Virus record (IMG/VR): IMGVR_UViG_3300046811_000110 | Span: 1-45,688 of that record | Length of the DNA: 45,688 nucleotides | Source: a virus | Direction: 5' to 3' (one strand) | Shown here: piece by piece, positions 1 to 45,688 of the stretch | Layout of the letters: each line of letters begins with the position of its first letter | Position numbering within the stretch: the stretch's first letter is position 1 | Translations under genes and position numbers: made by a program | Notes under the pieces: generated by a model | What the model saw: only the letters and a program-made list of their open reading frames with translations | Databases searched by the model: none | What the model was told of the DNA's origin: nothing

Positions 1-116
1 TGCCTGGGCTGCTGCCTGGGCTGCTGCCAGGGCTGCTGCCTGGGATGCTGCCGGGGCTGCTGCCTGGGCTGCTGCCAGGGCTGCTGCCAGGGCTGCTGCC
101 TGGGATGCTGCCGGGG
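1..116. repeat. Terminal direct repeat, left copy
   Basis: These 116 bases are identical to the last 116 bases of the window (45573-45688). Reading from the right end into position 117 keeps the alanine-rich reading frame open, so the simplest view is one circular molecule whose contig ends overlap. Because the overlap lies in a 12-bp tandem array, the true number of repeat units could differ from that shown. Confidence 0.93.
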
Positions 117-145
117 CTGCTGCCGGGGATGCTGCCTGGGCTGCG
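1..145 (+). repeat. 12-bp coding tandem repeat, left portion
   Basis: Tandem units of the pattern GCTGCTGCC-NGG. Almost all variation falls at two places: the first base of NGG (T, A or G giving Trp, Arg or Gly) and the second base of the first codon (GCT or GAT, Ala or Asp). It continues the array at 45427-45688. Confidence 0.92.
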
Positions 146-217
146 TTAAAGGAAACTCGCCTCACGCTACAGCGCTCGGCGCTCGACCTGGTGCATCGGA
201 TGATCGCCGTTGGCTAA
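1..217 (+). CDS. C-terminal part of Ala-rich repeat protein (joins 44983-45688)
   Basis: This is the end of the gene that starts at 44983. The frame (codons starting at base 2) encodes tetrapeptides of the type AAAW, AAAR, DAAG until about base 145. It then leaves the repeat into a normal helical tail ending LDLVHRMIAVG and stops with TAA at 215-217. With the 116-bp overlap merged, the full protein is 268 residues. The following gene starts with TTG at 210, inside this one, so the two are probably translationally coupled. Function is described under the N-terminal part. Confidence 0.85.
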   Translation, partial: AWAAAWAAARAAAWDAAGAAAWAAARAAARAAAWDAAGAAAGDAAWAALKETRLTLQRSALDLVHRMIAVG

Positions 218-743
218 TTTCACGCCCCTCGTGTTCGTCGATACCTTCGCGCTCACCGCATCGCTTGAACGCCAATCGGGCCTCTTCGACCACGGCACCC
301 CGCGCATCCTCTCCGTCGTGCGCCCGCGCCGTGGCACCGAGGAGGCCGACGAGGATTTCACCTGGAACCCCGCGGCGGCGAAGTGGGTGCAGCTCAAGAA
401 CGCCATCGGCCGGCTGAAGCGCAAGGGCGAGGACCTGTTCGGCCCCATCGACCTCGGGCACGTCTATCTCGAAATGCTCGATGCCGGAGCGCGAACAGAG
501 TGGGAGGACGGACTGACCGGCCCATACGCCGAGCGGCACACGCGCCTCGTCCTGCCGTTGCGCACCAATCCGGGGGCGCTGATGGTGGCGGGCAACGAGG
601 CGTTCAGCCCGGCGATGGGGTGGCTGACCGCCGTCAACGCCCGCGTGCCGCACTGCGCGATCAACCTCGGCGAGTGGCCGCGTGTGCATCTTGTCGTGGA
701 CTTTAGGAAGAGAGAACCCGTCAGCCCGGCGGGGGACTCCTAG
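210..743 (+). CDS. Aspartyl/asparaginyl beta-hydroxylase-fold protein (2OG-Fe(II) oxygenase family)
   Basis: A 177-residue protein. The second half carries the pattern of the Asp/Asn beta-hydroxylase family: RLVLPLRTNP (residues 113-122), a glycine-rich stretch, N143, PHCAINLG with H148, then RVHLVVDF with R158 and D164. In that family a first His in an R-x-H-x-PL setting and a second His in H-x-x-x-N bind iron, and a following Arg binds 2-oxoglutarate. Here H148 and R158 are present, but the expected first His lines up with Val115; H110 lies five residues earlier. Activity is therefore uncertain. The start is TTG, the first start codon after an in-frame TGA at 201-203, overlapping the end of the Ala-rich gene. 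The Nmad5-like gene lies 22 bp downstream, suggesting a joint role in modification of DNA or protein (inference). Confidence 0.6.
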   Translation: MANFTPLVFVDTFALTASLERQSGLFDHGTPRILSVVRPRRGTEEADEDFTWNPAAAKWVQLKNAIGRLKRKGEDLFGPIDLGHVYLEMLDAGARTEWEDGLTGPYAERHTRLVLPLRTNPGALMVAGNEAFSPAMGWLTAVNARVPHCAINLGEWPRVHLVVDFRKREPVSPAGDS

Positions 744-765
744 ACTGTGTTAAACGGAGAATAGA

Positions 766-1332
766 ATGTCAGAGGTTCGCTTAAATGACGGCTTACGGTC
801 GCGGCTCTATGCGCTGGTTACATCGACTGTAAAGTGCCCCGTCGAGGAAGCCCGGCTCAATGCCGCTTATGCTGTCGCTGAACCGCTGGTGCGCGCGGCG
901 GTGCAAACTAAATACCCCCCACGCGATATGCGGGTTTGCGAAAAATATGAAGCCGCCAGTATCGACGACTGCATCAAACTGCAATTGTCGGCTGGCGGCG
1001 TGGACACCTTCAACTTCGCGAAAGGCACCGGCCCTCTCGTCGTGAAGAAAACCCACCAGGGGCAGATCTACCTCGCCGACGAAGCGACGACCTCTGCCTT
1101 CCACACGTGGAAAACGACACGGTTCGCTTTCGATGAAGCGATCAAGAAGAAAGCCGGCGATTACAACACGCTGGTTCGCGAGGCCCGAACGCTTGAGGAA
1201 GTCACCGAAATATGGCCGGAAGCTGATGCTGTGCGCGAATACGCTCGGTCGCGAGCGCTCTCTGTTCTTTCCGACGAAATGGTAGCGCGTATCAAAGCGG
1301 ACGTAGAGGCGCGAAAACGTGACCTCTCATAA
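766..1332 (+). CDS. Probable nucleotide-modification-associated protein (Nmad5-like)
   Basis: A 188-residue soluble protein with no membrane segment. It opens with RLNDGLRSRLYALV, is mostly helical, and near the C-terminus has the order TLEEVTEIWPEA, then a helix ending in ARIKADVEARKR. This layout (LT/LN-x2-R-x2-I/L start and an L-x3-WPE motif before a final helix) is what I remember of the phage Nmad5 domain, found beside DNA base-modification genes. The assignment is by motif memory, so the exact family is moderately uncertain. It is the last plus-strand gene of the early operon and is followed within 13 bp by a hairpin terminator and the convergent end of the ATP-grasp gene. Confidence 0.5.
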   Translation: MSEVRLNDGLRSRLYALVTSTVKCPVEEARLNAAYAVAEPLVRAAVQTKYPPRDMRVCEKYEAASIDDCIKLQLSAGGVDTFNFAKGTGPLVVKKTHQGQIYLADEATTSAFHTWKTTRFAFDEAIKKKAGDYNTLVREARTLEEVTEIWPEADAVREYARSRALSVLSDEMVARIKADVEARKRDLS

Positions 1333-1336
1333 ATGC

Positions 1337-1366
1337 AAAAGGGCCTAACTATAGGAAAGGCCCTTC
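1337..1366 (-). terminator. Intrinsic terminator between convergent units
   Basis: A perfect 8-bp stem (AAGGGCCT at 1339-1346, AGGCCCTT at 1358-1365) with an 11-nt loop. On the minus strand it is followed by TTTTGCATTT, a typical U-rich tail, so it should end the long late transcript. It overlaps the stop codon of the GARS-like gene and lies just after the Nmad5-like stop, so it may act on both strands. Confidence 0.75.
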
Positions 1367-2676
1367 GCGTAGCCATGCCGCGCGAGATCGTCCAAGCCCT
1401 TGCGGAGCCGGAGGCCAATATCATTGCGCCAGAAGGGGCTTGCCGGGATTGTGAGGTGTTTGAGGACGCGGTGGGCCTTGTTGCGGGCCGCGACGACGTT
1501 ATCGGCGACACCCGTCGCCACCAACACGTAGGAACCGGAGGTAACCAGATGGCTCTCTTTGATGACCTTTCCGTCGAGGATGTCCGGCGCGTCGCCGAGC
1601 GCGACATTGCAGTAGTGAAGGCTGTCCTCGATGCCTGGGGTTACCCCCCAGATGGGCACGTTTACGACTTCCTCCGCCTTTTCGTGTCCGAACGGGTACG
1701 GCGGCAGCGCCATGACGACGCCTACAGCCACTCCGGTAAACTGCCGGGCCATCGCATTGATCGGGGAGCCTACCGCGATCCCGGCCAAGAACTCGATTGG
1801 GTCCCCCGTATGCAACGCCAACTCAATATTTATAGCTGGATAGCCAAACCGCATAGTGAATTCGAGAGGATAAGGGGTTCCCTCATCATCGACGATGCAG
1901 TTGACATCGACGTTGCCGACGTAGCCAAGCGATACAAGGCGGTCTTCCAGTGGCTCCAGTACCTTTTTGGCGAGTGTACTGGTTTTGGTCAGGCGCATGA
2001 CTGTACCTGCCTCGCCACAGTTAGGCCCGATCCCACCGGCAAAAAGTCGTTTCTCCTCGAAGTTCTCCTCCCACCCCGGAGCGAAGCCTCCCGGACCGAT
2101 CCAGCCGCCGACAGCGAACTCGACGCCCTCGATGCGGTCCTGAAGGATCAGACCTGACGGGAACCGCTTGCCCTCGCGCTTCCATCCGGCGAGCCGCCAC
2201 ACCATCTCCCTCCCGGTCTTGGCGACAAAGCTCAGCGACTTGTCGGTCACATCGCCCGAGGGCTTGACCGCCAGCCCCTCGTCGCGGTCGGCTGCATAGG
2301 CCAGCGCCTCGTCGAGCGTCGCGCAGTGGCGAAACGGCGGGATCGGGATGCCGGCCTTCTTGAACGCCGCCATGCCGACCATGCGATCGAGTTCCCACTG
2401 CACCGCCTCGGCGCCGGCCCCGATGATCGGCACGCCCTCGGCCGCCCAGCGATCAATTTCAGCGAGATATTTACCGTTTGATCCCAGCAATACGAGATCC
2501 GCCCACCGCATCCGTGAACGCCAATCGCTAACCCGCGGCACCAAACCACGACCGACAGGGTTCTTTTGAGGATCGTAGTCGGCGCAAAAATACGCTATAT
2601 TATGGCCCAACCCCTGAGCTCTAATGGCTAAATCAAGCAGTCCGTCGGAGTGAGCCTCGATGATGAGAACGCGCAC
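1345..2676 (-). CDS. ATP-grasp ligase resembling phosphoribosylamine-glycine ligase (GARS/PurD)
   Basis: About 443 residues, close to the usual GARS length. The N-terminal beta strand VRVLIIEAHSDG and following helix give a pre-ATP-grasp Rossmann part. A central region with FKKAGIPIPPF, GLAVKPSGDVTDKS and LILQDRIEGVEFAVGG is the ATP-grasp lid and Lys/Glu pair. GPNCGEAGTV corresponds to the GARS GPNTGGMG loop, and LEFTMRFGYP to the metal-binding N-x-RFGDPE motif. GARS joins phosphoribosylamine to glycine in purine synthesis. No other purine gene is present, so the phage enzyme may ligate an amino acid to a nucleotide or modified base (inference). I chose the GTG at 2676, with GAGG about 12 nt upstream, because homology starts there; an in-frame ORF reaches back to 2754. 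Its start overlaps a divergent HNH gene by 17 bp. It is the last gene of the late unit. Confidence 0.72.
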   Translation of the reverse strand: MRVLIIEAHSDGLLDLAIRAQGLGHNIAYFCADYDPQKNPVGRGLVPRVSDWRSRMRWADLVLLGSNGKYLAEIDRWAAEGVPIIGAGAEAVQWELDRMVGMAAFKKAGIPIPPFRHCATLDEALAYAADRDEGLAVKPSGDVTDKSLSFVAKTGREMVWRLAGWKREGKRFPSGLILQDRIEGVEFAVGGWIGPGGFAPGWEENFEEKRLFAGGIGPNCGEAGTVMRLTKTSTLAKKVLEPLEDRLVSLGYVGNVDVNCIVDDEGTPYPLEFTMRFGYPAINIELALHTGDPIEFLAGIAVGSPINAMARQFTGVAVGVVMALPPYPFGHEKAEEVVNVPIWGVTPGIEDSLHYCNVALGDAPDILDGKVIKESHLVTSGSYVLVATGVADNVVAARNKAHRVLKHLTIPASPFWRNDIGLRLRKGLDDLARHGYAKGLSYS

Positions 2677-3148
2677 TTTCTCAGCCTCGGAGATCGCCCG
2701 CTTTTGGGCTAAGGTAGAAAAATCTGAAGGGTGTTGGCGCTGGACCGCCAGCACAGTCCGTGGTTATGGACAAATAGAGGTTAGCACAGGGCCGGGGCAT
2801 CGGCGCCGGGCAAATATTAAGGCGCATCGCTTCTCGTGGCAGACACATCACGGCCCTATTCCTGACGGATTGTGTGTTTGCCATCGTTGTGACAACCCTG
2901 CATGCGTCAGGCCAGATCATCTTTTCCTGGGAACTCGGGCTGATAACAACAGGGACATGACCGCGAAAGGGCGCCACGCTGACCTTCGGGGGATTAAGCA
3001 TAGATTTGACAGGCGCGGATCGCAATTGAGCCGCGCAGACGCCGAGGCGGTGAAGTGCGACCCCGGCCTGCAAAAAGACATCGCCGCACGTTGGGGGATC
3101 TCGCAATCCCATGTGTCTCGAATAAAATCTGGGAAAGCGTGGGGATAA
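2660..3148 (+). CDS. HNH homing endonuclease with C-terminal helix-turn-helix
   Basis: A 162-residue protein. Residues 9-30 (SEIARFWAKVEKSEGCWRWT) and 51-105 (AHRFSW, GPIPDGLCVCHRCDNPACV, PDHLFLGT, DNNRDM) form the HNH_3 zinc-finger-like nuclease core with its Cys and His ligands. Residues 138-158 form a helix-turn-helix (DIAARWGISQSHVSRI) that would bind the target. It is a free-standing selfish endonuclease on the strand opposite to its neighbours, between the ATP-grasp gene and the ejection-protein genes. Its start codons ATGATG at 2660 lie inside the first codons of the GARS-like gene on the other strand. GGAG lies about 10 nt upstream. Confidence 0.88.
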   Translation: MMRTRTFSASEIARFWAKVEKSEGCWRWTASTVRGYGQIEVSTGPGHRRRANIKAHRFSWQTHHGPIPDGLCVCHRCDNPACVRPDHLFLGTRADNNRDMTAKGRHADLRGIKHRFDRRGSQLSRADAEAVKCDPGLQKDIAARWGISQSHVSRIKSGKAWG

Positions 3149-3160
3149 TACGCGCACGGC

Positions 3161-5107
3161 TCAGTAGGGCCGGGGCGGCTCGGGCATGCGCCTGCCCGCC
3201 TCGAAGCCGGCGGCGGGGGCCAGCAGCGGCGCTTGCTCCGCGGCGTAGCTCAGCCCGGTGCGCAGCGCGCTCGGCGGGGCCAGCGAGGACGCGCGCCGGG
3301 TGAACAGCCGCTCGATCGCCCGGTTCGGATCGTTGATGTACTTGACCGCCTGCTTTGCGGCCTTCACGCCACCGGCGCGCAACAACAGGGCCGGGTTGAG
3401 GGTCAGCACGCCGCGAATCGCCTCTTCGGACGCGGCGAGGTCGGCGAAGGTGCCCGCCAGGCCGCCCGGTATCTTGTTCGCCTCGCGCTGCACTGCGCTC
3501 GCGACATCCTTCTCGACCGAGCGGATGGCCTGGTACTGCTGGCGAAGCGCCTGGTAGCCCGGCCCTTGTGCGCTCTCAATCGCCTTGTCGAGTTCGCCCC
3601 GCAGCGTCGTCGCCACCGGGGCCAGGAGACTCGCACGAGATACGGTGTCGTGCGTCGGATTGCGGTAGAAGCCTTGCAGCGTCTTATTGAGGTTCTGGAT
3701 GACGTCCTGCGCTGCGCTCGGCGTGTAGAAGCCGCGCGCCTCGAAGTTTTGCGCCAGCCGCTCGGCCTCGGTCGCGAGGTTCGGGTGGAGGTCGACAACC
3801 TCGGGTGTCTTGGCGACGGCGCGCAACTGCTGAATGACCGGAGCAAGATTGACCTGCACGCCGAGATCGCCGGCGGCGCGCGACATCGCGTCGTACTGCT
3901 TGAAAATCTGCGTCTTGGTTTGGTCGACCGCCTCGCTGAATTGGCGCAGGCTCCGGGGCAGCGCGCCGCGCACGACGTTGCCGCTGGCATCGGTCAACTG
4001 GAGGCTCTGCCGGTTGGCGATGATGTTGTCGACCGCCGTCATTATCCGGCTGTCTTGCGAGGCAAGCTGCCCCTCGGAGCCGGCGATGAGGCGCTGCGGC
4101 TTTATCGTGCTGCGGTAGCGCCGGATCATCGCCTGATCGACCGCCTGCGAATTGTTGCTTGCAATCGCCTGACTCAACGCGCTCGAACGCCCCCCAGGCG
4201 GCAGCCCAGCCGTCCCGGCTTCGGGATGCGGAGTAGCGCCGGGCGGAAGCCGCAACGCCTGATCGTTTGGCGGAATGACCGGCAGAGGCGCTTTCGGCGC
4301 AGCAGGGATGGCACCGCCGCCCGGCGGCAGACCACCCGTTCCGGCTCCTGTCTCTGGTATTGCCCCCGGCGGCAACCGTAGCGCCCGATCGTTTGGCGGG
4401 ATAACTGGCAGGGGACGCGACGGCGGGGCTGGGGCCGAACCGCCACCTCCCGGCGGTGTCGTCGAGGGCATCGGATCGACGCGCCCGCCGCCTACGGGGA
4501 TGCCGGGGCCGCTGCCGCGCGTGTCTCGCAGCATCGCCCGCATTTCCGGCGCGACCGCGCCGCCCAGTGCCCCGCCTACAATGCCCCCAGCAGCCGCTCC
4601 GCGCGCCACTGAGGGGCCTATCTCGCCCTGGGGTGCCGCAGCCGCCCCGCCGATTGCGCCCGCGCCAGCGCCCGGCAGAGCGCCCTGCAGGACCGCTCCC
4701 CACAATCCCGAGCCAAGCGGCAGCGGTGGGGTCAGCGCCGTCGCAGTCGCCATCTCGCCGCCAACCTCGCCGATTCCCGTCGCGATCGGATGCTGTACGC
4801 TCGTCGGCTCTTTCTCGAACGCGGCTTGGCGCGCGATCGTTGTCTTGTCGACCGCCTCGGCCGACCCCGGCGCAAGCTCGGGCCCAAAGCCGGTGTCGGT
4901 CGCCTCGCCCATGCGCGCGCCGATACGGGCCGCGCCGTGGATGACATTGCCCGCGCCGTGCAGGATACCCGCCCATAGCGCCTCGCCCATGCCTGTCTCT
5001 GGCGCTTTCTTTTCGGGAGCGGGGGTGTCGAGGACAAAGCCGGGGGGCAAGCCGCCGCCGGTTGCCGCGGGCTTGTCGAGAACAAAACCGGGCGGCGGGT
5101 CGCTCAT
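3161..5107 (-). CDS. Putative ejection (internal virion) protein C
   Basis: About 648 residues, the third of three large Ala/Gly/Gln-rich proteins after the tail and lysis genes, a usual place for podoviral ejection proteins that leave the capsid ahead of the DNA. It starts with two copies of PPGFVLD separated by Gly/Ala/Pro linkers, a motif common at the N-terminus of such proteins. A long Gly/Ala/Pro low-complexity part with GG repeats follows (about residues 120-310), including hydrophobic stretches that could insert in a membrane. The last 300 residues are helical. No peptidoglycan-hydrolase motif is visible. I chose ATG at 5107, which overlaps the previous stop as ATGA; a GTG at 5119 is the alternative. 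The function is inferred from position and composition. Confidence 0.55.
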   Translation of the reverse strand: MSDPPPGFVLDKPAATGGGLPPGFVLDTPAPEKKAPETGMGEALWAGILHGAGNVIHGAARIGARMGEATDTGFGPELAPGSAEAVDKTTIARQAAFEKEPTSVQHPIATGIGEVGGEMATATALTPPLPLGSGLWGAVLQGALPGAGAGAIGGAAAAPQGEIGPSVARGAAAGGIVGGALGGAVAPEMRAMLRDTRGSGPGIPVGGGRVDPMPSTTPPGGGGSAPAPPSRPLPVIPPNDRALRLPPGAIPETGAGTGGLPPGGGAIPAAPKAPLPVIPPNDQALRLPPGATPHPEAGTAGLPPGGRSSALSQAIASNNSQAVDQAMIRRYRSTIKPQRLIAGSEGQLASQDSRIMTAVDNIIANRQSLQLTDASGNVVRGALPRSLRQFSEAVDQTKTQIFKQYDAMSRAAGDLGVQVNLAPVIQQLRAVAKTPEVVDLHPNLATEAERLAQNFEARGFYTPSAAQDVIQNLNKTLQGFYRNPTHDTVSRASLLAPVATTLRGELDKAIESAQGPGYQALRQQYQAIRSVEKDVASAVQREANKIPGGLAGTFADLAASEEAIRGVLTLNPALLLRAGGVKAAKQAVKYINDPNRAIERLFTRRASSLAPPSALRTGLSYAAEQAPLLAPAAGFEAGRRMPEPPRPY

Positions 5108-6921
5108 TGCGGAACCCACTGGCCGCCGCGATAGATCACCTTAGCCCCCGTCTGCGGGTTGGTGGCGGTTTGTCCCTCTTGCGGTCCCCCGCCTTGCTCG
5201 CCGCCACTCTGCGACACCCCGGCCGAGCGGGCAAACTGCGAGACCGTTGCCTTGTTGGGGCTGCGCTGAAGCCGGTTGACGTCGGCCACGGTCCAGGGCA
5301 CCGCCTCCTTGATCTCGTCCGTCATCTTCTTGAGGAGCGCGCCCTGCCGTTCCCGAACGTCGGGCGAGGACATGACGGTTTCCAGCGCCCGCTCGGTCAA
5401 CTGCCGGACCTCGGCGTATTTGCGCAGGATCGTCAGGCTGGTGTCGCCCTCACGCGGCATCAGCACGTCGGCGCGCTGCGTCAGCCCGACAAGGCCCTGC
5501 GCCGCGCCGGCCGATTCAAGCATGGCAAGCGCCCGCGAGACGCCCTGGAAGCTCACCTGCACCGATTGCGCGTCCTCGCCCGTCAGCTTGTTGGCGAGGG
5601 TCCGCTTCAGCGCGTCGGCGAGGTCGGCCGGCTTCTCCTGCTGCAACCCGGCGAAGATGCCCGAGGTCGCCTCGATCGGCAGGTCGACGAGGTTCTTCAT
5701 CGCCGCCGGGATCTCGTTGCCGGCGAGGGTGAGGCGCTGCAACTGCATCGCCGCCTGCCTGCCCTGCCCAGACGCCGCGCTGCTGATGTTGATGTTCCCG
5801 TCCGGCGGGATAGCGACGGGCTGGTTGTCCTTATCGGAAACCCACCCCTCGCCGCTCTGATGAGCCGCGCCGCGGAAGATGACCTTGCCCTCGGCGTCGG
5901 TGACCTCGACGTTCTTGCTCGCCCGGTTCGCCGCGCTCGCACTCGGGAGCGACGCACCTTGCGGTATCGGCTGGCCTGGGTGCCACTCGGCCAGCCCGTC
6001 CGACGTTTCAAGAAGGCGCGTGCCCGCCGTTCTTTCCATGCGATCAGCACGTCGCTCGGCGAGGGCTTCAGTGTTTTGCTGGATCTGAAGATGGAGCATC
6101 TTGAACTTGTCGTCGTGCTCCAGCTTGAACATCTCCCACGCCTGCCGCTCGCTCGGGGCGAGCGCCTTCTGCCTGCTGTCCAGCACCGCCAGCTTGACAT
6201 AATCGGGTGTACCGGGCGGCGCGATCTTGTCTATCTGCGCGGCCAGCGCCGAACGGCTCATCTGCCCCATCACATTGTAGGGAGCAACAGACTTATCGAC
6301 AGCCTGCCCGATCTGGTTGACGTGCGTCGCCAAAGGGTCGGCCTGTGCCACGTTCGGATCGGGCGTCGCGGGTTGGCCCGGCTGTTGCGGGAACTGGTTT
6401 GGCGCTGCTCCGGCAGGAAGGCCGCTCGGGGCGCCGGGCCCCGCGGAGGTTGCGTCGGGCGGCGGGGGTTCCGTTCGCCAACTGATCTTCGGGGCCTCGG
6501 GATGCGCCAACGTCGGGAATGGCGCGTGCTCGTTGACCCACGCATCCGCACCGCCACCGCGCGCCATGCCGCCGACCGGAGGACCAAAGGACGGAGCCGG
6601 GCGAGAGGGAGGCATCGAGAAAGCGCCATCCGCCCCTCGGGTCATGTCGAGGGTCTGGGGCCCGCCCATACCAGCCCCCATCGCCGGAGCGCTCGGCAGC
6701 GGCGAGATAGGTGCCGGCGCTCCACCGCCACCCAGGGATCGCTCAAGCTGCATCCCGAGAGTGCCGACATCCTTCTCCTGCTGCTTGTTTTGCAGGAACT
6801 CGGCGATGCGGAGCTTCAGCAATTCCTGCTGCTGGCGCTGCTGTTGCTGCTGCTGGTACTGCTGGGCGAACTGGCCGAGGCCGGTGCCGGCAGCCTCAAG
6901 GCCCGAGAGGAAGCCCGCCAT
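5104..6921 (-). CDS. Putative ejection (internal virion) protein B
   Basis: 605 residues. The N-terminus has a Gly/Ala helix, a long Gln run (QQYQQQQQQRQQQ, residues 20-33) and a coiled helix, followed by a Pro/Gly/Ala-rich linker (about 65-200) and a mainly helical C-terminal half. No enzymatic motif is seen. Gln-rich coiled segments and Pro/Gly linkers are typical of podoviral internal head proteins. Both ends overlap neighbours as ATGA, so it should be made together with the 436- and 648-residue proteins. Role inferred from context. Confidence 0.5.
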   Translation of the reverse strand: MAGFLSGLEAAGTGLGQFAQQYQQQQQQRQQQELLKLRIAEFLQNKQQEKDVGTLGMQLERSLGGGGAPAPISPLPSAPAMGAGMGGPQTLDMTRGADGAFSMPPSRPAPSFGPPVGGMARGGGADAWVNEHAPFPTLAHPEAPKISWRTEPPPPDATSAGPGAPSGLPAGAAPNQFPQQPGQPATPDPNVAQADPLATHVNQIGQAVDKSVAPYNVMGQMSRSALAAQIDKIAPPGTPDYVKLAVLDSRQKALAPSERQAWEMFKLEHDDKFKMLHLQIQQNTEALAERRADRMERTAGTRLLETSDGLAEWHPGQPIPQGASLPSASAANRASKNVEVTDAEGKVIFRGAAHQSGEGWVSDKDNQPVAIPPDGNINISSAASGQGRQAAMQLQRLTLAGNEIPAAMKNLVDLPIEATSGIFAGLQQEKPADLADALKRTLANKLTGEDAQSVQVSFQGVSRALAMLESAGAAQGLVGLTQRADVLMPREGDTSLTILRKYAEVRQLTERALETVMSSPDVRERQGALLKKMTDEIKEAVPWTVADVNRLQRSPNKATVSQFARSAGVSQSGGEQGGGPQEGQTATNPQTGAKVIYRGGQWVPQ

Positions 6922-8231
6922 CAGAGTGCGAGCGCCATGATGGCGTCAGTGCTCAGCCCTCCGAGACCGCCGCCGCCGAAGTCGAGCCCCGCGCCGCTGA
7001 ACATGTTGCCAAGCGCACCAGGGAACATGCCCCCTTGTCCAAAGAGCATATTCGCCCCCGACAGACCGCCGCCGATGCCGCTCGACAGTTGGTTCATCCC
7101 CATCTGACCGAGCTGACCCGAGAGGTTCGAGGCGTTCTGCCCCGCGCCGAGATAGGCGAGCACGTCCTGAATGGATTGCTGCGGCAGGCCGGTAAACGCC
7201 GAGTTGCCGAGGTTGGCAAGGTTGGTGAGGCCCGAGAGTGCGTTCGAGCCCATCGTCGCTCCGGTGTTGTAGGGCAGCCCGCCGAGGCTCGCCAGCGTGT
7301 TCGCCCCGCTCGTCCCCAGCGTGTTCGCCTGCCCCAGCCCCGCACCCGCGCCGCCGAGGAGGCCGGTGAAGCCAAGCCCGCCCTGCGCGCCGGCCGTGTT
7401 GCGCGCGTTGAGCGAGGCGAGGATCGAGGCCAAGTTGTTGCCGAATGCCTGCGTCGGCATCGCCGCGGAGCTCGTCGCCAACCCGGGCGCGGCCTGGAAC
7501 AGCGGAGAGGCCGCCCCCGCCGCCGTCGCCTCCCGGTTGAGGAGGCCGTTCTGCCAGTTGATGTCGAAATTCCCCAGCGCGTTCGACGTGACGCTCGCGC
7601 CGTAGGGCGTGCCGCCGATGCCGGACATGCTGTTTGCGACGTTCGCCTGGTCGAGAAGCTGCCCCTGCTGCCGGTTGAAGAGCGCCGATTGCGGGTCGAA
7701 GCCGGCGTTGAGGATACCCATGCCGGCGCTCTGAAGCTGGTTCGCTCCGGCCGCTCCCATGCCCGCGCCCTGCTGAGCGCCCGCGAGCGCGCCCGCGGCA
7801 TAGGGGTTGTTCTGCGCCTGGCCGACGATGCGCCCATACTCGGGGCTGAAGGCGTTTTTGAGGATGTCGGCGCCGTAGGGCAGCCCGCCCATCGCCGCCC
7901 GGTCGAGGCCCCGCGACCCCTGCTCGGTCTGCGGGAATAGCGTGCGGAAGTCGTACCGCGCGGCCTCCTGCGCGGCGTTGAGCGCCTGGTTGCCGCCCTG
8001 CGGCAGCGCGCCGCCCGAGCCGGCGAGAAAGCGATTGATGAACGGGTAGGCGTTCTGGTAGGCGCTGGCCGACGGCGGCCCCATGTTGCCGACGATGTTC
8101 TCGCCCGCCGCGCCGGTGTTTATCATCGGCTGGATGGCTTGCCAGAAGCCGCTCGCCGCGTTCCCTTGGCCGGGGGGCGAGAAAACCGTCGCGCCCGCGC
8201 CGCTGCCGGATGAACTAGCTGGGGTCGGCAT
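6921..8231 (-). CDS. Putative ejection (internal virion) protein A, Ala/Gly/Asn-rich
   Basis: 436 residues, very rich in Gly, Ala, Asn, Ser and Leu, with repeated segments of the type AGQNASNLSG, AGANQLQSAG and LGGLPYNTGA. There is no signal peptide and no catalytic motif. Its many GxxxG-like and AxxA patterns suggest packed helices that may line a channel, as seen in ejection proteins. First of three overlapping large genes (6921, 5104, 3161). The start ATG overlaps the stop of the 57-residue gene. Confidence 0.5.
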   Translation of the reverse strand: MPTPASSSGSGAGATVFSPPGQGNAASGFWQAIQPMINTGAAGENIVGNMGPPSASAYQNAYPFINRFLAGSGGALPQGGNQALNAAQEAARYDFRTLFPQTEQGSRGLDRAAMGGLPYGADILKNAFSPEYGRIVGQAQNNPYAAGALAGAQQGAGMGAAGANQLQSAGMGILNAGFDPQSALFNRQQGQLLDQANVANSMSGIGGTPYGASVTSNALGNFDINWQNGLLNREATAAGAASPLFQAAPGLATSSAAMPTQAFGNNLASILASLNARNTAGAQGGLGFTGLLGGAGAGLGQANTLGTSGANTLASLGGLPYNTGATMGSNALSGLTNLANLGNSAFTGLPQQSIQDVLAYLGAGQNASNLSGQLGQMGMNQLSSGIGGGLSGANMLFGQGGMFPGALGNMFSGAGLDFGGGGLGGLSTDAIMALAL

Positions 8232-8404
8232 CAGCGGGGGCCCTTAGTGAATGTGATGCCCCGCCACACGCCGATCTCCCCGATGGTCCCATCCGCTTCC
8301 CAGCGGTAGCCGAGAACGAACGCCACCTCCCCGAAGCTCACCATCTTTGGGACGGAGACAACCCCGGAACGGAGCGCGGTAGTCGACAAAAGGTTTGAGG
8401 GCAT
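8231..8404 (-). CDS. Small 57-residue protein sharing a decapeptide with the capsid protein
   Basis: The start at 8404 is fixed by an ATGA overlap with the acetyltransferase stop, and its own stop overlaps the next start the same way. The sequence reads MPSNLLSTTALRSGVVSVPK, then a beta-rich part with FGEVAFVLGYRW and EIGVWRGITF near the C-terminus. The capsid protein of this phage contains EIGYWRGITF, 9 of 10 identical. The function is unknown; a minor virion protein is possible. Confidence 0.6.
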   Translation of the reverse strand: MPSNLLSTTALRSGVVSVPKMVSFGEVAFVLGYRWEADGTIGEIGVWRGITFTKGPR

Positions 8405-8865
8405 CAGCGCAGATCCCACCAGTACCAGGTTGACATCGGCTCGGCACCCAGCGCGAGAAAGAAGGGCATGAGGGGCCGGGCCGCGTTGTCGTGCATCATC
8501 GCCATCTGCACCCCTTCCGCCTTCAGCGCCGCGCCCGCGCTCTTCCACATCTGGTAGCCCACCCGTCCCTTATCACGAAATGCCGGGGCGAGGAAATGCC
8601 CGCCGTCAACCGCAAAGAGCGTGCTGCGCGCCAGAACGTAGGGCTCGATGTAGAAGGCGACGAAGCCCGCGAGCGTCCCGTCAACCCGCGCGGCCCATAC
8701 GCGATAGACCCCCTCGGCCTCGCGGCGCAGGAAGCGCGCCCAGTCGATCTCGCAAGGGATGTCCTTGTAGGGCCAAAGCTCCTCGTAATACTGCTGGACG
8801 AGATCGCGGACGTTCGGCTCGGCGAGGAGGACTTCGAGCTTTTCCCAGCCGAGGGTCAGGCGCAT
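8404..8865 (-). CDS. GNAT-family N-acetyltransferase
   Basis: 153 residues with the layout of a GCN5-related acetyltransferase. There is a helical start (LEVLLAEPNVRDLVQQYYEEL), then strands with VWAARVDGTLAGFVAFYIEPY (motifs D and A entry strand), FLAPAFRDKGRVGYQMWKSA (a degenerate acetyl-CoA loop, R-x-K-G-x-G) and a final MHDNAARPLMPFFLALGAEP (motif B). GNAT enzymes move an acetyl group from acetyl-CoA to an amine. Genes like this occur next to lysin and tail genes in several podoviruses, but the substrate is unknown. Start ATG at 8865, directly after the lysin stop. Confidence 0.75.
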   Translation of the reverse strand: MRLTLGWEKLEVLLAEPNVRDLVQQYYEELWPYKDIPCEIDWARFLRREAEGVYRVWAARVDGTLAGFVAFYIEPYVLARSTLFAVDGGHFLAPAFRDKGRVGYQMWKSAGAALKAEGVQMAMMHDNAARPLMPFFLALGAEPMSTWYWWDLR

Positions 8866-9465
8866 TCAGGTCCCGGAGGGGAGCGGGCCAAACTCGCCGC
8901 TCGCCAGATAGCGGTCAAAGAGCGCATCTTTCGTGGCCGTAATATCGTCGATGCTGAAGCCGACCACGCGCTTCATCCCCTCCCAGCCGTTTCCTCTGTA
9001 GCGGTCACGCATGTAGGCGACGGCGACCGCGCAAGCGACTTGCGGATCAGAGGCAACATCGGGATCGGTCAGGAGATCTCGCCCGATCATCTGTCCGTAT
9101 CGCGCGTAGTTCGCCCGGCCGGTAAGCTGGAACAGCCCGCGACCGCGGAACTTGTAGCCATCGCCGGGCTCGGTGTTGCCGAGTTGGCGCGCGCCAAAAT
9201 TGCCGCCATAGACGAGGTTGAAAAACGCCTGCTCATTGGCCTTCAGCGCGTCGAGTTGATCGTCCGAGAGTTGATTGACCCGGCTCCCGAAGATCAGTCG
9301 GATGCGGTCGTTTCTCGTGTGCTCGTAGCCCATCTCGGGCTTCATCGAGAAGCCACTTTCACCCATCGCAATCGCGGCAATGCCGGCGCGCAACTCGGGG
9401 TCAGTGACGCCCTGCTTGTCCATCTCGGCGCGAAGCATGACGGCTTGTGAGGTTAGGTCGCTCAT
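8866..9465 (-). CDS. Endolysin, glycoside hydrolase family 19 (chitinase-like)
   Basis: 199 residues covering the GH19 lysozyme-like domain. It has AGIAAIAMGESGFSMKPEMGY with E36 in the position of the general acid, VYGGNFGARQLGNTEPGDGYKFRGRGLFQLTGRANYARYG in the substrate cleft (residues 86-123), and a C-terminal helical part ending WEGMKRVVGFS. Such lysins cut the glycan strands of peptidoglycan. There is no signal peptide, so it needs a holin to reach the wall. GAGG about 9 nt before ATG supports the start. The next gene upstream encodes an XhlA-like membrane protein. Confidence 0.88.
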   Translation of the reverse strand: MSDLTSQAVMLRAEMDKQGVTDPELRAGIAAIAMGESGFSMKPEMGYEHTRNDRIRLIFGSRVNQLSDDQLDALKANEQAFFNLVYGGNFGARQLGNTEPGDGYKFRGRGLFQLTGRANYARYGQMIGRDLLTDPDVASDPQVACAVAVAYMRDRYRGNGWEGMKRVVGFSIDDITATKDALFDRYLASGEFGPLPSGT

Positions 9466-9474
9466 TTTGAATCC

Positions 9475-9705
9475 TCACCCGAAATGGAAAAGCGCCCGCA
9501 GCAGCACGCCGAGGATGGCGACAACGATGCCGCCGGTGGCCCACCCCAGTTTCTCAAGACGGGCCCCACGACGTTCGCACGAGAGAAGGTGCGCGTCTAT
9601 GCGTTCCGCAATAGCGTGCATGCGCTCATCCGATCTTGCCTGGTTGACCTCCAAGTCGCCAACCCGCCTCTCGACGCTCCGTGATGTCACATGCGTCACT
9701 GCCAC
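9475..9705 (-). CDS. XhlA-like membrane protein, lysis-associated
   Basis: 76 residues: an N-terminal helical, charged part (VERRVGDLEVNQARSDERMH), then a single C-terminal membrane segment (WATGGIVVAILGVLLRALF, residues 55-73). This is the layout of haemolysin XhlA-type proteins that work with lysins, and it lies just upstream of the GH19 lysin. The start is GTG at 9705, set by a strong GGGAGG site about 8 nt upstream. Confidence 0.7.
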   Translation of the reverse strand: MAVTHVTSRSVERRVGDLEVNQARSDERMHAIAERIDAHLLSCERRGARLEKLGWATGGIVVAILGVLLRALFHFG

Positions 9706-9806
9706 CTCAACGCCTCCCGTCCGGAGTTCGTTGGTAACAGGATACGCGGAAAACCACAGGATCGTTTCGGAAAAGAAACGGAAAAAGTGCGGAGTTCACA
9801 GTGGTT

Positions 9807-10073
9807 TCACGTTTTCTTATCGGCTGCGGCAGCGGTTGCCTGCTCGACGCCGATCGCGATGCCGCGCCTCTCGCCCTCGAGGTCGCTGCCCTTGGCGGTG
9901 GCGGCGATCAGTTCCGCCTTCATTCCGTTGGTCGCTGCCTGCACCTCCTCGACCCTTACTGCGACGGCGCTGACCCTGATCCCGTTGCGCCACGAGATGC
10001 CGCAGGAGATTACCGCCGCGATGCTTGCGACCGCGGCGGCGAAGGCTGTTACCCCCTCGAATATCTCGTGCAT
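9807..10073 (-). CDS. Small single-TM protein, possible i-spanin or holin partner
   Basis: 88 residues with an N-terminal membrane segment (AFAAAVASIAAVISCGISW, about 10-28) followed by a helical, charged, periplasm-type region (VRVEEVQAATNGMKAELIAA) that could form a coiled coil. An N-in single TM plus helical tail fits an inner-membrane spanin subunit or an accessory holin, and the gene lies in the lysis cluster, but no family is recognised. GGGTGG lies before ATG 10073. The 100 bp downstream (9706-9806) holds only a short CGTTTC/GAAACG hairpin (9763-9780). Confidence 0.55.
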   Translation of the reverse strand: MHEIFEGVTAFAAAVASIAAVISCGISWRNGIRVSAVAVRVEEVQAATNGMKAELIAATAKGSDLEGERRGIAIGVEQATAAAADKKT

Positions 10074-10082
10074 CGCGCCACC

Positions 10083-13000
10083 CTATTTCAGCGCGGCGTC
10101 GGCGACCGCATGAATGCAGAGGATGTCGCCCAGGCTCGCGACCGTTCCGCTGGTTGCCAACAGAACGCCGGTGCTCTCGGAAAGCGCCGAGGCGGGGTCC
10201 TTCGAGACCGTCGCATCCGCGCCTGCCGTCACGTTGCGCCAGTTCGCGTTCGCCGCCGAGGGGTTGTAGGTGGTGACCGTGGGCGCCACGATCCCGATCA
10301 TCGGCGTGGGCCATTGCCAGAACAGCGAGGGGTCGCCGTTGGCAATCGGGTTCTTGGTGCAGAGTGCCCCGGCGACGCCCGCACTCTGCGCCGGAGCGAC
10401 GCCGGGCGGGAACGTCTTGAAATATCGTCGCTGCGCCCGCTGGAGGAGCTTGTTCGGCTCCTCGGCCAGATATTGCGTCGCGACCGTCGACTGCTCCATC
10501 TTCATCTTGGTCAGCGAGCAGTGGCCGCCGGTCGTCGTGCTGAGCTGCGTCTGGCTTGAATCTGAGAAGGTCTTGGTCGCGGTCCAGGCTCCGGTCGTGC
10601 CCTGGAATGTGCTGCCGACCTCGTAGTTGATCGAGATGTAGAGGTCGCTGTCGCCGGGCGAGGTGTACCATGTTCCGGTCGTCGGCCCCGGGATCTGTCC
10701 GGTGGTAAAGGTCGTGTCCGTGTTTGCGGTCGGCACCGAGATCATCGTCGCGTAGTAGAGATCGGACGCCCCGGAATTGATGCTCAGCCCGTAAGCCCCC
10801 GCGACGGAGCAGTTGATCGACCCGCTCACGACCACAGGAAAGGCCGTCGAGGTCCCCCATTCCAGTTGTGCGATGTCCGCCCCGGTGAGAGCCTGGTAGA
10901 CCGATAGCACATCGGTTGCGTTGACCGTCGCGCTCCCGGTCCCCACAGTCAGCTTGAGCGAGAACGGCGCACCGGACTGCACCGTGGCGACGCGCTGGAT
11001 CGAGAGGTTCGAGGCGGCGGTCGGCCCTTGGCTATTCCACCCGTCCGCGCTCTCGGTGACGACGACACCTGTCGCGTCGATCGTCGCGGAGGCGCCCTCG
11101 TTCTTCTGATCGAGGTCGAATCCGCCGTTGAGCAGCAGGTTTTGCCCGACGATGTTGGTGCATCTCTTGTTCTGGTTCTGGTTGTCGATACACACCGGCA
11201 CACCGCCCGCCGAGGGTAGATTTGGCTCGGTTACCAGATTGCCCAATAGCCGCGTCGTGGCCCCAGCTCCAGATCCATCCACGCGGAGAAGCCCGTTCGC
11301 GCTAGCGGGGACGCTTTCGATTGCGTTGTTATTTACTCTCTCTATGCCGCTGGCGAACTTGATCGGGAGTTGCACCGTCCGGTTTATGTAGAACAGATTG
11401 ATCGTCGGCTGGACCGAGCATCCCCCGCCAGTTGTTGAGGCGACGGGTCCCGGCGTCACTAGATAAGAGCCGGTGGAGGCTGCCGACGCCGAGGTGGAGA
11501 CAAGCGTCAACGCACCGGATAGAGTGCCGCCACCGCCCACTGTCCCGACGACAATCCCAGCTATCCCTTCACCGCCGACAATCGTGAACTGTGTCCCGGC
11601 CCCCGGCGTGCAACCGGAGCCCGGGGTCGCCACGGTTGGGGGATTAACCAGTGCGCCACTTGTGTTCGTTGTGATGTCCAGGCTCTGATAAAGGCCGAAA
11701 TCCTTAAAGTTCGGATTCCCGCCCGCCCGCTTCAACATAAAATCAAGCTGGTCGTATTCAAACGACAGTACGCCGTTGGCAAAATCGGGGACGGCAACGG
11801 CAAAGGCCGCCTCATCGAAGTGATCGTGGCGGACGAACCCGTAGATCGCAGGGTTGGCAACTGTCCCTGAGATAAGAACGTCACCAACGAGGTTGGGGAA
11901 GCTCTCGATGTGGCAGGTGATCTCCGGGTTGTTCTCCGGCTGCGCCCCCTCCTCGAACATCGTGATCGCATACTGCGATTTCGTGGAGATGTAGCCACCG
12001 TCGTTGCAGGTCCAGTGGCTTGTGCCATCGGTCCACACAGCCGGGTCCGGCGAGGACACGCTGATCGCGTCGCCAAGCAGAACCGCCGAGACATCGGCCT
12101 GGTTGGTGACGATGGTGGTCGCGGTCGTCGAGACGACCTTCGTGTTCGTTGGAAGCGCGAGACCATTCCCCGAGGCAGAGTCCTTGAGGATATATCCCGC
12201 TTGGATGCTCGACGGCACCGCCGCGAAAGTCAGGGTCGATCCCGATCCCTGCGCTGTCGCTATGAGAGCGGTGCCTGGGCCTTTCTGCGTACTCGTTCCA
12301 TGAAGGTTAAATGCCTCGTCGCATGACCCGAACGTGCCGGACGGCCAGCTTATCGTAGTGAACGCCGAGGCGAGGACATTGTGGTGGTTATCGCAGTCGA
12401 TCCATATGTTCGACGAGCCTGCGGTCAGCGACTCGTTATTGATGACCCCACCGAAGACCTGCGTAGCCTCTGACGCGTAATTCGCGACGGCGACCTGGGA
12501 AAACCTGCCGTCGATCCGAGGCGAGAAGAAGTCCATTTGCGAGGCCGTTTGCGTCGGGTTTGGCCGCCCGATCTGGAGGCCGATCAGCGCATCGTCCCCC
12601 ACCGTCGTCAGCGCGGCCTCACGATTTGGCGTAAACAGCTCGAAATCAGTCCACTTGACATACTTGCTGCCGATGGCGTCGACGCAAGTCCCGGTCGGCC
12701 CCGGCGTTGTCCCCACCGCGCACATCAAATGGATCGCGATCTGCACCCGGGGGGTCTTTGGCTGTCCACCGGAAGACGGCGAAAAATTCGTCAGGTTGAT
12801 CGTGCCTGTGTGGTAGCAGTACCGCTCCGGCGGGCTGTAGAGCATCCCGAAGCCGTGCGCGCGCAACGCAGCAGCAGCGGCGTTTATCGGCACCGTATCG
12901 TCGGTCCCGGTTGATCCTACCGCACTCGTCGCATCGCACTTCGCCCCGAACGCCATGACGTTGTAGACCGGCGTTCCGTAGTTGACGCTGAGCCCGAGCT

Positions 13001-13151
13001 GGTTGATCTGGAGGATAAGGGAGTTGAGCGCGCCGGTCAGGACGCCGGTATCGACCGGGCCGGTCAGCAGCTTGAGCGGCGTAAAGGCGGGCTGCGCTAC
13101 CGCGACAACGGCGGCGAGGATGAGGCTGAGCGCGAGGAGAACACGCTTCAT
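10083..13151 (-). CDS. Tailspike/tail fibre with pectate-lyase-like beta-helix and N-terminal signal-like peptide
   Basis: 1022 residues. It opens with a signal-peptide-like segment (MKRVLLALSLILAAVVAVAQ) and the motif FTPLKLLTGPVDTG with LNSLILQINQLG, shared with two other tail genes here. Next comes YNVMAFGAKCDA with TDDTVPINAAAAAL, the start of the pectate-lyase-3 beta-helix seen in tailspikes that bind or cut host polysaccharide. The middle (about 160-700) is beta-rich with Gly, Ser and Thr. The C-terminal third looks like a carbohydrate-binding beta-sandwich, with QYLAEEPNKLLQRAQRRYFKTF near the end, a motif typical of the terminal domain of phage tail proteins. Likely the main host-recognition protein. 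Confidence 0.78.
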   Translation of the reverse strand: MKRVLLALSLILAAVVAVAQPAFTPLKLLTGPVDTGVLTGALNSLILQINQLGLSVNYGTPVYNVMAFGAKCDATSAVGSTGTDDTVPINAAAAALRAHGFGMLYSPPERYCYHTGTINLTNFSPSSGGQPKTPRVQIAIHLMCAVGTTPGPTGTCVDAIGSKYVKWTDFELFTPNREAALTTVGDDALIGLQIGRPNPTQTASQMDFFSPRIDGRFSQVAVANYASEATQVFGGVINNESLTAGSSNIWIDCDNHHNVLASAFTTISWPSGTFGSCDEAFNLHGTSTQKGPGTALIATAQGSGSTLTFAAVPSSIQAGYILKDSASGNGLALPTNTKVVSTTATTIVTNQADVSAVLLGDAISVSSPDPAVWTDGTSHWTCNDGGYISTKSQYAITMFEEGAQPENNPEITCHIESFPNLVGDVLISGTVANPAIYGFVRHDHFDEAAFAVAVPDFANGVLSFEYDQLDFMLKRAGGNPNFKDFGLYQSLDITTNTSGALVNPPTVATPGSGCTPGAGTQFTIVGGEGIAGIVVGTVGGGGTLSGALTLVSTSASAASTGSYLVTPGPVASTTGGGCSVQPTINLFYINRTVQLPIKFASGIERVNNNAIESVPASANGLLRVDGSGAGATTRLLGNLVTEPNLPSAGGVPVCIDNQNQNKRCTNIVGQNLLLNGGFDLDQKNEGASATIDATGVVVTESADGWNSQGPTAASNLSIQRVATVQSGAPFSLKLTVGTGSATVNATDVLSVYQALTGADIAQLEWGTSTAFPVVVSGSINCSVAGAYGLSINSGASDLYYATMISVPTANTDTTFTTGQIPGPTTGTWYTSPGDSDLYISINYEVGSTFQGTTGAWTATKTFSDSSQTQLSTTTGGHCSLTKMKMEQSTVATQYLAEEPNKLLQRAQRRYFKTFPPGVAPAQSAGVAGALCTKNPIANGDPSLFWQWPTPMIGIVAPTVTTYNPSAANANWRNVTAGADATVSKDPASALSESTGVLLATSGTVASLGDILCIHAVADAALK

Positions 13152-13153
13152 CG

Positions 13154-13564
13154 CTATCTATAGGCGCACGAGACCGGCGTGGGGCTCCCCGCTCCGATGA
13201 CCGAAATGCTGACCGGGATCTGCCCTCTCTCCCACCGTATGCACGGATAGCTGGTTGCTGCGACGATCCTCACCGTCCCCGGCGATAGAAGCGCGGCGGT
13301 GCCCCCGACGTAATTGATGCCGAGGGCGTTGGTCGTGCCCGAATTGCAGATTTCGAGATAGGTCGTAGGGGCAGCCGGCCCCGTCGATCCGGCAGCGGGG
13401 AACACGATAGGGGTCGCCGTTATCCCGATCGAGATCGAGCAGTTGTTGAATGCCTGCTGGGCGCTGGCAAGGCCGCCAGAGAGCACAAGCCCCGCGGCGG
13501 TGAGGAATGCCCCGAACAGCAAAGAGGCCGTTGGACGGCCCCCTGAGCGTCTTTTATGTCCCAT
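13154..13564 (-). CDS. Predicted exported beta-rich protein
   Basis: 136 residues. A basic start (MGHKRRSGGR) is followed by a hydrophobic stretch and a cleavage-type site (LVLSGGLASAQQ), so a Sec signal peptide is likely. The mature part is short and beta-rich with four Cys or so (CSISIGITATPIVF, LEICNSGT, YPCIRW, VSCAYR), which could form disulphides in the periplasm. No family is recognised. It sits immediately upstream of the tailspike gene (2 bp gap). Confidence 0.6.
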   Translation of the reverse strand: MGHKRRSGGRPTASLLFGAFLTAAGLVLSGGLASAQQAFNNCSISIGITATPIVFPAAGSTGPAAPTTYLEICNSGTTNALGINYVGGTAALLSPGTVRIVAATSYPCIRWERGQIPVSISVIGAGSPTPVSCAYR

Positions 13565-13567
13565 CTG

Positions 13568-13762
13568 TCAGCGCCCCCGCTTCTTGCGCGCCTGGTTGAG
13601 CGCGATCGCCACCGCCTGCTTGCGGCTCTTGACCTTCGGCCCGGTCTTCGATCCGCTGTGGAGGGTGCCGGCCTTGAACTCGTGCATCGTCTTTTCGACC
13701 TTGGACTTCTTCATCTTCCGCCCTCCGGTCGTCGCGGCGTAGCCCGCCGATGAGCCGATCAT
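13568..13762 (-). CDS. Small basic DUF6496-like protein
   Basis: Up to 64 residues. The core (KSKVEKTMHEFKAGTLHSGS, then VKSRKQAVAIALNQARKK) matches my memory of the short DUF6496 proteins common in bacteria and phages, which are basic and probably bind nucleic acid; the role is unknown. ATG at 13762 overlaps the previous stop as ATGA. An alternative ATG at 13714 has a better GGAGGG site 8 nt upstream and gives a 48-residue product starting at the conserved core. Confidence 0.7.
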   Translation of the reverse strand: MIGSSAGYAATTGGRKMKKSKVEKTMHEFKAGTLHSGSKTGPKVKSRKQAVAIALNQARKKRGR

Positions 13763-14001
13763 CGCCCTTGTACCTTTTCTTGCGCCTTGACCTGATCCTG
13801 TATCTTGCGGATCAGGTCAACCGCCTGCTGGCAGACAATGAGCTGCTGCACCGATGGGCAGCCAATGGCCTTCAGGGTCTCGACCACCAGCATCGCGTCC
13901 CTGACCTCGACGCTGAGCGTCACCGGCGGCTGAGCGGGAAGCTGCTGCGCGAGCGCCTGGTGCCCGTACAGCAGCAATCCCGCCAGGAACAGTCCGCGCA
14001 T
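13759..14001 (-). CDS. Small exported helical protein
   Basis: 80 residues. An N-terminal signal peptide (MRGLFLAGLLLYGHQALAQQ) is followed by a short helical domain with two Cys (AIGCPSVQQLIVCQQAVDLI). No family is recognised. Both ends overlap neighbours as ATGA (14001 and 13759). It is one of a run of genes with export signals between 10083 and 19704. Confidence 0.62.
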   Translation of the reverse strand: MRGLFLAGLLLYGHQALAQQLPAQPPVTLSVEVRDAMLVVETLKAIGCPSVQQLIVCQQAVDLIRKIQDQVKAQEKVQGR

Positions 14002-14507
14002 TACGACGGGCTGAAGTATCCTACCGCGTGCGCGCACTGGAAGGTCGAGGCCGAGGTCGCCGTCGGTAGGATGGTGACCGCCGTGCCCGCGACTTGGGAG
14101 CGCAGCCCGGTCGGGTACATCTCGGAGATCACATACTCCCCGCTCGGCACCGAGGCAGACGAGGCCGTGACATTGGCGAGCCATGTCGGGCTCCCGGTCA
14201 GGTTGGTCGAGGTCCACAGCGTCGCCGAGGAGGCTGCCGTCGCGTTGGCCGCGACCTCGATATAAACCCCGGTCAGATAGACGTAGTTGCCCGCCGGCGG
14301 GGTGATCGTGATCGTCTCGTTGGCAACGGTGTCCTGCGTGGTCGAGCAGGTCGTGCGCCCTCCCGCGCTCTGCGAGAAGAAGGTCGCGGCGTCCGCCTTG
14401 GTGCCGGTTTGCTGGATCTGGACCTGCGCGCCCGCCTGCGGGACGAGCAAGCCCGCCCCGAGCGCGATGGCCGCCGCCCCGCCGAGTAGTGCGTCCCTTG
14501 CGTTCAT
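14001..14507 (-). CDS. Exported beta-sandwich protein, tandem paralogue 2
   Basis: 168 residues with a clear signal peptide (residues 1-27, ending PQAGAQ). The mature domain has TTCSTTQDTVANETITITPP, AGNYVYLTGVYIEVAANATA, LTGSPTWLAN, YVISEMYPTGL and CAHAVGYFSP. It is the same length as, and clearly homologous to, the adjacent gene at 14519-15025, so the pair arose by tandem duplication. The fold looks like a beta-sandwich as found on virion or tail surfaces; the function is unknown. A strong AAGGAG site precedes ATG 14507, which rules out the longer in-frame extension upstream. Confidence 0.75.
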   Translation of the reverse strand: MNARDALLGGAAAIALGAGLLVPQAGAQVQIQQTGTKADAATFFSQSAGGRTTCSTTQDTVANETITITPPAGNYVYLTGVYIEVAANATAASSATLWTSTNLTGSPTWLANVTASSASVPSGEYVISEMYPTGLRSQVAGTAVTILPTATSASTFQCAHAVGYFSPS

Positions 14508-14518
14508 GGTGATGCTCC

Positions 14519-15025
14519 TTACGGGCTGAAGTAGCCGACCGCATGGACGCACACGAACGCCGAGGCGGCGGTGGTCTGCGGCACGATGGTCACGTTGGTC
14601 CCCGCCACCGTCGACTTGATCGCGGTCGGGTAGACTTCCGAGACCATAAACTGCGTGCTCGGGTTCGCCGCCGCTGCGGTCGTCGTGTTGGTCAGCCACG
14701 CCGGCGAGCCGGTCAGGTTGGTCGAGGACCACACCACCGCCGAGGTCGAAGCGGTCGCGTTCGGCGCCACCTCGAAGTAGAGCCCCGTCAGGTAGACGTA
14801 GTTGCCGGCGGGGGGCGAGATCGTCAGCGTCAGGTTGGCAACGGTGTCCTGCGTGGTCGAGCAGGAGGTCCGGGTATTGGCGAGATAGAAGGTCGCCGCG
14901 TCGAGTTTGCCGGCCGTCTGCTGCACCGTGGTTTGCGCCTCGGCCGCCGGCACGAGCAGACCCGCGCCCAGCGCCAACGCCGCGACCCCGCTCAGCAATG
15001 CACTCTTCAGTTCCTTGCCGTCCAT
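14519..15025 (-). CDS. Exported beta-sandwich protein, tandem paralogue 1
   Basis: 168 residues with a signal peptide (residues 1-31, ending PAAEAQ). Mature motifs are TSCSTTQDTVANLTLTISPP, AGNYVYLTGLYFEVAPNATA, LTGSPAWLTN, MVSEVYPTAI and CVHAVGYFSP, aligning without gaps to the next gene. An AAAGGAG site lies before ATG 15025 in a leader (AAGGAGCATC) nearly identical to that of its paralogue, so the duplication includes the ribosome-binding site. Possibly a virion decoration or a secreted surface protein; not determined. Confidence 0.75.
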   Translation of the reverse strand: MDGKELKSALLSGVAALALGAGLLVPAAEAQTTVQQTAGKLDAATFYLANTRTSCSTTQDTVANLTLTISPPAGNYVYLTGLYFEVAPNATASTSAVVWSSTNLTGSPAWLTNTTTAAAANPSTQFMVSEVYPTAIKSTVAGTNVTIVPQTTAASAFVCVHAVGYFSP

Positions 15026-15053
15026 AGGGATGCTCCTTTCGCGCCAGGGCTGT

Positions 15054-15830
15054 CTATACCGGCCGATCCGGGCCTGGCCCCGGCGCTCCGGCGGTATGCA
15101 ATGACTTCTCGTAGAGCTTGCCTACCATCGCGGCGCGCTCTTTCGATTCCGCTTCGCCGCGCTGCATATTAAGCTGCGATCCCTGGACCTCTGTCACCTG
15201 CTTGATTTGGTCGGGCCGGAACCACGGGATCTGCTGCATGTCGTGATGCACGATTTCCTTGGTCAGATCGTTGTCGCACCAAACCTGGTAGCCCCGCGAC
15301 TGCGCGAGCCGGCAGAAATACACGTCATCGCGCGCCTCGCCGTTGAGGCCGGGCTTGAACCACGGATAGGGTAACTCGCGGTAGAGATCGAACTTGGTGA
15401 GAAGCAACCCGGTCGGGACCTGCTTCATCAGGACTAGGCCTGGCGCCATCGTGTCGACATCGCCGTTCTCGTAGATGCCGGCCGCGGCATAGGGCGGCGT
15501 GCGAGTGCGGTAGTTGACCCCAACAATGTCCTTGTCATGCGCGAGGAGGCGCAGCCACGCATCCTCGGGAAACGTCATGTCGGTGTCGATCCACAGGAGA
15601 TGCGTGAACGGAATTCCTGTCTGGAGGAAATAGTTGACCAGCCCGTTGCGGTTGTCCTCGATGTAGCACCCCGAGGTGCCGATCGGCAGCATGCCGGCCT
15701 TGTCCTCGTCGGTGCTGATCTTGGTGAAGACGGCCGCCGTCCGCATCGCCGCCGACATGCAGGACAGGAGCGTCGGCCCCTCGCATGTCCGGTAATACGG
15801 GATGCCGATCGCGATCTTCGGCAGCGTCAT
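15054..15830 (-). CDS. Glycosyltransferase family 2-like (GT-A fold)
   Basis: 258 residues. It starts with the GT-A beta strand MTLPKIAIGIPYYRTCEGPT and has the metal-binding acidic motif in FTHLLWIDTDMTFPEDAW (DTD, near residue 82). It continues with VGVNYRTRTPPYAA and a catalytic-base region around LNGEARDDVYFCRLAQSRGY with the usual ED/DD-type acids. GT2 enzymes move a sugar from a nucleotide sugar to an acceptor. The gene lies among tail genes and is coupled (ATGA) to a methyltransferase gene, so it may act on a virion protein or a host surface glycan (inference). Confidence 0.78.
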   Translation of the reverse strand: MTLPKIAIGIPYYRTCEGPTLLSCMSAAMRTAAVFTKISTDEDKAGMLPIGTSGCYIEDNRNGLVNYFLQTGIPFTHLLWIDTDMTFPEDAWLRLLAHDKDIVGVNYRTRTPPYAAAGIYENGDVDTMAPGLVLMKQVPTGLLLTKFDLYRELPYPWFKPGLNGEARDDVYFCRLAQSRGYQVWCDNDLTKEIVHHDMQQIPWFRPDQIKQVTEVQGSQLNMQRGEAESKERAAMVGKLYEKSLHTAGAPGPGPDRPV

Positions 15831-16357
15831 ACGCTGATCCTCGACGGTTTCACGGCTTGCAGGACAAAGAAGTTCTGCTCACCGGTCACGCCGACCTCCC
15901 AATGCAGCGGCGCGAAGTCCGCGCGATAGACGCGCCGGTAATCGGCGAGCGCCGTCGTGCCGACCTGCTTGGTGTACTCGGTCTGGTCGAGGAAAACGAA
16001 GCTCTCCCGCTCGATGATCTTGGTGTGCCCCGGATCGGCCCACGCCCAAGGCGAGGAGCGCGAGGGGACGATGCCGCAGACCAGCCCGCCGGGCTTCAGA
16101 AGGCGGTAGAACTCCTCCCACTGGGCGAAGAAGAAGCGGAAATCGCCCTGCCGCCCGGTGTGCTCGAGGATGTGGTAGGCGTGGATTTCGTCGAACGTCT
16201 CGTCGGCGAAGGGCAGCGGCATCCGCTCAAGATCGTGCTCGATGTCGGCCCCGCAGTTGGGGTCGTTGTCGAGCGTCACGAGCTTGTCCCACTCGGGCTT
16301 GCCCTTGAGCGAGATCAGCTTCTCGCGCTTGTTGCCGCAGCCAATGAGGAGTTCCAT
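15827..16357 (-). CDS. Class I SAM-dependent methyltransferase
   Basis: 176 residues from ATG 16357 (ATGA overlap with the upstream stop). Motifs are MELLIGCGNKREK (motif I, SAM-binding loop G-x-G), LVTLDNDPNCGADIEHDLER (acidic end of beta 2), FADETFDEIHAYHILEHTG (motif IV), and FYRLLKPGGLVCGIVP (post-motif strand and loop). The substrate is not visible. The gene feeds directly into the GT2 gene, suggesting one pathway, for example a methylated sugar on a tail or envelope component. Confidence 0.8.
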   Translation of the reverse strand: MELLIGCGNKREKLISLKGKPEWDKLVTLDNDPNCGADIEHDLERMPLPFADETFDEIHAYHILEHTGRQGDFRFFFAQWEEFYRLLKPGGLVCGIVPSRSSPWAWADPGHTKIIERESFVFLDQTEYTKQVGTTALADYRRVYRADFAPLHWEVGVTGEQNFFVLQAVKPSRISV

Positions 16358-16890
16358 CAGCCGCACCCCGCCACGGCATGTTGCCGACCGAGCCAGTCGA
16401 CCATCAGGAAAAACCCGGTGACCGTGGGGCCGACGCCGAGCGCCGTCGCCTTGCTGTTGGAGTTTCCGGTGCCGGGGCAGGAGGTGAGGCCGGCGGTCGG
16501 CACCCAACTCGATTGATTGCCGATCTGGAGACGCGCGAGGCTCTGCTGCCCGGCGAGGCCCTGACCGAAGAGGACGACGTTGCCGTTGCCGTTCGGCTGG
16601 ATCGCAATCGCCGCGTTCGCGTCGCCGCCGGGTTGGAGCGCCAGGACGACGGGTTGCCCGGTCAGCCCGGGGTTGAGCTCAAAGAAGTTGACCTCCGTCC
16701 CCGGCTGCTGGGGAAACAGCGGGATCAGGATGTTGTTGATTTCCTGAATGATGAGATTGAGCGTCCCCTGCATCGCGCCGGGATCGAGCGGGCCGCGCAG
16801 GAGCGGGATCGGCGGCAGGTTCGATTGCGCCATCGCCCCCGACGAGACGGCGAGGGCAGCCAGGACCAGCAACGCGCGCAGAAACCTCAT
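16357..16890 (-). CDS. Exported tail-associated protein with shared LL-GP-D motif
   Basis: 177 residues. A signal-type peptide (MRFLRALLVLAALAVSSGAM) is followed by PPIPLLRGPLDPG and LNLIIQEINNIL, the same N-terminal motif as in the tailspike (10083-13151) and, more weakly, the fibre (17179-19704). The remainder is a small beta-rich domain with GNGNVVLFGQGLAG, QSLARLQIGN and a Cys near each end. An alternative ATG at 16920 lies 1 nt after the previous stop, but 16890 gives a better signal peptide and has GGGGCGG upstream. Confidence 0.65.
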   Translation of the reverse strand: MRFLRALLVLAALAVSSGAMAQSNLPPIPLLRGPLDPGAMQGTLNLIIQEINNILIPLFPQQPGTEVNFFELNPGLTGQPVVLALQPGGDANAAIAIQPNGNGNVVLFGQGLAGQQSLARLQIGNQSSWVPTAGLTSCPGTGNSNSKATALGVGPTVTGFFLMVDWLGRQHAVAGCG

Positions 16891-16921
16891 CGGCCGCCCC
16901 CTGAGAAAGTCAACCCCCATA

Positions 16922-17182
16922 TCACGGTTTGCGAGCCTTCGGCAATACTGCCGGTGGTGTCCGTACCCAGTGATCGAGCACCCAGCCGAGGCGCGATTCG
17001 AGATCGGCCGCCCGCGCCGCCGCCGCGTTGCGCTCGTCGACAAGCTCTATCGTCCCGTTCCACACGTCCCGCATCGCGACCTGAAGCCTGATCCAATTCT
17101 CGTTGAGCGCCTTGCCGGTCTCCTGCGCCTGCGTCGCGACCGGCGCGAGGACAAGAAACGCAGCCAGCAGAAACCGCCTCAT
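16922..17182 (-). CDS. Small exported helical protein
   Basis: 86 residues: a signal peptide (MRRFLLAAFLVLAPVATQAQ), then a helical, charged mature part (LQVAMRDVWNGTIELVDERN, ARAADLESRLGWVLDHWV) that could form a coiled coil in the periplasm. The start overlaps the stop of the fibre gene as ATGA. No family is recognised; a spanin-like or chaperone-like role is possible. Confidence 0.6.
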   Translation of the reverse strand: MRRFLLAAFLVLAPVATQAQETGKALNENWIRLQVAMRDVWNGTIELVDERNAAAARAADLESRLGWVLDHWVRTPPAVLPKARKP

Positions 17183-19704
17183 GGCACCGCTCCCGCTCGC
17201 GCCGCGACATAGAGTTCGCCGTCCTGCCCCGCGCCACCGGCCGCCGTGACACTCAGGTTGTTGATCGCATCGACCGCACCGCCTCCGCCCGCGCCGGGCC
17301 CGACGCCATCGCTCCCGGCAAGGTGGATCGAGGCGTTCACCACCGACTGCCCCAACCCCCCGCGCGAGACCGTCGTCGAGCCGCCGGTGCCGGAATGCCC
17401 GAAGCCGCTGATGATGTTGAAGTAGGCATCTCCCCCAGGCGTGCCGTCGAAGAGGGCTTCCTGAGTGCAGCCGGTAATCGTATTCGTCCCCGAGAGCCCT
17501 CGGGGCGATATGTCGATGTCGGTCGCCGCCGCGCCGCTCGTCGGGCCGCCGGTGCCGCCGCTGGCGCTCAGGGAAAGCGAGCGCCCGACCGTCTCCCAGA
17601 TCACCGTGTTGTCGGCGACGACGTTGAGGATCTTCTGCGGCCAAGTCGGGTGCGCGCCGCCCGTCGTGCCGGGCTGCACCGCCATATAGAAGAAGGCCCC
17701 CGCGTTGACCCCGGTCGAGGGGCCGAGCAGCGTGCCGAGAGGGTAGGCTTGGCTGGTATCGACGACCGCGGTCATCCCGGCGGTCCATGTCGCCTTTCCC
17801 ATGTTCTCCCAGGTCACCGTGCCATCGACGACGGTTGCCCCCGGCGTCTGCGGCCACGTCACCGGGCCGGCGCTCGTCGTGCCCGCGACAATCGCGGCGA
17901 ACTCGTAGTTGCCCGCGTTGCCGACCGTGGGGAGGACAAACGAGGTCGGGAGAGTGTTGGTGCGCGCGGTGTAGGGGGTCAGCGCCACCCAGTTCGCCAG
18001 TGTCCAGTTGGCGCCCGAGAACGGGATGATCGCGCCGGTAAGGGTCGAGTCGCCCCCGTTGCCGCCCGAGCCGGTGCCCGGCGTGCCGCCCGCGCCGATC
18101 GTGCGGGAGGCGCCGCGCATGTTCATCTGCAACGGGTCGTAGCACATGACCTTGATAACCGAACCCGCAGCGCCGCCACCGCCGACGCAGTTATTGCCGG
18201 TGGTGATCGCCGGGCACCCGCCGCCCGCGCCGCCGCCGCCGACCAGCGTCACGTCGAACCATCCCGCCTCGATGCTCGGCGGTGTGTAGGTCGAGGTCCC
18301 CGCCGAGTTCGCCAGTTGCGGCGTGAACGGCGTGCCGGACGGCTTGGTCGTGTCGCACAGATTGCCGCCGCTGACCGTGCCGTCGTCGACGCACGAGGCA
18401 ATCGCGAGGACCCCGGCCGCGCCGTTCAATCGCCCGTACTGCGAGACCGAGGTGAACCAGATGCCGATATACTCCGGCGCGGCGGCGGTGCTCTCGAGAT
18501 AGGGTTGGTCGAAGATCGCGCGCTGGATCGCGATGTTGTAGCCGGACGGATCACCGACCACCGCGCCGTAGGTATTTTCGCTCAAATCCGTGTGGTAGGA
18601 GTGGAAGTCGCCGCCGGCCTGGATGAAAATGCCCTTGGCGAAGCCGCGAATGTCCCCGCCGTAAAGGCGCGTCACGTTGGGCTTCGGCCCCGTCGTCCCG
18701 CCGGTCGCGGTCAGGAGGATGCCGACGCCGCCGGTGATCGAGGCCGGACCGCTGTTCGGGTCGAAGCCCGGCTGCAACAGGATCGGGTTGGTGATCTCGT
18801 TGTAATAGGCCCCGTCCGAGGGCGAGTTGTTGATCGTCTTGATCGTGATCCCCGCGTCGAGATAGCTCTGCGCCCCTGCCCCGCCGCCGTCGTCGTGCGA
18901 CCATGTGCCGGTGCCGACCTTGTGTGTAATCACGGTGCCGATGCGCGAGCTGTCGAACCCCTCGATCAAGAGCGCGGTGCCGTGCTTGTTGTTCATGTCG
19001 ACATGCAAGCCGTCCGTGATGACGAGCGGCGTCTGGTAGCTCAGCCCCGGCGTCGGGCTCGTCGGCGTCGGCATCGTGTAAAAAGCTGCGCCGTCCGCCC
19101 CCATCTGGAACGTCGTCGCCGCGCAGGTAATGATCCTCATCCCGCCATAGAGCGCCGAGCCATTGGTCGGGATCGTCGCCGTCGACGCACCGGAGATGCA
19201 GAGGTTGAGCGGCAGCCCCGCGTTGTAGGCCGCCGCCGCCGCCGTGTTGAGGTTGGTCGTGTTCGTCGCCGCCGAGTTGCCGGTGGTGACGCCGTAGAAG
19301 CTCGCCATGACCTGCGGCGGGTCGGACAAATCCTCCACTCCCGGCTGCGCATTCCCCGGCACGCCCGAGGTCGAGATCGTGTTGATCCACTTGTGCGAGA
19401 CGGCCGCCAGGCTCTCGATGCCGCCAAGCGTCGTCGCGGCCGGGTTCGGCAGGTCGGCGCCAATCAGCTTGCGGAAGGTCGCCGTCGTCGCCCCGCCCGA
19501 GGTCGGCCCGGCGAGCACCGTGTTGGCGATCTGGTTGCCGACGATGGAATTGACGCAGGTATTGAGGGCGTTGAAGTTCCCCATGACCTGCGTCGCGTCG
19601 GCGAGCGTGCCGTTGAGAAGGGTGAACGGCAGGACACAATTCGCCCGCGCGCTGCCGGCGAGCGCGACGAGCACCCCGAGCGCGAGAGCGAGATGCCGGA
19701 TCAC
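17179..19704 (-). CDS. Large tail fibre/tailspike with signal-like N-terminus and Gly-rich domain
   Basis: 841 residues from GTG 19704 (GTGA overlap). It starts with a signal-type peptide (MIRHLALALGVLVALAGSAR) and a motif related to the other tail genes (LPFTLLNGTLADATQVMGNF). ANTVLAGPTSGG with LIGADLPNP and TTLGGIES is a widespread tail-fibre linker motif. A right-handed beta-helix-like region lies at about 130-480. A C-terminal Gly-rich domain (FDVTLVGGGGAGGG, GGGGAAGSVIKV, GAGGTPGTGSGGNGG) resembles the polyglycine-II-type receptor-binding tips of fibres and adhesins. Probably a second host-recognition protein. Confidence 0.72.
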   Translation of the reverse strand: MIRHLALALGVLVALAGSARANCVLPFTLLNGTLADATQVMGNFNALNTCVNSIVGNQIANTVLAGPTSGGATTATFRKLIGADLPNPAATTLGGIESLAAVSHKWINTISTSGVPGNAQPGVEDLSDPPQVMASFYGVTTGNSAATNTTNLNTAAAAAYNAGLPLNLCISGASTATIPTNGSALYGGMRIITCAATTFQMGADGAAFYTMPTPTSPTPGLSYQTPLVITDGLHVDMNNKHGTALLIEGFDSSRIGTVITHKVGTGTWSHDDGGGAGAQSYLDAGITIKTINNSPSDGAYYNEITNPILLQPGFDPNSGPASITGGVGILLTATGGTTGPKPNVTRLYGGDIRGFAKGIFIQAGGDFHSYHTDLSENTYGAVVGDPSGYNIAIQRAIFDQPYLESTAAAPEYIGIWFTSVSQYGRLNGAAGVLAIASCVDDGTVSGGNLCDTTKPSGTPFTPQLANSAGTSTYTPPSIEAGWFDVTLVGGGGAGGGCPAITTGNNCVGGGGAAGSVIKVMCYDPLQMNMRGASRTIGAGGTPGTGSGGNGGDSTLTGAIIPFSGANWTLANWVALTPYTARTNTLPTSFVLPTVGNAGNYEFAAIVAGTTSAGPVTWPQTPGATVVDGTVTWENMGKATWTAGMTAVVDTSQAYPLGTLLGPSTGVNAGAFFYMAVQPGTTGGAHPTWPQKILNVVADNTVIWETVGRSLSLSASGGTGGPTSGAAATDIDISPRGLSGTNTITGCTQEALFDGTPGGDAYFNIISGFGHSGTGGSTTVSRGGLGQSVVNASIHLAGSDGVGPGAGGGGAVDAINNLSVTAAGGAGQDGELYVAARAGAVP

Positions 19705-19877
19705 CGCCCGGACTTCTCGCTTAATGCCGCCGACACGAGAGCGCAGGCGGCAGCGGCATATTCACAATCCCGCCACCAACTCACATCCGTCATCAACGAG
19801 AACCCCGCCGCCAGGAACAGTGCGGCAAACGCGCTCCACGTCGAGGGTTCCTTCAGGCGTCCCCCAATCCAACTCAT
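19701..19877 (-). CDS. Small two-TM protein, holin-like
   Basis: 58 residues with MSWIGGRLKEPSTWSAFAAL, then two hydrophobic segments (AFAALFLAAGFSL and AAAACALVSAAL) around a polar turn (TDVSWWRD). Short LKEPSTW proteins with one or two membrane segments are common in phage lysis regions and often called holin-like. Here it lies between the nozzle and fibre genes with ATGA overlaps on both sides. Confidence 0.6.
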   Translation of the reverse strand: MSWIGGRLKEPSTWSAFAALFLAAGFSLMTDVSWWRDCEYAAAACALVSAALSEKSGR

Positions 19878-21910
19878 GCCGCGGCCTCCAGTTTGTAGCC
19901 CAGACGCTGATAGCGCATGTAGAGGTTGCCGACCCGGACGTTGTTGAACGACTGCCCGGTGATCGAGACGAGGCCCTGCTTGAAGACGAGCGGGATCGTC
20001 CAGTCGACCGAGCGCTGGCGGAAGATCGTCGTGTTGCTGCCCCAGTTCGCCCCGCCCCAGTTGAAGCCGCCCCACAAGACCCCGGTTCCCTCGCCGACAA
20101 CCGTCGTCGTGTCGAGCACCGTCCCGTAATCGCTGATGAACTGCAACGTCGCGGTCGAGCCCGGCGCCGGCGAGGGCGCGAAGGCGCAGGCCAACGTCAT
20201 CTCGATAAGCGCCACCATCGACATATCGCCGCTGTCGGGCAGCAGCGAGGTCGCCCACTGCCAGGACAGGTTGACGTTGTTCTCGACATAGATCGAGGTC
20301 GAGCGCGGGATGTCGTCGGACTTCCACAGGCTCGCCGTGACGCTCGCGGGGGCCATGAGGTACGTGTCGCGCCACGGCTGAATGAGGCTTGCCGGGAAGG
20401 TGTGCGGCCCGGTCCAGACCTTGCGCCAGAAATCGTACCAGAACTCGCTCGGGCCTCCGGTCCCGTCCGCCTGCGCCGAGATGCGGATCGTGTCGCCGCG
20501 CGCCGCCGCGCAGATGCGCGAGGGGAAGAGCGCGTTGGTGAACGGCGCCGTCACCCCGTCGCCGGCGTTGCCGATGGCGTCCGAGACGTTCGCCCCGAAA
20601 TCGACGATCCGCAAACCGTGGTTCGAGACGAAGGCAAGGCCCTTGTTGGTCGAGCACAGAGAGAGCGGCGAGAGCGTGCCGGTCGCCGCCGGCAACTGGT
20701 TCATCGCGAGATCGGTCGTCGCCATATCGCCGGTGATCTGCTGCATTTTTGTCACGCCCTCGAAGACGATGAGGGACTGGACGATGCCGCCGAGGAGCGA
20801 GGAGAGTTGCAGCGCGCCGATGGCCGTCACCGCGAGGCCATCGTCGGTCGTCAACGCCTGGACATCGGGGTTGTTCGAGATCCGGCAGGCAAACCCGCTG
20901 TCGCTGAAGGGTATCCCGTCCTTGCCGCAAGCGAAGTAGGCCCGCCCGTTGAACTGAGCGACGCCAACCGGCACGCTCGGCAGGTTGTTGCGGTCGGTGT
21001 CCCCCGCGCCCCACAGCGGCGCGGTGACCGAGCCGCCGGCGATCGTCAGCGTGACCCCGTTGGTCGAGCCGGTCGCGCCCCCCGAGAGCGTGATCGTCGC
21101 CCCGGTGAAGGTCACCGTCACCGTCGCGCTCGCCGTCGCCGCGGCCGAGATCGTGACCGAAGTCGGGCTGGTCAACACCGTGATCGTCGCCCCGGCCGGG
21201 ATGCCTGGCCCGGCCACAACCTGGCCGACCGCGCGATCCGCCGAGACCGGGAGGGCGTCGATCAGGGTCGAGGTGTGCGTCGTTCCGGTCTCTGTCAAGA
21301 CGACATTCGCGGTTGCCGTGACTGTGGTGCCCGCAGTGATGTTGGTGCCCGAAATCGTCATTCCCGGCTGCACGCCGAGGATCGAGGGGGCACCGGTGAT
21401 CGTCGTCGAGCCGTTGGTGTTGCCGGTCGTCGTCTCGCTGAAGCCCGAGACATCGAACCAGCCGAATTTCGTCCCGCCGCCCGGGAACCCCGGATGCGTG
21501 ACGATGATGCGCCCGCCGACCTGCGCGAGAATAGGCGGCGTCCAGTCGCCGCTCGTCGGCGGGCTGACCGGCACGTTGGTCGCCGTCACGCCGCTGACCG
21601 TAACCGCCGAGCCGCTGCCGAGGTTGTAGCAATAGGGTTCGTCACTCCCCGGCGTCCGACTCGTCGCCACCGTGCCGTAGACGAGATCGCCGACGACAAG
21701 CTCGCTCGAGACGAAACCCGCGCCGGCGAGATAGGACAGGTCAACCTCTATGACCGATGCGGGACGCGGCACAAAGACGTTGCGCGTCGTCGGGTCGGGC
21801 ACGAGGTTGGCGAGGCTCGCCATCGCGCCCGGCGGGCTGTTTGAGCCATCAACCGCATCCGAAAGCGTCGAGGGCCGGAAGGTCAGCGGCGTGCCGCGGC
21901 GCAGCGCCAC
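19874..21910 (-). CDS. Tail nozzle / packaged-DNA stabilisation protein (T7 gp12 / P22 gp10 type)
   Basis: 678 residues, beta-rich. It opens RRGTPLTFRPSTLSDAVDG and has FNGRAYFACGKDGIPFSDSG, LQLSSLLGGIVQSLIVFEGV and LAFVSNHGLRIVDFG, the repeating blade-type pattern (V-F-x-G and I-R-x-x-D) seen in podoviral nozzle/stabilisation proteins that close the tail after packaging. Residues about 155-280 are a Thr/Ser/Gly-rich insertion with two copies of a small beta module (VQPGMTISGTNITAGTTV and VVAGPGIPAGATITVL). Gene order (directly after a gp4-like connector) supports this assignment. Confidence 0.72.
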   Translation of the reverse strand: MALRRGTPLTFRPSTLSDAVDGSNSPPGAMASLANLVPDPTTRNVFVPRPASVIEVDLSYLAGAGFVSSELVVGDLVYGTVATSRTPGSDEPYCYNLGSGSAVTVSGVTATNVPVSPPTSGDWTPPILAQVGGRIIVTHPGFPGGGTKFGWFDVSGFSETTTGNTNGSTTITGAPSILGVQPGMTISGTNITAGTTVTATANVVLTETGTTHTSTLIDALPVSADRAVGQVVAGPGIPAGATITVLTSPTSVTISAAATASATVTVTFTGATITLSGGATGSTNGVTLTIAGGSVTAPLWGAGDTDRNNLPSVPVGVAQFNGRAYFACGKDGIPFSDSGFACRISNNPDVQALTTDDGLAVTAIGALQLSSLLGGIVQSLIVFEGVTKMQQITGDMATTDLAMNQLPAATGTLSPLSLCSTNKGLAFVSNHGLRIVDFGANVSDAIGNAGDGVTAPFTNALFPSRICAAARGDTIRISAQADGTGGPSEFWYDFWRKVWTGPHTFPASLIQPWRDTYLMAPASVTASLWKSDDIPRSTSIYVENNVNLSWQWATSLLPDSGDMSMVALIEMTLACAFAPSPAPGSTATLQFISDYGTVLDTTTVVGEGTGVLWGGFNWGGANWGSNTTIFRQRSVDWTIPLVFKQGLVSITGQSFNNVRVGNLYMRYQRLGYKLEAAA

Positions 21911-21913
21911 CGC

Positions 21914-22855
21914 TCACCAGCCGATCTGCTTGGTGTTGCGGAGTTGCCGCCACGGCGAGCCGAAGCGGCGAGCGTCCATCTCGACGGTCTGCGGACGGTT
22001 GCGGTGGTCGTCCACCTGGTCGAGATAACGCTGCCAGCGCCGCCCCGCGCGCCCGGTCTGATTGTGATCGCCGATGAACTCGGTCGCCCGCGTGTCGTCC
22101 GACTCCATCATCATGCGCCCGGCCAACTCCTCGATTAGAAACCCCTCGGCCGGCAGCCACGGGATTTTCGAGAAGTCCTGGATCGGCGGCATCATGCGCT
22201 GGTAGCGGATCGTGACCGGCGTCGCGGAAACCGGCGGCGGATAGGCGAAGGCCCCCGGCGCGATACCGAAGAAGACGCTCGCCGCCGCATTGGTGCCCGT
22301 CGCCGGTAACGACATCGTGATCGTCGTCCCCGAGATCGTGATCGTCGTGCCGGGCTGCACGCCCTCGCCGGCCATGCTGAGTCCGTTGGTGATCCCGCTC
22401 GCGCTCGCCACCGTGCCCGTCACGCTGGCGGCGGTGAGGGAGCACGTCGTCACGGCGGTAATGCGCTGCGTCAGCGGCCCGCCCATGTCCGTCGCCCACA
22501 GATAGGGGAACGATTGCTGGTTGGGGACCTGCACCTGCATGTCGAACTCGGAGAGGTCGCAGGGCCGCATCGGGTAGGGCGTGCCGTTCAGCGTCCAGAA
22601 AAACGCCTTCTGCGCCTCGCCCGAGCTTCCCGAGGCGCGCAGGTAATCGAGCGGCAACGCGTAAGGGCCGGAGCCGAACGCGCCGACGAGACCGGGGTTG
22701 AAGTTGAAGGCGAAGAGGCCCCGCGCCAGCGCGAGGTCGTCCGACTGGCAAACGTCAGAGAGGATCGTGTTGAGCGTCTGCTGCGCGTCGCCCGTGTAAT
22801 TCGGGATTTTCGCGATCCGCAACGCCTGCGCGATGATCTGGTTGCCGGTTAGCAT
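21914..22855 (-). CDS. Head-tail connector / tail accessory factor (P22 gp4 / T7 gp11 type)
   Basis: 313 residues. The start MLTGNQIIAQALRIAKIPNY with a following QTLNTILSDVCQ helix is characteristic of podoviral tail accessory factors that sit under the portal. YALPLDYLRASG and FSKIPWLPAEGFLIEELAGR follow. Residues about 145-200 hold a Thr/Gly-rich insertion (VQPGTTITISGTTITMSL) of the same type as in the nozzle protein. It should assemble between portal and nozzle. Confidence 0.72.
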   Translation of the reverse strand: MLTGNQIIAQALRIAKIPNYTGDAQQTLNTILSDVCQSDDLALARGLFAFNFNPGLVGAFGSGPYALPLDYLRASGSSGEAQKAFFWTLNGTPYPMRPCDLSEFDMQVQVPNQQSFPYLWATDMGGPLTQRITAVTTCSLTAASVTGTVASASGITNGLSMAGEGVQPGTTITISGTTITMSLPATGTNAAASVFFGIAPGAFAYPPPVSATPVTIRYQRMMPPIQDFSKIPWLPAEGFLIEELAGRMMMESDDTRATEFIGDHNQTGRAGRRWQRYLDQVDDHRNRPQTVEMDARRFGSPWRQLRNTKQIGW

Positions 22856-22858
22856 CCA

Positions 22859-23335
22859 TTATTCCGCCGCTTCCGCGTATTCCGCCTCGATCTCGGGGAA
22901 CAACTCGGGCGGGTCCCTGCGGTCGATGATCGCCTCCAGATACGGGATGCGCTTGCGGGCCGCCTCGATATGCCCTTCGAGGTCCATGATCCGCGCGTCG
23001 AACTGCGAGACCGCCGCCGCATCGGCCGGAAGCGGCTGGGCTTCCCTGCGCCGGTTGATGCTGTTGCGGTCCATGTTGGCCTGCTGCTGGGCCATCGCCT
23101 TCGCGCGCCCGACCTTCTGGTCCCGCAAGAGCTTCAGATTGACGAAGAGGTCGGCCTTGATGTTCGGCAACTGCTCGACCGCCAACTGCCGCCGCGCCTC
23201 GCTGCCGAGGTTGTCGAGGATTTCACCCAGCGCCTCGGGCGGGATGCGCGCGGCCGCCGCGACCTCGAACGAGAGACCCTGCCCGGCGCCGCCGAGCGGC
23301 ATCTGGTAGGTGATCTTCATCACGGGCTCGGTCAT
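22859..23335 (-). CDS. Conserved-looking helical morphogenesis protein, unknown
   Basis: 158 residues. A short beta start (MKITYQMPLGGAGQGLSFEV) is followed by long charged helices (ALGEILDNLGSEARRQLAVE; FDARIMDLEGHIEAARKRIP) that can form coiled coils. No family is recognised. It lies between the capsid and connector genes, and its start overlaps the preceding stop (ATGA), so a head-completion or tail-assembly role is likely. Confidence 0.6.
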   Translation of the reverse strand: MTEPVMKITYQMPLGGAGQGLSFEVAAAARIPPEALGEILDNLGSEARRQLAVEQLPNIKADLFVNLKLLRDQKVGRAKAMAQQQANMDRNSINRRREAQPLPADAAAVSQFDARIMDLEGHIEAARKRIPYLEAIIDRRDPPELFPEIEAEYAEAAE

Positions 23336-24027
23336 GCCGCCGCTCCGTTCATCGAGACATCGAGGCTGCGGGCCTGCCGTCGCAGCCAGTGGCCGCGGCC
23401 CTTGCCCTCGAACTCAAGCTCCTGCTGCTGGTTGCGCCAGATGATCTCGCGATAGCTCTCGTATTTCGCGCGAGGCAGCGTGTAGGTGTGGCCGTGGAGG
23501 TAGATCATCTGGTCGATGCGCAACCCGGTGTCGCCGAGTTCCGGCAGATCGACGGTGAAGCGCACCATCTCGTTCATCCGGTCGCGCACTTTCGCCGCCT
23601 CGATGGCCTCGGCCGGCATCAGCCCGCTCTCGACCCGCGCGTGCGACAGCGCCCGGTCGGCCGCGGCCTTCTTCGCCGCCGCGCGCTTCTCGGCCTTTGC
23701 CTTCGCCATCTGCTGCTCGTAGATATCGCGAAGCTCGTCCTCGGTCAAAAGCTCCTTGGTCTCGGCGTCGAGCGCCAGGAGGAAGCGACCGAAATCGTCC
23801 AGCGGCTCGGGCTCGGCAACCGCCTCGTCCTGATCGAGCGGGTCGAACAGCGGCGTGCCGCTGAAATCCTCGGCAACCGGCGCGGGCTCTTCCGTTGCGA
23901 CGGATTTGGCGATGATCGGGGCCGGGAAGGTCTGCGCGGCCAGCTTCCGCTCGTTCGCCGCCGCGATCTTCTTCTCGCGCGCCGCCTTGAGGTTGGCGCT
24001 CGCCTTGGCTTTCTGCTCTTCGGTCAT
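23332..24027 (-). CDS. Virion morphogenesis protein, unknown
   Basis: 231 residues. A Lys/Ala-rich N-terminal helix, an acidic Pro-rich linker (about 35-75) and a Lys/Ala coiled region (EQQMAKAKAEKRAAAKKAAA) precede a compact C-terminal domain with LRIDQMIYLHGHTYTLPRAK and YESYREIIWRNQQQELEFEG. The C-terminal Tyr/His/Trp-rich segment looks like the conserved part. Function unknown; overlaps both neighbours as ATGA. Confidence 0.6.
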   Translation of the reverse strand: MTEEQKAKASANLKAAREKKIAAANERKLAAQTFPAPIIAKSVATEEPAPVAEDFSGTPLFDPLDQDEAVAEPEPLDDFGRFLLALDAETKELLTEDELRDIYEQQMAKAKAEKRAAAKKAAADRALSHARVESGLMPAEAIEAAKVRDRMNEMVRFTVDLPELGDTGLRIDQMIYLHGHTYTLPRAKYESYREIIWRNQQQELEFEGKGRGHWLRRQARSLDVSMNGAAA

Positions 24028-24323
24028 GTGTGAACCCAGCTTGCTCCCGCTGCGGCGCGGGCGGAAATCAGGATCGGGAACCCGGTGGCCGGGTCAACCG
24101 CGACGTAATCGCCATTGTAGAGCTTGAGCGCCCCACGGTTCGGCACGATCAGCAGCCCCTCGCGGACAAAGCCGCCGATGCCGCTGACCTGCGCAACGGG
24201 GTGCGCGGTCGCCTGATCGTCGAGGATGGCCTGCACCATCGTCGCCAGATCGGCCGGGGTCAGGAGCGTCGTGTCCTGCTGAAACTGGACGGCGGTCAAC
24301 GTTGTCGTGTTGGCCGTCCCCAT
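24024..24323 (-). CDS. Small virion-type protein
   Basis: 99 residues from ATG 24323 (MGTANTTTLTAVQFQQDTTL); TTG at 24338 and the in-frame ATG at 24365 are alternatives. The C-terminal half (REGLLIVPNRGALKLYNGDY, then FPILISA) is beta-rich and looks like a small head-decoration or completion protein. Its stop overlaps the next start as ATGA. No family is recognised with confidence. Confidence 0.55.
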   Translation of the reverse strand: MGTANTTTLTAVQFQQDTTLLTPADLATMVQAILDDQATAHPVAQVSGIGGFVREGLLIVPNRGALKLYNGDYVAVDPATGFPILISARAAAGASWVHT

Positions 24324-24339
24324 CGTTTTGGTCGCCAAG

Positions 24340-24654
24340 TTACGGGCTCCCGCTGTTCCAGGCATTGATCTGCGCCAAGAGCGCGGCGGTGATGATCGGC
24401 GTCCCGCTCGCCCCCGCGAAGTCGTTGGCGATGTTGGTGAGCGCCGTCTGGATATTTGCCAGCGTCAGCGCCCCATCGGTGCCAAGCACCTGCTCGCCCA
24501 CCAAAAGCTCCATCGTCTGACCGGAGCCGACCGTGCCCGGCCCAAGCCCCTGACCCATGCCGGGGTTACGGGCCTGGCTCTGGCCGACCGCGCTCGACCC
24601 CATGCCCTCGCCGATCTGGTCCAGGTTGATCGAGACCCTGATCTTAACTGCCAT
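24340..24654 (-). CDS. Small structural protein downstream of the capsid gene
   Basis: 104 residues starting MAVKIRVSINLDQIGEGMG after a strong AAGGAG site. A Gly/Gln-rich middle is followed by a beta-type segment (TMELLVGEQVLG) and a helical Ala-rich C-terminus. It is the first gene after the capsid in transcription order, separated from it by an inserted HNH gene. A head-tail or decoration protein is plausible. Confidence 0.6.
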   Translation of the reverse strand: MAVKIRVSINLDQIGEGMGSSAVGQSQARNPGMGQGLGPGTVGSGQTMELLVGEQVLGTDGALTLANIQTALTNIANDFAGASGTPIITAALLAQINAWNSGSP

Positions 24655-24700
24655 GATCGCTCTCCTTGTCTACCCGTCACGCCTGTGTTAATACAGGGCT

Positions 24701-25207
24701 ATGACGGATGAAATTTGGCGCACGATCCAGGATTTTCCTGCCTACGAAGTCAGCAATCTTGGCCGCGTGCAATCGAACAAGCGCGGGGAGCCAAAAATCC
24801 TCAAGCCTTGGCTCCACAACTCCGGCGGCTATCCGGCGGTTAAGCTTTCTGTGCGGGGGGCCGCACAACAAACGAAGCTCATTCACCAGCTTGTATGCCG
24901 CGCCTTTCACGGACGCAAGCCCACGCCCCGGCACGAAGTCGCTCACAATGACGGCGTTCCAACCAACGTCCGCGCGGATAACCTGCGATGGGCGCTCCCC
25001 TGGGAGAACGCCGCCGACAAACGCAGTCACGGCACCCACATCAACGCAGGCCAGTTCAAGCCCCAACTGACGCCCGATGATGTGCGCGAGATCCGCCGCT
25101 TGCTGACCACAGGCATGAGTCAGCGCCTTATCGCAGAGCAATTCGGCATATGGCAAACAATGGTCTCGCACATTCACCTCAGGCGTCGCTGGGCTGATCT
25201 AGACTAA
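24701..25207 (+). CDS. HNH homing endonuclease (NUMOD4 + HNH_3 + HTH)
   Basis: 168 residues. An N-terminal NUMOD4 motif (EIWRTIQDFPAYEVSNLGRV, residues 4-23) is followed by an HNH_3 core (LIHQLVCRAFHG, HEVAHNDGVPTNVRADNLRW, residues 60-97) and a C-terminal helix-turn-helix (LTPDDVREIRRLLTTGMSQR and LIAEQFGIWQTMVSHI). This is the standard layout of free-standing phage homing endonucleases. It lies on the plus strand in the gap between the capsid gene (stop 3 bp away) and the next minus-strand gene, so it is an insertion into the late operon that leaves both neighbours intact. Confidence 0.9.
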   Translation: MTDEIWRTIQDFPAYEVSNLGRVQSNKRGEPKILKPWLHNSGGYPAVKLSVRGAAQQTKLIHQLVCRAFHGRKPTPRHEVAHNDGVPTNVRADNLRWALPWENAADKRSHGTHINAGQFKPQLTPDDVREIRRLLTTGMSQRLIAEQFGIWQTMVSHIHLRRRWADLD

Positions 25208-25209
25208 TC

Positions 25210-26556
25210 TCATCCGAAGTTCCCCGAGTTCGATGCGGTGCTCTCGATGCGTGCGAGGAATTGCTGATTCAAAATGACCCAGCCCTCGAAAAACTTGTAT
25301 CCGATGACGCGCAACTGGTTGTGCGGATCGGACTTGTCGGCCTCGAAGAGCCGATTCCAACTGACGTTCTCCAGCTTGAGGCAGGCAAACGACTTTTGGC
25401 CGAAGATGAAGGTCGGGTAGACCGTGATGCCGATTCCTGGGGCGGCGGGCGGGACCTGCAACAGTCCGATGCCGGTGATCGTGACCGAGGTCGCGGGCGG
25501 AAGCTGGATCGCCTGGCCCTGGTAGGGGCCGGTCAACGGGCCGGCGGTGCAAAGCCCGAGATTGGCCGGGCTGGTCGAGGCCGGCTGGCTGACGTAGACC
25601 GCGTAGGTGAAGCCGGGGGTCGAGGGAGTGGTCAGGGTGATGCCGCCGGTCGTCACCGAGACGCCGGTCGTCACCGCGTAGACCCGGCTCTCGTACTGGT
25701 TCTGCGTGTCCCAGCCGGTGACCTGGATCGCATAGGTGCCGGTGGTCAGCGAGCCCGAGCCGTTCGAGGCCGAAACGCCGGCAACGCCGACCCAACTCGG
25801 CATGATGTTCGATTCGCAGAAGGTGATCCCGCGCCAGTAGCCGATCTCGTTGATGTAGAGGCGGTTGTGGTCGGAATACTGCCAGGTCTGCACGACGAGC
25901 GGGTTGTTCGCCAGATCGTTGAGGCAGAGCGTGTTCGAGATGCCGACGAGGTGTTGCGCGCCCTTTATCGTCTTTTCCGACTGGCGCGCGCTGTAGTCGA
26001 TCGAGCGCTGGATCGTCTCGCCGGTCTGCCCGTTGTAGAGCGGCGCACCGAGGAGTTTGAGGTTGGCGATCGTCCGGTTGATCGTCGTGGGATCGAGGTT
26101 GTCGCCGGCCACGATCGAGGCGCGGGCCCCGCGCGAGTTGACGTAGTTGACCTGGGTGCCGGCGAGGAGGTTGTTGAAGCCGTTGCGTTCCTTCAACTCC
26201 GCCATCTGCATGCCGAGGCGTTCGGTGGCCTGGTGCAAGAGGTCGTGCTGCGTCGCGACAACGGCGACATCGGTGAAGATGACGCGGCCCGCCCATTGCA
26301 AGGCGGTGCCGGTGACCTGGGTGAAGCTGAGCGCCTGCGCGTCGGGCGCGACGCCTTCGCCGACCGGCCCCAGCGGCAGCGAGAGGCGGGACCAGCGGGT
26401 CGCGGTCCAGTTGGTGCCGTGCCCGGTCTCCATCTGCTTCTTGTCGGCGAACTGGTAGACGATGAGGTAGCGCTGCGCGACCTCAAGCGCCTCCTTGTCG
26501 ATGACGCGGGTAATTGCGCCAGCGTATGAGGCAGATGTGTTGGTAACGCTCGCCAT
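25210..26556 (-). CDS. Major capsid protein, N4 gp56-like family, with inserted Ig-like domain
   Basis: 448 residues. The N-terminal two thirds follow the N4-gp56 HK97-fold capsid family: TRVIDKEALEVAQRYLIVYQ, then SLPLGPVGEGVAPDAQALS, TDVAVVATQHDLLHQATERL, INRTIANLKLLGAPLYNGQT and INEIGYWRGITFCESNIMPS. Residues about 255-380 (YAIQVTGWDTQNQYESRVYA and the Thr/Pro-rich part after it) form an Ig/Fn3-like insertion that probably decorates the shell. The C-terminus returns to the capsid fold (YPTFIFGQKSFACLKLENVS, YKFFEGWVILNQQFLARIES). GGAGG about 10 nt before ATG 26556 predicts strong translation. The scaffold gene lies directly upstream. Confidence 0.88.
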   Translation of the reverse strand: MASVTNTSASYAGAITRVIDKEALEVAQRYLIVYQFADKKQMETGHGTNWTATRWSRLSLPLGPVGEGVAPDAQALSFTQVTGTALQWAGRVIFTDVAVVATQHDLLHQATERLGMQMAELKERNGFNNLLAGTQVNYVNSRGARASIVAGDNLDPTTINRTIANLKLLGAPLYNGQTGETIQRSIDYSARQSEKTIKGAQHLVGISNTLCLNDLANNPLVVQTWQYSDHNRLYINEIGYWRGITFCESNIMPSWVGVAGVSASNGSGSLTTGTYAIQVTGWDTQNQYESRVYAVTTGVSVTTGGITLTTPSTPGFTYAVYVSQPASTSPANLGLCTAGPLTGPYQGQAIQLPPATSVTITGIGLLQVPPAAPGIGITVYPTFIFGQKSFACLKLENVSWNRLFEADKSDPHNQLRVIGYKFFEGWVILNQQFLARIESTASNSGNFG

Positions 26557-26576
26557 TGCTTACGCCTCCATCAGAA

Positions 26577-26594
26577 GGCGGGCAACGGCCCGCC
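26577..26594 (-). terminator. GC-rich hairpin between scaffold and capsid genes
   Basis: A perfect 7-bp stem GGCGGGC/GCCCGCC with a 4-nt loop (CGTT on the minus strand), starting at the scaffold stop codon and 20 bp before the capsid start. There is no T-run after it, so it is more likely an mRNA stabiliser or attenuator than a full terminator. Confidence 0.5.
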
Positions 26595-27391
26595 TACCAA
26601 AGTGGTTTGCCGTCGATGAGTGCCCGGTCGGCCTCGTAACTGTCCGCAGGCTGGCGGCGTGCCGGAGCCGCCCCGCCGCGCGCTCCAACCGGGCGCGTCG
26701 TCTGCCCGGCGACCCGAGCCGCCGCTGCCCGGCGCTGGGCCGGAGCCGCGCGGGATGCGCGTTTTTCCATGTCGTCGCCGTACAGGAATTTGAAGACGGC
26801 CTCGCGGTTCCAGTTGCGGCCGGCGGCGCGCTCGGCGGCAAGCGCCTGCTCGACGCGCTCGACATAAGCCTGTCGCACCCTGGAGGTTGCCGTCGACGCT
26901 CTGAAGTCCGCTTTGTCAAGCGCGTCCTGCTGCTGAAACTGGAGGGTCTGGAAGGCCCCCGTGAATTCCTGCCGTAACTCCTGCGTCACATCGGCGACGA
27001 GCTCGTCGGGAGCCATCAGCCTGCGTCGCTCTGCCCGTTCCGCCGCCGCCCGTGCTGCTGCCTGCGGATCTACCGCTTGGCGCTGCTCTAGCTGGCGCAG
27101 CCTCGCATCGAGGGCCGTCCGTTCGGCCCGTTCCGCCGCGAGGGCCCGTTCCGCTTCCTGTGCCCGTCGCCGGAGGTTCCGCGGCGTTGCCGCCCCGCCT
27201 CCGCGCCGTGGCGCAGGCTCTACATCATCGCCTTCCGCTTCTTCTTCGCCGGCCCCACCATCATCGGAGCCTTCGGGTTCGCCACCGTCGTCGTCGGCCC
27301 CTTCTTCGACATCGAGGTCGAGGTCGAGGTCTTCGCCTTCGGGAATTTCTTGCGTGCCATCAGCGCCCTCAACCGGAATACGGTCGGACAT
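26594..27391 (-). CDS. Scaffolding protein
   Basis: 265 residues. A very acidic N-terminus (EGEDLDLDLDVEEGADDD and similar to residue 60) is followed by a long Ala/Arg/Glu coiled coil (RRAQEAERALAAERAERTAL, residues 75-125), a helical middle (LVADVTQELRQEFTGAFQTL) and a basic, Ala/Arg-rich C-terminus that could bind the capsid shell. Acidic N-terminus, coiled coil and basic tail, directly upstream of the capsid gene, is the classic scaffold layout. A strong GGAGGAAG site precedes ATG 27391. The 111 bp to the next gene upstream hold nothing I recognise. Confidence 0.8.
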   Translation of the reverse strand: MSDRIPVEGADGTQEIPEGEDLDLDLDVEEGADDDGGEPEGSDDGGAGEEEAEGDDVEPAPRRGGGAATPRNLRRRAQEAERALAAERAERTALDARLRQLEQRQAVDPQAAARAAAERAERRRLMAPDELVADVTQELRQEFTGAFQTLQFQQQDALDKADFRASTATSRVRQAYVERVEQALAAERAAGRNWNREAVFKFLYGDDMEKRASRAAPAQRRAAAARVAGQTTRPVGARGGAAPARRQPADSYEADRALIDGKPLW

Positions 27392-27502
27392 TCTTCCTCC
27401 TCGGGGAGCGTTCCCCCGCGCGACGGCCCGTGACGTGGACCACCCGGCAGGCCGCGTTCGCCTGCTCGATCAATCGCCTTTCTCACAAGATCGGGTATGG
27501 TG

Positions 27503-27796
27503 TCAAGCGCAGTCGCGCATTAGGCGTGCGGCCAGCAACTCGGCATCGGCGCGCGCCCGAGACTTTCTCGGCGCATAAGGGCCATCCGACGCCATCAGTT
27601 GATAGGTGGCCTTCGCCCCCAATTCGGGGGTCGGCGCGTAGTTGATCGCGTCCCGGAGCGCCTTGGGAAGCTCGTCGAAGCCCTCCATAATCCAGACCGA
27701 ATTGATCTGGACAACTTCAGGATGCTCCGGCCCGGTACGAAACCCGACCAGCCCGTCATCCTCAATTTCCGGGAGCCGTCGATTACGCCGTCGCAT
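27503..27796 (-). CDS. Small protein, unknown
   Basis: 97 residues from ATG 27796 (MRRRNRRLPEIEDDGLVGFR), overlapping the previous gene by 14 bp. There is an acidic middle and a helical C-terminus rich in Ala/Arg (KSRARADAELLAARLMRD). No family is recognised. It lies between the portal and scaffold genes. Confidence 0.6.
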   Translation of the reverse strand: MRRRNRRLPEIEDDGLVGFRTGPEHPEVVQINSVWIMEGFDELPKALRDAINYAPTPELGAKATYQLMASDGPYAPRKSRARADAELLAARLMRDCA

Positions 27797-28004
27797 ACCG
27801 CCGAGCGTCCTCGTCGAGCACGCGCAGAGCGCATTCCGCGCCCTCCCGGCTCTTGAATGGCCGGGTGATCGTCTCGCCCGGGTGGCAGGGACAGACCCGT
27901 ACGACGTACCAGCCGGACGCGGTATTCCGCCCCGTCTGAAATCCAACGCTCGCGAGGTATTTCACGCGCAGCGAGGCCGCGCCGTCATGTTCGAGGGCGA
28001 TCAT
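27783..28004 (-). CDS. Small protein, unknown
   Basis: 73 residues from ATG 28004 with GAGGG upstream and an ATGA overlap with the Cys-rich gene before it. The sequence has a beta-rich core (VGFQTGRNTASGWYVVRVCP) and a helical end (SREGAECALRVLDEDARR). Function unknown. Confidence 0.6.
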   Translation of the reverse strand: MIALEHDGAASLRVKYLASVGFQTGRNTASGWYVVRVCPCHPGETITRPFKSREGAECALRVLDEDARRYATA

Positions 28005-28171
28005 GAATTAAGCGCCCTCATAATATCTCGCACGACATCTGGCACGGGGGCGGCGTCAGTTTGTTTAATATGTTTCTCACACGCCCAAATGCCCTTGACG
28101 CCATAAGCGTTGATGCGATGCAGAGACAGCCCTTCACCCAGGCCCTTTTGACAAACACAACATTTAATCAT
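28001..28171 (-). CDS. Small Cys-rich, probably zinc-binding protein
   Basis: A 56-residue protein. It starts 1 nt after the portal stop (TAACATG) and its TGA overlaps the next ATG. It has MIKCCVCQKG at the N-terminus and WACEKHIKQ at residues 29-37, so C4/C5, C7, C31 and H34 can form a single zinc site. A short helix ends the protein (VVRDIMRAL). Function unknown; small zinc proteins in phage operons often act as adaptors or inhibitors. Confidence 0.68.
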   Translation of the reverse strand: MIKCCVCQKGLGEGLSLHRINAYGVKGIWACEKHIKQTDAAPVPDVVRDIMRALNS

Positions 28172-28172
28172 G

Positions 28173-30407
28173 TTATGTCTTCCTCGGCTGCATGTTGGTC
28201 ACGCCAGCGGCCGGAAGACGGTCGGCGTGGATTGCGCCCGGCGGGGGCTTCAAGAGGCGCGGCCCGGCGGGCACCGCTCCCGGCTGCGGTCGCCCCGGCC
28301 CTCCCGGCGCCGGCCCGCCACCACCGCCGCCCTGCTGCATCTGCTGTTGCTGCATCGCCATTGCCTTGGTCTGCATCTGCTGGAGGTGCAGCCCGATATG
28401 GGCCTGCTTGGTACCGTGCGGGTCGCCGTTCATTTGCTTATCTTGCATGTGCGACTTCAGGTGCTCGACATCCTGGTCGAGCGGGTGGACCGGCATCGAG
28501 TGCCCGTCGCCCATCAATTCATTCTCGATCTCCGGCCCCATCGTCAATTGCGCGCGCTGGTCGATGATGACCTGCGACCCGAGGAACGGCCCGAAGATCG
28601 ACTGCGTGTTGTACTCGATGATCGGCCCGAGGTGGAGCTGATAGCCCTCCTTCGCCAATTCGGCCCGCAGCATCGGATCGCGCAGCACGTTGACCCAGGC
28701 GGTTCCCTGTTGCTGCATTGCAACATTCTGCCGGACCTGCTCGCCGCCGCGCCAGACAAACGTGTATTGCCGTCGGTTGCGCAGCGGCTCGACCGCTTCG
28801 AGTTGCGCGCGCAGCCCCATCGAGCCGAAGGCGCGCACCGCTATTGCTGTGTCGCGATACTGGTAATCGAGGTCGACGCACCACCCCATCGCCGGGGTGA
28901 AGATGCCTTCCTCGAGGACGCTGACCGCCTCGGCCGTGGTCAGCAGGTCAACCTGCTGCTCCATCGCAATCTCGGCCTGGTTGCGTTTCGCGCCGGGCCG
29001 GCCGGTCTGCTGCGGCAGCATCGCCGGGTTGACCCCGAGCGTCTGGAATATCGCCTGGATCGCCATTTGCACGCGGACTTGCGCACGCGGCGTCAGATCC
29101 GGGAAGGTCAGGATCTTGACCGAGTCCGGCGGCATGTCCCACACCGCCCCCATATTGTAGATGAGGGGGCCGTTGCCCTTCGAGGTGTCGCGGGTGACGA
29201 TCGGGGCGGCCGAGAGCGTCGCGGCGTCCGCGCCCTCGTTCACCGCGTCATTGGCCTCGTATTGCAGCGAGGCGACCGGCGCGATAAGGCTCGGGCCCTT
29301 GAAGAGCCCGCCGACCTTTTTTGCCGGGGCCGACAACAGGTTGCAGCGGTCGTTCCAGTTCGGGTTGCGCTTGGCGCCGAGCTTCATCTTCTCGGGGCCG
29401 AAAAAGATGCGGCAGAGCCGGAGCTTCCCGTCCTTCTGGAACTTGCCCTTGTCGTCGAGCGGCAGGTTGTGCCAGGTCTCCCAAACGGTGACCTCGGCCC
29501 CCTTGGCGCGGATGCCGGCGTGCTCGGCGAGTTGCTTGGCGGTGTCCTTGTCCTGAAACCCGCCGGCGACGGCGCGCATCTTTTCCTTGAGGTCCTTCGC
29601 CTCGTCCTCGCGAATCGCGCCTTCCTCGGCCATGCGGTCGATGTCGGCCTTGGTCCAGCGCCGCACGATCGTCACCGAGCCGCCGCGGGCGAAGGCTTGC
29701 TCGATCGTGTCGACGGTGACCGGCAGCACCTGCACATCCTTGTCGTGCAGCACCTCGAACCCCGGTGCTCCCTCGCTCACCTCGTCGACCGTGATGTCGT
29801 CGATTTCCTCGCCTTCCGCCTCGACCGGCACACCCTGCATGTCGATAATGGGCCCGTGTGTTTCACGTGAAACAATCTCGCGGTCGACGACATTCCAGTC
29901 GACATAGAGGTTGTACTGCCCCTCGATGTCGCCGTGACGGCAGAGCGGCTTGGCGACCTGCGTCTTGAGGCGGGCCTGCCGGATGTAATGGTCGAGGAGA
30001 GCGACGATTGAGGTCGGGCTAGAGTCGTCGGCGCTGATCGCCTCGACGTAGCGGCCCGATTGCGGGAAAAGCTGGTTGGTAAAGCGGGTGGCGCGCGCCT
30101 CGACCGCATCGTGGATAATCGGCCAGTAGATTTCCGCGACGCCGTTATAGTAGCGCTTGTCGTTGGCGACGCAGTTGTAGCAGTCCCAAAAGTCCTCGAT
30201 GTCGTCGGCGCGGTCCGACTGGTCCTCGAAGCCCTTTTTTATCGTGTCCCACAGCTCGTCGAGGTGCTTGCGGATCGGCGAGTTGGGATCGCGGCGGCCC
30301 AGGAGATCGCGGTCGCGAGCCAGCGCATCCGTTTTCTCCTCGGCCTCACCGTCAGGGCTGTCCCCCAACAACCCTTCGGCATCCGATACCTCTGCCGCGT
30401 CGGACAT
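28173..30407 (-). CDS. Portal protein (podovirus type)
   Basis: 744 residues, a usual length for large podoviral portals. It starts with an acidic tail, then LDELWDTIKKGFEDQSDRAD and YYNGVAEIYWPIIHDAVEAR with RFTNQLFP, typical of the portal stem and wing start. A beta-rich middle has VTVWETWHNLPL. PVASLQYEANDAVNEGADAA and MAIQAIFQTLGVNPAMLPQQ form the crown/clip region, and the C-terminus is a Met/Gln/Gly/Pro-rich tail. It forms the DNA entry ring where terminase docks. Overlaps the next gene upstream (30407) as ATGA. A perfect parS-like palindrome lies inside codons 178-183. Confidence 0.85.
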   Translation of the reverse strand: MSDAAEVSDAEGLLGDSPDGEAEEKTDALARDRDLLGRRDPNSPIRKHLDELWDTIKKGFEDQSDRADDIEDFWDCYNCVANDKRYYNGVAEIYWPIIHDAVEARATRFTNQLFPQSGRYVEAISADDSSPTSIVALLDHYIRQARLKTQVAKPLCRHGDIEGQYNLYVDWNVVDREIVSRETHGPIIDMQGVPVEAEGEEIDDITVDEVSEGAPGFEVLHDKDVQVLPVTVDTIEQAFARGGSVTIVRRWTKADIDRMAEEGAIREDEAKDLKEKMRAVAGGFQDKDTAKQLAEHAGIRAKGAEVTVWETWHNLPLDDKGKFQKDGKLRLCRIFFGPEKMKLGAKRNPNWNDRCNLLSAPAKKVGGLFKGPSLIAPVASLQYEANDAVNEGADAATLSAAPIVTRDTSKGNGPLIYNMGAVWDMPPDSVKILTFPDLTPRAQVRVQMAIQAIFQTLGVNPAMLPQQTGRPGAKRNQAEIAMEQQVDLLTTAEAVSVLEEGIFTPAMGWCVDLDYQYRDTAIAVRAFGSMGLRAQLEAVEPLRNRRQYTFVWRGGEQVRQNVAMQQQGTAWVNVLRDPMLRAELAKEGYQLHLGPIIEYNTQSIFGPFLGSQVIIDQRAQLTMGPEIENELMGDGHSMPVHPLDQDVEHLKSHMQDKQMNGDPHGTKQAHIGLHLQQMQTKAMAMQQQQMQQGGGGGGPAPGGPGRPQPGAVPAGPRLLKPPPGAIHADRLPAAGVTNMQPRKT
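29859..29874. promoter_or_regulatory. Perfect parS (ParB/Spo0J-binding) palindrome
   Basis: The 16-bp palindrome TGTTTCACGTGAAACA matches the consensus chromosomal parS site that ParB/Spo0J-type CTPases load on in most bacteria. It lies within the portal reading frame (codons for IVSRET). No ParA or ParB is encoded in the window, so any protein bound here would come from the host. One copy of an exact 16-mer is not expected by chance in 45 kb. Confidence 0.8.
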
Positions 30408-30853
30408 CAGGGCGCCGGCTTATGCTCCGGCGGGACGTCGACGGGCGGGGAGGCGTTGAAGTGGAGCTCGTTGGCCGCGCGGGTCAGCCCAGCCATCGAG
30501 GCTTGCATTCCGCCCAGTTGCGGGATCGAGCCGACGATGCCGGCGAGCACCGGCACCATGCGCCCGACGACTTCGAGGAGGAGCGGGCCAACCTTGTCGC
30601 GGCTCGGCGGGTCCGGCGGCCTCGGCACGAACTGGCGTGCGGCCAGGGCAGCCATTTCCTCGCGCTCGGGTTCGGTCAGGTTCGGGGTCGCGCGCAGCTC
30701 AGCGAGCCGGCCAATTTCCTTCGGCGTCAACGCCACGGGAGGGGGCGGCTCGAGGACAATGACCGGCGCGACCGGCGGGGCCTTGTCGTCCGGGGTGTGG
30801 TCTGGTTCCGGCGCAATCGCCGGAGGCGGGGCTTCGGTGGTGGTGTCGCTCAT
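30407..30853 (-). CDS. Small Pro-rich protein between terminase and portal
   Basis: 148 residues. The N-terminal third is Pro/Glu-rich and disordered (PPAIAPEPDHTPDDKAPP), then there is a helical LTPKEIGRLAELRATPNLTE and a hydrophobic helix (LLLEVVGRMVPVLAGIVGSI) that is probably amphipathic. No family is recognised. Both ends overlap neighbours as ATGA, so it is made together with terminase and portal. Confidence 0.6.
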   Translation of the reverse strand: MSDTTTEAPPPAIAPEPDHTPDDKAPPVAPVIVLEPPPPVALTPKEIGRLAELRATPNLTEPEREEMAALAARQFVPRPPDPPSRDKVGPLLLEVVGRMVPVLAGIVGSIPQLGGMQASMAGLTRAANELHFNASPPVDVPPEHKPAP

Positions 30854-32919
30854 CGGGTCCTCGCTGGCATGGCCGACAGGTATCGGCGTCCATCGCGGCT
30901 ATACCTGTAATTCGGCTCGTTGTCATCATTCGCCTCATCCTCGGAGACGCGGCCCCGGATCATCCCGCAAAAGGCTTCCAGCCCCTCCATCAGCACCCGG
31001 TACGGCCCTTCCTCGGCGTGGTCCTGCAATTTGCCGCGGATGATCGCCCGCCCGTAGCCGCCCGAGAGCGCCCGCAAGGTCCACCGCGCGCCGGTCCCGA
31101 CGCTGACCACCGGCAGCCCGCGCTCGGTCCGCTCAAGCATCTCGCGCAGGTAATTCGCCCCGTCGAGCTCGGCCCCGCCGATCCGCTGCTCGGCCGGCAG
31201 GGTCTTCACTGCCTGCATCAGCCCGACATTGGTGTAGCGCTCGCCGTGCCGCGCCCCCACGGTCCAGACAATCGGCATCCGCCGCAGCACAGCCGCCTCG
31301 GGCGCGGCGAGCTTCAGCATCGCCTCCCACGACTTCACCCCCTCGCGGTGCGCCTCGAAGATCGCCGTGTCGCCCAGCAGCGCCGCCTCCCCCGCGATGT
31401 CGGCGACGCGCTCGCCCGGCGACCCCTCGCATACCCAATCGGCGAAGATCAGGAGGCGCCCGTCGAAGGCTTGGGCGAGGACCGCCGTCGTCAGCGCTCC
31501 GGTGGCGTTGGCGGCGAGGTAAAGCGGGCGGCCGCGCGCCAGTTGCAACTCCGGGTCGACATGCGCCTCGACCGAGAACCCGTCGTAAATCGGCGCCGCC
31601 GGCCGCATCAGGGGCGCGTAGGCCAAGGCGTTCGGCGCATCGATCTTGCCGTGCGGGAAGCTCAAAAGCTGCGTCTCAAGTTCGGTGAGCGGCTGGGCGA
31701 AGATGACCTCGCGCGCCCCGAAATACGGCTGCAACCCCCGAATGAAATCGAGTTTCCCGCGCGGCGCGCGCATGCCCCTATAGGGTATCGTGATACCGCG
31801 CCTGGTCTGCTCGTGGCGGATCAGTTGCAGCAGCCACTCCTCGAGACCGTCCTGCTCGATCCCGACAAAGACCGGATCGAAGCGCTCGACAATATCGAAG
31901 GCCAGCGCGACGATCTCGTCCGGCAGCAGCATCGGGGCGCCGGCGGCCCACACAACGAGGCGGTTCGCGACCCAGGACCAGACCGCCCAGCCGGTCGTCG
32001 CGCTCGTCGCGCGTACCGTGCGGGCCGGGTCGATCATCGCGTAGACCGGCTCCCAGTTGCGCACCCGGGGCTCGACGCGGAACATCTCGCGCTTGAAGAT
32101 GCGGTCGGCGGTGCTGGTCGCCTCGCACATATACTCCTGCACCCAGGTATCCATGTCGCCGACGTAATCGAGCTTCATCGCGTCGATCTTTTCGAGCGGG
32201 AACTTGTCGGGCCAGGTCGCGCGGCGCTCGCCCTCGTCGTCCAGGTGCTCGATCGGGAACTTGACCGTCGTCCATCCGGTCTTTTGCAGCCGCTCGGGCA
32301 GGCTGCCGACGCCGCGCCGCGTCCCCAGTTCGCGCACCCACGCGCCGACCGGATCGGAGAGCGAGGGGAGAAAGGTCTTCAGGAACCAGTCCCAGGTCTT
32401 CTCGCGCTCGGGGTCGGTGCGCATCTCGTCGGGGTCCTCGAGGTCGTCGACGAGCGCGGCGTCGGGGCGGTGGTCGAGGTACTTCATCCCGGTCATCGAC
32501 TGCTCGCGGCCGATGGCCTGGATGCATACGCCGTTTGCGAGGACGATCTTGCCCTCCTGCCATGTCTCGCCCTTCAGCGGCCCGAACAGGCTCTCGACAA
32601 GCTCGTTGATCTCGAATTCGCGTTTGATCGAGGCGAGGCGATCGCAGGCCAGCTTGTAGGACGCGCCGAGGATGACGAGGAAATGGAACTCGCGGTAGGC
32701 GGCCTTGAGGACCGCCGTCTCTTCGAGGTAGGTCGATTTGGCAAAGCCGCGGAAGCCCTCGATGGCGAGGCGGGCGAGCGGGCGGTTGATGTGGGAGACG
32801 AGATCGCGGTGCGCGTCGGGCGATGCGTTGGGGTGGCGGTGGCGGAACAGGTGCTGATGGGCGAGCCAGCGGTCCTCGCGCAACTGGCGCAGAAGCGCGA
32901 CCTGGACCGATTCGCTCAT
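30850..32919 (-). CDS. terL: Terminase large subunit (packaging ATPase/nuclease)
   Basis: 689 residues. The ATPase domain has Walker A GFRGFAKST (55-63), a motif region around LVILGASYKLACDR, and Walker B ALVDDLED (155-162). The RNase H-like nuclease starts with VYAMIDPART (Asp near 297) and continues with FVGIEQDGLEEWL (acidic residues near 355-357). After about residue 470 there is a second strand pattern RPLYLAANATGALTTAVLAQ with FDGRLLIFADWVCEG that resembles another RNase H-like domain lacking the catalytic Asp. The enzyme cuts and pumps DNA through the portal. Coupled to the protease gene upstream (ATGA). Confidence 0.9.
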   Translation of the reverse strand: MSESVQVALLRQLREDRWLAHQHLFRHRHPNASPDAHRDLVSHINRPLARLAIEGFRGFAKSTYLEETAVLKAAYREFHFLVILGASYKLACDRLASIKREFEINELVESLFGPLKGETWQEGKIVLANGVCIQAIGREQSMTGMKYLDHRPDAALVDDLEDPDEMRTDPEREKTWDWFLKTFLPSLSDPVGAWVRELGTRRGVGSLPERLQKTGWTTVKFPIEHLDDEGERRATWPDKFPLEKIDAMKLDYVGDMDTWVQEYMCEATSTADRIFKREMFRVEPRVRNWEPVYAMIDPARTVRATSATTGWAVWSWVANRLVVWAAGAPMLLPDEIVALAFDIVERFDPVFVGIEQDGLEEWLLQLIRHEQTRRGITIPYRGMRAPRGKLDFIRGLQPYFGAREVIFAQPLTELETQLLSFPHGKIDAPNALAYAPLMRPAAPIYDGFSVEAHVDPELQLARGRPLYLAANATGALTTAVLAQAFDGRLLIFADWVCEGSPGERVADIAGEAALLGDTAIFEAHREGVKSWEAMLKLAAPEAAVLRRMPIVWTVGARHGERYTNVGLMQAVKTLPAEQRIGGAELDGANYLREMLERTERGLPVVSVGTGARWTLRALSGGYGRAIIRGKLQDHAEEGPYRVLMEGLEAFCGMIRGRVSEDEANDDNEPNYRYSRDGRRYLSAMPARTR

Positions 32920-33449
32920 TCGACCCGGAGCAACTTGAGTTCACCACCGCAATCGGAATTAAACGCAGCCGCCGCCTCAAGAGCTTCCATCACAATGACT
33001 CTTCCAGCATCGACGTAATCGCGGAGCGCGAAGGCCGCGCCATAAGCATAGGGACTGCCGCTGCCGATGGCGAGAAAACCCCAAGACGGCACGATAATCG
33101 AACCATCGCCGTAAATTCCGCAAAGGCTGTCCGCGCTCGCCAAAATGGTGTTTTGTGCGTAGTCGGGCGCCCCGTTATCGTCGGGCATCTTGCGGAAATC
33201 GGCTTCTTTGTAGAGAGCTTGAAGAATCTCCGCCACATCCTCCGGCGTCCTTGCCTCGGCGATCACGCCCCCCTTCCTGCGCAACAGGTCAATGCCACTG
33301 CCCTGCCCCGAATGGCCCAGGGTCCAACGTCCATACCGAACTATCTTGTCGGCAGCCTCGGGAAAGATGAACGAACCGCCGGTCGTGCGGCTGTCGGTTC
33401 CAATCCATACCGCGCCCTCGCGGTCCCTGTATCCGCAAACGATGGTCAT
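32916..33449 (-). CDS. Proteasome-beta/HslV-like Ntn-hydrolase, possible prohead protease
   Basis: 177 residues. After Met removal the chain would start Thr-Ile-Val-Cys-Gly, as in HslV (TTIV). It follows with GAVWIGTDSRTTGGSFIFPE (D19 in the place of the proteasome Asp17) and ADKIVRYGRWTLGHSGQGSG (K35 in place of Lys33). GDGSIIVPSWGFLAIGSGSP and AYGAAFALRD give the second half of the N-terminal-nucleophile sandwich. These enzymes cut peptides with the N-terminal Thr. No HslU or Clp partner is encoded. As it sits next to terminase and portal and no other head protease is visible, head maturation is a reasonable inference. Confidence 0.78.
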   Translation of the reverse strand: MTIVCGYRDREGAVWIGTDSRTTGGSFIFPEAADKIVRYGRWTLGHSGQGSGIDLLRRKGGVIAEARTPEDVAEILQALYKEADFRKMPDDNGAPDYAQNTILASADSLCGIYGDGSIIVPSWGFLAIGSGSPYAYGAAFALRDYVDAGRVIVMEALEAAAAFNSDCGGELKLLRVE

Positions 33450-33676
33450 TCGTCCTCATCTTCCTCTTCATCGTCGTCCGCGCCCTCGGCGTCCTCGAAG
33501 CCGCCATCCTCGGCGAACAGCGGCTCGGGCTCGTCGGGGCCGTCGTCGAAGCCCGATTCGTCGTCCTCGCCCAGCGTCGAGTCGGGGTCGGCGTTGACTT
33601 CTAAGTCAACCTCGTCCTCCGGCCCGGCGATGCGGCGGACCTCGCGGTCGAGTTCATAGTCCCAGTTCCGGCTCAT
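33446..33676 (-). CDS. Small acidic protein
   Basis: 76 residues from ATG 33676 (MSRNWDYELDREVRRIAGPE), with a very acidic C-terminus (Asp/Glu runs, ending EEEDEDE). It overlaps the protease gene as ATGA. Unknown function; acidic DNA-mimic proteins can inhibit host enzymes, but here it could equally be a minor head protein. Confidence 0.62.
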   Translation of the reverse strand: MSRNWDYELDREVRRIAGPEDEVDLEVNADPDSTLGEDDESGFDDGPDEPEPLFAEDGGFEDAEGADDDEEEDEDE

Positions 33677-33851
33677 CGAGATCCCAGACCTCCACGTCGG
33701 CGCGACCCAGCCAGTAGTCCGCGTGCCCGTAAGTGCCCGCCGGCCACCGCGCCTCGCCCTCGCTCGTCCCGGCGAGCGCATCCCGCACGCCCTCGCGGCG
33801 TGCTTCCTCATGCGGCGGGGCGTATTTCAGCGGCGCCCGGATGTCAGCCAT
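33654..33851 (-). CDS. Small protein, unknown
   Basis: 65 residues from ATG 33851 (MADIRAPLKYAPPHEEARRE), overlapping the next gene by 23 bp and the previous by 8 bp. It has an aromatic, acidic C-terminal half (YGHADYWLGRADVEVWDLDE). No family is recognised. Confidence 0.55.
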   Translation of the reverse strand: MADIRAPLKYAPPHEEARREGVRDALAGTSEGEARWPAGTYGHADYWLGRADVEVWDLDEPELGL

Positions 33852-34047
33852 CGCCCTCGACCCCATCCCAAAACGCCGCGTCGGCGACAGGCGAGGCGGA
33901 CGGATGCGCTCGCCAGTGCGCCTTGAACCATTCCGCGCAGGACAGCATCGGCATCCGGTTGATGTAGTCCTCGAACGTCGCGACCCGCCCATACCAGCGC
34001 GAGGTTGCACGGGACGCCTGCTCAGCCAGTTCGTCGATATCAGCCAT
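33844..34047 (-). CDS. Small helical protein, unknown
   Basis: 67 residues from ATG 34047 (MADIDELAEQASRATSRWYG), overlapping both neighbours by 8 bp. The middle has RVATFEDYINRMPMLSCAEW and FKAHWRAHP, giving a Trp-rich helical protein. Not recognised. Confidence 0.55.
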   Translation of the reverse strand: MADIDELAEQASRATSRWYGRVATFEDYINRMPMLSCAEWFKAHWRAHPSASPVADAAFWDGVEGDG

Positions 34048-34324
34048 TCTCTCCCCCCTCCAGCGCAGCTCGCGCCTCGGCCAGCACTTTCCACCCGCTC
34101 GCGATCCGCGCCTCGTCCAGCGCGGCGACGAGGTTGGCGAGGGCGGCAACGAGACCGTCGTGTGCGTTAACCGCACGCACGATCAACCTAGCGTTAGCCT
34201 CACCACGAGCGCGCTGTAGATGGCAAACTCGATAATCCGACTCGCCGGGGAATGCGCTCTCGACGAACCAATCAGCGCCTCCAAGATCAGTTGCAAACCA
34301 AGGCCGCGGCGTCGTTTCGGACAT
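34040..34324 (-). CDS. Phage protein of the ANARLIVRAVNAH type
   Basis: 94 residues from ATG 34324 (ATGA overlap). It shows the pattern of a small protein very common in phages of proteobacteria: PWFATDLGGADWFVES, a short beta part, then GEANARLIVRAVNAHDGLVA and a C-terminal helix. Function unknown in all cases I recall. Confidence 0.65.
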   Translation of the reverse strand: MSETTPRPWFATDLGGADWFVESAFPGESDYRVCHLQRARGEANARLIVRAVNAHDGLVAALANLVAALDEARIASGWKVLAEARAALEGGENG

Positions 34325-34593
34325 CACCGGCTCCCGCTGCAATGCCAGTCCTCGGCCCAGGCGACGAAGCCACCGGCAGAGGTCACCTGCGCGCAACTGA
34401 AGCCGCCCCAGTAACTCGGCACCGGGTAGTAGGCGAAGAGGGCGGCCAGCAACAGGGGAGGGAGGTGGCGGCGCGTCCTGCGGGGTGCGAGAAAGGCCGA
34501 GATCGCGCCGAGGATGACCGGCACGACGACGCAGAGCCACACCACGATCGCCAGCCCATAGAAAATTGCCAGCAGCATGGCGATGGTACGCAT
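34324..34593 (-). CDS. Small membrane protein
   Basis: 89 residues: one strong N-terminal membrane segment (IAMLLAIFYGLAIVVWLCVV continuing to about residue 35), a basic loop (APRRTRRH) and a second hydrophobic stretch (LPPLLLAALFAYY), then a Cys-containing, possibly periplasmic end. It lies in a cluster with holin- and spanin-like genes, so a role in lysis is possible. Stop overlaps the next start (ATGA). Confidence 0.6.
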   Translation of the reverse strand: MRTIAMLLAIFYGLAIVVWLCVVVPVILGAISAFLAPRRTRRHLPPLLLAALFAYYPVPSYWGGFSCAQVTSAGGFVAWAEDWHCSGSR

Positions 34594-34703
34594 CAGCCAA
34601 ACCCCAGCGGCGTCGGGAGGAGCGCGAAGGCGGCGATGACGATGGCTGCGATCAGGACGCCGGCCACGACCAGCCGCCCGTTATCCGTCAGGCGTCGGGT
34701 CAG
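34593..34703 (-). CDS. Possible mini-protein with one TM segment and non-ATG start
   Basis: An open frame of about 36 codons: TRRLTDNGRLVVAGVLIAAI, then VIAAFALLPTPLGFG and a TGA that overlaps the next ATG. The reading looks like a small membrane peptide, but no ATG, GTG or TTG lies at its natural N-terminus. CTG at 34703 overlaps the previous stop (CTGA), and an internal GTG is the other option. Kept as tentative because it fills a gap in an otherwise gapless operon. Confidence 0.35.
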   Translation of the reverse strand: MTRRLTDNGRLVVAGVLIAAIVIAAFALLPTPLGFG

Positions 34704-35014
34704 AGGAGGCCGAGGAGCAGCGGCAACAGGCTCGGCAGCACCTGCGGGATCAGCACCTTCAATTCGCCCCATATCATTCCACCCCAGTCAGCCGAGACGC
34801 CCGGAGCCGGCACCCCGTTCGCGCAAGCCGCTTTCGCATCCGCCCACAGGACGCCGATGGCCGAGTGCGGGTCCTGCGCGTCCAGCGCCGCGGCAGCGCC
34901 CGGCGGGATCTTCGCGAGGTCGGTGCACACGGTCGTCTCGACCTGGGCGACCTGGGTGCAGGCGGCGAGGCCGAGGATGGCGGCAACGGTCAGGGCGCGG
35001 ATGTTAAGGCGCAT
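34700..35014 (-). CDS. Lipoprotein with C-terminal hydrophobic segment, possible u-spanin
   Basis: 104 residues. The signal peptide MRLNIRALTVAAILGLAACT has a lipobox (LAAC, Cys19). A periplasmic part with CTDLAKIPPGAAAALDAQ follows, and the chain ends in a hydrophobic stretch (LKVLIPQVLPSLLPLLLGLL). A lipid anchor for the outer membrane at the N-terminus plus a C-terminal inner-membrane segment is the definition of a unimolecular spanin; the prolines in the last segment make this uncertain. A good AAAGGA site precedes ATG. It is directly downstream of the holin-like gene. Confidence 0.6.
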   Translation of the reverse strand: MRLNIRALTVAAILGLAACTQVAQVETTVCTDLAKIPPGAAAALDAQDPHSAIGVLWADAKAACANGVPAPGVSADWGGMIWGELKVLIPQVLPSLLPLLLGLL

Positions 35015-35025
35015 CGGAGATCCTT

Positions 35026-35346
35026 TCAGGACAGGGGCAGGGGTTGCGGCGCTACCGGGGTCATCATTGCCGGGGGCGCAGGGGGCGGCGGGGGCGGTGA
35101 GGCCGGGACTGCCGGCGCCGGGTCGGGCGGCGCGTCTATCCCCATCAGCTTCGGCTCCAGCCGGGTCAGCCAGCCGCCGGCAAAGCCCGCCGCGGCGACG
35201 ATGACCGAGGCGTAGGCCGCCGCGATCTCGGGCGGCAACGGCCCCGCGTATTTGTTGAGGTAGTAGATCAGGATGATGACCAGCGGCGAGGACCCGCCCG
35301 CCGCCGCCGCCCCGTTCGCAACCCTCGGGCTCATCGGTTCCGCCAT
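35026..35346 (-). CDS. Holin-like protein with two TM segments
   Basis: 106 residues from ATG 35346 behind a strong GGAGG site. Two membrane segments (about SPLVIILIYYL and AAAYASVIVAAAGFAGGW) are separated by a short polar loop (NKYAGPLPPE), and the C-terminus is a long Pro/Ala tail. This suits a class II holin that releases the endolysin. It is the first gene of the late unit and would be the first translated from the promoter at about 35374-35401. Confidence 0.62.
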   Translation of the reverse strand: MAEPMSPRVANGAAAAGGSSPLVIILIYYLNKYAGPLPPEIAAAYASVIVAAAGFAGGWLTRLEPKLMGIDAPPDPAPAVPASPPPPPPAPPAMMTPVAPQPLPLS

Positions 35347-35373
35347 CGCTACCTCCGTAATCTCACATGACTT

Positions 35374-35401
35374 GTTATCCTGTTTCCGGGGATGGCGCAA
35401 G
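35374..35401 (-). promoter_or_regulatory. Candidate late-unit promoter (minus strand)
   Basis: On the minus strand CTTGCG (35401-35396), 16 nt, then GATAAC (35379-35374), resembling an alphaproteobacterial housekeeping promoter. It lies about 30 bp upstream of the first late gene, in the short gap between divergent units. No phage RNA polymerase is seen, so host polymerase must transcribe this unit. Confidence 0.5.
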
Positions 35402-35411
35402 GCGGAAAACA

Positions 35412-35449
35412 GGAAGGGCGGCTAGAGGGGGAGCCCCTGCCGCCCTTCC
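35412..35449. terminator. Perfect 11-bp stem terminator between divergent units
   Basis: GGAAGGGCGGC (35412-35422) and GCCGCCCTTCC (35439-35449) pair perfectly around a 16-nt loop. On the minus strand the stem is followed by TGTTTT and on the plus strand by GTTTCCC. It lies just upstream of the late promoter, so it should stop minus-strand read-through from the replication block before the late genes. Confidence 0.68.
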
Positions 35450-35495
35450 GTTTCCCGGGGCCCGACCTTGGGAGGAAAGAGGCCCGAGGAGGTGC

Positions 35496-35525
35496 TTGAC
35501 GAGGAGCCGTCAACTCGTCTAGCCT
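35496..35525 (+). promoter_or_regulatory. Weak candidate promoter for the accessory block
   Basis: CTTGAC-type -35 (TTGACG at 35496-35501) and a poor -10 (TAGCCT at 35520-35525) with an 18-nt spacer, 40 bp before the first plus-strand small gene. Only the -35 is convincing. Confidence 0.3.
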
Positions 35526-35565
35526 TTGTGCTCGTCACCGGCGCTGCAACGCCTCGGAGCCCGCT

Positions 35566-35685
35566 ATGGCACATACAGACGACCGGCCGGAAAATCAAGC
35601 CCTCTCGATCGTCGAGATGTTGGCGAGCGCCCTGTGCGGAAAGACGCCGGCGTGCCCGGTACATCGCGCCGTCGGAGCCGCGTGA
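35566..35685 (+). CDS. Small protein, 39 residues
   Basis: ATG 35566 with CGGAG about 7 nt before it. The product starts MAHTDDRPENQALSIVEMLA and has two Cys (SALCGKTPACPVH). TGA overlaps the next ATG. Not recognised. The coupled layout and ribosome-binding site support it being real. Confidence 0.5.
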   Translation: MAHTDDRPENQALSIVEMLASALCGKTPACPVHRAVGAA

Positions 35686-35765
35686 TGATGGAGGCGCTTG
35701 CTCCATTCCTCATGGTTGGGGGCGTCATCCTCCTGTTCTGGGCAATCCACAGGGGGTGGTTGTGA
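35685..35765 (+). CDS. Mini membrane protein, 26 residues
   Basis: It starts at ATG 35685 overlapping the previous stop and reads MMEALAPFLMVGGVILLFWA with a short basic end, so it is a single membrane segment. Unknown function; phage mini-membrane proteins often affect host envelope or exclusion. Confidence 0.5.
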   Translation: MMEALAPFLMVGGVILLFWAIHRGWL

Positions 35766-35780
35766 TGGTGGGGGCGGCGG

Positions 35781-36029
35781 ATGGCTAGTCTGGTCGGCGG
35801 CATCAACGCTCTTATCGAGACGGCGGACGCACTCAAGGCCGTCCGTCTGTCCTTCGAGAAAGACCTGCGCGAAGCACTGAAGGCAGAGCTTATGACGCTC
35901 GCCGAGGCGCGCATCGACCAACTCGTCGACGATACCGTGAAGGCTCTAGAGACCAAAATAAACGCCGCTCGGGAACTGTATGCACAGCAGGTCGTCGTCC
36001 GGCTCACCGTTAATAGACAGGCTCCGTAG
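35781..36029 (+). CDS. Small helical protein
   Basis: 82 residues, mostly one long amphipathic helix (LIETADALKAVRLSFEKDLR, LAEARIDQLVDDTVKALETK), ATG 35781 behind a G-rich GGGGGCGG site. Probably a coiled-coil oligomer. Not recognised. Confidence 0.62.
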   Translation: MASLVGGINALIETADALKAVRLSFEKDLREALKAELMTLAEARIDQLVDDTVKALETKINAARELYAQQVVVRLTVNRQAP

Positions 36030-36141
36030 CGGGTAACCCACACGCCCGCTCCGGGACCACACCCCCGGTCGGTAGGGACCCCGCCTCTCGCAAGAGAGCG
36101 CCAAACCAAGAAACCACCCGCCTACCCTTCCCACCGTTGAC

Positions 36142-36170
36142 GGGAGAAGGGGGGTTTGGGGGGATGTGGG
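36142..36170 (+). other. G-quadruplex-forming motif
   Basis: Four G-runs in a row on the plus strand: 3 G, 4-nt spacer, 6 G, TTT, 6 G, ATGT, 3 G. All loops are 3-4 nt, which fits the strict G3-N1-7 rule. Confidence 0.75.
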
Positions 36171-36593
36171 CACTCACCTTACCTGATGCGCAAGCATCCC
36201 CACCCGAGGCAGAGCGCGTCAGCGCGGAGCGAGTGCCTACAACAAGGCAAGCCTCAGAGCAGCCGGAAACCCTAAAATTGCGCCGGACTTTGAAAGGGGG
36301 AGGTAAAATTCCCCCCGCCGCGCTCCGCTCCCGGCGTTCTCCCCGAACGGGCGCCGACGCCGGCTCGAGGCGCTCGAGCTCGCGCCCAGCCTCGGGCCCG
36401 CACTGGCATAAGAGCACGCCCGCACGCGCATACGCACGCGCACGCGAGGGGCTGCGGTGTTCCGCAGACGTTCGGTCAGCAGTGCTAACCCATAGACTTT
36501 GTATATAGGTCAGCGTTGCGTACCTTTCTTCGCATCACGACGCTCGAGCGCTTGGCGCTGCGCATAAATCGCACGCAGCACATATCACACCAC

Positions 36594-36621
36594 TTGACAC
36601 GGCTGATGGGAGTGGTATGGT
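36594..36621 (+). promoter_or_regulatory. Early promoter, TTGACA-16-TATGGT
   Basis: A consensus -35 (TTGACA, in CACTTGACAC) and a -10 of TATGGT with a 16-nt spacer, 28 bp before the 36650 gene. The CACTTGACA core recurs at 37861, so these are likely strong early promoters read by host sigma-70. Confidence 0.68.
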
Positions 36622-36649
36622 GGGGTTGTTGGTACTTGGGAGGATCGAG

Positions 36650-36859
36650 ATGGCAAAGGTTTTGGCGACGGCGGTTTACCGGGATAGCTACTTCGGGGCG
36701 GTGCCGGTGCGGTTGGTTCCGGTTGGTCGCGATGGCCGGTCGAACTGGGAGCCGGCGGAGCGCTGCGCGGTGACGTGCGGCTATAGGAACGCGCCGGCGG
36801 CTCGGCTGATCGCGCAGGCTCTGCGGGATCGGCGGTTCTCGGACGTGGTGGCGGCATAG
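36650..36859 (+). CDS. Small protein, unknown
   Basis: 69 residues from ATG 36650, which follows a GGGAGG site; an in-frame ATG at 36617 lies inside the -10 element and cannot be used. Reads MAKVLATAVYRDSYFGAVPV, RLVPVGRDGRSNWEPAERCA and a helical end with APAARLIAQALRDRRFS. The first gene of an early transcript; not recognised. Confidence 0.65.
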   Translation: MAKVLATAVYRDSYFGAVPVRLVPVGRDGRSNWEPAERCAVTCGYRNAPAARLIAQALRDRRFSDVVAA

Positions 36860-36890
36860 CTTCGGCTCGGGAGGACAGACGATGACACAC
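36851..36890 (+). repeat. Translation-leader repeat, copy 1
   Basis: A 40-nt segment matching 37094-37133 with 5 mismatches. It holds the end of one gene (GCGGCATAGC), a GGGAGGA ribosome-binding site and the next start ATGACACA. Confidence 0.85.
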
Positions 36891-36914
36891 CGCACGACTG
36901 ATTACAGGGTATGA
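36882..36914 (+). pseudogene. Ten-codon remnant behind leader repeat
   Basis: A well-placed ATG (GGGAGG 8 nt upstream) opens a frame of only 10 codons (MTHRTTDYRV) ending in TGA, which overlaps the ATG at 36911. It starts with the same MT and leader as the 37125 gene, so it may be a truncated copy or a leader peptide that couples translation to the next gene. Confidence 0.35.
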
Positions 36915-37087
36915 CCATCTCGACATCACCGCGGCACAGGAGAACGCTTCCTGCGCCGCACCACTCAGGAGGGTCGACGATTTACGGCAAGGCGTTTTGG
37001 GCTGGCTGGTATGGCGAAGATCATCCGAACGGGGAGAACGTGGTTACTCGCTCGACGCGGGCTTGGCTGATTTCGCGCAACGAGTAG
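36911..37087 (+). CDS. Small protein, 58 residues
   Basis: ATG 36911 has only a weak site. Within the frame, after CAGGAGGGTCGACG, an ATT lies exactly where other genes here have ATG, and the rest (YGKAFWAGWYGEDHPNGENV) looks the conserved part. The true product may therefore be the shorter 36-codon form with a rare ATT start, or this ATT may be a mutated ATG. Confidence 0.5.
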   Translation: MTISTSPRHRRTLPAPHHSGGSTIYGKAFWAGWYGEDHPNGENVVTRSTRAWLISRNE

Positions 37088-37093
37088 CCGCAC

Positions 37094-37133
37094 GCGGCAT
37101 AGCTTCAGCTTGGGAGGATGGACGATGACACAA
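37094..37133 (+). repeat. Translation-leader repeat, copy 2
   Basis: Second copy of the 40-nt leader (see 36851-36890), with GGGAGGA and ATGACACA giving the start of the 37125 gene. Confidence 0.85.
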
Positions 37134-37271
37134 GCAATGTGGTTCTGTGTGGAAGAGCGGGGCTATTTCATTGGGCGCGTTTTCGCGACGGAATCCGAGA
37201 TACGAAACGCGCTCGGCCCATACATCACTATCGTCGGGAACCTTGTTTCCGTGTGGGGGAGACCCGATTGA
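37125..37271 (+). CDS. Small protein, 48 residues
   Basis: MTQAMWFCVEERGYFIGRVF, then ATESEIRNALGPYITIVGNL and a Trp-containing end. ATG sits 8 nt after GGGAGG. Its TGA overlaps the TTG start of the small-terminase-like gene, so the two are probably coupled. Not recognised. Confidence 0.6.
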   Translation: MTQAMWFCVEERGYFIGRVFATESEIRNALGPYITIVGNLVSVWGRPD

Positions 37272-37852
37272 GGCGCAGGATATGCGGGGCCCGGTCGAAG
37301 ACGCGGCCGGGTCACCGCTGCCAGCGGCCGCCGATGAAGAACGGCAAGTGCTACGTTCACGGCGGCAAGCTCAAAGGCGGCTCGATACACCGCGACACCT
37401 CGAAAGCCAGCGCCGCACGCAAGCGCTGGCTTGAACTTTTGCACGCGCTGGGGCTTAAACATCCCGGCGGCAGAAGCAACAGCAAACTGCAAAAGGCTCT
37501 GACAATGGCCGAAGAGGCAAAGCAACTGGTCGTCGCCGGCGCACGCGATCTGGCCGAGGCGCTGCCGAGCGACGTGTTGACCAGGCCCGTCGAATCGCTC
37601 TCGCCTGCCGAGGCGCTGGGGCGCGCGGCGCTGTCGGGCTCCTACCAGCTCATCCGCATCATCGAGCAGCCGCTGGAGCGCGACGAGAACGGCAATTTGA
37701 TGGATTTGAAGCAACAGCGCCTGGTCGGCGATATGAGCGCCGTCGCGCTGCGCCTCTTCGTGCGAGCCGCGGGCGACGAGATGCGCTCGCGCTCCGATGA
37801 CGTTCTCGGGCGCCTGCTGGCCGCGATCCAGGCTGACAAAGAGAAATCCTGA
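37268..37852 (+). CDS. Probable terminase small subunit / HGG-motif DNA-binding protein
   Basis: 194 residues from TTG 37268, which overlaps the previous stop (TTGA) and has GGGGGAGA at the right distance; a longer open frame upstream is only a shadow of the 37125 gene. The N-terminus RRRICGARSKTRPGHRCQRP with MKNGKCYVHGGKLKGG is the C-x-A-x-T-R-x-G...NGRC-x-x-HGG motif found at the start of many phage small terminases. It is followed by a basic segment, then helices (LTMAEEAKQLVVAGARDLAE). If correct, it recognises packaging DNA. It is encoded on the opposite strand from the large subunit and more than 4 kb from it. Confidence 0.6.
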   Translation: MRRRICGARSKTRPGHRCQRPPMKNGKCYVHGGKLKGGSIHRDTSKASAARKRWLELLHALGLKHPGGRSNSKLQKALTMAEEAKQLVVAGARDLAEALPSDVLTRPVESLSPAEALGRAALSGSYQLIRIIEQPLERDENGNLMDLKQQRLVGDMSAVALRLFVRAAGDEMRSRSDDVLGRLLAAIQADKEKS

Positions 37853-37863
37853 TTACACGCCAC

Positions 37864-37891
37864 TTGACATCCGCGCTGATGTGCGGATAAT
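37864..37891 (+). promoter_or_regulatory. Early promoter, TTGACA-16-GATAAT
   Basis: A consensus -35 TTGACA (in CACTTGACAT) and a near-consensus -10 GATAAT, 16 nt apart, 25 bp before the 37917 gene, which has a GGGAGG site. This is the best promoter in the window and probably drives the operon to 39891. Confidence 0.78.
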
Positions 37892-37916
37892 GCGCTGACC
37901 TTGGGAGGGAAGACAG

Positions 37917-38132
37917 ATGAGCCGCGAATTCAAGATCGGTGAGCGCCTGCAAATTTGGGACAGCGCCCAGCGTTGTTACAAACAGGGCGTCACGGTGAAG
38001 CGGGTAATCCCCGATGAGAAGGGTGTCGGCGCCGACATCGTCGTGGTGTACGACAAGCCAATCCTCGGAGTGCGACCAAGGCAGACTTTCCGCCCCGGCG
38101 TTCTCGAGGAACGCATCGTGCGGGAGGATTGA
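37917..38132 (+). CDS. Small protein, unknown
   Basis: 71 residues, MSREFKIGERLQIWDSAQRC, with a beta-rich fold suggested by VTVKRVIPDEKGVGADIVVV. First gene after a strong promoter, so likely expressed early in infection. Not recognised. Confidence 0.68.
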   Translation: MSREFKIGERLQIWDSAQRCYKQGVTVKRVIPDEKGVGADIVVVYDKPILGVRPRQTFRPGVLEERIVRED

Positions 38133-38133
38133 C

Positions 38134-38301
38134 ATGAACAACACCGAGAAGATCGCCGAGCTGAGCGAGCGCATCGCGGGCTTCCGGCGCGAGATCGAGC
38201 AGGTGCCGATTGCCGGCGCGATGCGGATCGACTTCCTCAAGCGCGAGATCGCGATTGCCGAGATGACGATCAAGCGGCTGCGCGAGGAGGGCGAGCCATG
38301 A
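38134..38301 (+). CDS. Small coiled-coil protein, 55 residues
   Basis: MNNTEKIAELSERIAGFRRE, then a second helix (MRIDFLKREIAIAEMTIKRL). GGGAGG is 7 nt before ATG 38134. It forms a helical hairpin or coiled coil. The stop overlaps the next ATG. Confidence 0.65.
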   Translation: MNNTEKIAELSERIAGFRREIEQVPIAGAMRIDFLKREIAIAEMTIKRLREEGEP

Positions 38302-38582
38302 CCCGCTGGCAGCGCCGCGTCAACCGCATCTGGTGGCGCGGCTTCCGCGTCGGTTCTCTTATCGGCGTGGCGGGCTATGGGACGGTGATGCTGCTGGGGC
38401 TGTATGTCCCTGGCGAACGCCGCGCCGCGCATCTGTCCAGCATCGAGATTCCAACGAGCGAGGGCTGTATCACCTTGGACAGCGAACATCCCGAGAAAAA
38501 CAGGCGGTGGGTGCCGCGTCACATGTCCGATGGCAGCATAAAATGCTTCGCCTCAGACGCTCCGCAGGAAGTCAAGCAATGA
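38298..38582 (+). CDS. Small membrane-anchored protein
   Basis: 94 residues with a basic Trp-rich N-terminus (MTRWQRRVNRIWWRGFRVGS), one membrane segment (LIGVAGYGTVMLLGLYV) and a soluble C-terminal domain with two Cys (GCITLDSEH, IKCFASD), probably periplasmic. Overlaps both neighbours (ATGA). Not recognised. Confidence 0.65.
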   Translation: MTRWQRRVNRIWWRGFRVGSLIGVAGYGTVMLLGLYVPGERRAAHLSSIEIPTSEGCITLDSEHPEKNRRWVPRHMSDGSIKCFASDAPQEVKQ

Positions 38583-38857
38583 TGCTCGATCTCGACATCC
38601 GGCCCGATCTCCATGCCGTGCGCCTCGGCAAGAAATGGACTGACGTTGCCGGCTACGATCCCGAGGACGACAATTGGCAGCCGGGCCGCGTCATGGCGCA
38701 CATGGTCAACGCGAGCACACTGCGGCAGCTTGAGCCGAAGAGGCCCGCGCGCAGGATGCCTCTAATTCCGCTTGCGGCGAAGCTGTGGTGCATCCCGCCC
38801 CTCGCCGCGGCCTCGGCAGCCCTGGCCTATCAACTGCTGCGTAGGGGGCTCCTATGA
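38579..38857 (+). CDS. Small protein with C-terminal hydrophobic segment
   Basis: 92 residues from ATG 38579. The N-terminal part (MMLDLDIRPDLHAVRLGKKW) is soluble; the end (LWCIPPLAAASAALAYQLLR) could be membrane-associated. Not recognised. Confidence 0.6.
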   Translation: MMLDLDIRPDLHAVRLGKKWTDVAGYDPEDDNWQPGRVMAHMVNASTLRQLEPKRPARRMPLIPLAAKLWCIPPLAAASAALAYQLLRRGLL

Positions 38858-39093
38858 GCTTACGCGCGATGCGAGAGATGCAGATCGACGACGAGCTCGC
38901 CAATCTCTACTGCCGGCTGGGGAAGGCCGAGGCGGAACTGGCGCGCGCTGTCGCGGCGAACGACGACACCGACACGGCCGCGATCGAGGACGAGATCAGC
39001 GACCTTCGCGCCGAGATCGAAGCGATCGAGGACGAGGACGGCGCGGACGAGCAACGCTCGCTCGAAGCGTGGGTGGGATGGAGCAGGGTATGA
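38854..39093 (+). CDS. Small coiled-coil protein
   Basis: 79 residues, acidic helices (NLYCRLGKAEAELARAVAAN, DEISDLRAEIEAIEDEDGAD). Both ends overlap as ATGA. Possibly binds another phage or host protein; not recognised. Confidence 0.62.
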   Translation: MSLRAMREMQIDDELANLYCRLGKAEAELARAVAANDDTDTAAIEDEISDLRAEIEAIEDEDGADEQRSLEAWVGWSRV

Positions 39094-39350
39094 GCGAATG
39101 GCAACCGATTGAAACCGCTCCGAAAATGAAGAGTATATTAGTGACGGATGGTAAGCATTGCTTTGTTGCATCCAGAGAAAACATCATGAGCCCTAGAGCT
39201 AAGCCGCTCTGGTGTTGGTTTTCTATGATTGGGAATAATGTAGCTAGTTCAGGAGATTATGGCCCGAGTGCAATGTTGGAAGATCATGCCTATGGTACGC
39301 ATCCCACCCACTGGATGCCGTTGCCCGAGCCTCCGGAGACCAAGCCATGA
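39090..39350 (+). CDS. DUF551-like protein
   Basis: 86 residues beginning MSEWQPIETAPKMKSILVTD and ending THWMPLPEPPETKP. This start and end are the hallmark of the small DUF551 family in phages and prophages (EWQPIETAP...WMPLPEPP). Function unknown. The middle is AT-richer than its neighbours, suggesting recent arrival. Confidence 0.75.
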   Translation: MSEWQPIETAPKMKSILVTDGKHCFVASRENIMSPRAKPLWCWFSMIGNNVASSGDYGPSAMLEDHAYGTHPTHWMPLPEPPETKP

Positions 39351-39826
39351 CCGATCGTCCTGACCTCCCGTGGGCGCGCGTCGCCGAACAGCGCGATATC
39401 GCTGTGGCGGCGCTCAAAATTGTTGTTAGATTCGGCCCACATGAAGCTAACCCATGTGTATTAGAGGCGGTTAATGACGCCCTCGCCTGCATCGCTGCGC
39501 TCGACCCGCCTCCGGCCTACACCGGCCCCGACAGGCGCAACGGTGAGCGGCGTAGCAACGGCAATCGCTTTAAAGCCTTAACAGAATGGGGGCTTGATCC
39601 GCGCAAGGCCGACCGCCGCAAGCCGTCGCCCGACGCGGACGGCTGGATCGAGTGGAGAGGTGGAGAGTGCCCAGTGCCGAGTGGAGTAAGAATTGAGATC
39701 AGACTGCGGAATGGGGTGACTGGTGTAATTAGTGATCCCAGGCGACTAAGATGGGCATACCACTTAACTTCCGTTGGCCTCGACAACGACATCATCGCCT
39801 ACCGCATCGTGGAGGGCGAGCGATGA
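39347..39826 (+). CDS. Phage protein with RR-rich middle and WIEWRGGECPVP domain
   Basis: 159 residues. The first 55 form helices, followed by a basic linker (DRRNGERRSNGNRFKALTEW, KADRRKPSPD) and a C-terminal beta domain DGWIEWRGGECPVPSGVRIE, then LRNGVTGVISDP and DNDIIAYRIVEGER. The C-terminal domain is a common small phage module (W-x-E-W-x-GGECPV ... DI-x-AYR-x-V) of unknown function. Confidence 0.65.
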   Translation: MTDRPDLPWARVAEQRDIAVAALKIVVRFGPHEANPCVLEAVNDALACIAALDPPPAYTGPDRRNGERRSNGNRFKALTEWGLDPRKADRRKPSPDADGWIEWRGGECPVPSGVRIEIRLRNGVTGVISDPRRLRWAYHLTSVGLDNDIIAYRIVEGER

Positions 39827-39891
39827 CCGCGCTGCAATCGTTCCTCGCCGGCCTGGCGCTGGCCTTCGCCCTCGTGGCGCTGGCGGTGTGA
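39823..39891 (+). CDS. Mini membrane peptide, 22 residues
   Basis: Start ATG overlaps the previous stop (ATGA). The product is MTALQSFLAGLALAFALVAL plus AV, a single membrane segment. Last gene of the block; the convergent minus-strand gene stops 2 bp away. Confidence 0.45.
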   Translation: MTALQSFLAGLALAFALVALAV

Positions 39892-39893
39892 GC

Positions 39894-40319
39894 CTACGTT
39901 CTCAGCCCCGACAGCAGGCTTTGGCGACGACGCGCGCCGCGCTGTAGCCGGTCGCGGATCTCTGCAAGCGACGGGTAGAAGGTTTCCGCCCTCGCCCAGC
40001 CGCGCAGAGCCCACACGACGACATCGGCTGGATAGCTGGCGCACTCTTCCGCCATGACCTGAAACACCAGCACCAGGTCGTCGTCGATCTCGCGCGATTT
40101 GGTCGAGGCCCGCAGCCGCGCCAACTCGCCCTTGATGACCTGATCGGCGGCCGGCTCCATGCAGCGTTCCACCAGCATCCTCGCCGTCTCGATCTCGGCC
40201 TGCGTCGCGAGGTGTAGGCTAAGCTCGTAGCCAATCGTCTCGCAGTCGTACCCGTATTCCGGGTCAATGAACTCCCTCACCACGGGTCGGCAGGCGGACG
40301 CGATCGAGGGCGGCAACAA
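39894..40319 (-). CDS. Replication-block protein, helical, unknown
   Basis: 141 residues if it starts at TTG 40319. The helical sequence includes FIDPEYGYDCETIGYELSLH, IETARMLVERCMEPAADQVI and PADVVVWALRGWARAETFYP, then SLAEIRDRLQRGARRR. The open frame extends upstream without a normal start codon, overlapping the DUF1376-type gene by 56 bp or more, and still looks protein-like (SIEEALGCGDPEKTDKAIVA). So either a frameshift links the two genes or the start is unusual. The C-terminal pattern W-A-x-x-E-T-F-Y-P-x-L-x-E-I is typical of phage replication-associated proteins. Confidence 0.5.
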   Translation of the reverse strand: MLPPSIASACRPVVREFIDPEYGYDCETIGYELSLHLATQAEIETARMLVERCMEPAADQVIKGELARLRASTKSREIDDDLVLVFQVMAEECASYPADVVVWALRGWARAETFYPSLAEIRDRLQRGARRRQSLLSGLRT

Positions 40320-41016
40320 TGCTACTATGGCCTTGTCGGTTTTCTCCGGGTCGCCGCACCCCAGGGCTTCCTCGATCGAGAGTACGACGGCACCACGTTC
40401 GCCAAGTCGCCGCCCAGTCGAGCTTGACGCCACGCGCGCCGGCAACCGCGATCCAGTAGTCCCGGAACTCCTCGGCGATGCGTCCGGGGTCGAGCCCATG
40501 CGCCGCAGCGTATCCAACGTCCTCGGCAGAAGGCTGCCAATCGACCGCAAGCCTTGACCCTCGTCCCGCCCCTCGTCCATTCGCTCGCTCCTTGTTTGCG
40601 CCTATAGAATCTCCGACAGGAGATTCTTCTTTAATGGTTGATGGTTGATGGTTAGAAACCTCTGGGTTTTCTAATCCATTGGAATTTCGTAAAGGACGAC
40701 CTCCTTTGCGACCGTTTTCGGTAGCATTTAGGATCCGTTTACGCGCGATTTGTGTCTCGATTGTGCAGCGTTTCTGTGTCAGGAAGGAGCCATCCCAGTC
40801 GAGTTTCCCGAGGTCGACGAGCCGCTCGATGGCCCTTCTGACTGGTCTTGCGTCGCCGGCGATGGCGCGGCGCAACAGGCCCTTGGTGATGCCTTCGCCG
40901 CCGCGGCTGTAGATGAGCGCGCAGGCTTGCCAGTAGACGCCGAGCTCGGCGGCGTCGAGGCCGACCGTTCCGGCCAGCCACTCGTCGGGCGAAAAGTCTA
41001 TGCGGCGGATTTTCAC
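40264..41016 (-). CDS. DUF1376-type (YdaU-like) replication protein
   Basis: 250 residues from GTG 41016. The N-terminal domain (VKIRRIDFSPDEWLAGTVGL, LGVYWQACALIYSRGGEGIT, GLLRRAIAGDARPVRRAIER, LVDLGKLDWDGSFLTQKRCT) is the winged-helix DUF1376/DnaD-like module. A linker with NHQPSTIKEES follows, then the C-terminal replication motif (FRDYWIAVAGARGVKLDWAA, TWRTWCRR). Such proteins act at phage origins to load the host helicase. The linker DNA (40606-40673) holds inverted and direct repeats that may be the origin. Confidence 0.78.
   Translation of the reverse strand: MKIRRIDFSPDEWLAGTVGLDAAELGVYWQACALIYSRGGEGITKGLLRRAIAGDARPVRRAIERLVDLGKLDWDGSFLTQKRCTIETQIARKRILNATENGRKGGRPLRNSNGLENPEVSNHQPSTIKEESPVGDSIGANKERANGRGAGRGSRLAVDWQPSAEDVGYAAAHGLDPGRIAEEFRDYWIAVAGARGVKLDWAATWRTWCRRTLDRGSPGVRRPGENRQGHSSIVAALDRVRLPTRGEGVH
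40606..40673. other. Candidate replication origin inside the replication gene
   Basis: An AT-rich stretch with a perfect 9-bp inverted repeat AGAATCTCC-GACA-GGAGATTCT (40606-40627), three direct heptamers ATGGTTG, ATGGTTG, ATGGTTA (40634-40654) and a second imperfect hairpin TAGAAACC-TCTG-GGTTTTCTA (40653-40673). Origins inside the initiator gene are known from lambdoid phages. Confidence 0.45.
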
Positions 41017-41146
41017 ATGCAGCAGCCACGCAGCCGAGAAGGTGTCGAGCGCGGGCCGACCCCTTAAGGCCGGGCTGCTGATCGGCGCTGGCGGGCAAAA
41101 GACCTAGACCGTCGCCTAGGCTGGCCCGCGCTCGACGACGATTATA

Positions 41147-41344
41147 TCAGGATGCGCGGGGCTCGATCAACCGCCAGAAGCGCGCATTCTCCCATCGGAC
41201 CATAATGCGGAACACGCGGTCCCATGACGGGTGCCCATCGCTCCCGGTCAGCGCGTAATAGACGCACTTCGCCGGGACCCCTTGCCGCCTCCAGAAGTGG
41301 ATCGTCTCGTAGGCGATCCTCTCGGCCTCGGTCAGCGCGGCCAA
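41147..41344 (-). CDS. Small protein downstream of rusA
   Basis: 65 residues from TTG 41344 (MAALTEAERIAYETIHFWRR), overlapping the rusA stop by 13 bp. It has VYYALTGSDGHPSWDRVFRI and a Trp-rich C-terminus. It looks like a compact helical protein; not recognised. The 130 bp between this gene and the replication gene (41017-41146) hold no gene. Confidence 0.55.
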   Translation of the reverse strand: MAALTEAERIAYETIHFWRRQGVPAKCVYYALTGSDGHPSWDRVFRIMVRWENARFWRLIEPRAS

Positions 41345-41706
41345 ATTGAGACGGCCGCTTGCTGCTTCTCGCCGCGCCGGATGATGTGCAGGTCGTCGAC
41401 CAGCGAATCGTCGGCGAAGACGTGGACGTACACCATGAGGTCGAGCAGCGCCTTGATGCAGTTGTCGAGGTCACGCTGCCGCGGCACGTCGATCTCTATC
41501 AGCACGCGCAGGCCGGGATGCACGAAGTAGGGCGGGGCCTGCATCTTGACCGCCCAGCCCGCCGTCCGCAGCCACTCGCGGTAGTTGACGCTCTTGTGGC
41601 GCCCGTAGCTGCGCCCGGTCTCGGCGTTGGTGAAGAGGTTGTTGGCCGAGGGCGGCTTCGGCACCAGCAGCCGGCACTGCGGCAGATCAGCCAGCGCGTG
41701 CGGCAT
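41332..41706 (-). CDS. rusA: RusA-family Holliday junction resolvase
   Basis: 124 residues. PKPPSANNLFTNAETGRSYG with VNYREWLRTAGWAV at the N-terminus, then VLIEIDVPRQRDLDNCIKAL (catalytic Asp in D-L-D-N, residues 79 and 81) and VFADDSLVDDLHIIRRGEKQ (further Asp at 99-100) are the RusA signature. The enzyme cuts four-way junctions formed during replication and recombination and may prepare DNA for packaging. It forms an operon with the Cro-like gene. Confidence 0.9.
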   Translation of the reverse strand: MPHALADLPQCRLLVPKPPSANNLFTNAETGRSYGRHKSVNYREWLRTAGWAVKMQAPPYFVHPGLRVLIEIDVPRQRDLDNCIKALLDLMVYVHVFADDSLVDDLHIIRRGEKQQAAVSIWPR

Positions 41707-41905
41707 GCCGGAAACTTTTGGCGAGCAGAATGAGTTCGGCGTCAGACAGAAAGCGGTCCTGTCCCTTCAACATTTTATGGACGCGCCAGCAGTTGTTCTC
41801 GCGCGTCACGGTGAACCCCGCCGACAGGAAGGCGCGGAATGCCTCGTTTGTTGCCACCTCATCCTCTCTCGGTTGAGGGTGAGGGACCACAGCCGCTTTT
41901 GCCAT
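41687..41905 (-). CDS. Small protein upstream of rusA
   Basis: 72 residues from ATG 41905. After a short start it reads EVATNEAFRAFLSAGFTVTR and FLSDAELILLAKSFRHAARA, a small helical protein. It overlaps rusA by 20 bp and the repressor gene by 47 bp. Not recognised. Confidence 0.55.
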   Translation of the reverse strand: MAKAAVVPHPQPREDEVATNEAFRAFLSAGFTVTRENNCWRVHKMLKGQDRFLSDAELILLAKSFRHAARAG

Positions 41906-42101
41906 TCGTCCTCTCCTTGAAAAGCTCCTTGTCGAGATAGACCTTTTTCTCCTCGGCCAGCGCGGCGACCGCGAGGTAGTACCGCGGCGGGATCGCGCCG
42001 TAGTGCTTCCAGTTGTAGACCGCCGGCCGGGTCACCCCGAGCTGGCGCGCGAGGAAGGCCGCACCTCCCAACGCCTTGATCGTGTCTGCTATCGTCGTCA
42101 T
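41859..42101 (-). CDS. Cro/YdaS-like helix-turn-helix regulator
   Basis: 80 residues from ATG 42101. MTTIADTIKALGGAAFLARQ, LGVTRPAVYNWKHYGAIPPR and YYLAVAALAEEKKV form the single-domain HTH of YdaS/Cro-type regulators (recognition helix RPAVYNWK, then the I-P-x-R/Y motif). It likely binds the short region between the two divergent operons and decides early expression. The presence of a Cro-like gene suggests temperate ancestry, but no integrase or second repressor is seen. Confidence 0.78.
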   Translation of the reverse strand: MTTIADTIKALGGAAFLARQLGVTRPAVYNWKHYGAIPPRYYLAVAALAEEKKVYLDKELFKERTNGKSGCGPSPSTERG

Positions 42102-42193
42102 GGCCCGACCGTACCACACGAAAAATAATATCACAAGACTTGACATGAGGGATATGCGAGATTACACCTCGTTTGACATTTTAGGAGGACGTG
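42102..42193. promoter_or_regulatory. Divergent early promoter/operator region
   Basis: Plus strand: TTGACA at 42140-42145 (in GACTTGACAT) with a weak -10 near 42162-42167 (TTACAC), then TAGGAGG before ATG 42194. Minus strand: TTGTGA, 17 nt, TACGGT upstream of ATG 42101. The two -35 areas touch, and CAAG-A-CTTG, a short inverted repeat, overlaps the plus -35, a natural operator for the Cro-like protein. Confidence 0.55.
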
Positions 42194-42484
42194 ATGACTG
42201 ATCCGAACTCGCCGACACTCGAAGCTCTCGACGCGGTGACCGACTACCTCGACCACGTGCAACGGCTGCGGGGCGGCAAGAAGTTCGCCTTCCTGATGCT
42301 GTGCAGCGACGGCACGGGGACAGTCACCATCGACGGCCGCAAGTTCGGTACGATCTTCCGGCCGATCGCCGAGGCATACGACGAGGCGCAGGCGTGGCTC
42401 GCCGGCACCGACGAGGCGACGAAGGCGCTGGACAGCGAGATAGGCCAGCCCGTCGATCACCTCTTCGTGGACGCCGCGCCATGA
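42194..42484 (+). CDS. Small early protein, unknown
   Basis: 96 residues from ATG 42194 (strong TAGGAGG). MTDPNSPTLEALDAVTDYLD, then FAFLMLCSDGTGTVTIDGRK and a helical C-terminus. First gene of the recombination operon; overlaps the exonuclease start as ATGA. Not recognised. Confidence 0.62.
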   Translation: MTDPNSPTLEALDAVTDYLDHVQRLRGGKKFAFLMLCSDGTGTVTIDGRKFGTIFRPIAEAYDEAQAWLAGTDEATKALDSEIGQPVDHLFVDAAP

Positions 42485-43335
42485 AAGCCCTCGGCCTCTC
42501 GCCCGAGCAGATCGAGCAGCGCCGCAAGTTCATCGGCGGCAGCGATGCCGGCGAGGTGATGACCGGCGACTGGCGCAAGCTGTGGGCTATCAAAACCGGC
42601 CGCGCGCAGCCCGAGGACCTGTCGAACATCCTCGCGGTCCAAATGGGCTCGTTCACCGAGGACCTCAACGCCTTCTGGTACACCAAGCAGACCGGGCGAG
42701 GGATCTTGAATCGCGGCGGTTTCGGGAAAAGTCTTGTCTACGATTGGATGGCGGCGAACCTCGACGGCTGGACTACCACCAGCAAAGGCGTCGGCGCTTA
42801 CTGGGACGCCAAGCACGTCGGCCGGCTCGACGAGGCCACGGTGCTTCGCTACACGCCGCAGATGACGCATTGCTGCACGATCCTCGGCCTCGACTGGTGG
42901 GTGCTCTCGGTCTTCGTCGGCAATTCCAAGTGGGAGATCGTCGAGCAGGAGGTCGACCCGGTCTACCAGGCGACCCTCATCGCCCGCGAGCGCGAGTTCT
43001 GGGGCTACGTCGAGCGCGACGAGGAACCGCCCGAGGTCTCGGCGCCGGTCCTTGCGCCCAAGCCGCAGCCGAAGCGGCGCAACATCGACGTGCCGATCAA
43101 CATCGACGATCCGGTGTTCGGCGCGCTGATGCAGCGCGAGAACTGGCTGCCCGAGATGGTCGAGGCGATGGCGGCTTTCGCCCGCACCGACGCGGCGGCG
43201 AAGGTCCACGCCATCGCTCGCAAGGACATGGATCGGCTGATGCCCGAGGACGTCGGGCTCGTCACCCGCGGCAACATCATCGCCAAGCGCGACGGCCGTG
43301 GGTTTGTCGCCTCGCTGAAGAAGGAGACCGAGTAA
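42481..43335 (+). CDS. YqaJ-family recombination exonuclease
   Basis: 284 residues. KFIGGSDAGEVMTGDWRKLW near the N-terminus (IGGSDA at 18-23) is the YqaJ/lambda-exonuclease entry motif, with LAVQMGSFTEDLNAFWYTKQ carrying the next conserved Glu, then AYWDAKHVGRLDEATV and WVLSVFVGNSKWEIVEQEV (the D/E-x-K-like core strands). These enzymes chew one strand of duplex ends so that an annealase can act. It is in one operon with a Bet annealase, giving a complete two-component recombination system. Confidence 0.82.
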   Translation: MKALGLSPEQIEQRRKFIGGSDAGEVMTGDWRKLWAIKTGRAQPEDLSNILAVQMGSFTEDLNAFWYTKQTGRGILNRGGFGKSLVYDWMAANLDGWTTTSKGVGAYWDAKHVGRLDEATVLRYTPQMTHCCTILGLDWWVLSVFVGNSKWEIVEQEVDPVYQATLIAREREFWGYVERDEEPPEVSAPVLAPKPQPKRRNIDVPINIDDPVFGALMQRENWLPEMVEAMAAFARTDAAAKVHAIARKDMDRLMPEDVGLVTRGNIIAKRDGRGFVASLKKETE

Positions 43336-43541
43336 TGCCACAGATGACGCCCGTGAAGTCGAGCAACGTGGCCGCAGTCGGCTACGAAGACGGCACGCTG
43401 TACGTCGAGTTCAACAACGGCTCGGCCTACGCCTACGACGGCGTGGGCGAGGCGGCCTACCAGGACCTGCTCACCGATCCGTCGCCGGGCGGCTATCTGG
43501 CGAGACACATCAAGCCGGCACATACCGCGAGGAGGTTGTAG
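43335..43541 (+). CDS. KTSC-domain protein
   Basis: 68 residues. VKSSNVAAVGYEDGTLYVEF, NNGSAYAYDGVGEAAYQDLL and SPGGYLARHIKP match the KTSC domain pattern (SSN-x-x-x-x-GY...L-x-V-x-F-x-x-G-x-x-Y-x-Y...S-x-G-x-Y), often next to recombination genes in phages and sometimes fused to lysyl-tRNA synthetase-like proteins. Function unknown. GAGTAATG: start overlaps the previous stop. Confidence 0.85.
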   Translation: MPQMTPVKSSNVAAVGYEDGTLYVEFNNGSAYAYDGVGEAAYQDLLTDPSPGGYLARHIKPAHTARRL

Positions 43542-43709
43542 TGGCTTGGCTTTGCGTTTTCGACCCTGTAAATGGGTCTGGCAGTTCAATGTCGGGAGCA
43601 ATTTCAGCGTTGGCATGCCGTCTGGCTCCCGCGCTCGCAGATCGAAATCAATGACGACGACACCGTGACGATGCCCGAGTGGCTCGCGCTTGATAAGGAA
43701 TTAATCTGA
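43541..43709 (+). pseudogene. Small gene with apparent -1 frameshift
   Basis: Two frames read like one protein. From TTG 43546, FRPCKWVWQFNVGSNF; then, after a -1 step at about 43605, QRWHAVWLPRSQIEINDDDT and [12 protein letters not shown] to TGA at 43707-43709. The second part alone can start at ATG 43572 (45 residues), and a GTG at 43541 with GGAGG upstream opens a third frame. WLPRSQIE...PEWLA is a common small phage protein, so either the gene is broken, the sequence has an error, or the frameshift is used. Confidence 0.5.
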
Positions 43710-44599
43710 TGCCCGTAGATCCGACAACCGGCGAGATCATCACGCGCCCGGCGCCAATCGTGTTCACGCCCGATCAGGTCGCCCTCATCAAGCGGACGAT
43801 CTGTATTGGGGGGACCGACGACGAATTGACTTTGTTCATGCACCAGTGCAAGCGCACCGGCCTCGACCCGTTCGCCCGGCAGATTTACGCGATCAAGCGC
43901 CAAGGGCGTATGACGATCCAGACCTCGATCGACGGGTTCCGGCTGATCGCCGAGCGCACCGGGCACTACGCCGGTCAACTCGGTCCGTTCTGGTGCGGCC
44001 AGGATGGCGAGTGGCGGGATGTCTGGGTGGACGACGCGCCCCCGGTCGCGGCGAAGGTCGCGGCGCTGCGCGACGACTTCAAGGAGCCCTGCTGGGGCGT
44101 CGCCCGGTATAAATCCTACGCACAAGCGCAAAGCCCGATCTGGCGCTCGATGGGCGATCTGATGGTGGCGAAGTGTGCCGAGGCGCTGGCACTGCGTCGC
44201 GCCTTCCCGCAGGAGCTTTCCGGCCTCTACACCGCCGACGAGATGGCGCAGGCCGATGTCCACGGCGAGGATGCCCCGCAGAGCCCCGCAGAGCCCCGTA
44301 CAGCGCAGGGAAGCCCACCGGCGGCTACGAGGGCCACCTGGGGCCATTCGCGCCCCCAGGCCGCTCCTGCGCGCTCCCAAGCGGAGGAAGAGGCCGCAGC
44401 CCGGTACAAGGAACTCGTCGGCGCCATCGCGGACGCCTCGCTCGGCGAGTTGACCGAGATCGACGTGAGCCTGGAGACTGACGAGATGCTGTGTCAGGTC
44501 GCCGAGGAGCCGCGCCGGATCATGGTCCAGCGGCTGCGGGACCGCATCGCGGAGCGGCACCGCAAGATCGCGCCGCTCGACGACGACATTCCATTTTGA
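43709..44599 (+). CDS. bet: Bet/RecT-family single-strand annealing protein with SSB-like C-terminal tip
   Basis: 296 residues. The annealase core (about 15-185) has [69 protein letters not shown] and [20 protein letters not shown] with [20 protein letters not shown], the Bet signature. It pairs single strands made by the YqaJ exonuclease. After an Ala/Pro-rich linker (190-235) and a helical part, the protein ends in LDDDIPF, which equals the conserved acidic tip of bacterial SSB used to recruit RecO, RecG, PriA and others. Start ATG 43709 overlaps the previous stop. Confidence 0.88.
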
Positions 44600-44608
44600 G
44601 GTGTAGCG

Positions 44609-44971
44609 ATGCCCGAGATGACGCTGAAGCCCTACATGGTCACCCTCTCCTTCGCCGAGGGAGGGCCGCTGTTCCTCAACGCGCTCCTCGCCCCGACGCC
44701 CGAGGCCGCGACGGCGATGCTCGCCACCATCGTCATGCGCGAGCATACCGTGACGCAGCCGCTCATGGGCTGCATGGCGATGGAGCTGACCCCGGAGTTC
44801 CTGCGTGCCGCGTTACGCGCCGTCGAGGGGAAGCTGCCGCCGGACGGCAACGCCCAGGTGATCTCGCTGGTGCCAGCGGTGACTCAGACCATTCTCGACG
44901 ACCCGCACGCGCCGCTGCCCGAGCAGCAAGCCTATCCGGGGCCGCAGGATGACCCGCCACCGGCGGCATAA
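44609..44971 (+). CDS. Small protein between bet and the Ala-rich gene
   Basis: 120 residues from ATG 44609. It starts MPEMTLKPYMVTLSFAEGGP, has beta and helix elements (LTPEFLRAALRAVEGKLPPD) and ends in a Pro-rich tail. No family is recognised. The 9-bp spacing from bet suggests the same operon. Confidence 0.6.
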   Translation: MPEMTLKPYMVTLSFAEGGPLFLNALLAPTPEAATAMLATIVMREHTVTQPLMGCMAMELTPEFLRAALRAVEGKLPPDGNAQVISLVPAVTQTILDDPHAPLPEQQAYPGPQDDPPPAA

Positions 44972-44982
44972 AGGAGACAGAG

Positions 44983-45688
44983 ATGGACCTACAGGTGATT
45001 GAAGAACGTCTCGCGAAACTCGCCCCCCTCGGGGCCGGCGCGCATGAGGCCGATGGCGTTGCGTGCGCGATGGAGGCCGTCGCCTTCGTCGCGGGAGAGC
45101 CGTGGTCGGATCACCCGGCATGCGCGTGTCCCGTCATTGGTGCGTTCATGCGTGCCTGGAACGACGGGTTGCCCGATGACGAGCGCGACACGCTCCTGCG
45201 CCCGCTGGTGCCGCTTCTGGTCGGGACCAAGGGAAGCAAGAAGCAGGAGGAACGTCGGGCACTGATGGCGGCAGACTGGTTCGTCCGCGTCCACACTCCC
45301 GCGTGGCTCCGGCTTGCAAGGCTCGATGCACAGGCCGCGACGCTTGAAGCGCTGCCGGAAATCACGGCGCTTAAGCAAATCTCGTCGATCCGCGGCCCGT
45401 TAGAAGCGGTGGCTCGCGATGCTTCTGCTGCCAGGGCTGCTGCCTGGGCTGCTGCCTGGGATGCTGCCAGGGCTGCTGCCAGGGCTACTGCCTGGGATGC
45501 TGCCAGGGCTGCTGCCAGGGCTGCTGCCTGGGATGCTGCCGGGGCTGCTGCCGGGGATGCTGCCTGGGCTGCTGCCTGGGCTGCTGCCTGGGCTGCTGCC
45601 AGGGCTGCTGCCTGGGATGCTGCCGGGGCTGCTGCCTGGGCTGCTGCCAGGGCTGCTGCCAGGGCTGCTGCCTGGGATGCTGCCGGGG
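44983..45688 (+). CDS. N-terminal part of Ala-rich repeat protein (joins 1-217)
   Basis: ATG 44983 with AAGGAG upstream. The first 145 residues form a normal globular domain: EAVAFVAGEPWSDHPACACP with VIGAFMRAWNDGLPDDERDT, LLRPLVPLLVGTKGSKKQEE and VHTPAWLRLARLDAQAATLE. I recall this domain in many phages, often followed by an Ala-rich tandem repeat as here. From 45427 the frame is a 12-bp repeat (tetrapeptides such as AAAW, AAAR, DAAG), which runs off the end and finishes at 215-217. The repeat should form one long helix with Trp, Arg or Gly every fourth residue. Function unknown; position after bet suggests nucleic-acid or replication-linked work. Confidence 0.82.
   Translation, partial: MDLQVIEERLAKLAPLGAGAHEADGVACAMEAVAFVAGEPWSDHPACACPVIGAFMRAWNDGLPDDERDTLLRPLVPLLVGTKGSKKQEERRALMAADWFVRVHTPAWLRLARLDAQAATLEALPEITALKQISSIRGPLEAVARDASAARAAAWAAAWDAARAAARATAWDAARAAARAAAWDAAGAAAGDAAWAAAWAAAWAAARAAAWDAAGAAAWAAARAAARAAAWDAAG
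45427..45688 (+). repeat. 12-bp coding tandem repeat, right portion
   Basis: About 21-22 units of GCTGCTGCC-NGG with the same two-site variation as at 1-145, plus a single ACT change. A higher-order pattern is visible: the block giving DAAG, AAAW, AAAR, AAAR, AAAW occurs once here and again in the left portion via the terminal overlap. Confidence 0.92.
45573..45688. repeat. Terminal direct repeat, right copy
   Basis: Identical over 116 bp to bases 1-116. See the left copy. Confidence 0.93.

Follow-up and report, generated by a model that had tools for sequence, protein, structure and literature searches.

The window analysed here, i.e. the whole 45,688-nucleotide stretch of IMG/VR record IMGVR_UViG_3300046811_000110, carries one copy of the 16-bp palindrome TGTTTCACGTGAAACA at positions 29859-29874 (14-bp core 29860-29873, no strand assigned). 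This is the exact chromosomal parS consensus (Livny et al. 2007, as cited in PMC10197239), and it lies inside the portal gene of a phage that encodes neither ParA nor ParB. The assignment is based on the exact match, on conservation throughout a clade of related soil phages and on the information content of the aligned columns; two features of a chromosomal-type parS, the match to the 16-bp consensus and the conservation at the DNA level, are present. The preliminary description had already located the 16-mer within the portal gene, which is confirmed (minus-strand open reading frame 28173-30407), and its estimate that a given 16-mer is expected once in about 4 billion positions is correct. 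The best other match to TGTTTCACGTGAAACA in the 45,688 bases has more than three mismatches, and shuffled sequences are expected to yield only 0.03 matches within three. The interpretation given in that description is supported in part by the comparative data, namely in that these phages, devoid of ParAB, carry a DNA element that is under selection and has the sequence of the chromosomal parS consensus.

At the codon level, the site occupies codons 179-183 of the portal gene, read in frame as GTT TCA CGT GAA ACA (VSRET), and the preceding T is the third base of codon 178. The GC content of the window is 65% and the GC3 of the portal gene is 86%; all five codons of the site nevertheless end in A or T, which is opposite to the usage of the gene. 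Together with codon 178 they form six consecutive A/T-ending codons, the longest such run among 7,668 late-gene codons, and the four key codons are reproduced in 30 of 200,000 random synonymous draws.

In the portal family, 83 homologues of sufficient length for a tree were obtained from two scans of IMG/VR and one of GTDB, and 56 of these rows form one clade with an SH-aLRT support of 100, which is the same when the site columns are removed. The core GTTTCACGTGAAAC is found at the same codons, with at most two mismatches, in all 56 clade members (exact in 47), at protein identities to the window down to about 40%; outside the clade it is found at these codons in 0 of 27 homologues. The site can erode, as one or two core mismatches are present in nine of the 56 members. 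Among 42 non-redundant site-bearing members, which share 63% nucleotide identity on average, A or T is the last base of codons 179-182 in 93-98% of cases, compared with a few percent to about 20% for other conserved codons, and the synonymous identity reaches 0.86-0.95 at codons 179-182 against a mean of 0.58. This set was itself selected by the presence of the site, and therefore the clade-based count (56/56 versus 0/27) is the one that matters. The column profile shows near-full information across the 14-bp core and a steep drop at the third positions of codons 178 and 183, whereas the outer two bases of the palindrome are variable, sometimes C...G or G...C. Since conservation ends at the edges of the 14 bp, the alignment indicates that the DNA itself is under selection, at positions that are silent for the protein. 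Both the recurrence of the palindrome at the same codons in relatives and the synonymous comparison, which had been proposed as a check on the site, come out in its favor.

The nearest outgroups retain the amino acids in GC-rich codons: L216 reads VVSREE (GTC GTC TCG CGC GAG GAA) and L159 reads VVSRQR (GTC GTG AGC CGG CAG CGG), neither with a palindrome. Relatives with the same amino acids and no palindrome, previously named as evidence against the proposal, therefore occur only among these outgroups and not inside the clade. Taking into account that L216 and L159 hold VSRE/VSRQ in GC-rich codons, the site could have arisen in an ancestral V-S-R-E stretch through about four synonymous changes. 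The portal gene is simply where V-S-R-E codons could have allowed the gain, and a portal-specific function is unnecessary.

The portal gene (28173-30407, minus strand, 744 aa, 83 homologues) gave no match in PHROGs, Pfam and PDB sequence searches. Its AlphaFold model, built on a deeper alignment (54 homologues, mean pLDDT 80) and used instead of an earlier one that was too weak (pLDDT 60), matches in Foldseek the PDB portals of N4, SU10, PaP3, T7 and P22, with a best E value of 6.6e-17. Since the translated gene has the large terminase on one side and the major head protein on the other, and the predicted structure matches podovirus portals, the model identifies it as a portal. The model places VSRET where a long strand ends, within a beta-hairpin region. 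The surrounding genes on the minus strand comprise the terminase large subunit two genes upstream (30850-32919; phrog_38, E 5.8e-48), a small 148-aa ORF between terminase and portal (30407-30853; no family match), an acidic 265-aa protein (26594-27391; no family match), probably the scaffold from its position between the portal and the major head protein, and the major head protein itself (25210-26556; phrog_1357, E 2.2e-26). The same strand carries a replication initiation/primosomal protein (40264-41016; phrog_9327, 3992 and 1408) and a small Cro/YdaS-like regulator (41859-42146; phrog_8008 and phrog_35, with YdaS and P22_Cro Pfam matches in the same ORF set). A RecE-like exonuclease (42301-43335; phrog_434, E 1.5e-33) and a RecT-like annealing protein (43709-44599; phrog_2780, E 8.7e-73) lie on the plus strand, and RusA is also encoded. 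TRF detects a 12-bp tandem array, (TGCCTGGGCTGC)n, without strand assignment, at both contig ends (1-144 and 45425-45688). Because both ends fall in one array, within which the contig was broken, the window probably represents an entire genome, permuted or circular. The records of two relatives, G002 and G061, start at different points and have ends that are identical over 127 bp, with genomes of 45-47 kb. The genomes of the window and of these two relatives can be regarded as essentially complete, and gene absences are consequently meaningful.

The earlier statement that no ParA or ParB is encoded is borne out: ParB_N (PF02195) is missing from the window and its 37 first relatives, and ParA-type AAA_31 (PF13614) from the window and 19 relatives. 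The arrangement of a phage-encoded ParABS, with parA and parB adjoining the site, is accordingly not found. As regards lifestyle, L201, which has a mismatch in the core of its site, is the one record among 22 of the clade to encode a tyrosine integrase; the window encodes none, and no serine recombinase is present in the clade records. No Peptidase_S24 repressor was detected in the window or the clade, and no HTH_3 match exceeds the cut-off in the clade, the sole regulator found being the small Cro/YdaS-like protein. The complete genomes thus lack an integrase, as an integrase-free plasmid prophage would, but they also show no prophage repressor. The suggestion of a plasmid-like prophage is therefore only partly sustained: the lack of an integrase in 21 of 22 records agrees with it, while the lack of a CI-type repressor and the virulent type of many orphan-parS phages do not. 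No lysogeny module that would make segregation clearly useful was recognised, and most clade genomes are without recognised lysogeny genes.

GANTC is depleted in the window, with 41 occurrences observed against 89 expected from a Markov model and 220 from shuffling. GANTC is the CcrM methylation site of Alphaproteobacteria, and its under-representation is as expected for phages of CcrM-bearing members of this class. Furthermore, a portal homologue without the in-portal site is found in a Rhodospirillales MAG, which contains three copies of the 14-bp core, one of them on the parB contig at a distance of 1.5 kb from that gene. From these two observations, the GANTC depletion and the Rhodospirillales MAG, the clade host is probably a non-sporulating alphaproteobacterium.

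The exact 16-mer is not confined to this clade. It is present in 286 of 50,697 phage records (about 412 sites, with about 0.5 expected by chance), some of the Listeria records among the 286 being short contigs that could be host DNA, whereas two control palindromes of the same composition are found in 0 and 0 of the records. The parS variant TGTTTCACGTGGAACA occurs in 147 phage records and its reversed control in none. Among 18 representative parS records that were fetched, 16 are without a PF02195 match of any strength, and of the remaining two, one has a sub-threshold match only. In IMG/VR, at least 120 contigs contain the 16-mer, in at least 108 distinct flank contexts, compared with one contig for each of two controls; ParB_N is missing from 48 of 50 tested contigs. 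The raw IMG/VR count was rejected as proof, as the control palindrome TGTTCTACGTAGAACA likewise gives at least 116 usable matches. Among the matches listed, one family accounts for 72 of the 116 usable TGTTCTACGTAGAACA matches; parS instead falls into 108 flank clusters. The TGTTCTACGTAGAACA palindrome (L258-L377) is strongly conserved in one large viral family.

Sites in the VSRET frame are often located in morphogenesis or replication genes, such as a T7-type head-tail connector (L099), terminases (L075, L108) and a scaffold (L115). In a primase/helicase family, parS in the VSRETW frame is kept in L092, L109 and L398-L406 and is missing in L407-L409. Arthrobacter phage Ranunculus carries parS in its portal gene, at a GC3 of 0.90. 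In Vibrio phage phi 3 (L383) the site lies in the left terminal repeat, beside genes A1/A2, and Pseudomonas phiPsa374-like phages hold a parS variant in the direct terminal repeat. The link with packaging proposed earlier from the position in the portal gene finds no support of its own, the parS of other phages being placed also in primase, tail, lysis and early genes and in terminal repeats. It is an evenly balanced proposition that orphan host centromeres are a widespread convergent device, acquired by many unrelated phages of ParB-bearing hosts, often silently in a V-S-R-E-T frame, through which host ParABS/SMC would position and segregate their genomes in delayed or carrier-type infections.

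A precedent is provided by phi29 (L397, EU771092), which carries four TGTTTCACGTGGAACA sites, at 10445, 15903, 17243 and 18760, where 0.15 are expected at up to three mismatches. Those in the connector (portal) gene 10 and in gene 15 read VSRGT and that in gene 17 reads VPRET; the connector site is in the same V-S-R frame as the window portal site and is also present in PZA, B103 and further relatives. A passage of PMC9437464 that cites Meijer et al. 2005 attributes to Spo0J the entrapment of the phi29 chromosome in spores. This was the only statement on phages that lack ParB and make use of that of the host found in the texts searched, among which the original phi29 paper was not included. 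Owing to the four sites and the reported Spo0J-dependent entrapment, as far as the citing passage conveys it, such use is known in kind. Phi29, a virulent podovirus, resembles the window in lacking ParB and in having parS sites, including one in the portal/connector gene. It differs in its unrelated portal family and in its four asymmetric variants instead of one perfect palindrome, and the window host is probably non-sporulating. New in the present case are the evolutionary proof of selection, the wide occurrence of orphan parS, and the perfect palindrome itself, which sits silently in a portal family unrelated to that of phi29, in phages that probably infect Alphaproteobacteria.

With the chromosomal ParB/Spo0J-parS system, the window shares the identical 16-bp palindrome, and the core is identical in the Rhodospirillales MAG sites, but here the site is a single copy embedded in portal codons of a phage genome without parAB. 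Phage-encoded ParABS systems are known from P1, N15 and extrachromosomal mycobacteriophages. These also place a centromere on phage DNA, but the window has no ParA or ParB gene and its site is of chromosomal type. Alphaproteobacterial phages with CtrA sites, for which lytic deferral has been proposed (PMC9437464), similarly carry binding sites for a host cell-cycle protein, a role that is putative for the window; the protein is a different one, and no CtrA site (TTAA-N7-TTAA) occurs in the window.

The explanation that accounts best for these data, and that is considered somewhat favored overall, is that of a working chromosomal-type parS, kept without ParA or ParB of its own, on which host ParB loads so that host ParABS positions or segregates the phage DNA. 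The clade-wide selection on DNA at silent positions, the identity with parS and the absence of ParAB are direct observations. Binding of host ParB to the site is, from these, highly probable, while a benefit through positioning, segregation or deferral has about equal chances of being right or wrong. Once the DNA is inside the cell, CTP clamps of host ParB would be loaded at the site and then spread over the phage genome. Host ParA or a polar anchor, together with SMC, might then treat the phage DNA like a chromosomal origin. The phage DNA would thereby be positioned and, if lysis is delayed, could be inherited by both daughters, as reported for phi29 DNA in spores. The fact that many orphan-parS phages are of virulent types, where segregation is less obviously needed, counts against this explanation.

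The same fact is favorable to a host takeover, in which replicated parS-bearing phage genomes would draw ParB (and SMC) off the host origin and stall host chromosome segregation and division. Orphan parS is common in virulent types, e.g., the Listeria P100 group, phi29-like phages and Vibrio phi 3, and recognised lysogeny genes are missing from most clade genomes; however, a single site per genome would soak up little ParB early in infection, and a selected decoy might be expected to be clustered, whereas no second exact copy is found in the clade, so that takeover is rather unlikely. Equally unlikely is a role in entry, protection or expression, whereby ParB clamps or ParB-loaded SMC would internalise, protect or condense the incoming DNA, or silence late genes until replication. 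The parS sites or variants in the terminal repeats of Vibrio phi 3 and phiPsa374-like phages, whose ends plausibly enter first, are in line with such a role, as is the position of the window site within the late operon, but in the window clade the genome is permuted and the site is internal to it, away from any end that would enter first, and the window site shows no regulatory signal.

Conserved palindromic operators are numerous in phages, as the control palindrome conserved in one large family illustrates, and the site could in principle serve another DNA-binding protein, a phage or host regulator, instead of ParB. The identity with the parS consensus over all 16 bp, the location in the middle of a gene and not at a promoter, and the recurrence of the same word in at least 108 unrelated flank contexts make this operator hypothesis quite improbable. 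Still less credible, and hardly to be entertained, is an origin in coding constraint, an antisense gene, an RNA hairpin or chance. Although VSRET is nearly invariant within the clade, the codon choice is opposite to gene usage, the outgroups encode VSR by other codons, the conservation stops precisely at the core boundaries, and other phages have the same word in unrelated genes. Codon use and the outgroups lead to the rejection of chance and of a constraint at the protein level alone.

If the preferred explanation of a working parS loaded by host ParB is true, phages would exploit the most conserved bacterial chromosome-segregation system while encoding none of it, by means of a 14-bp sequence concealed at silent positions of an essential structural gene. 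This would bear on the persistence of virulent-type phages in slowly dividing or deferred infections, and would widen to many hosts a phenomenon with one precedent known so far, that of phi29 in sporulating Bacillus.

Exact parS is also observed in ssDNA phages of 4-6 kb, such as gokushoviruses and Spiroplasma phage 4 (L396), sometimes in five or six copies (bajarodino viruses). Two portal relatives without an in-portal site, G043 and G047, carry a one-mismatch parS elsewhere (at 29734 and 38750, respectively), perhaps relocated; that of G043 is read as VPRET in a 395-aa ORF.
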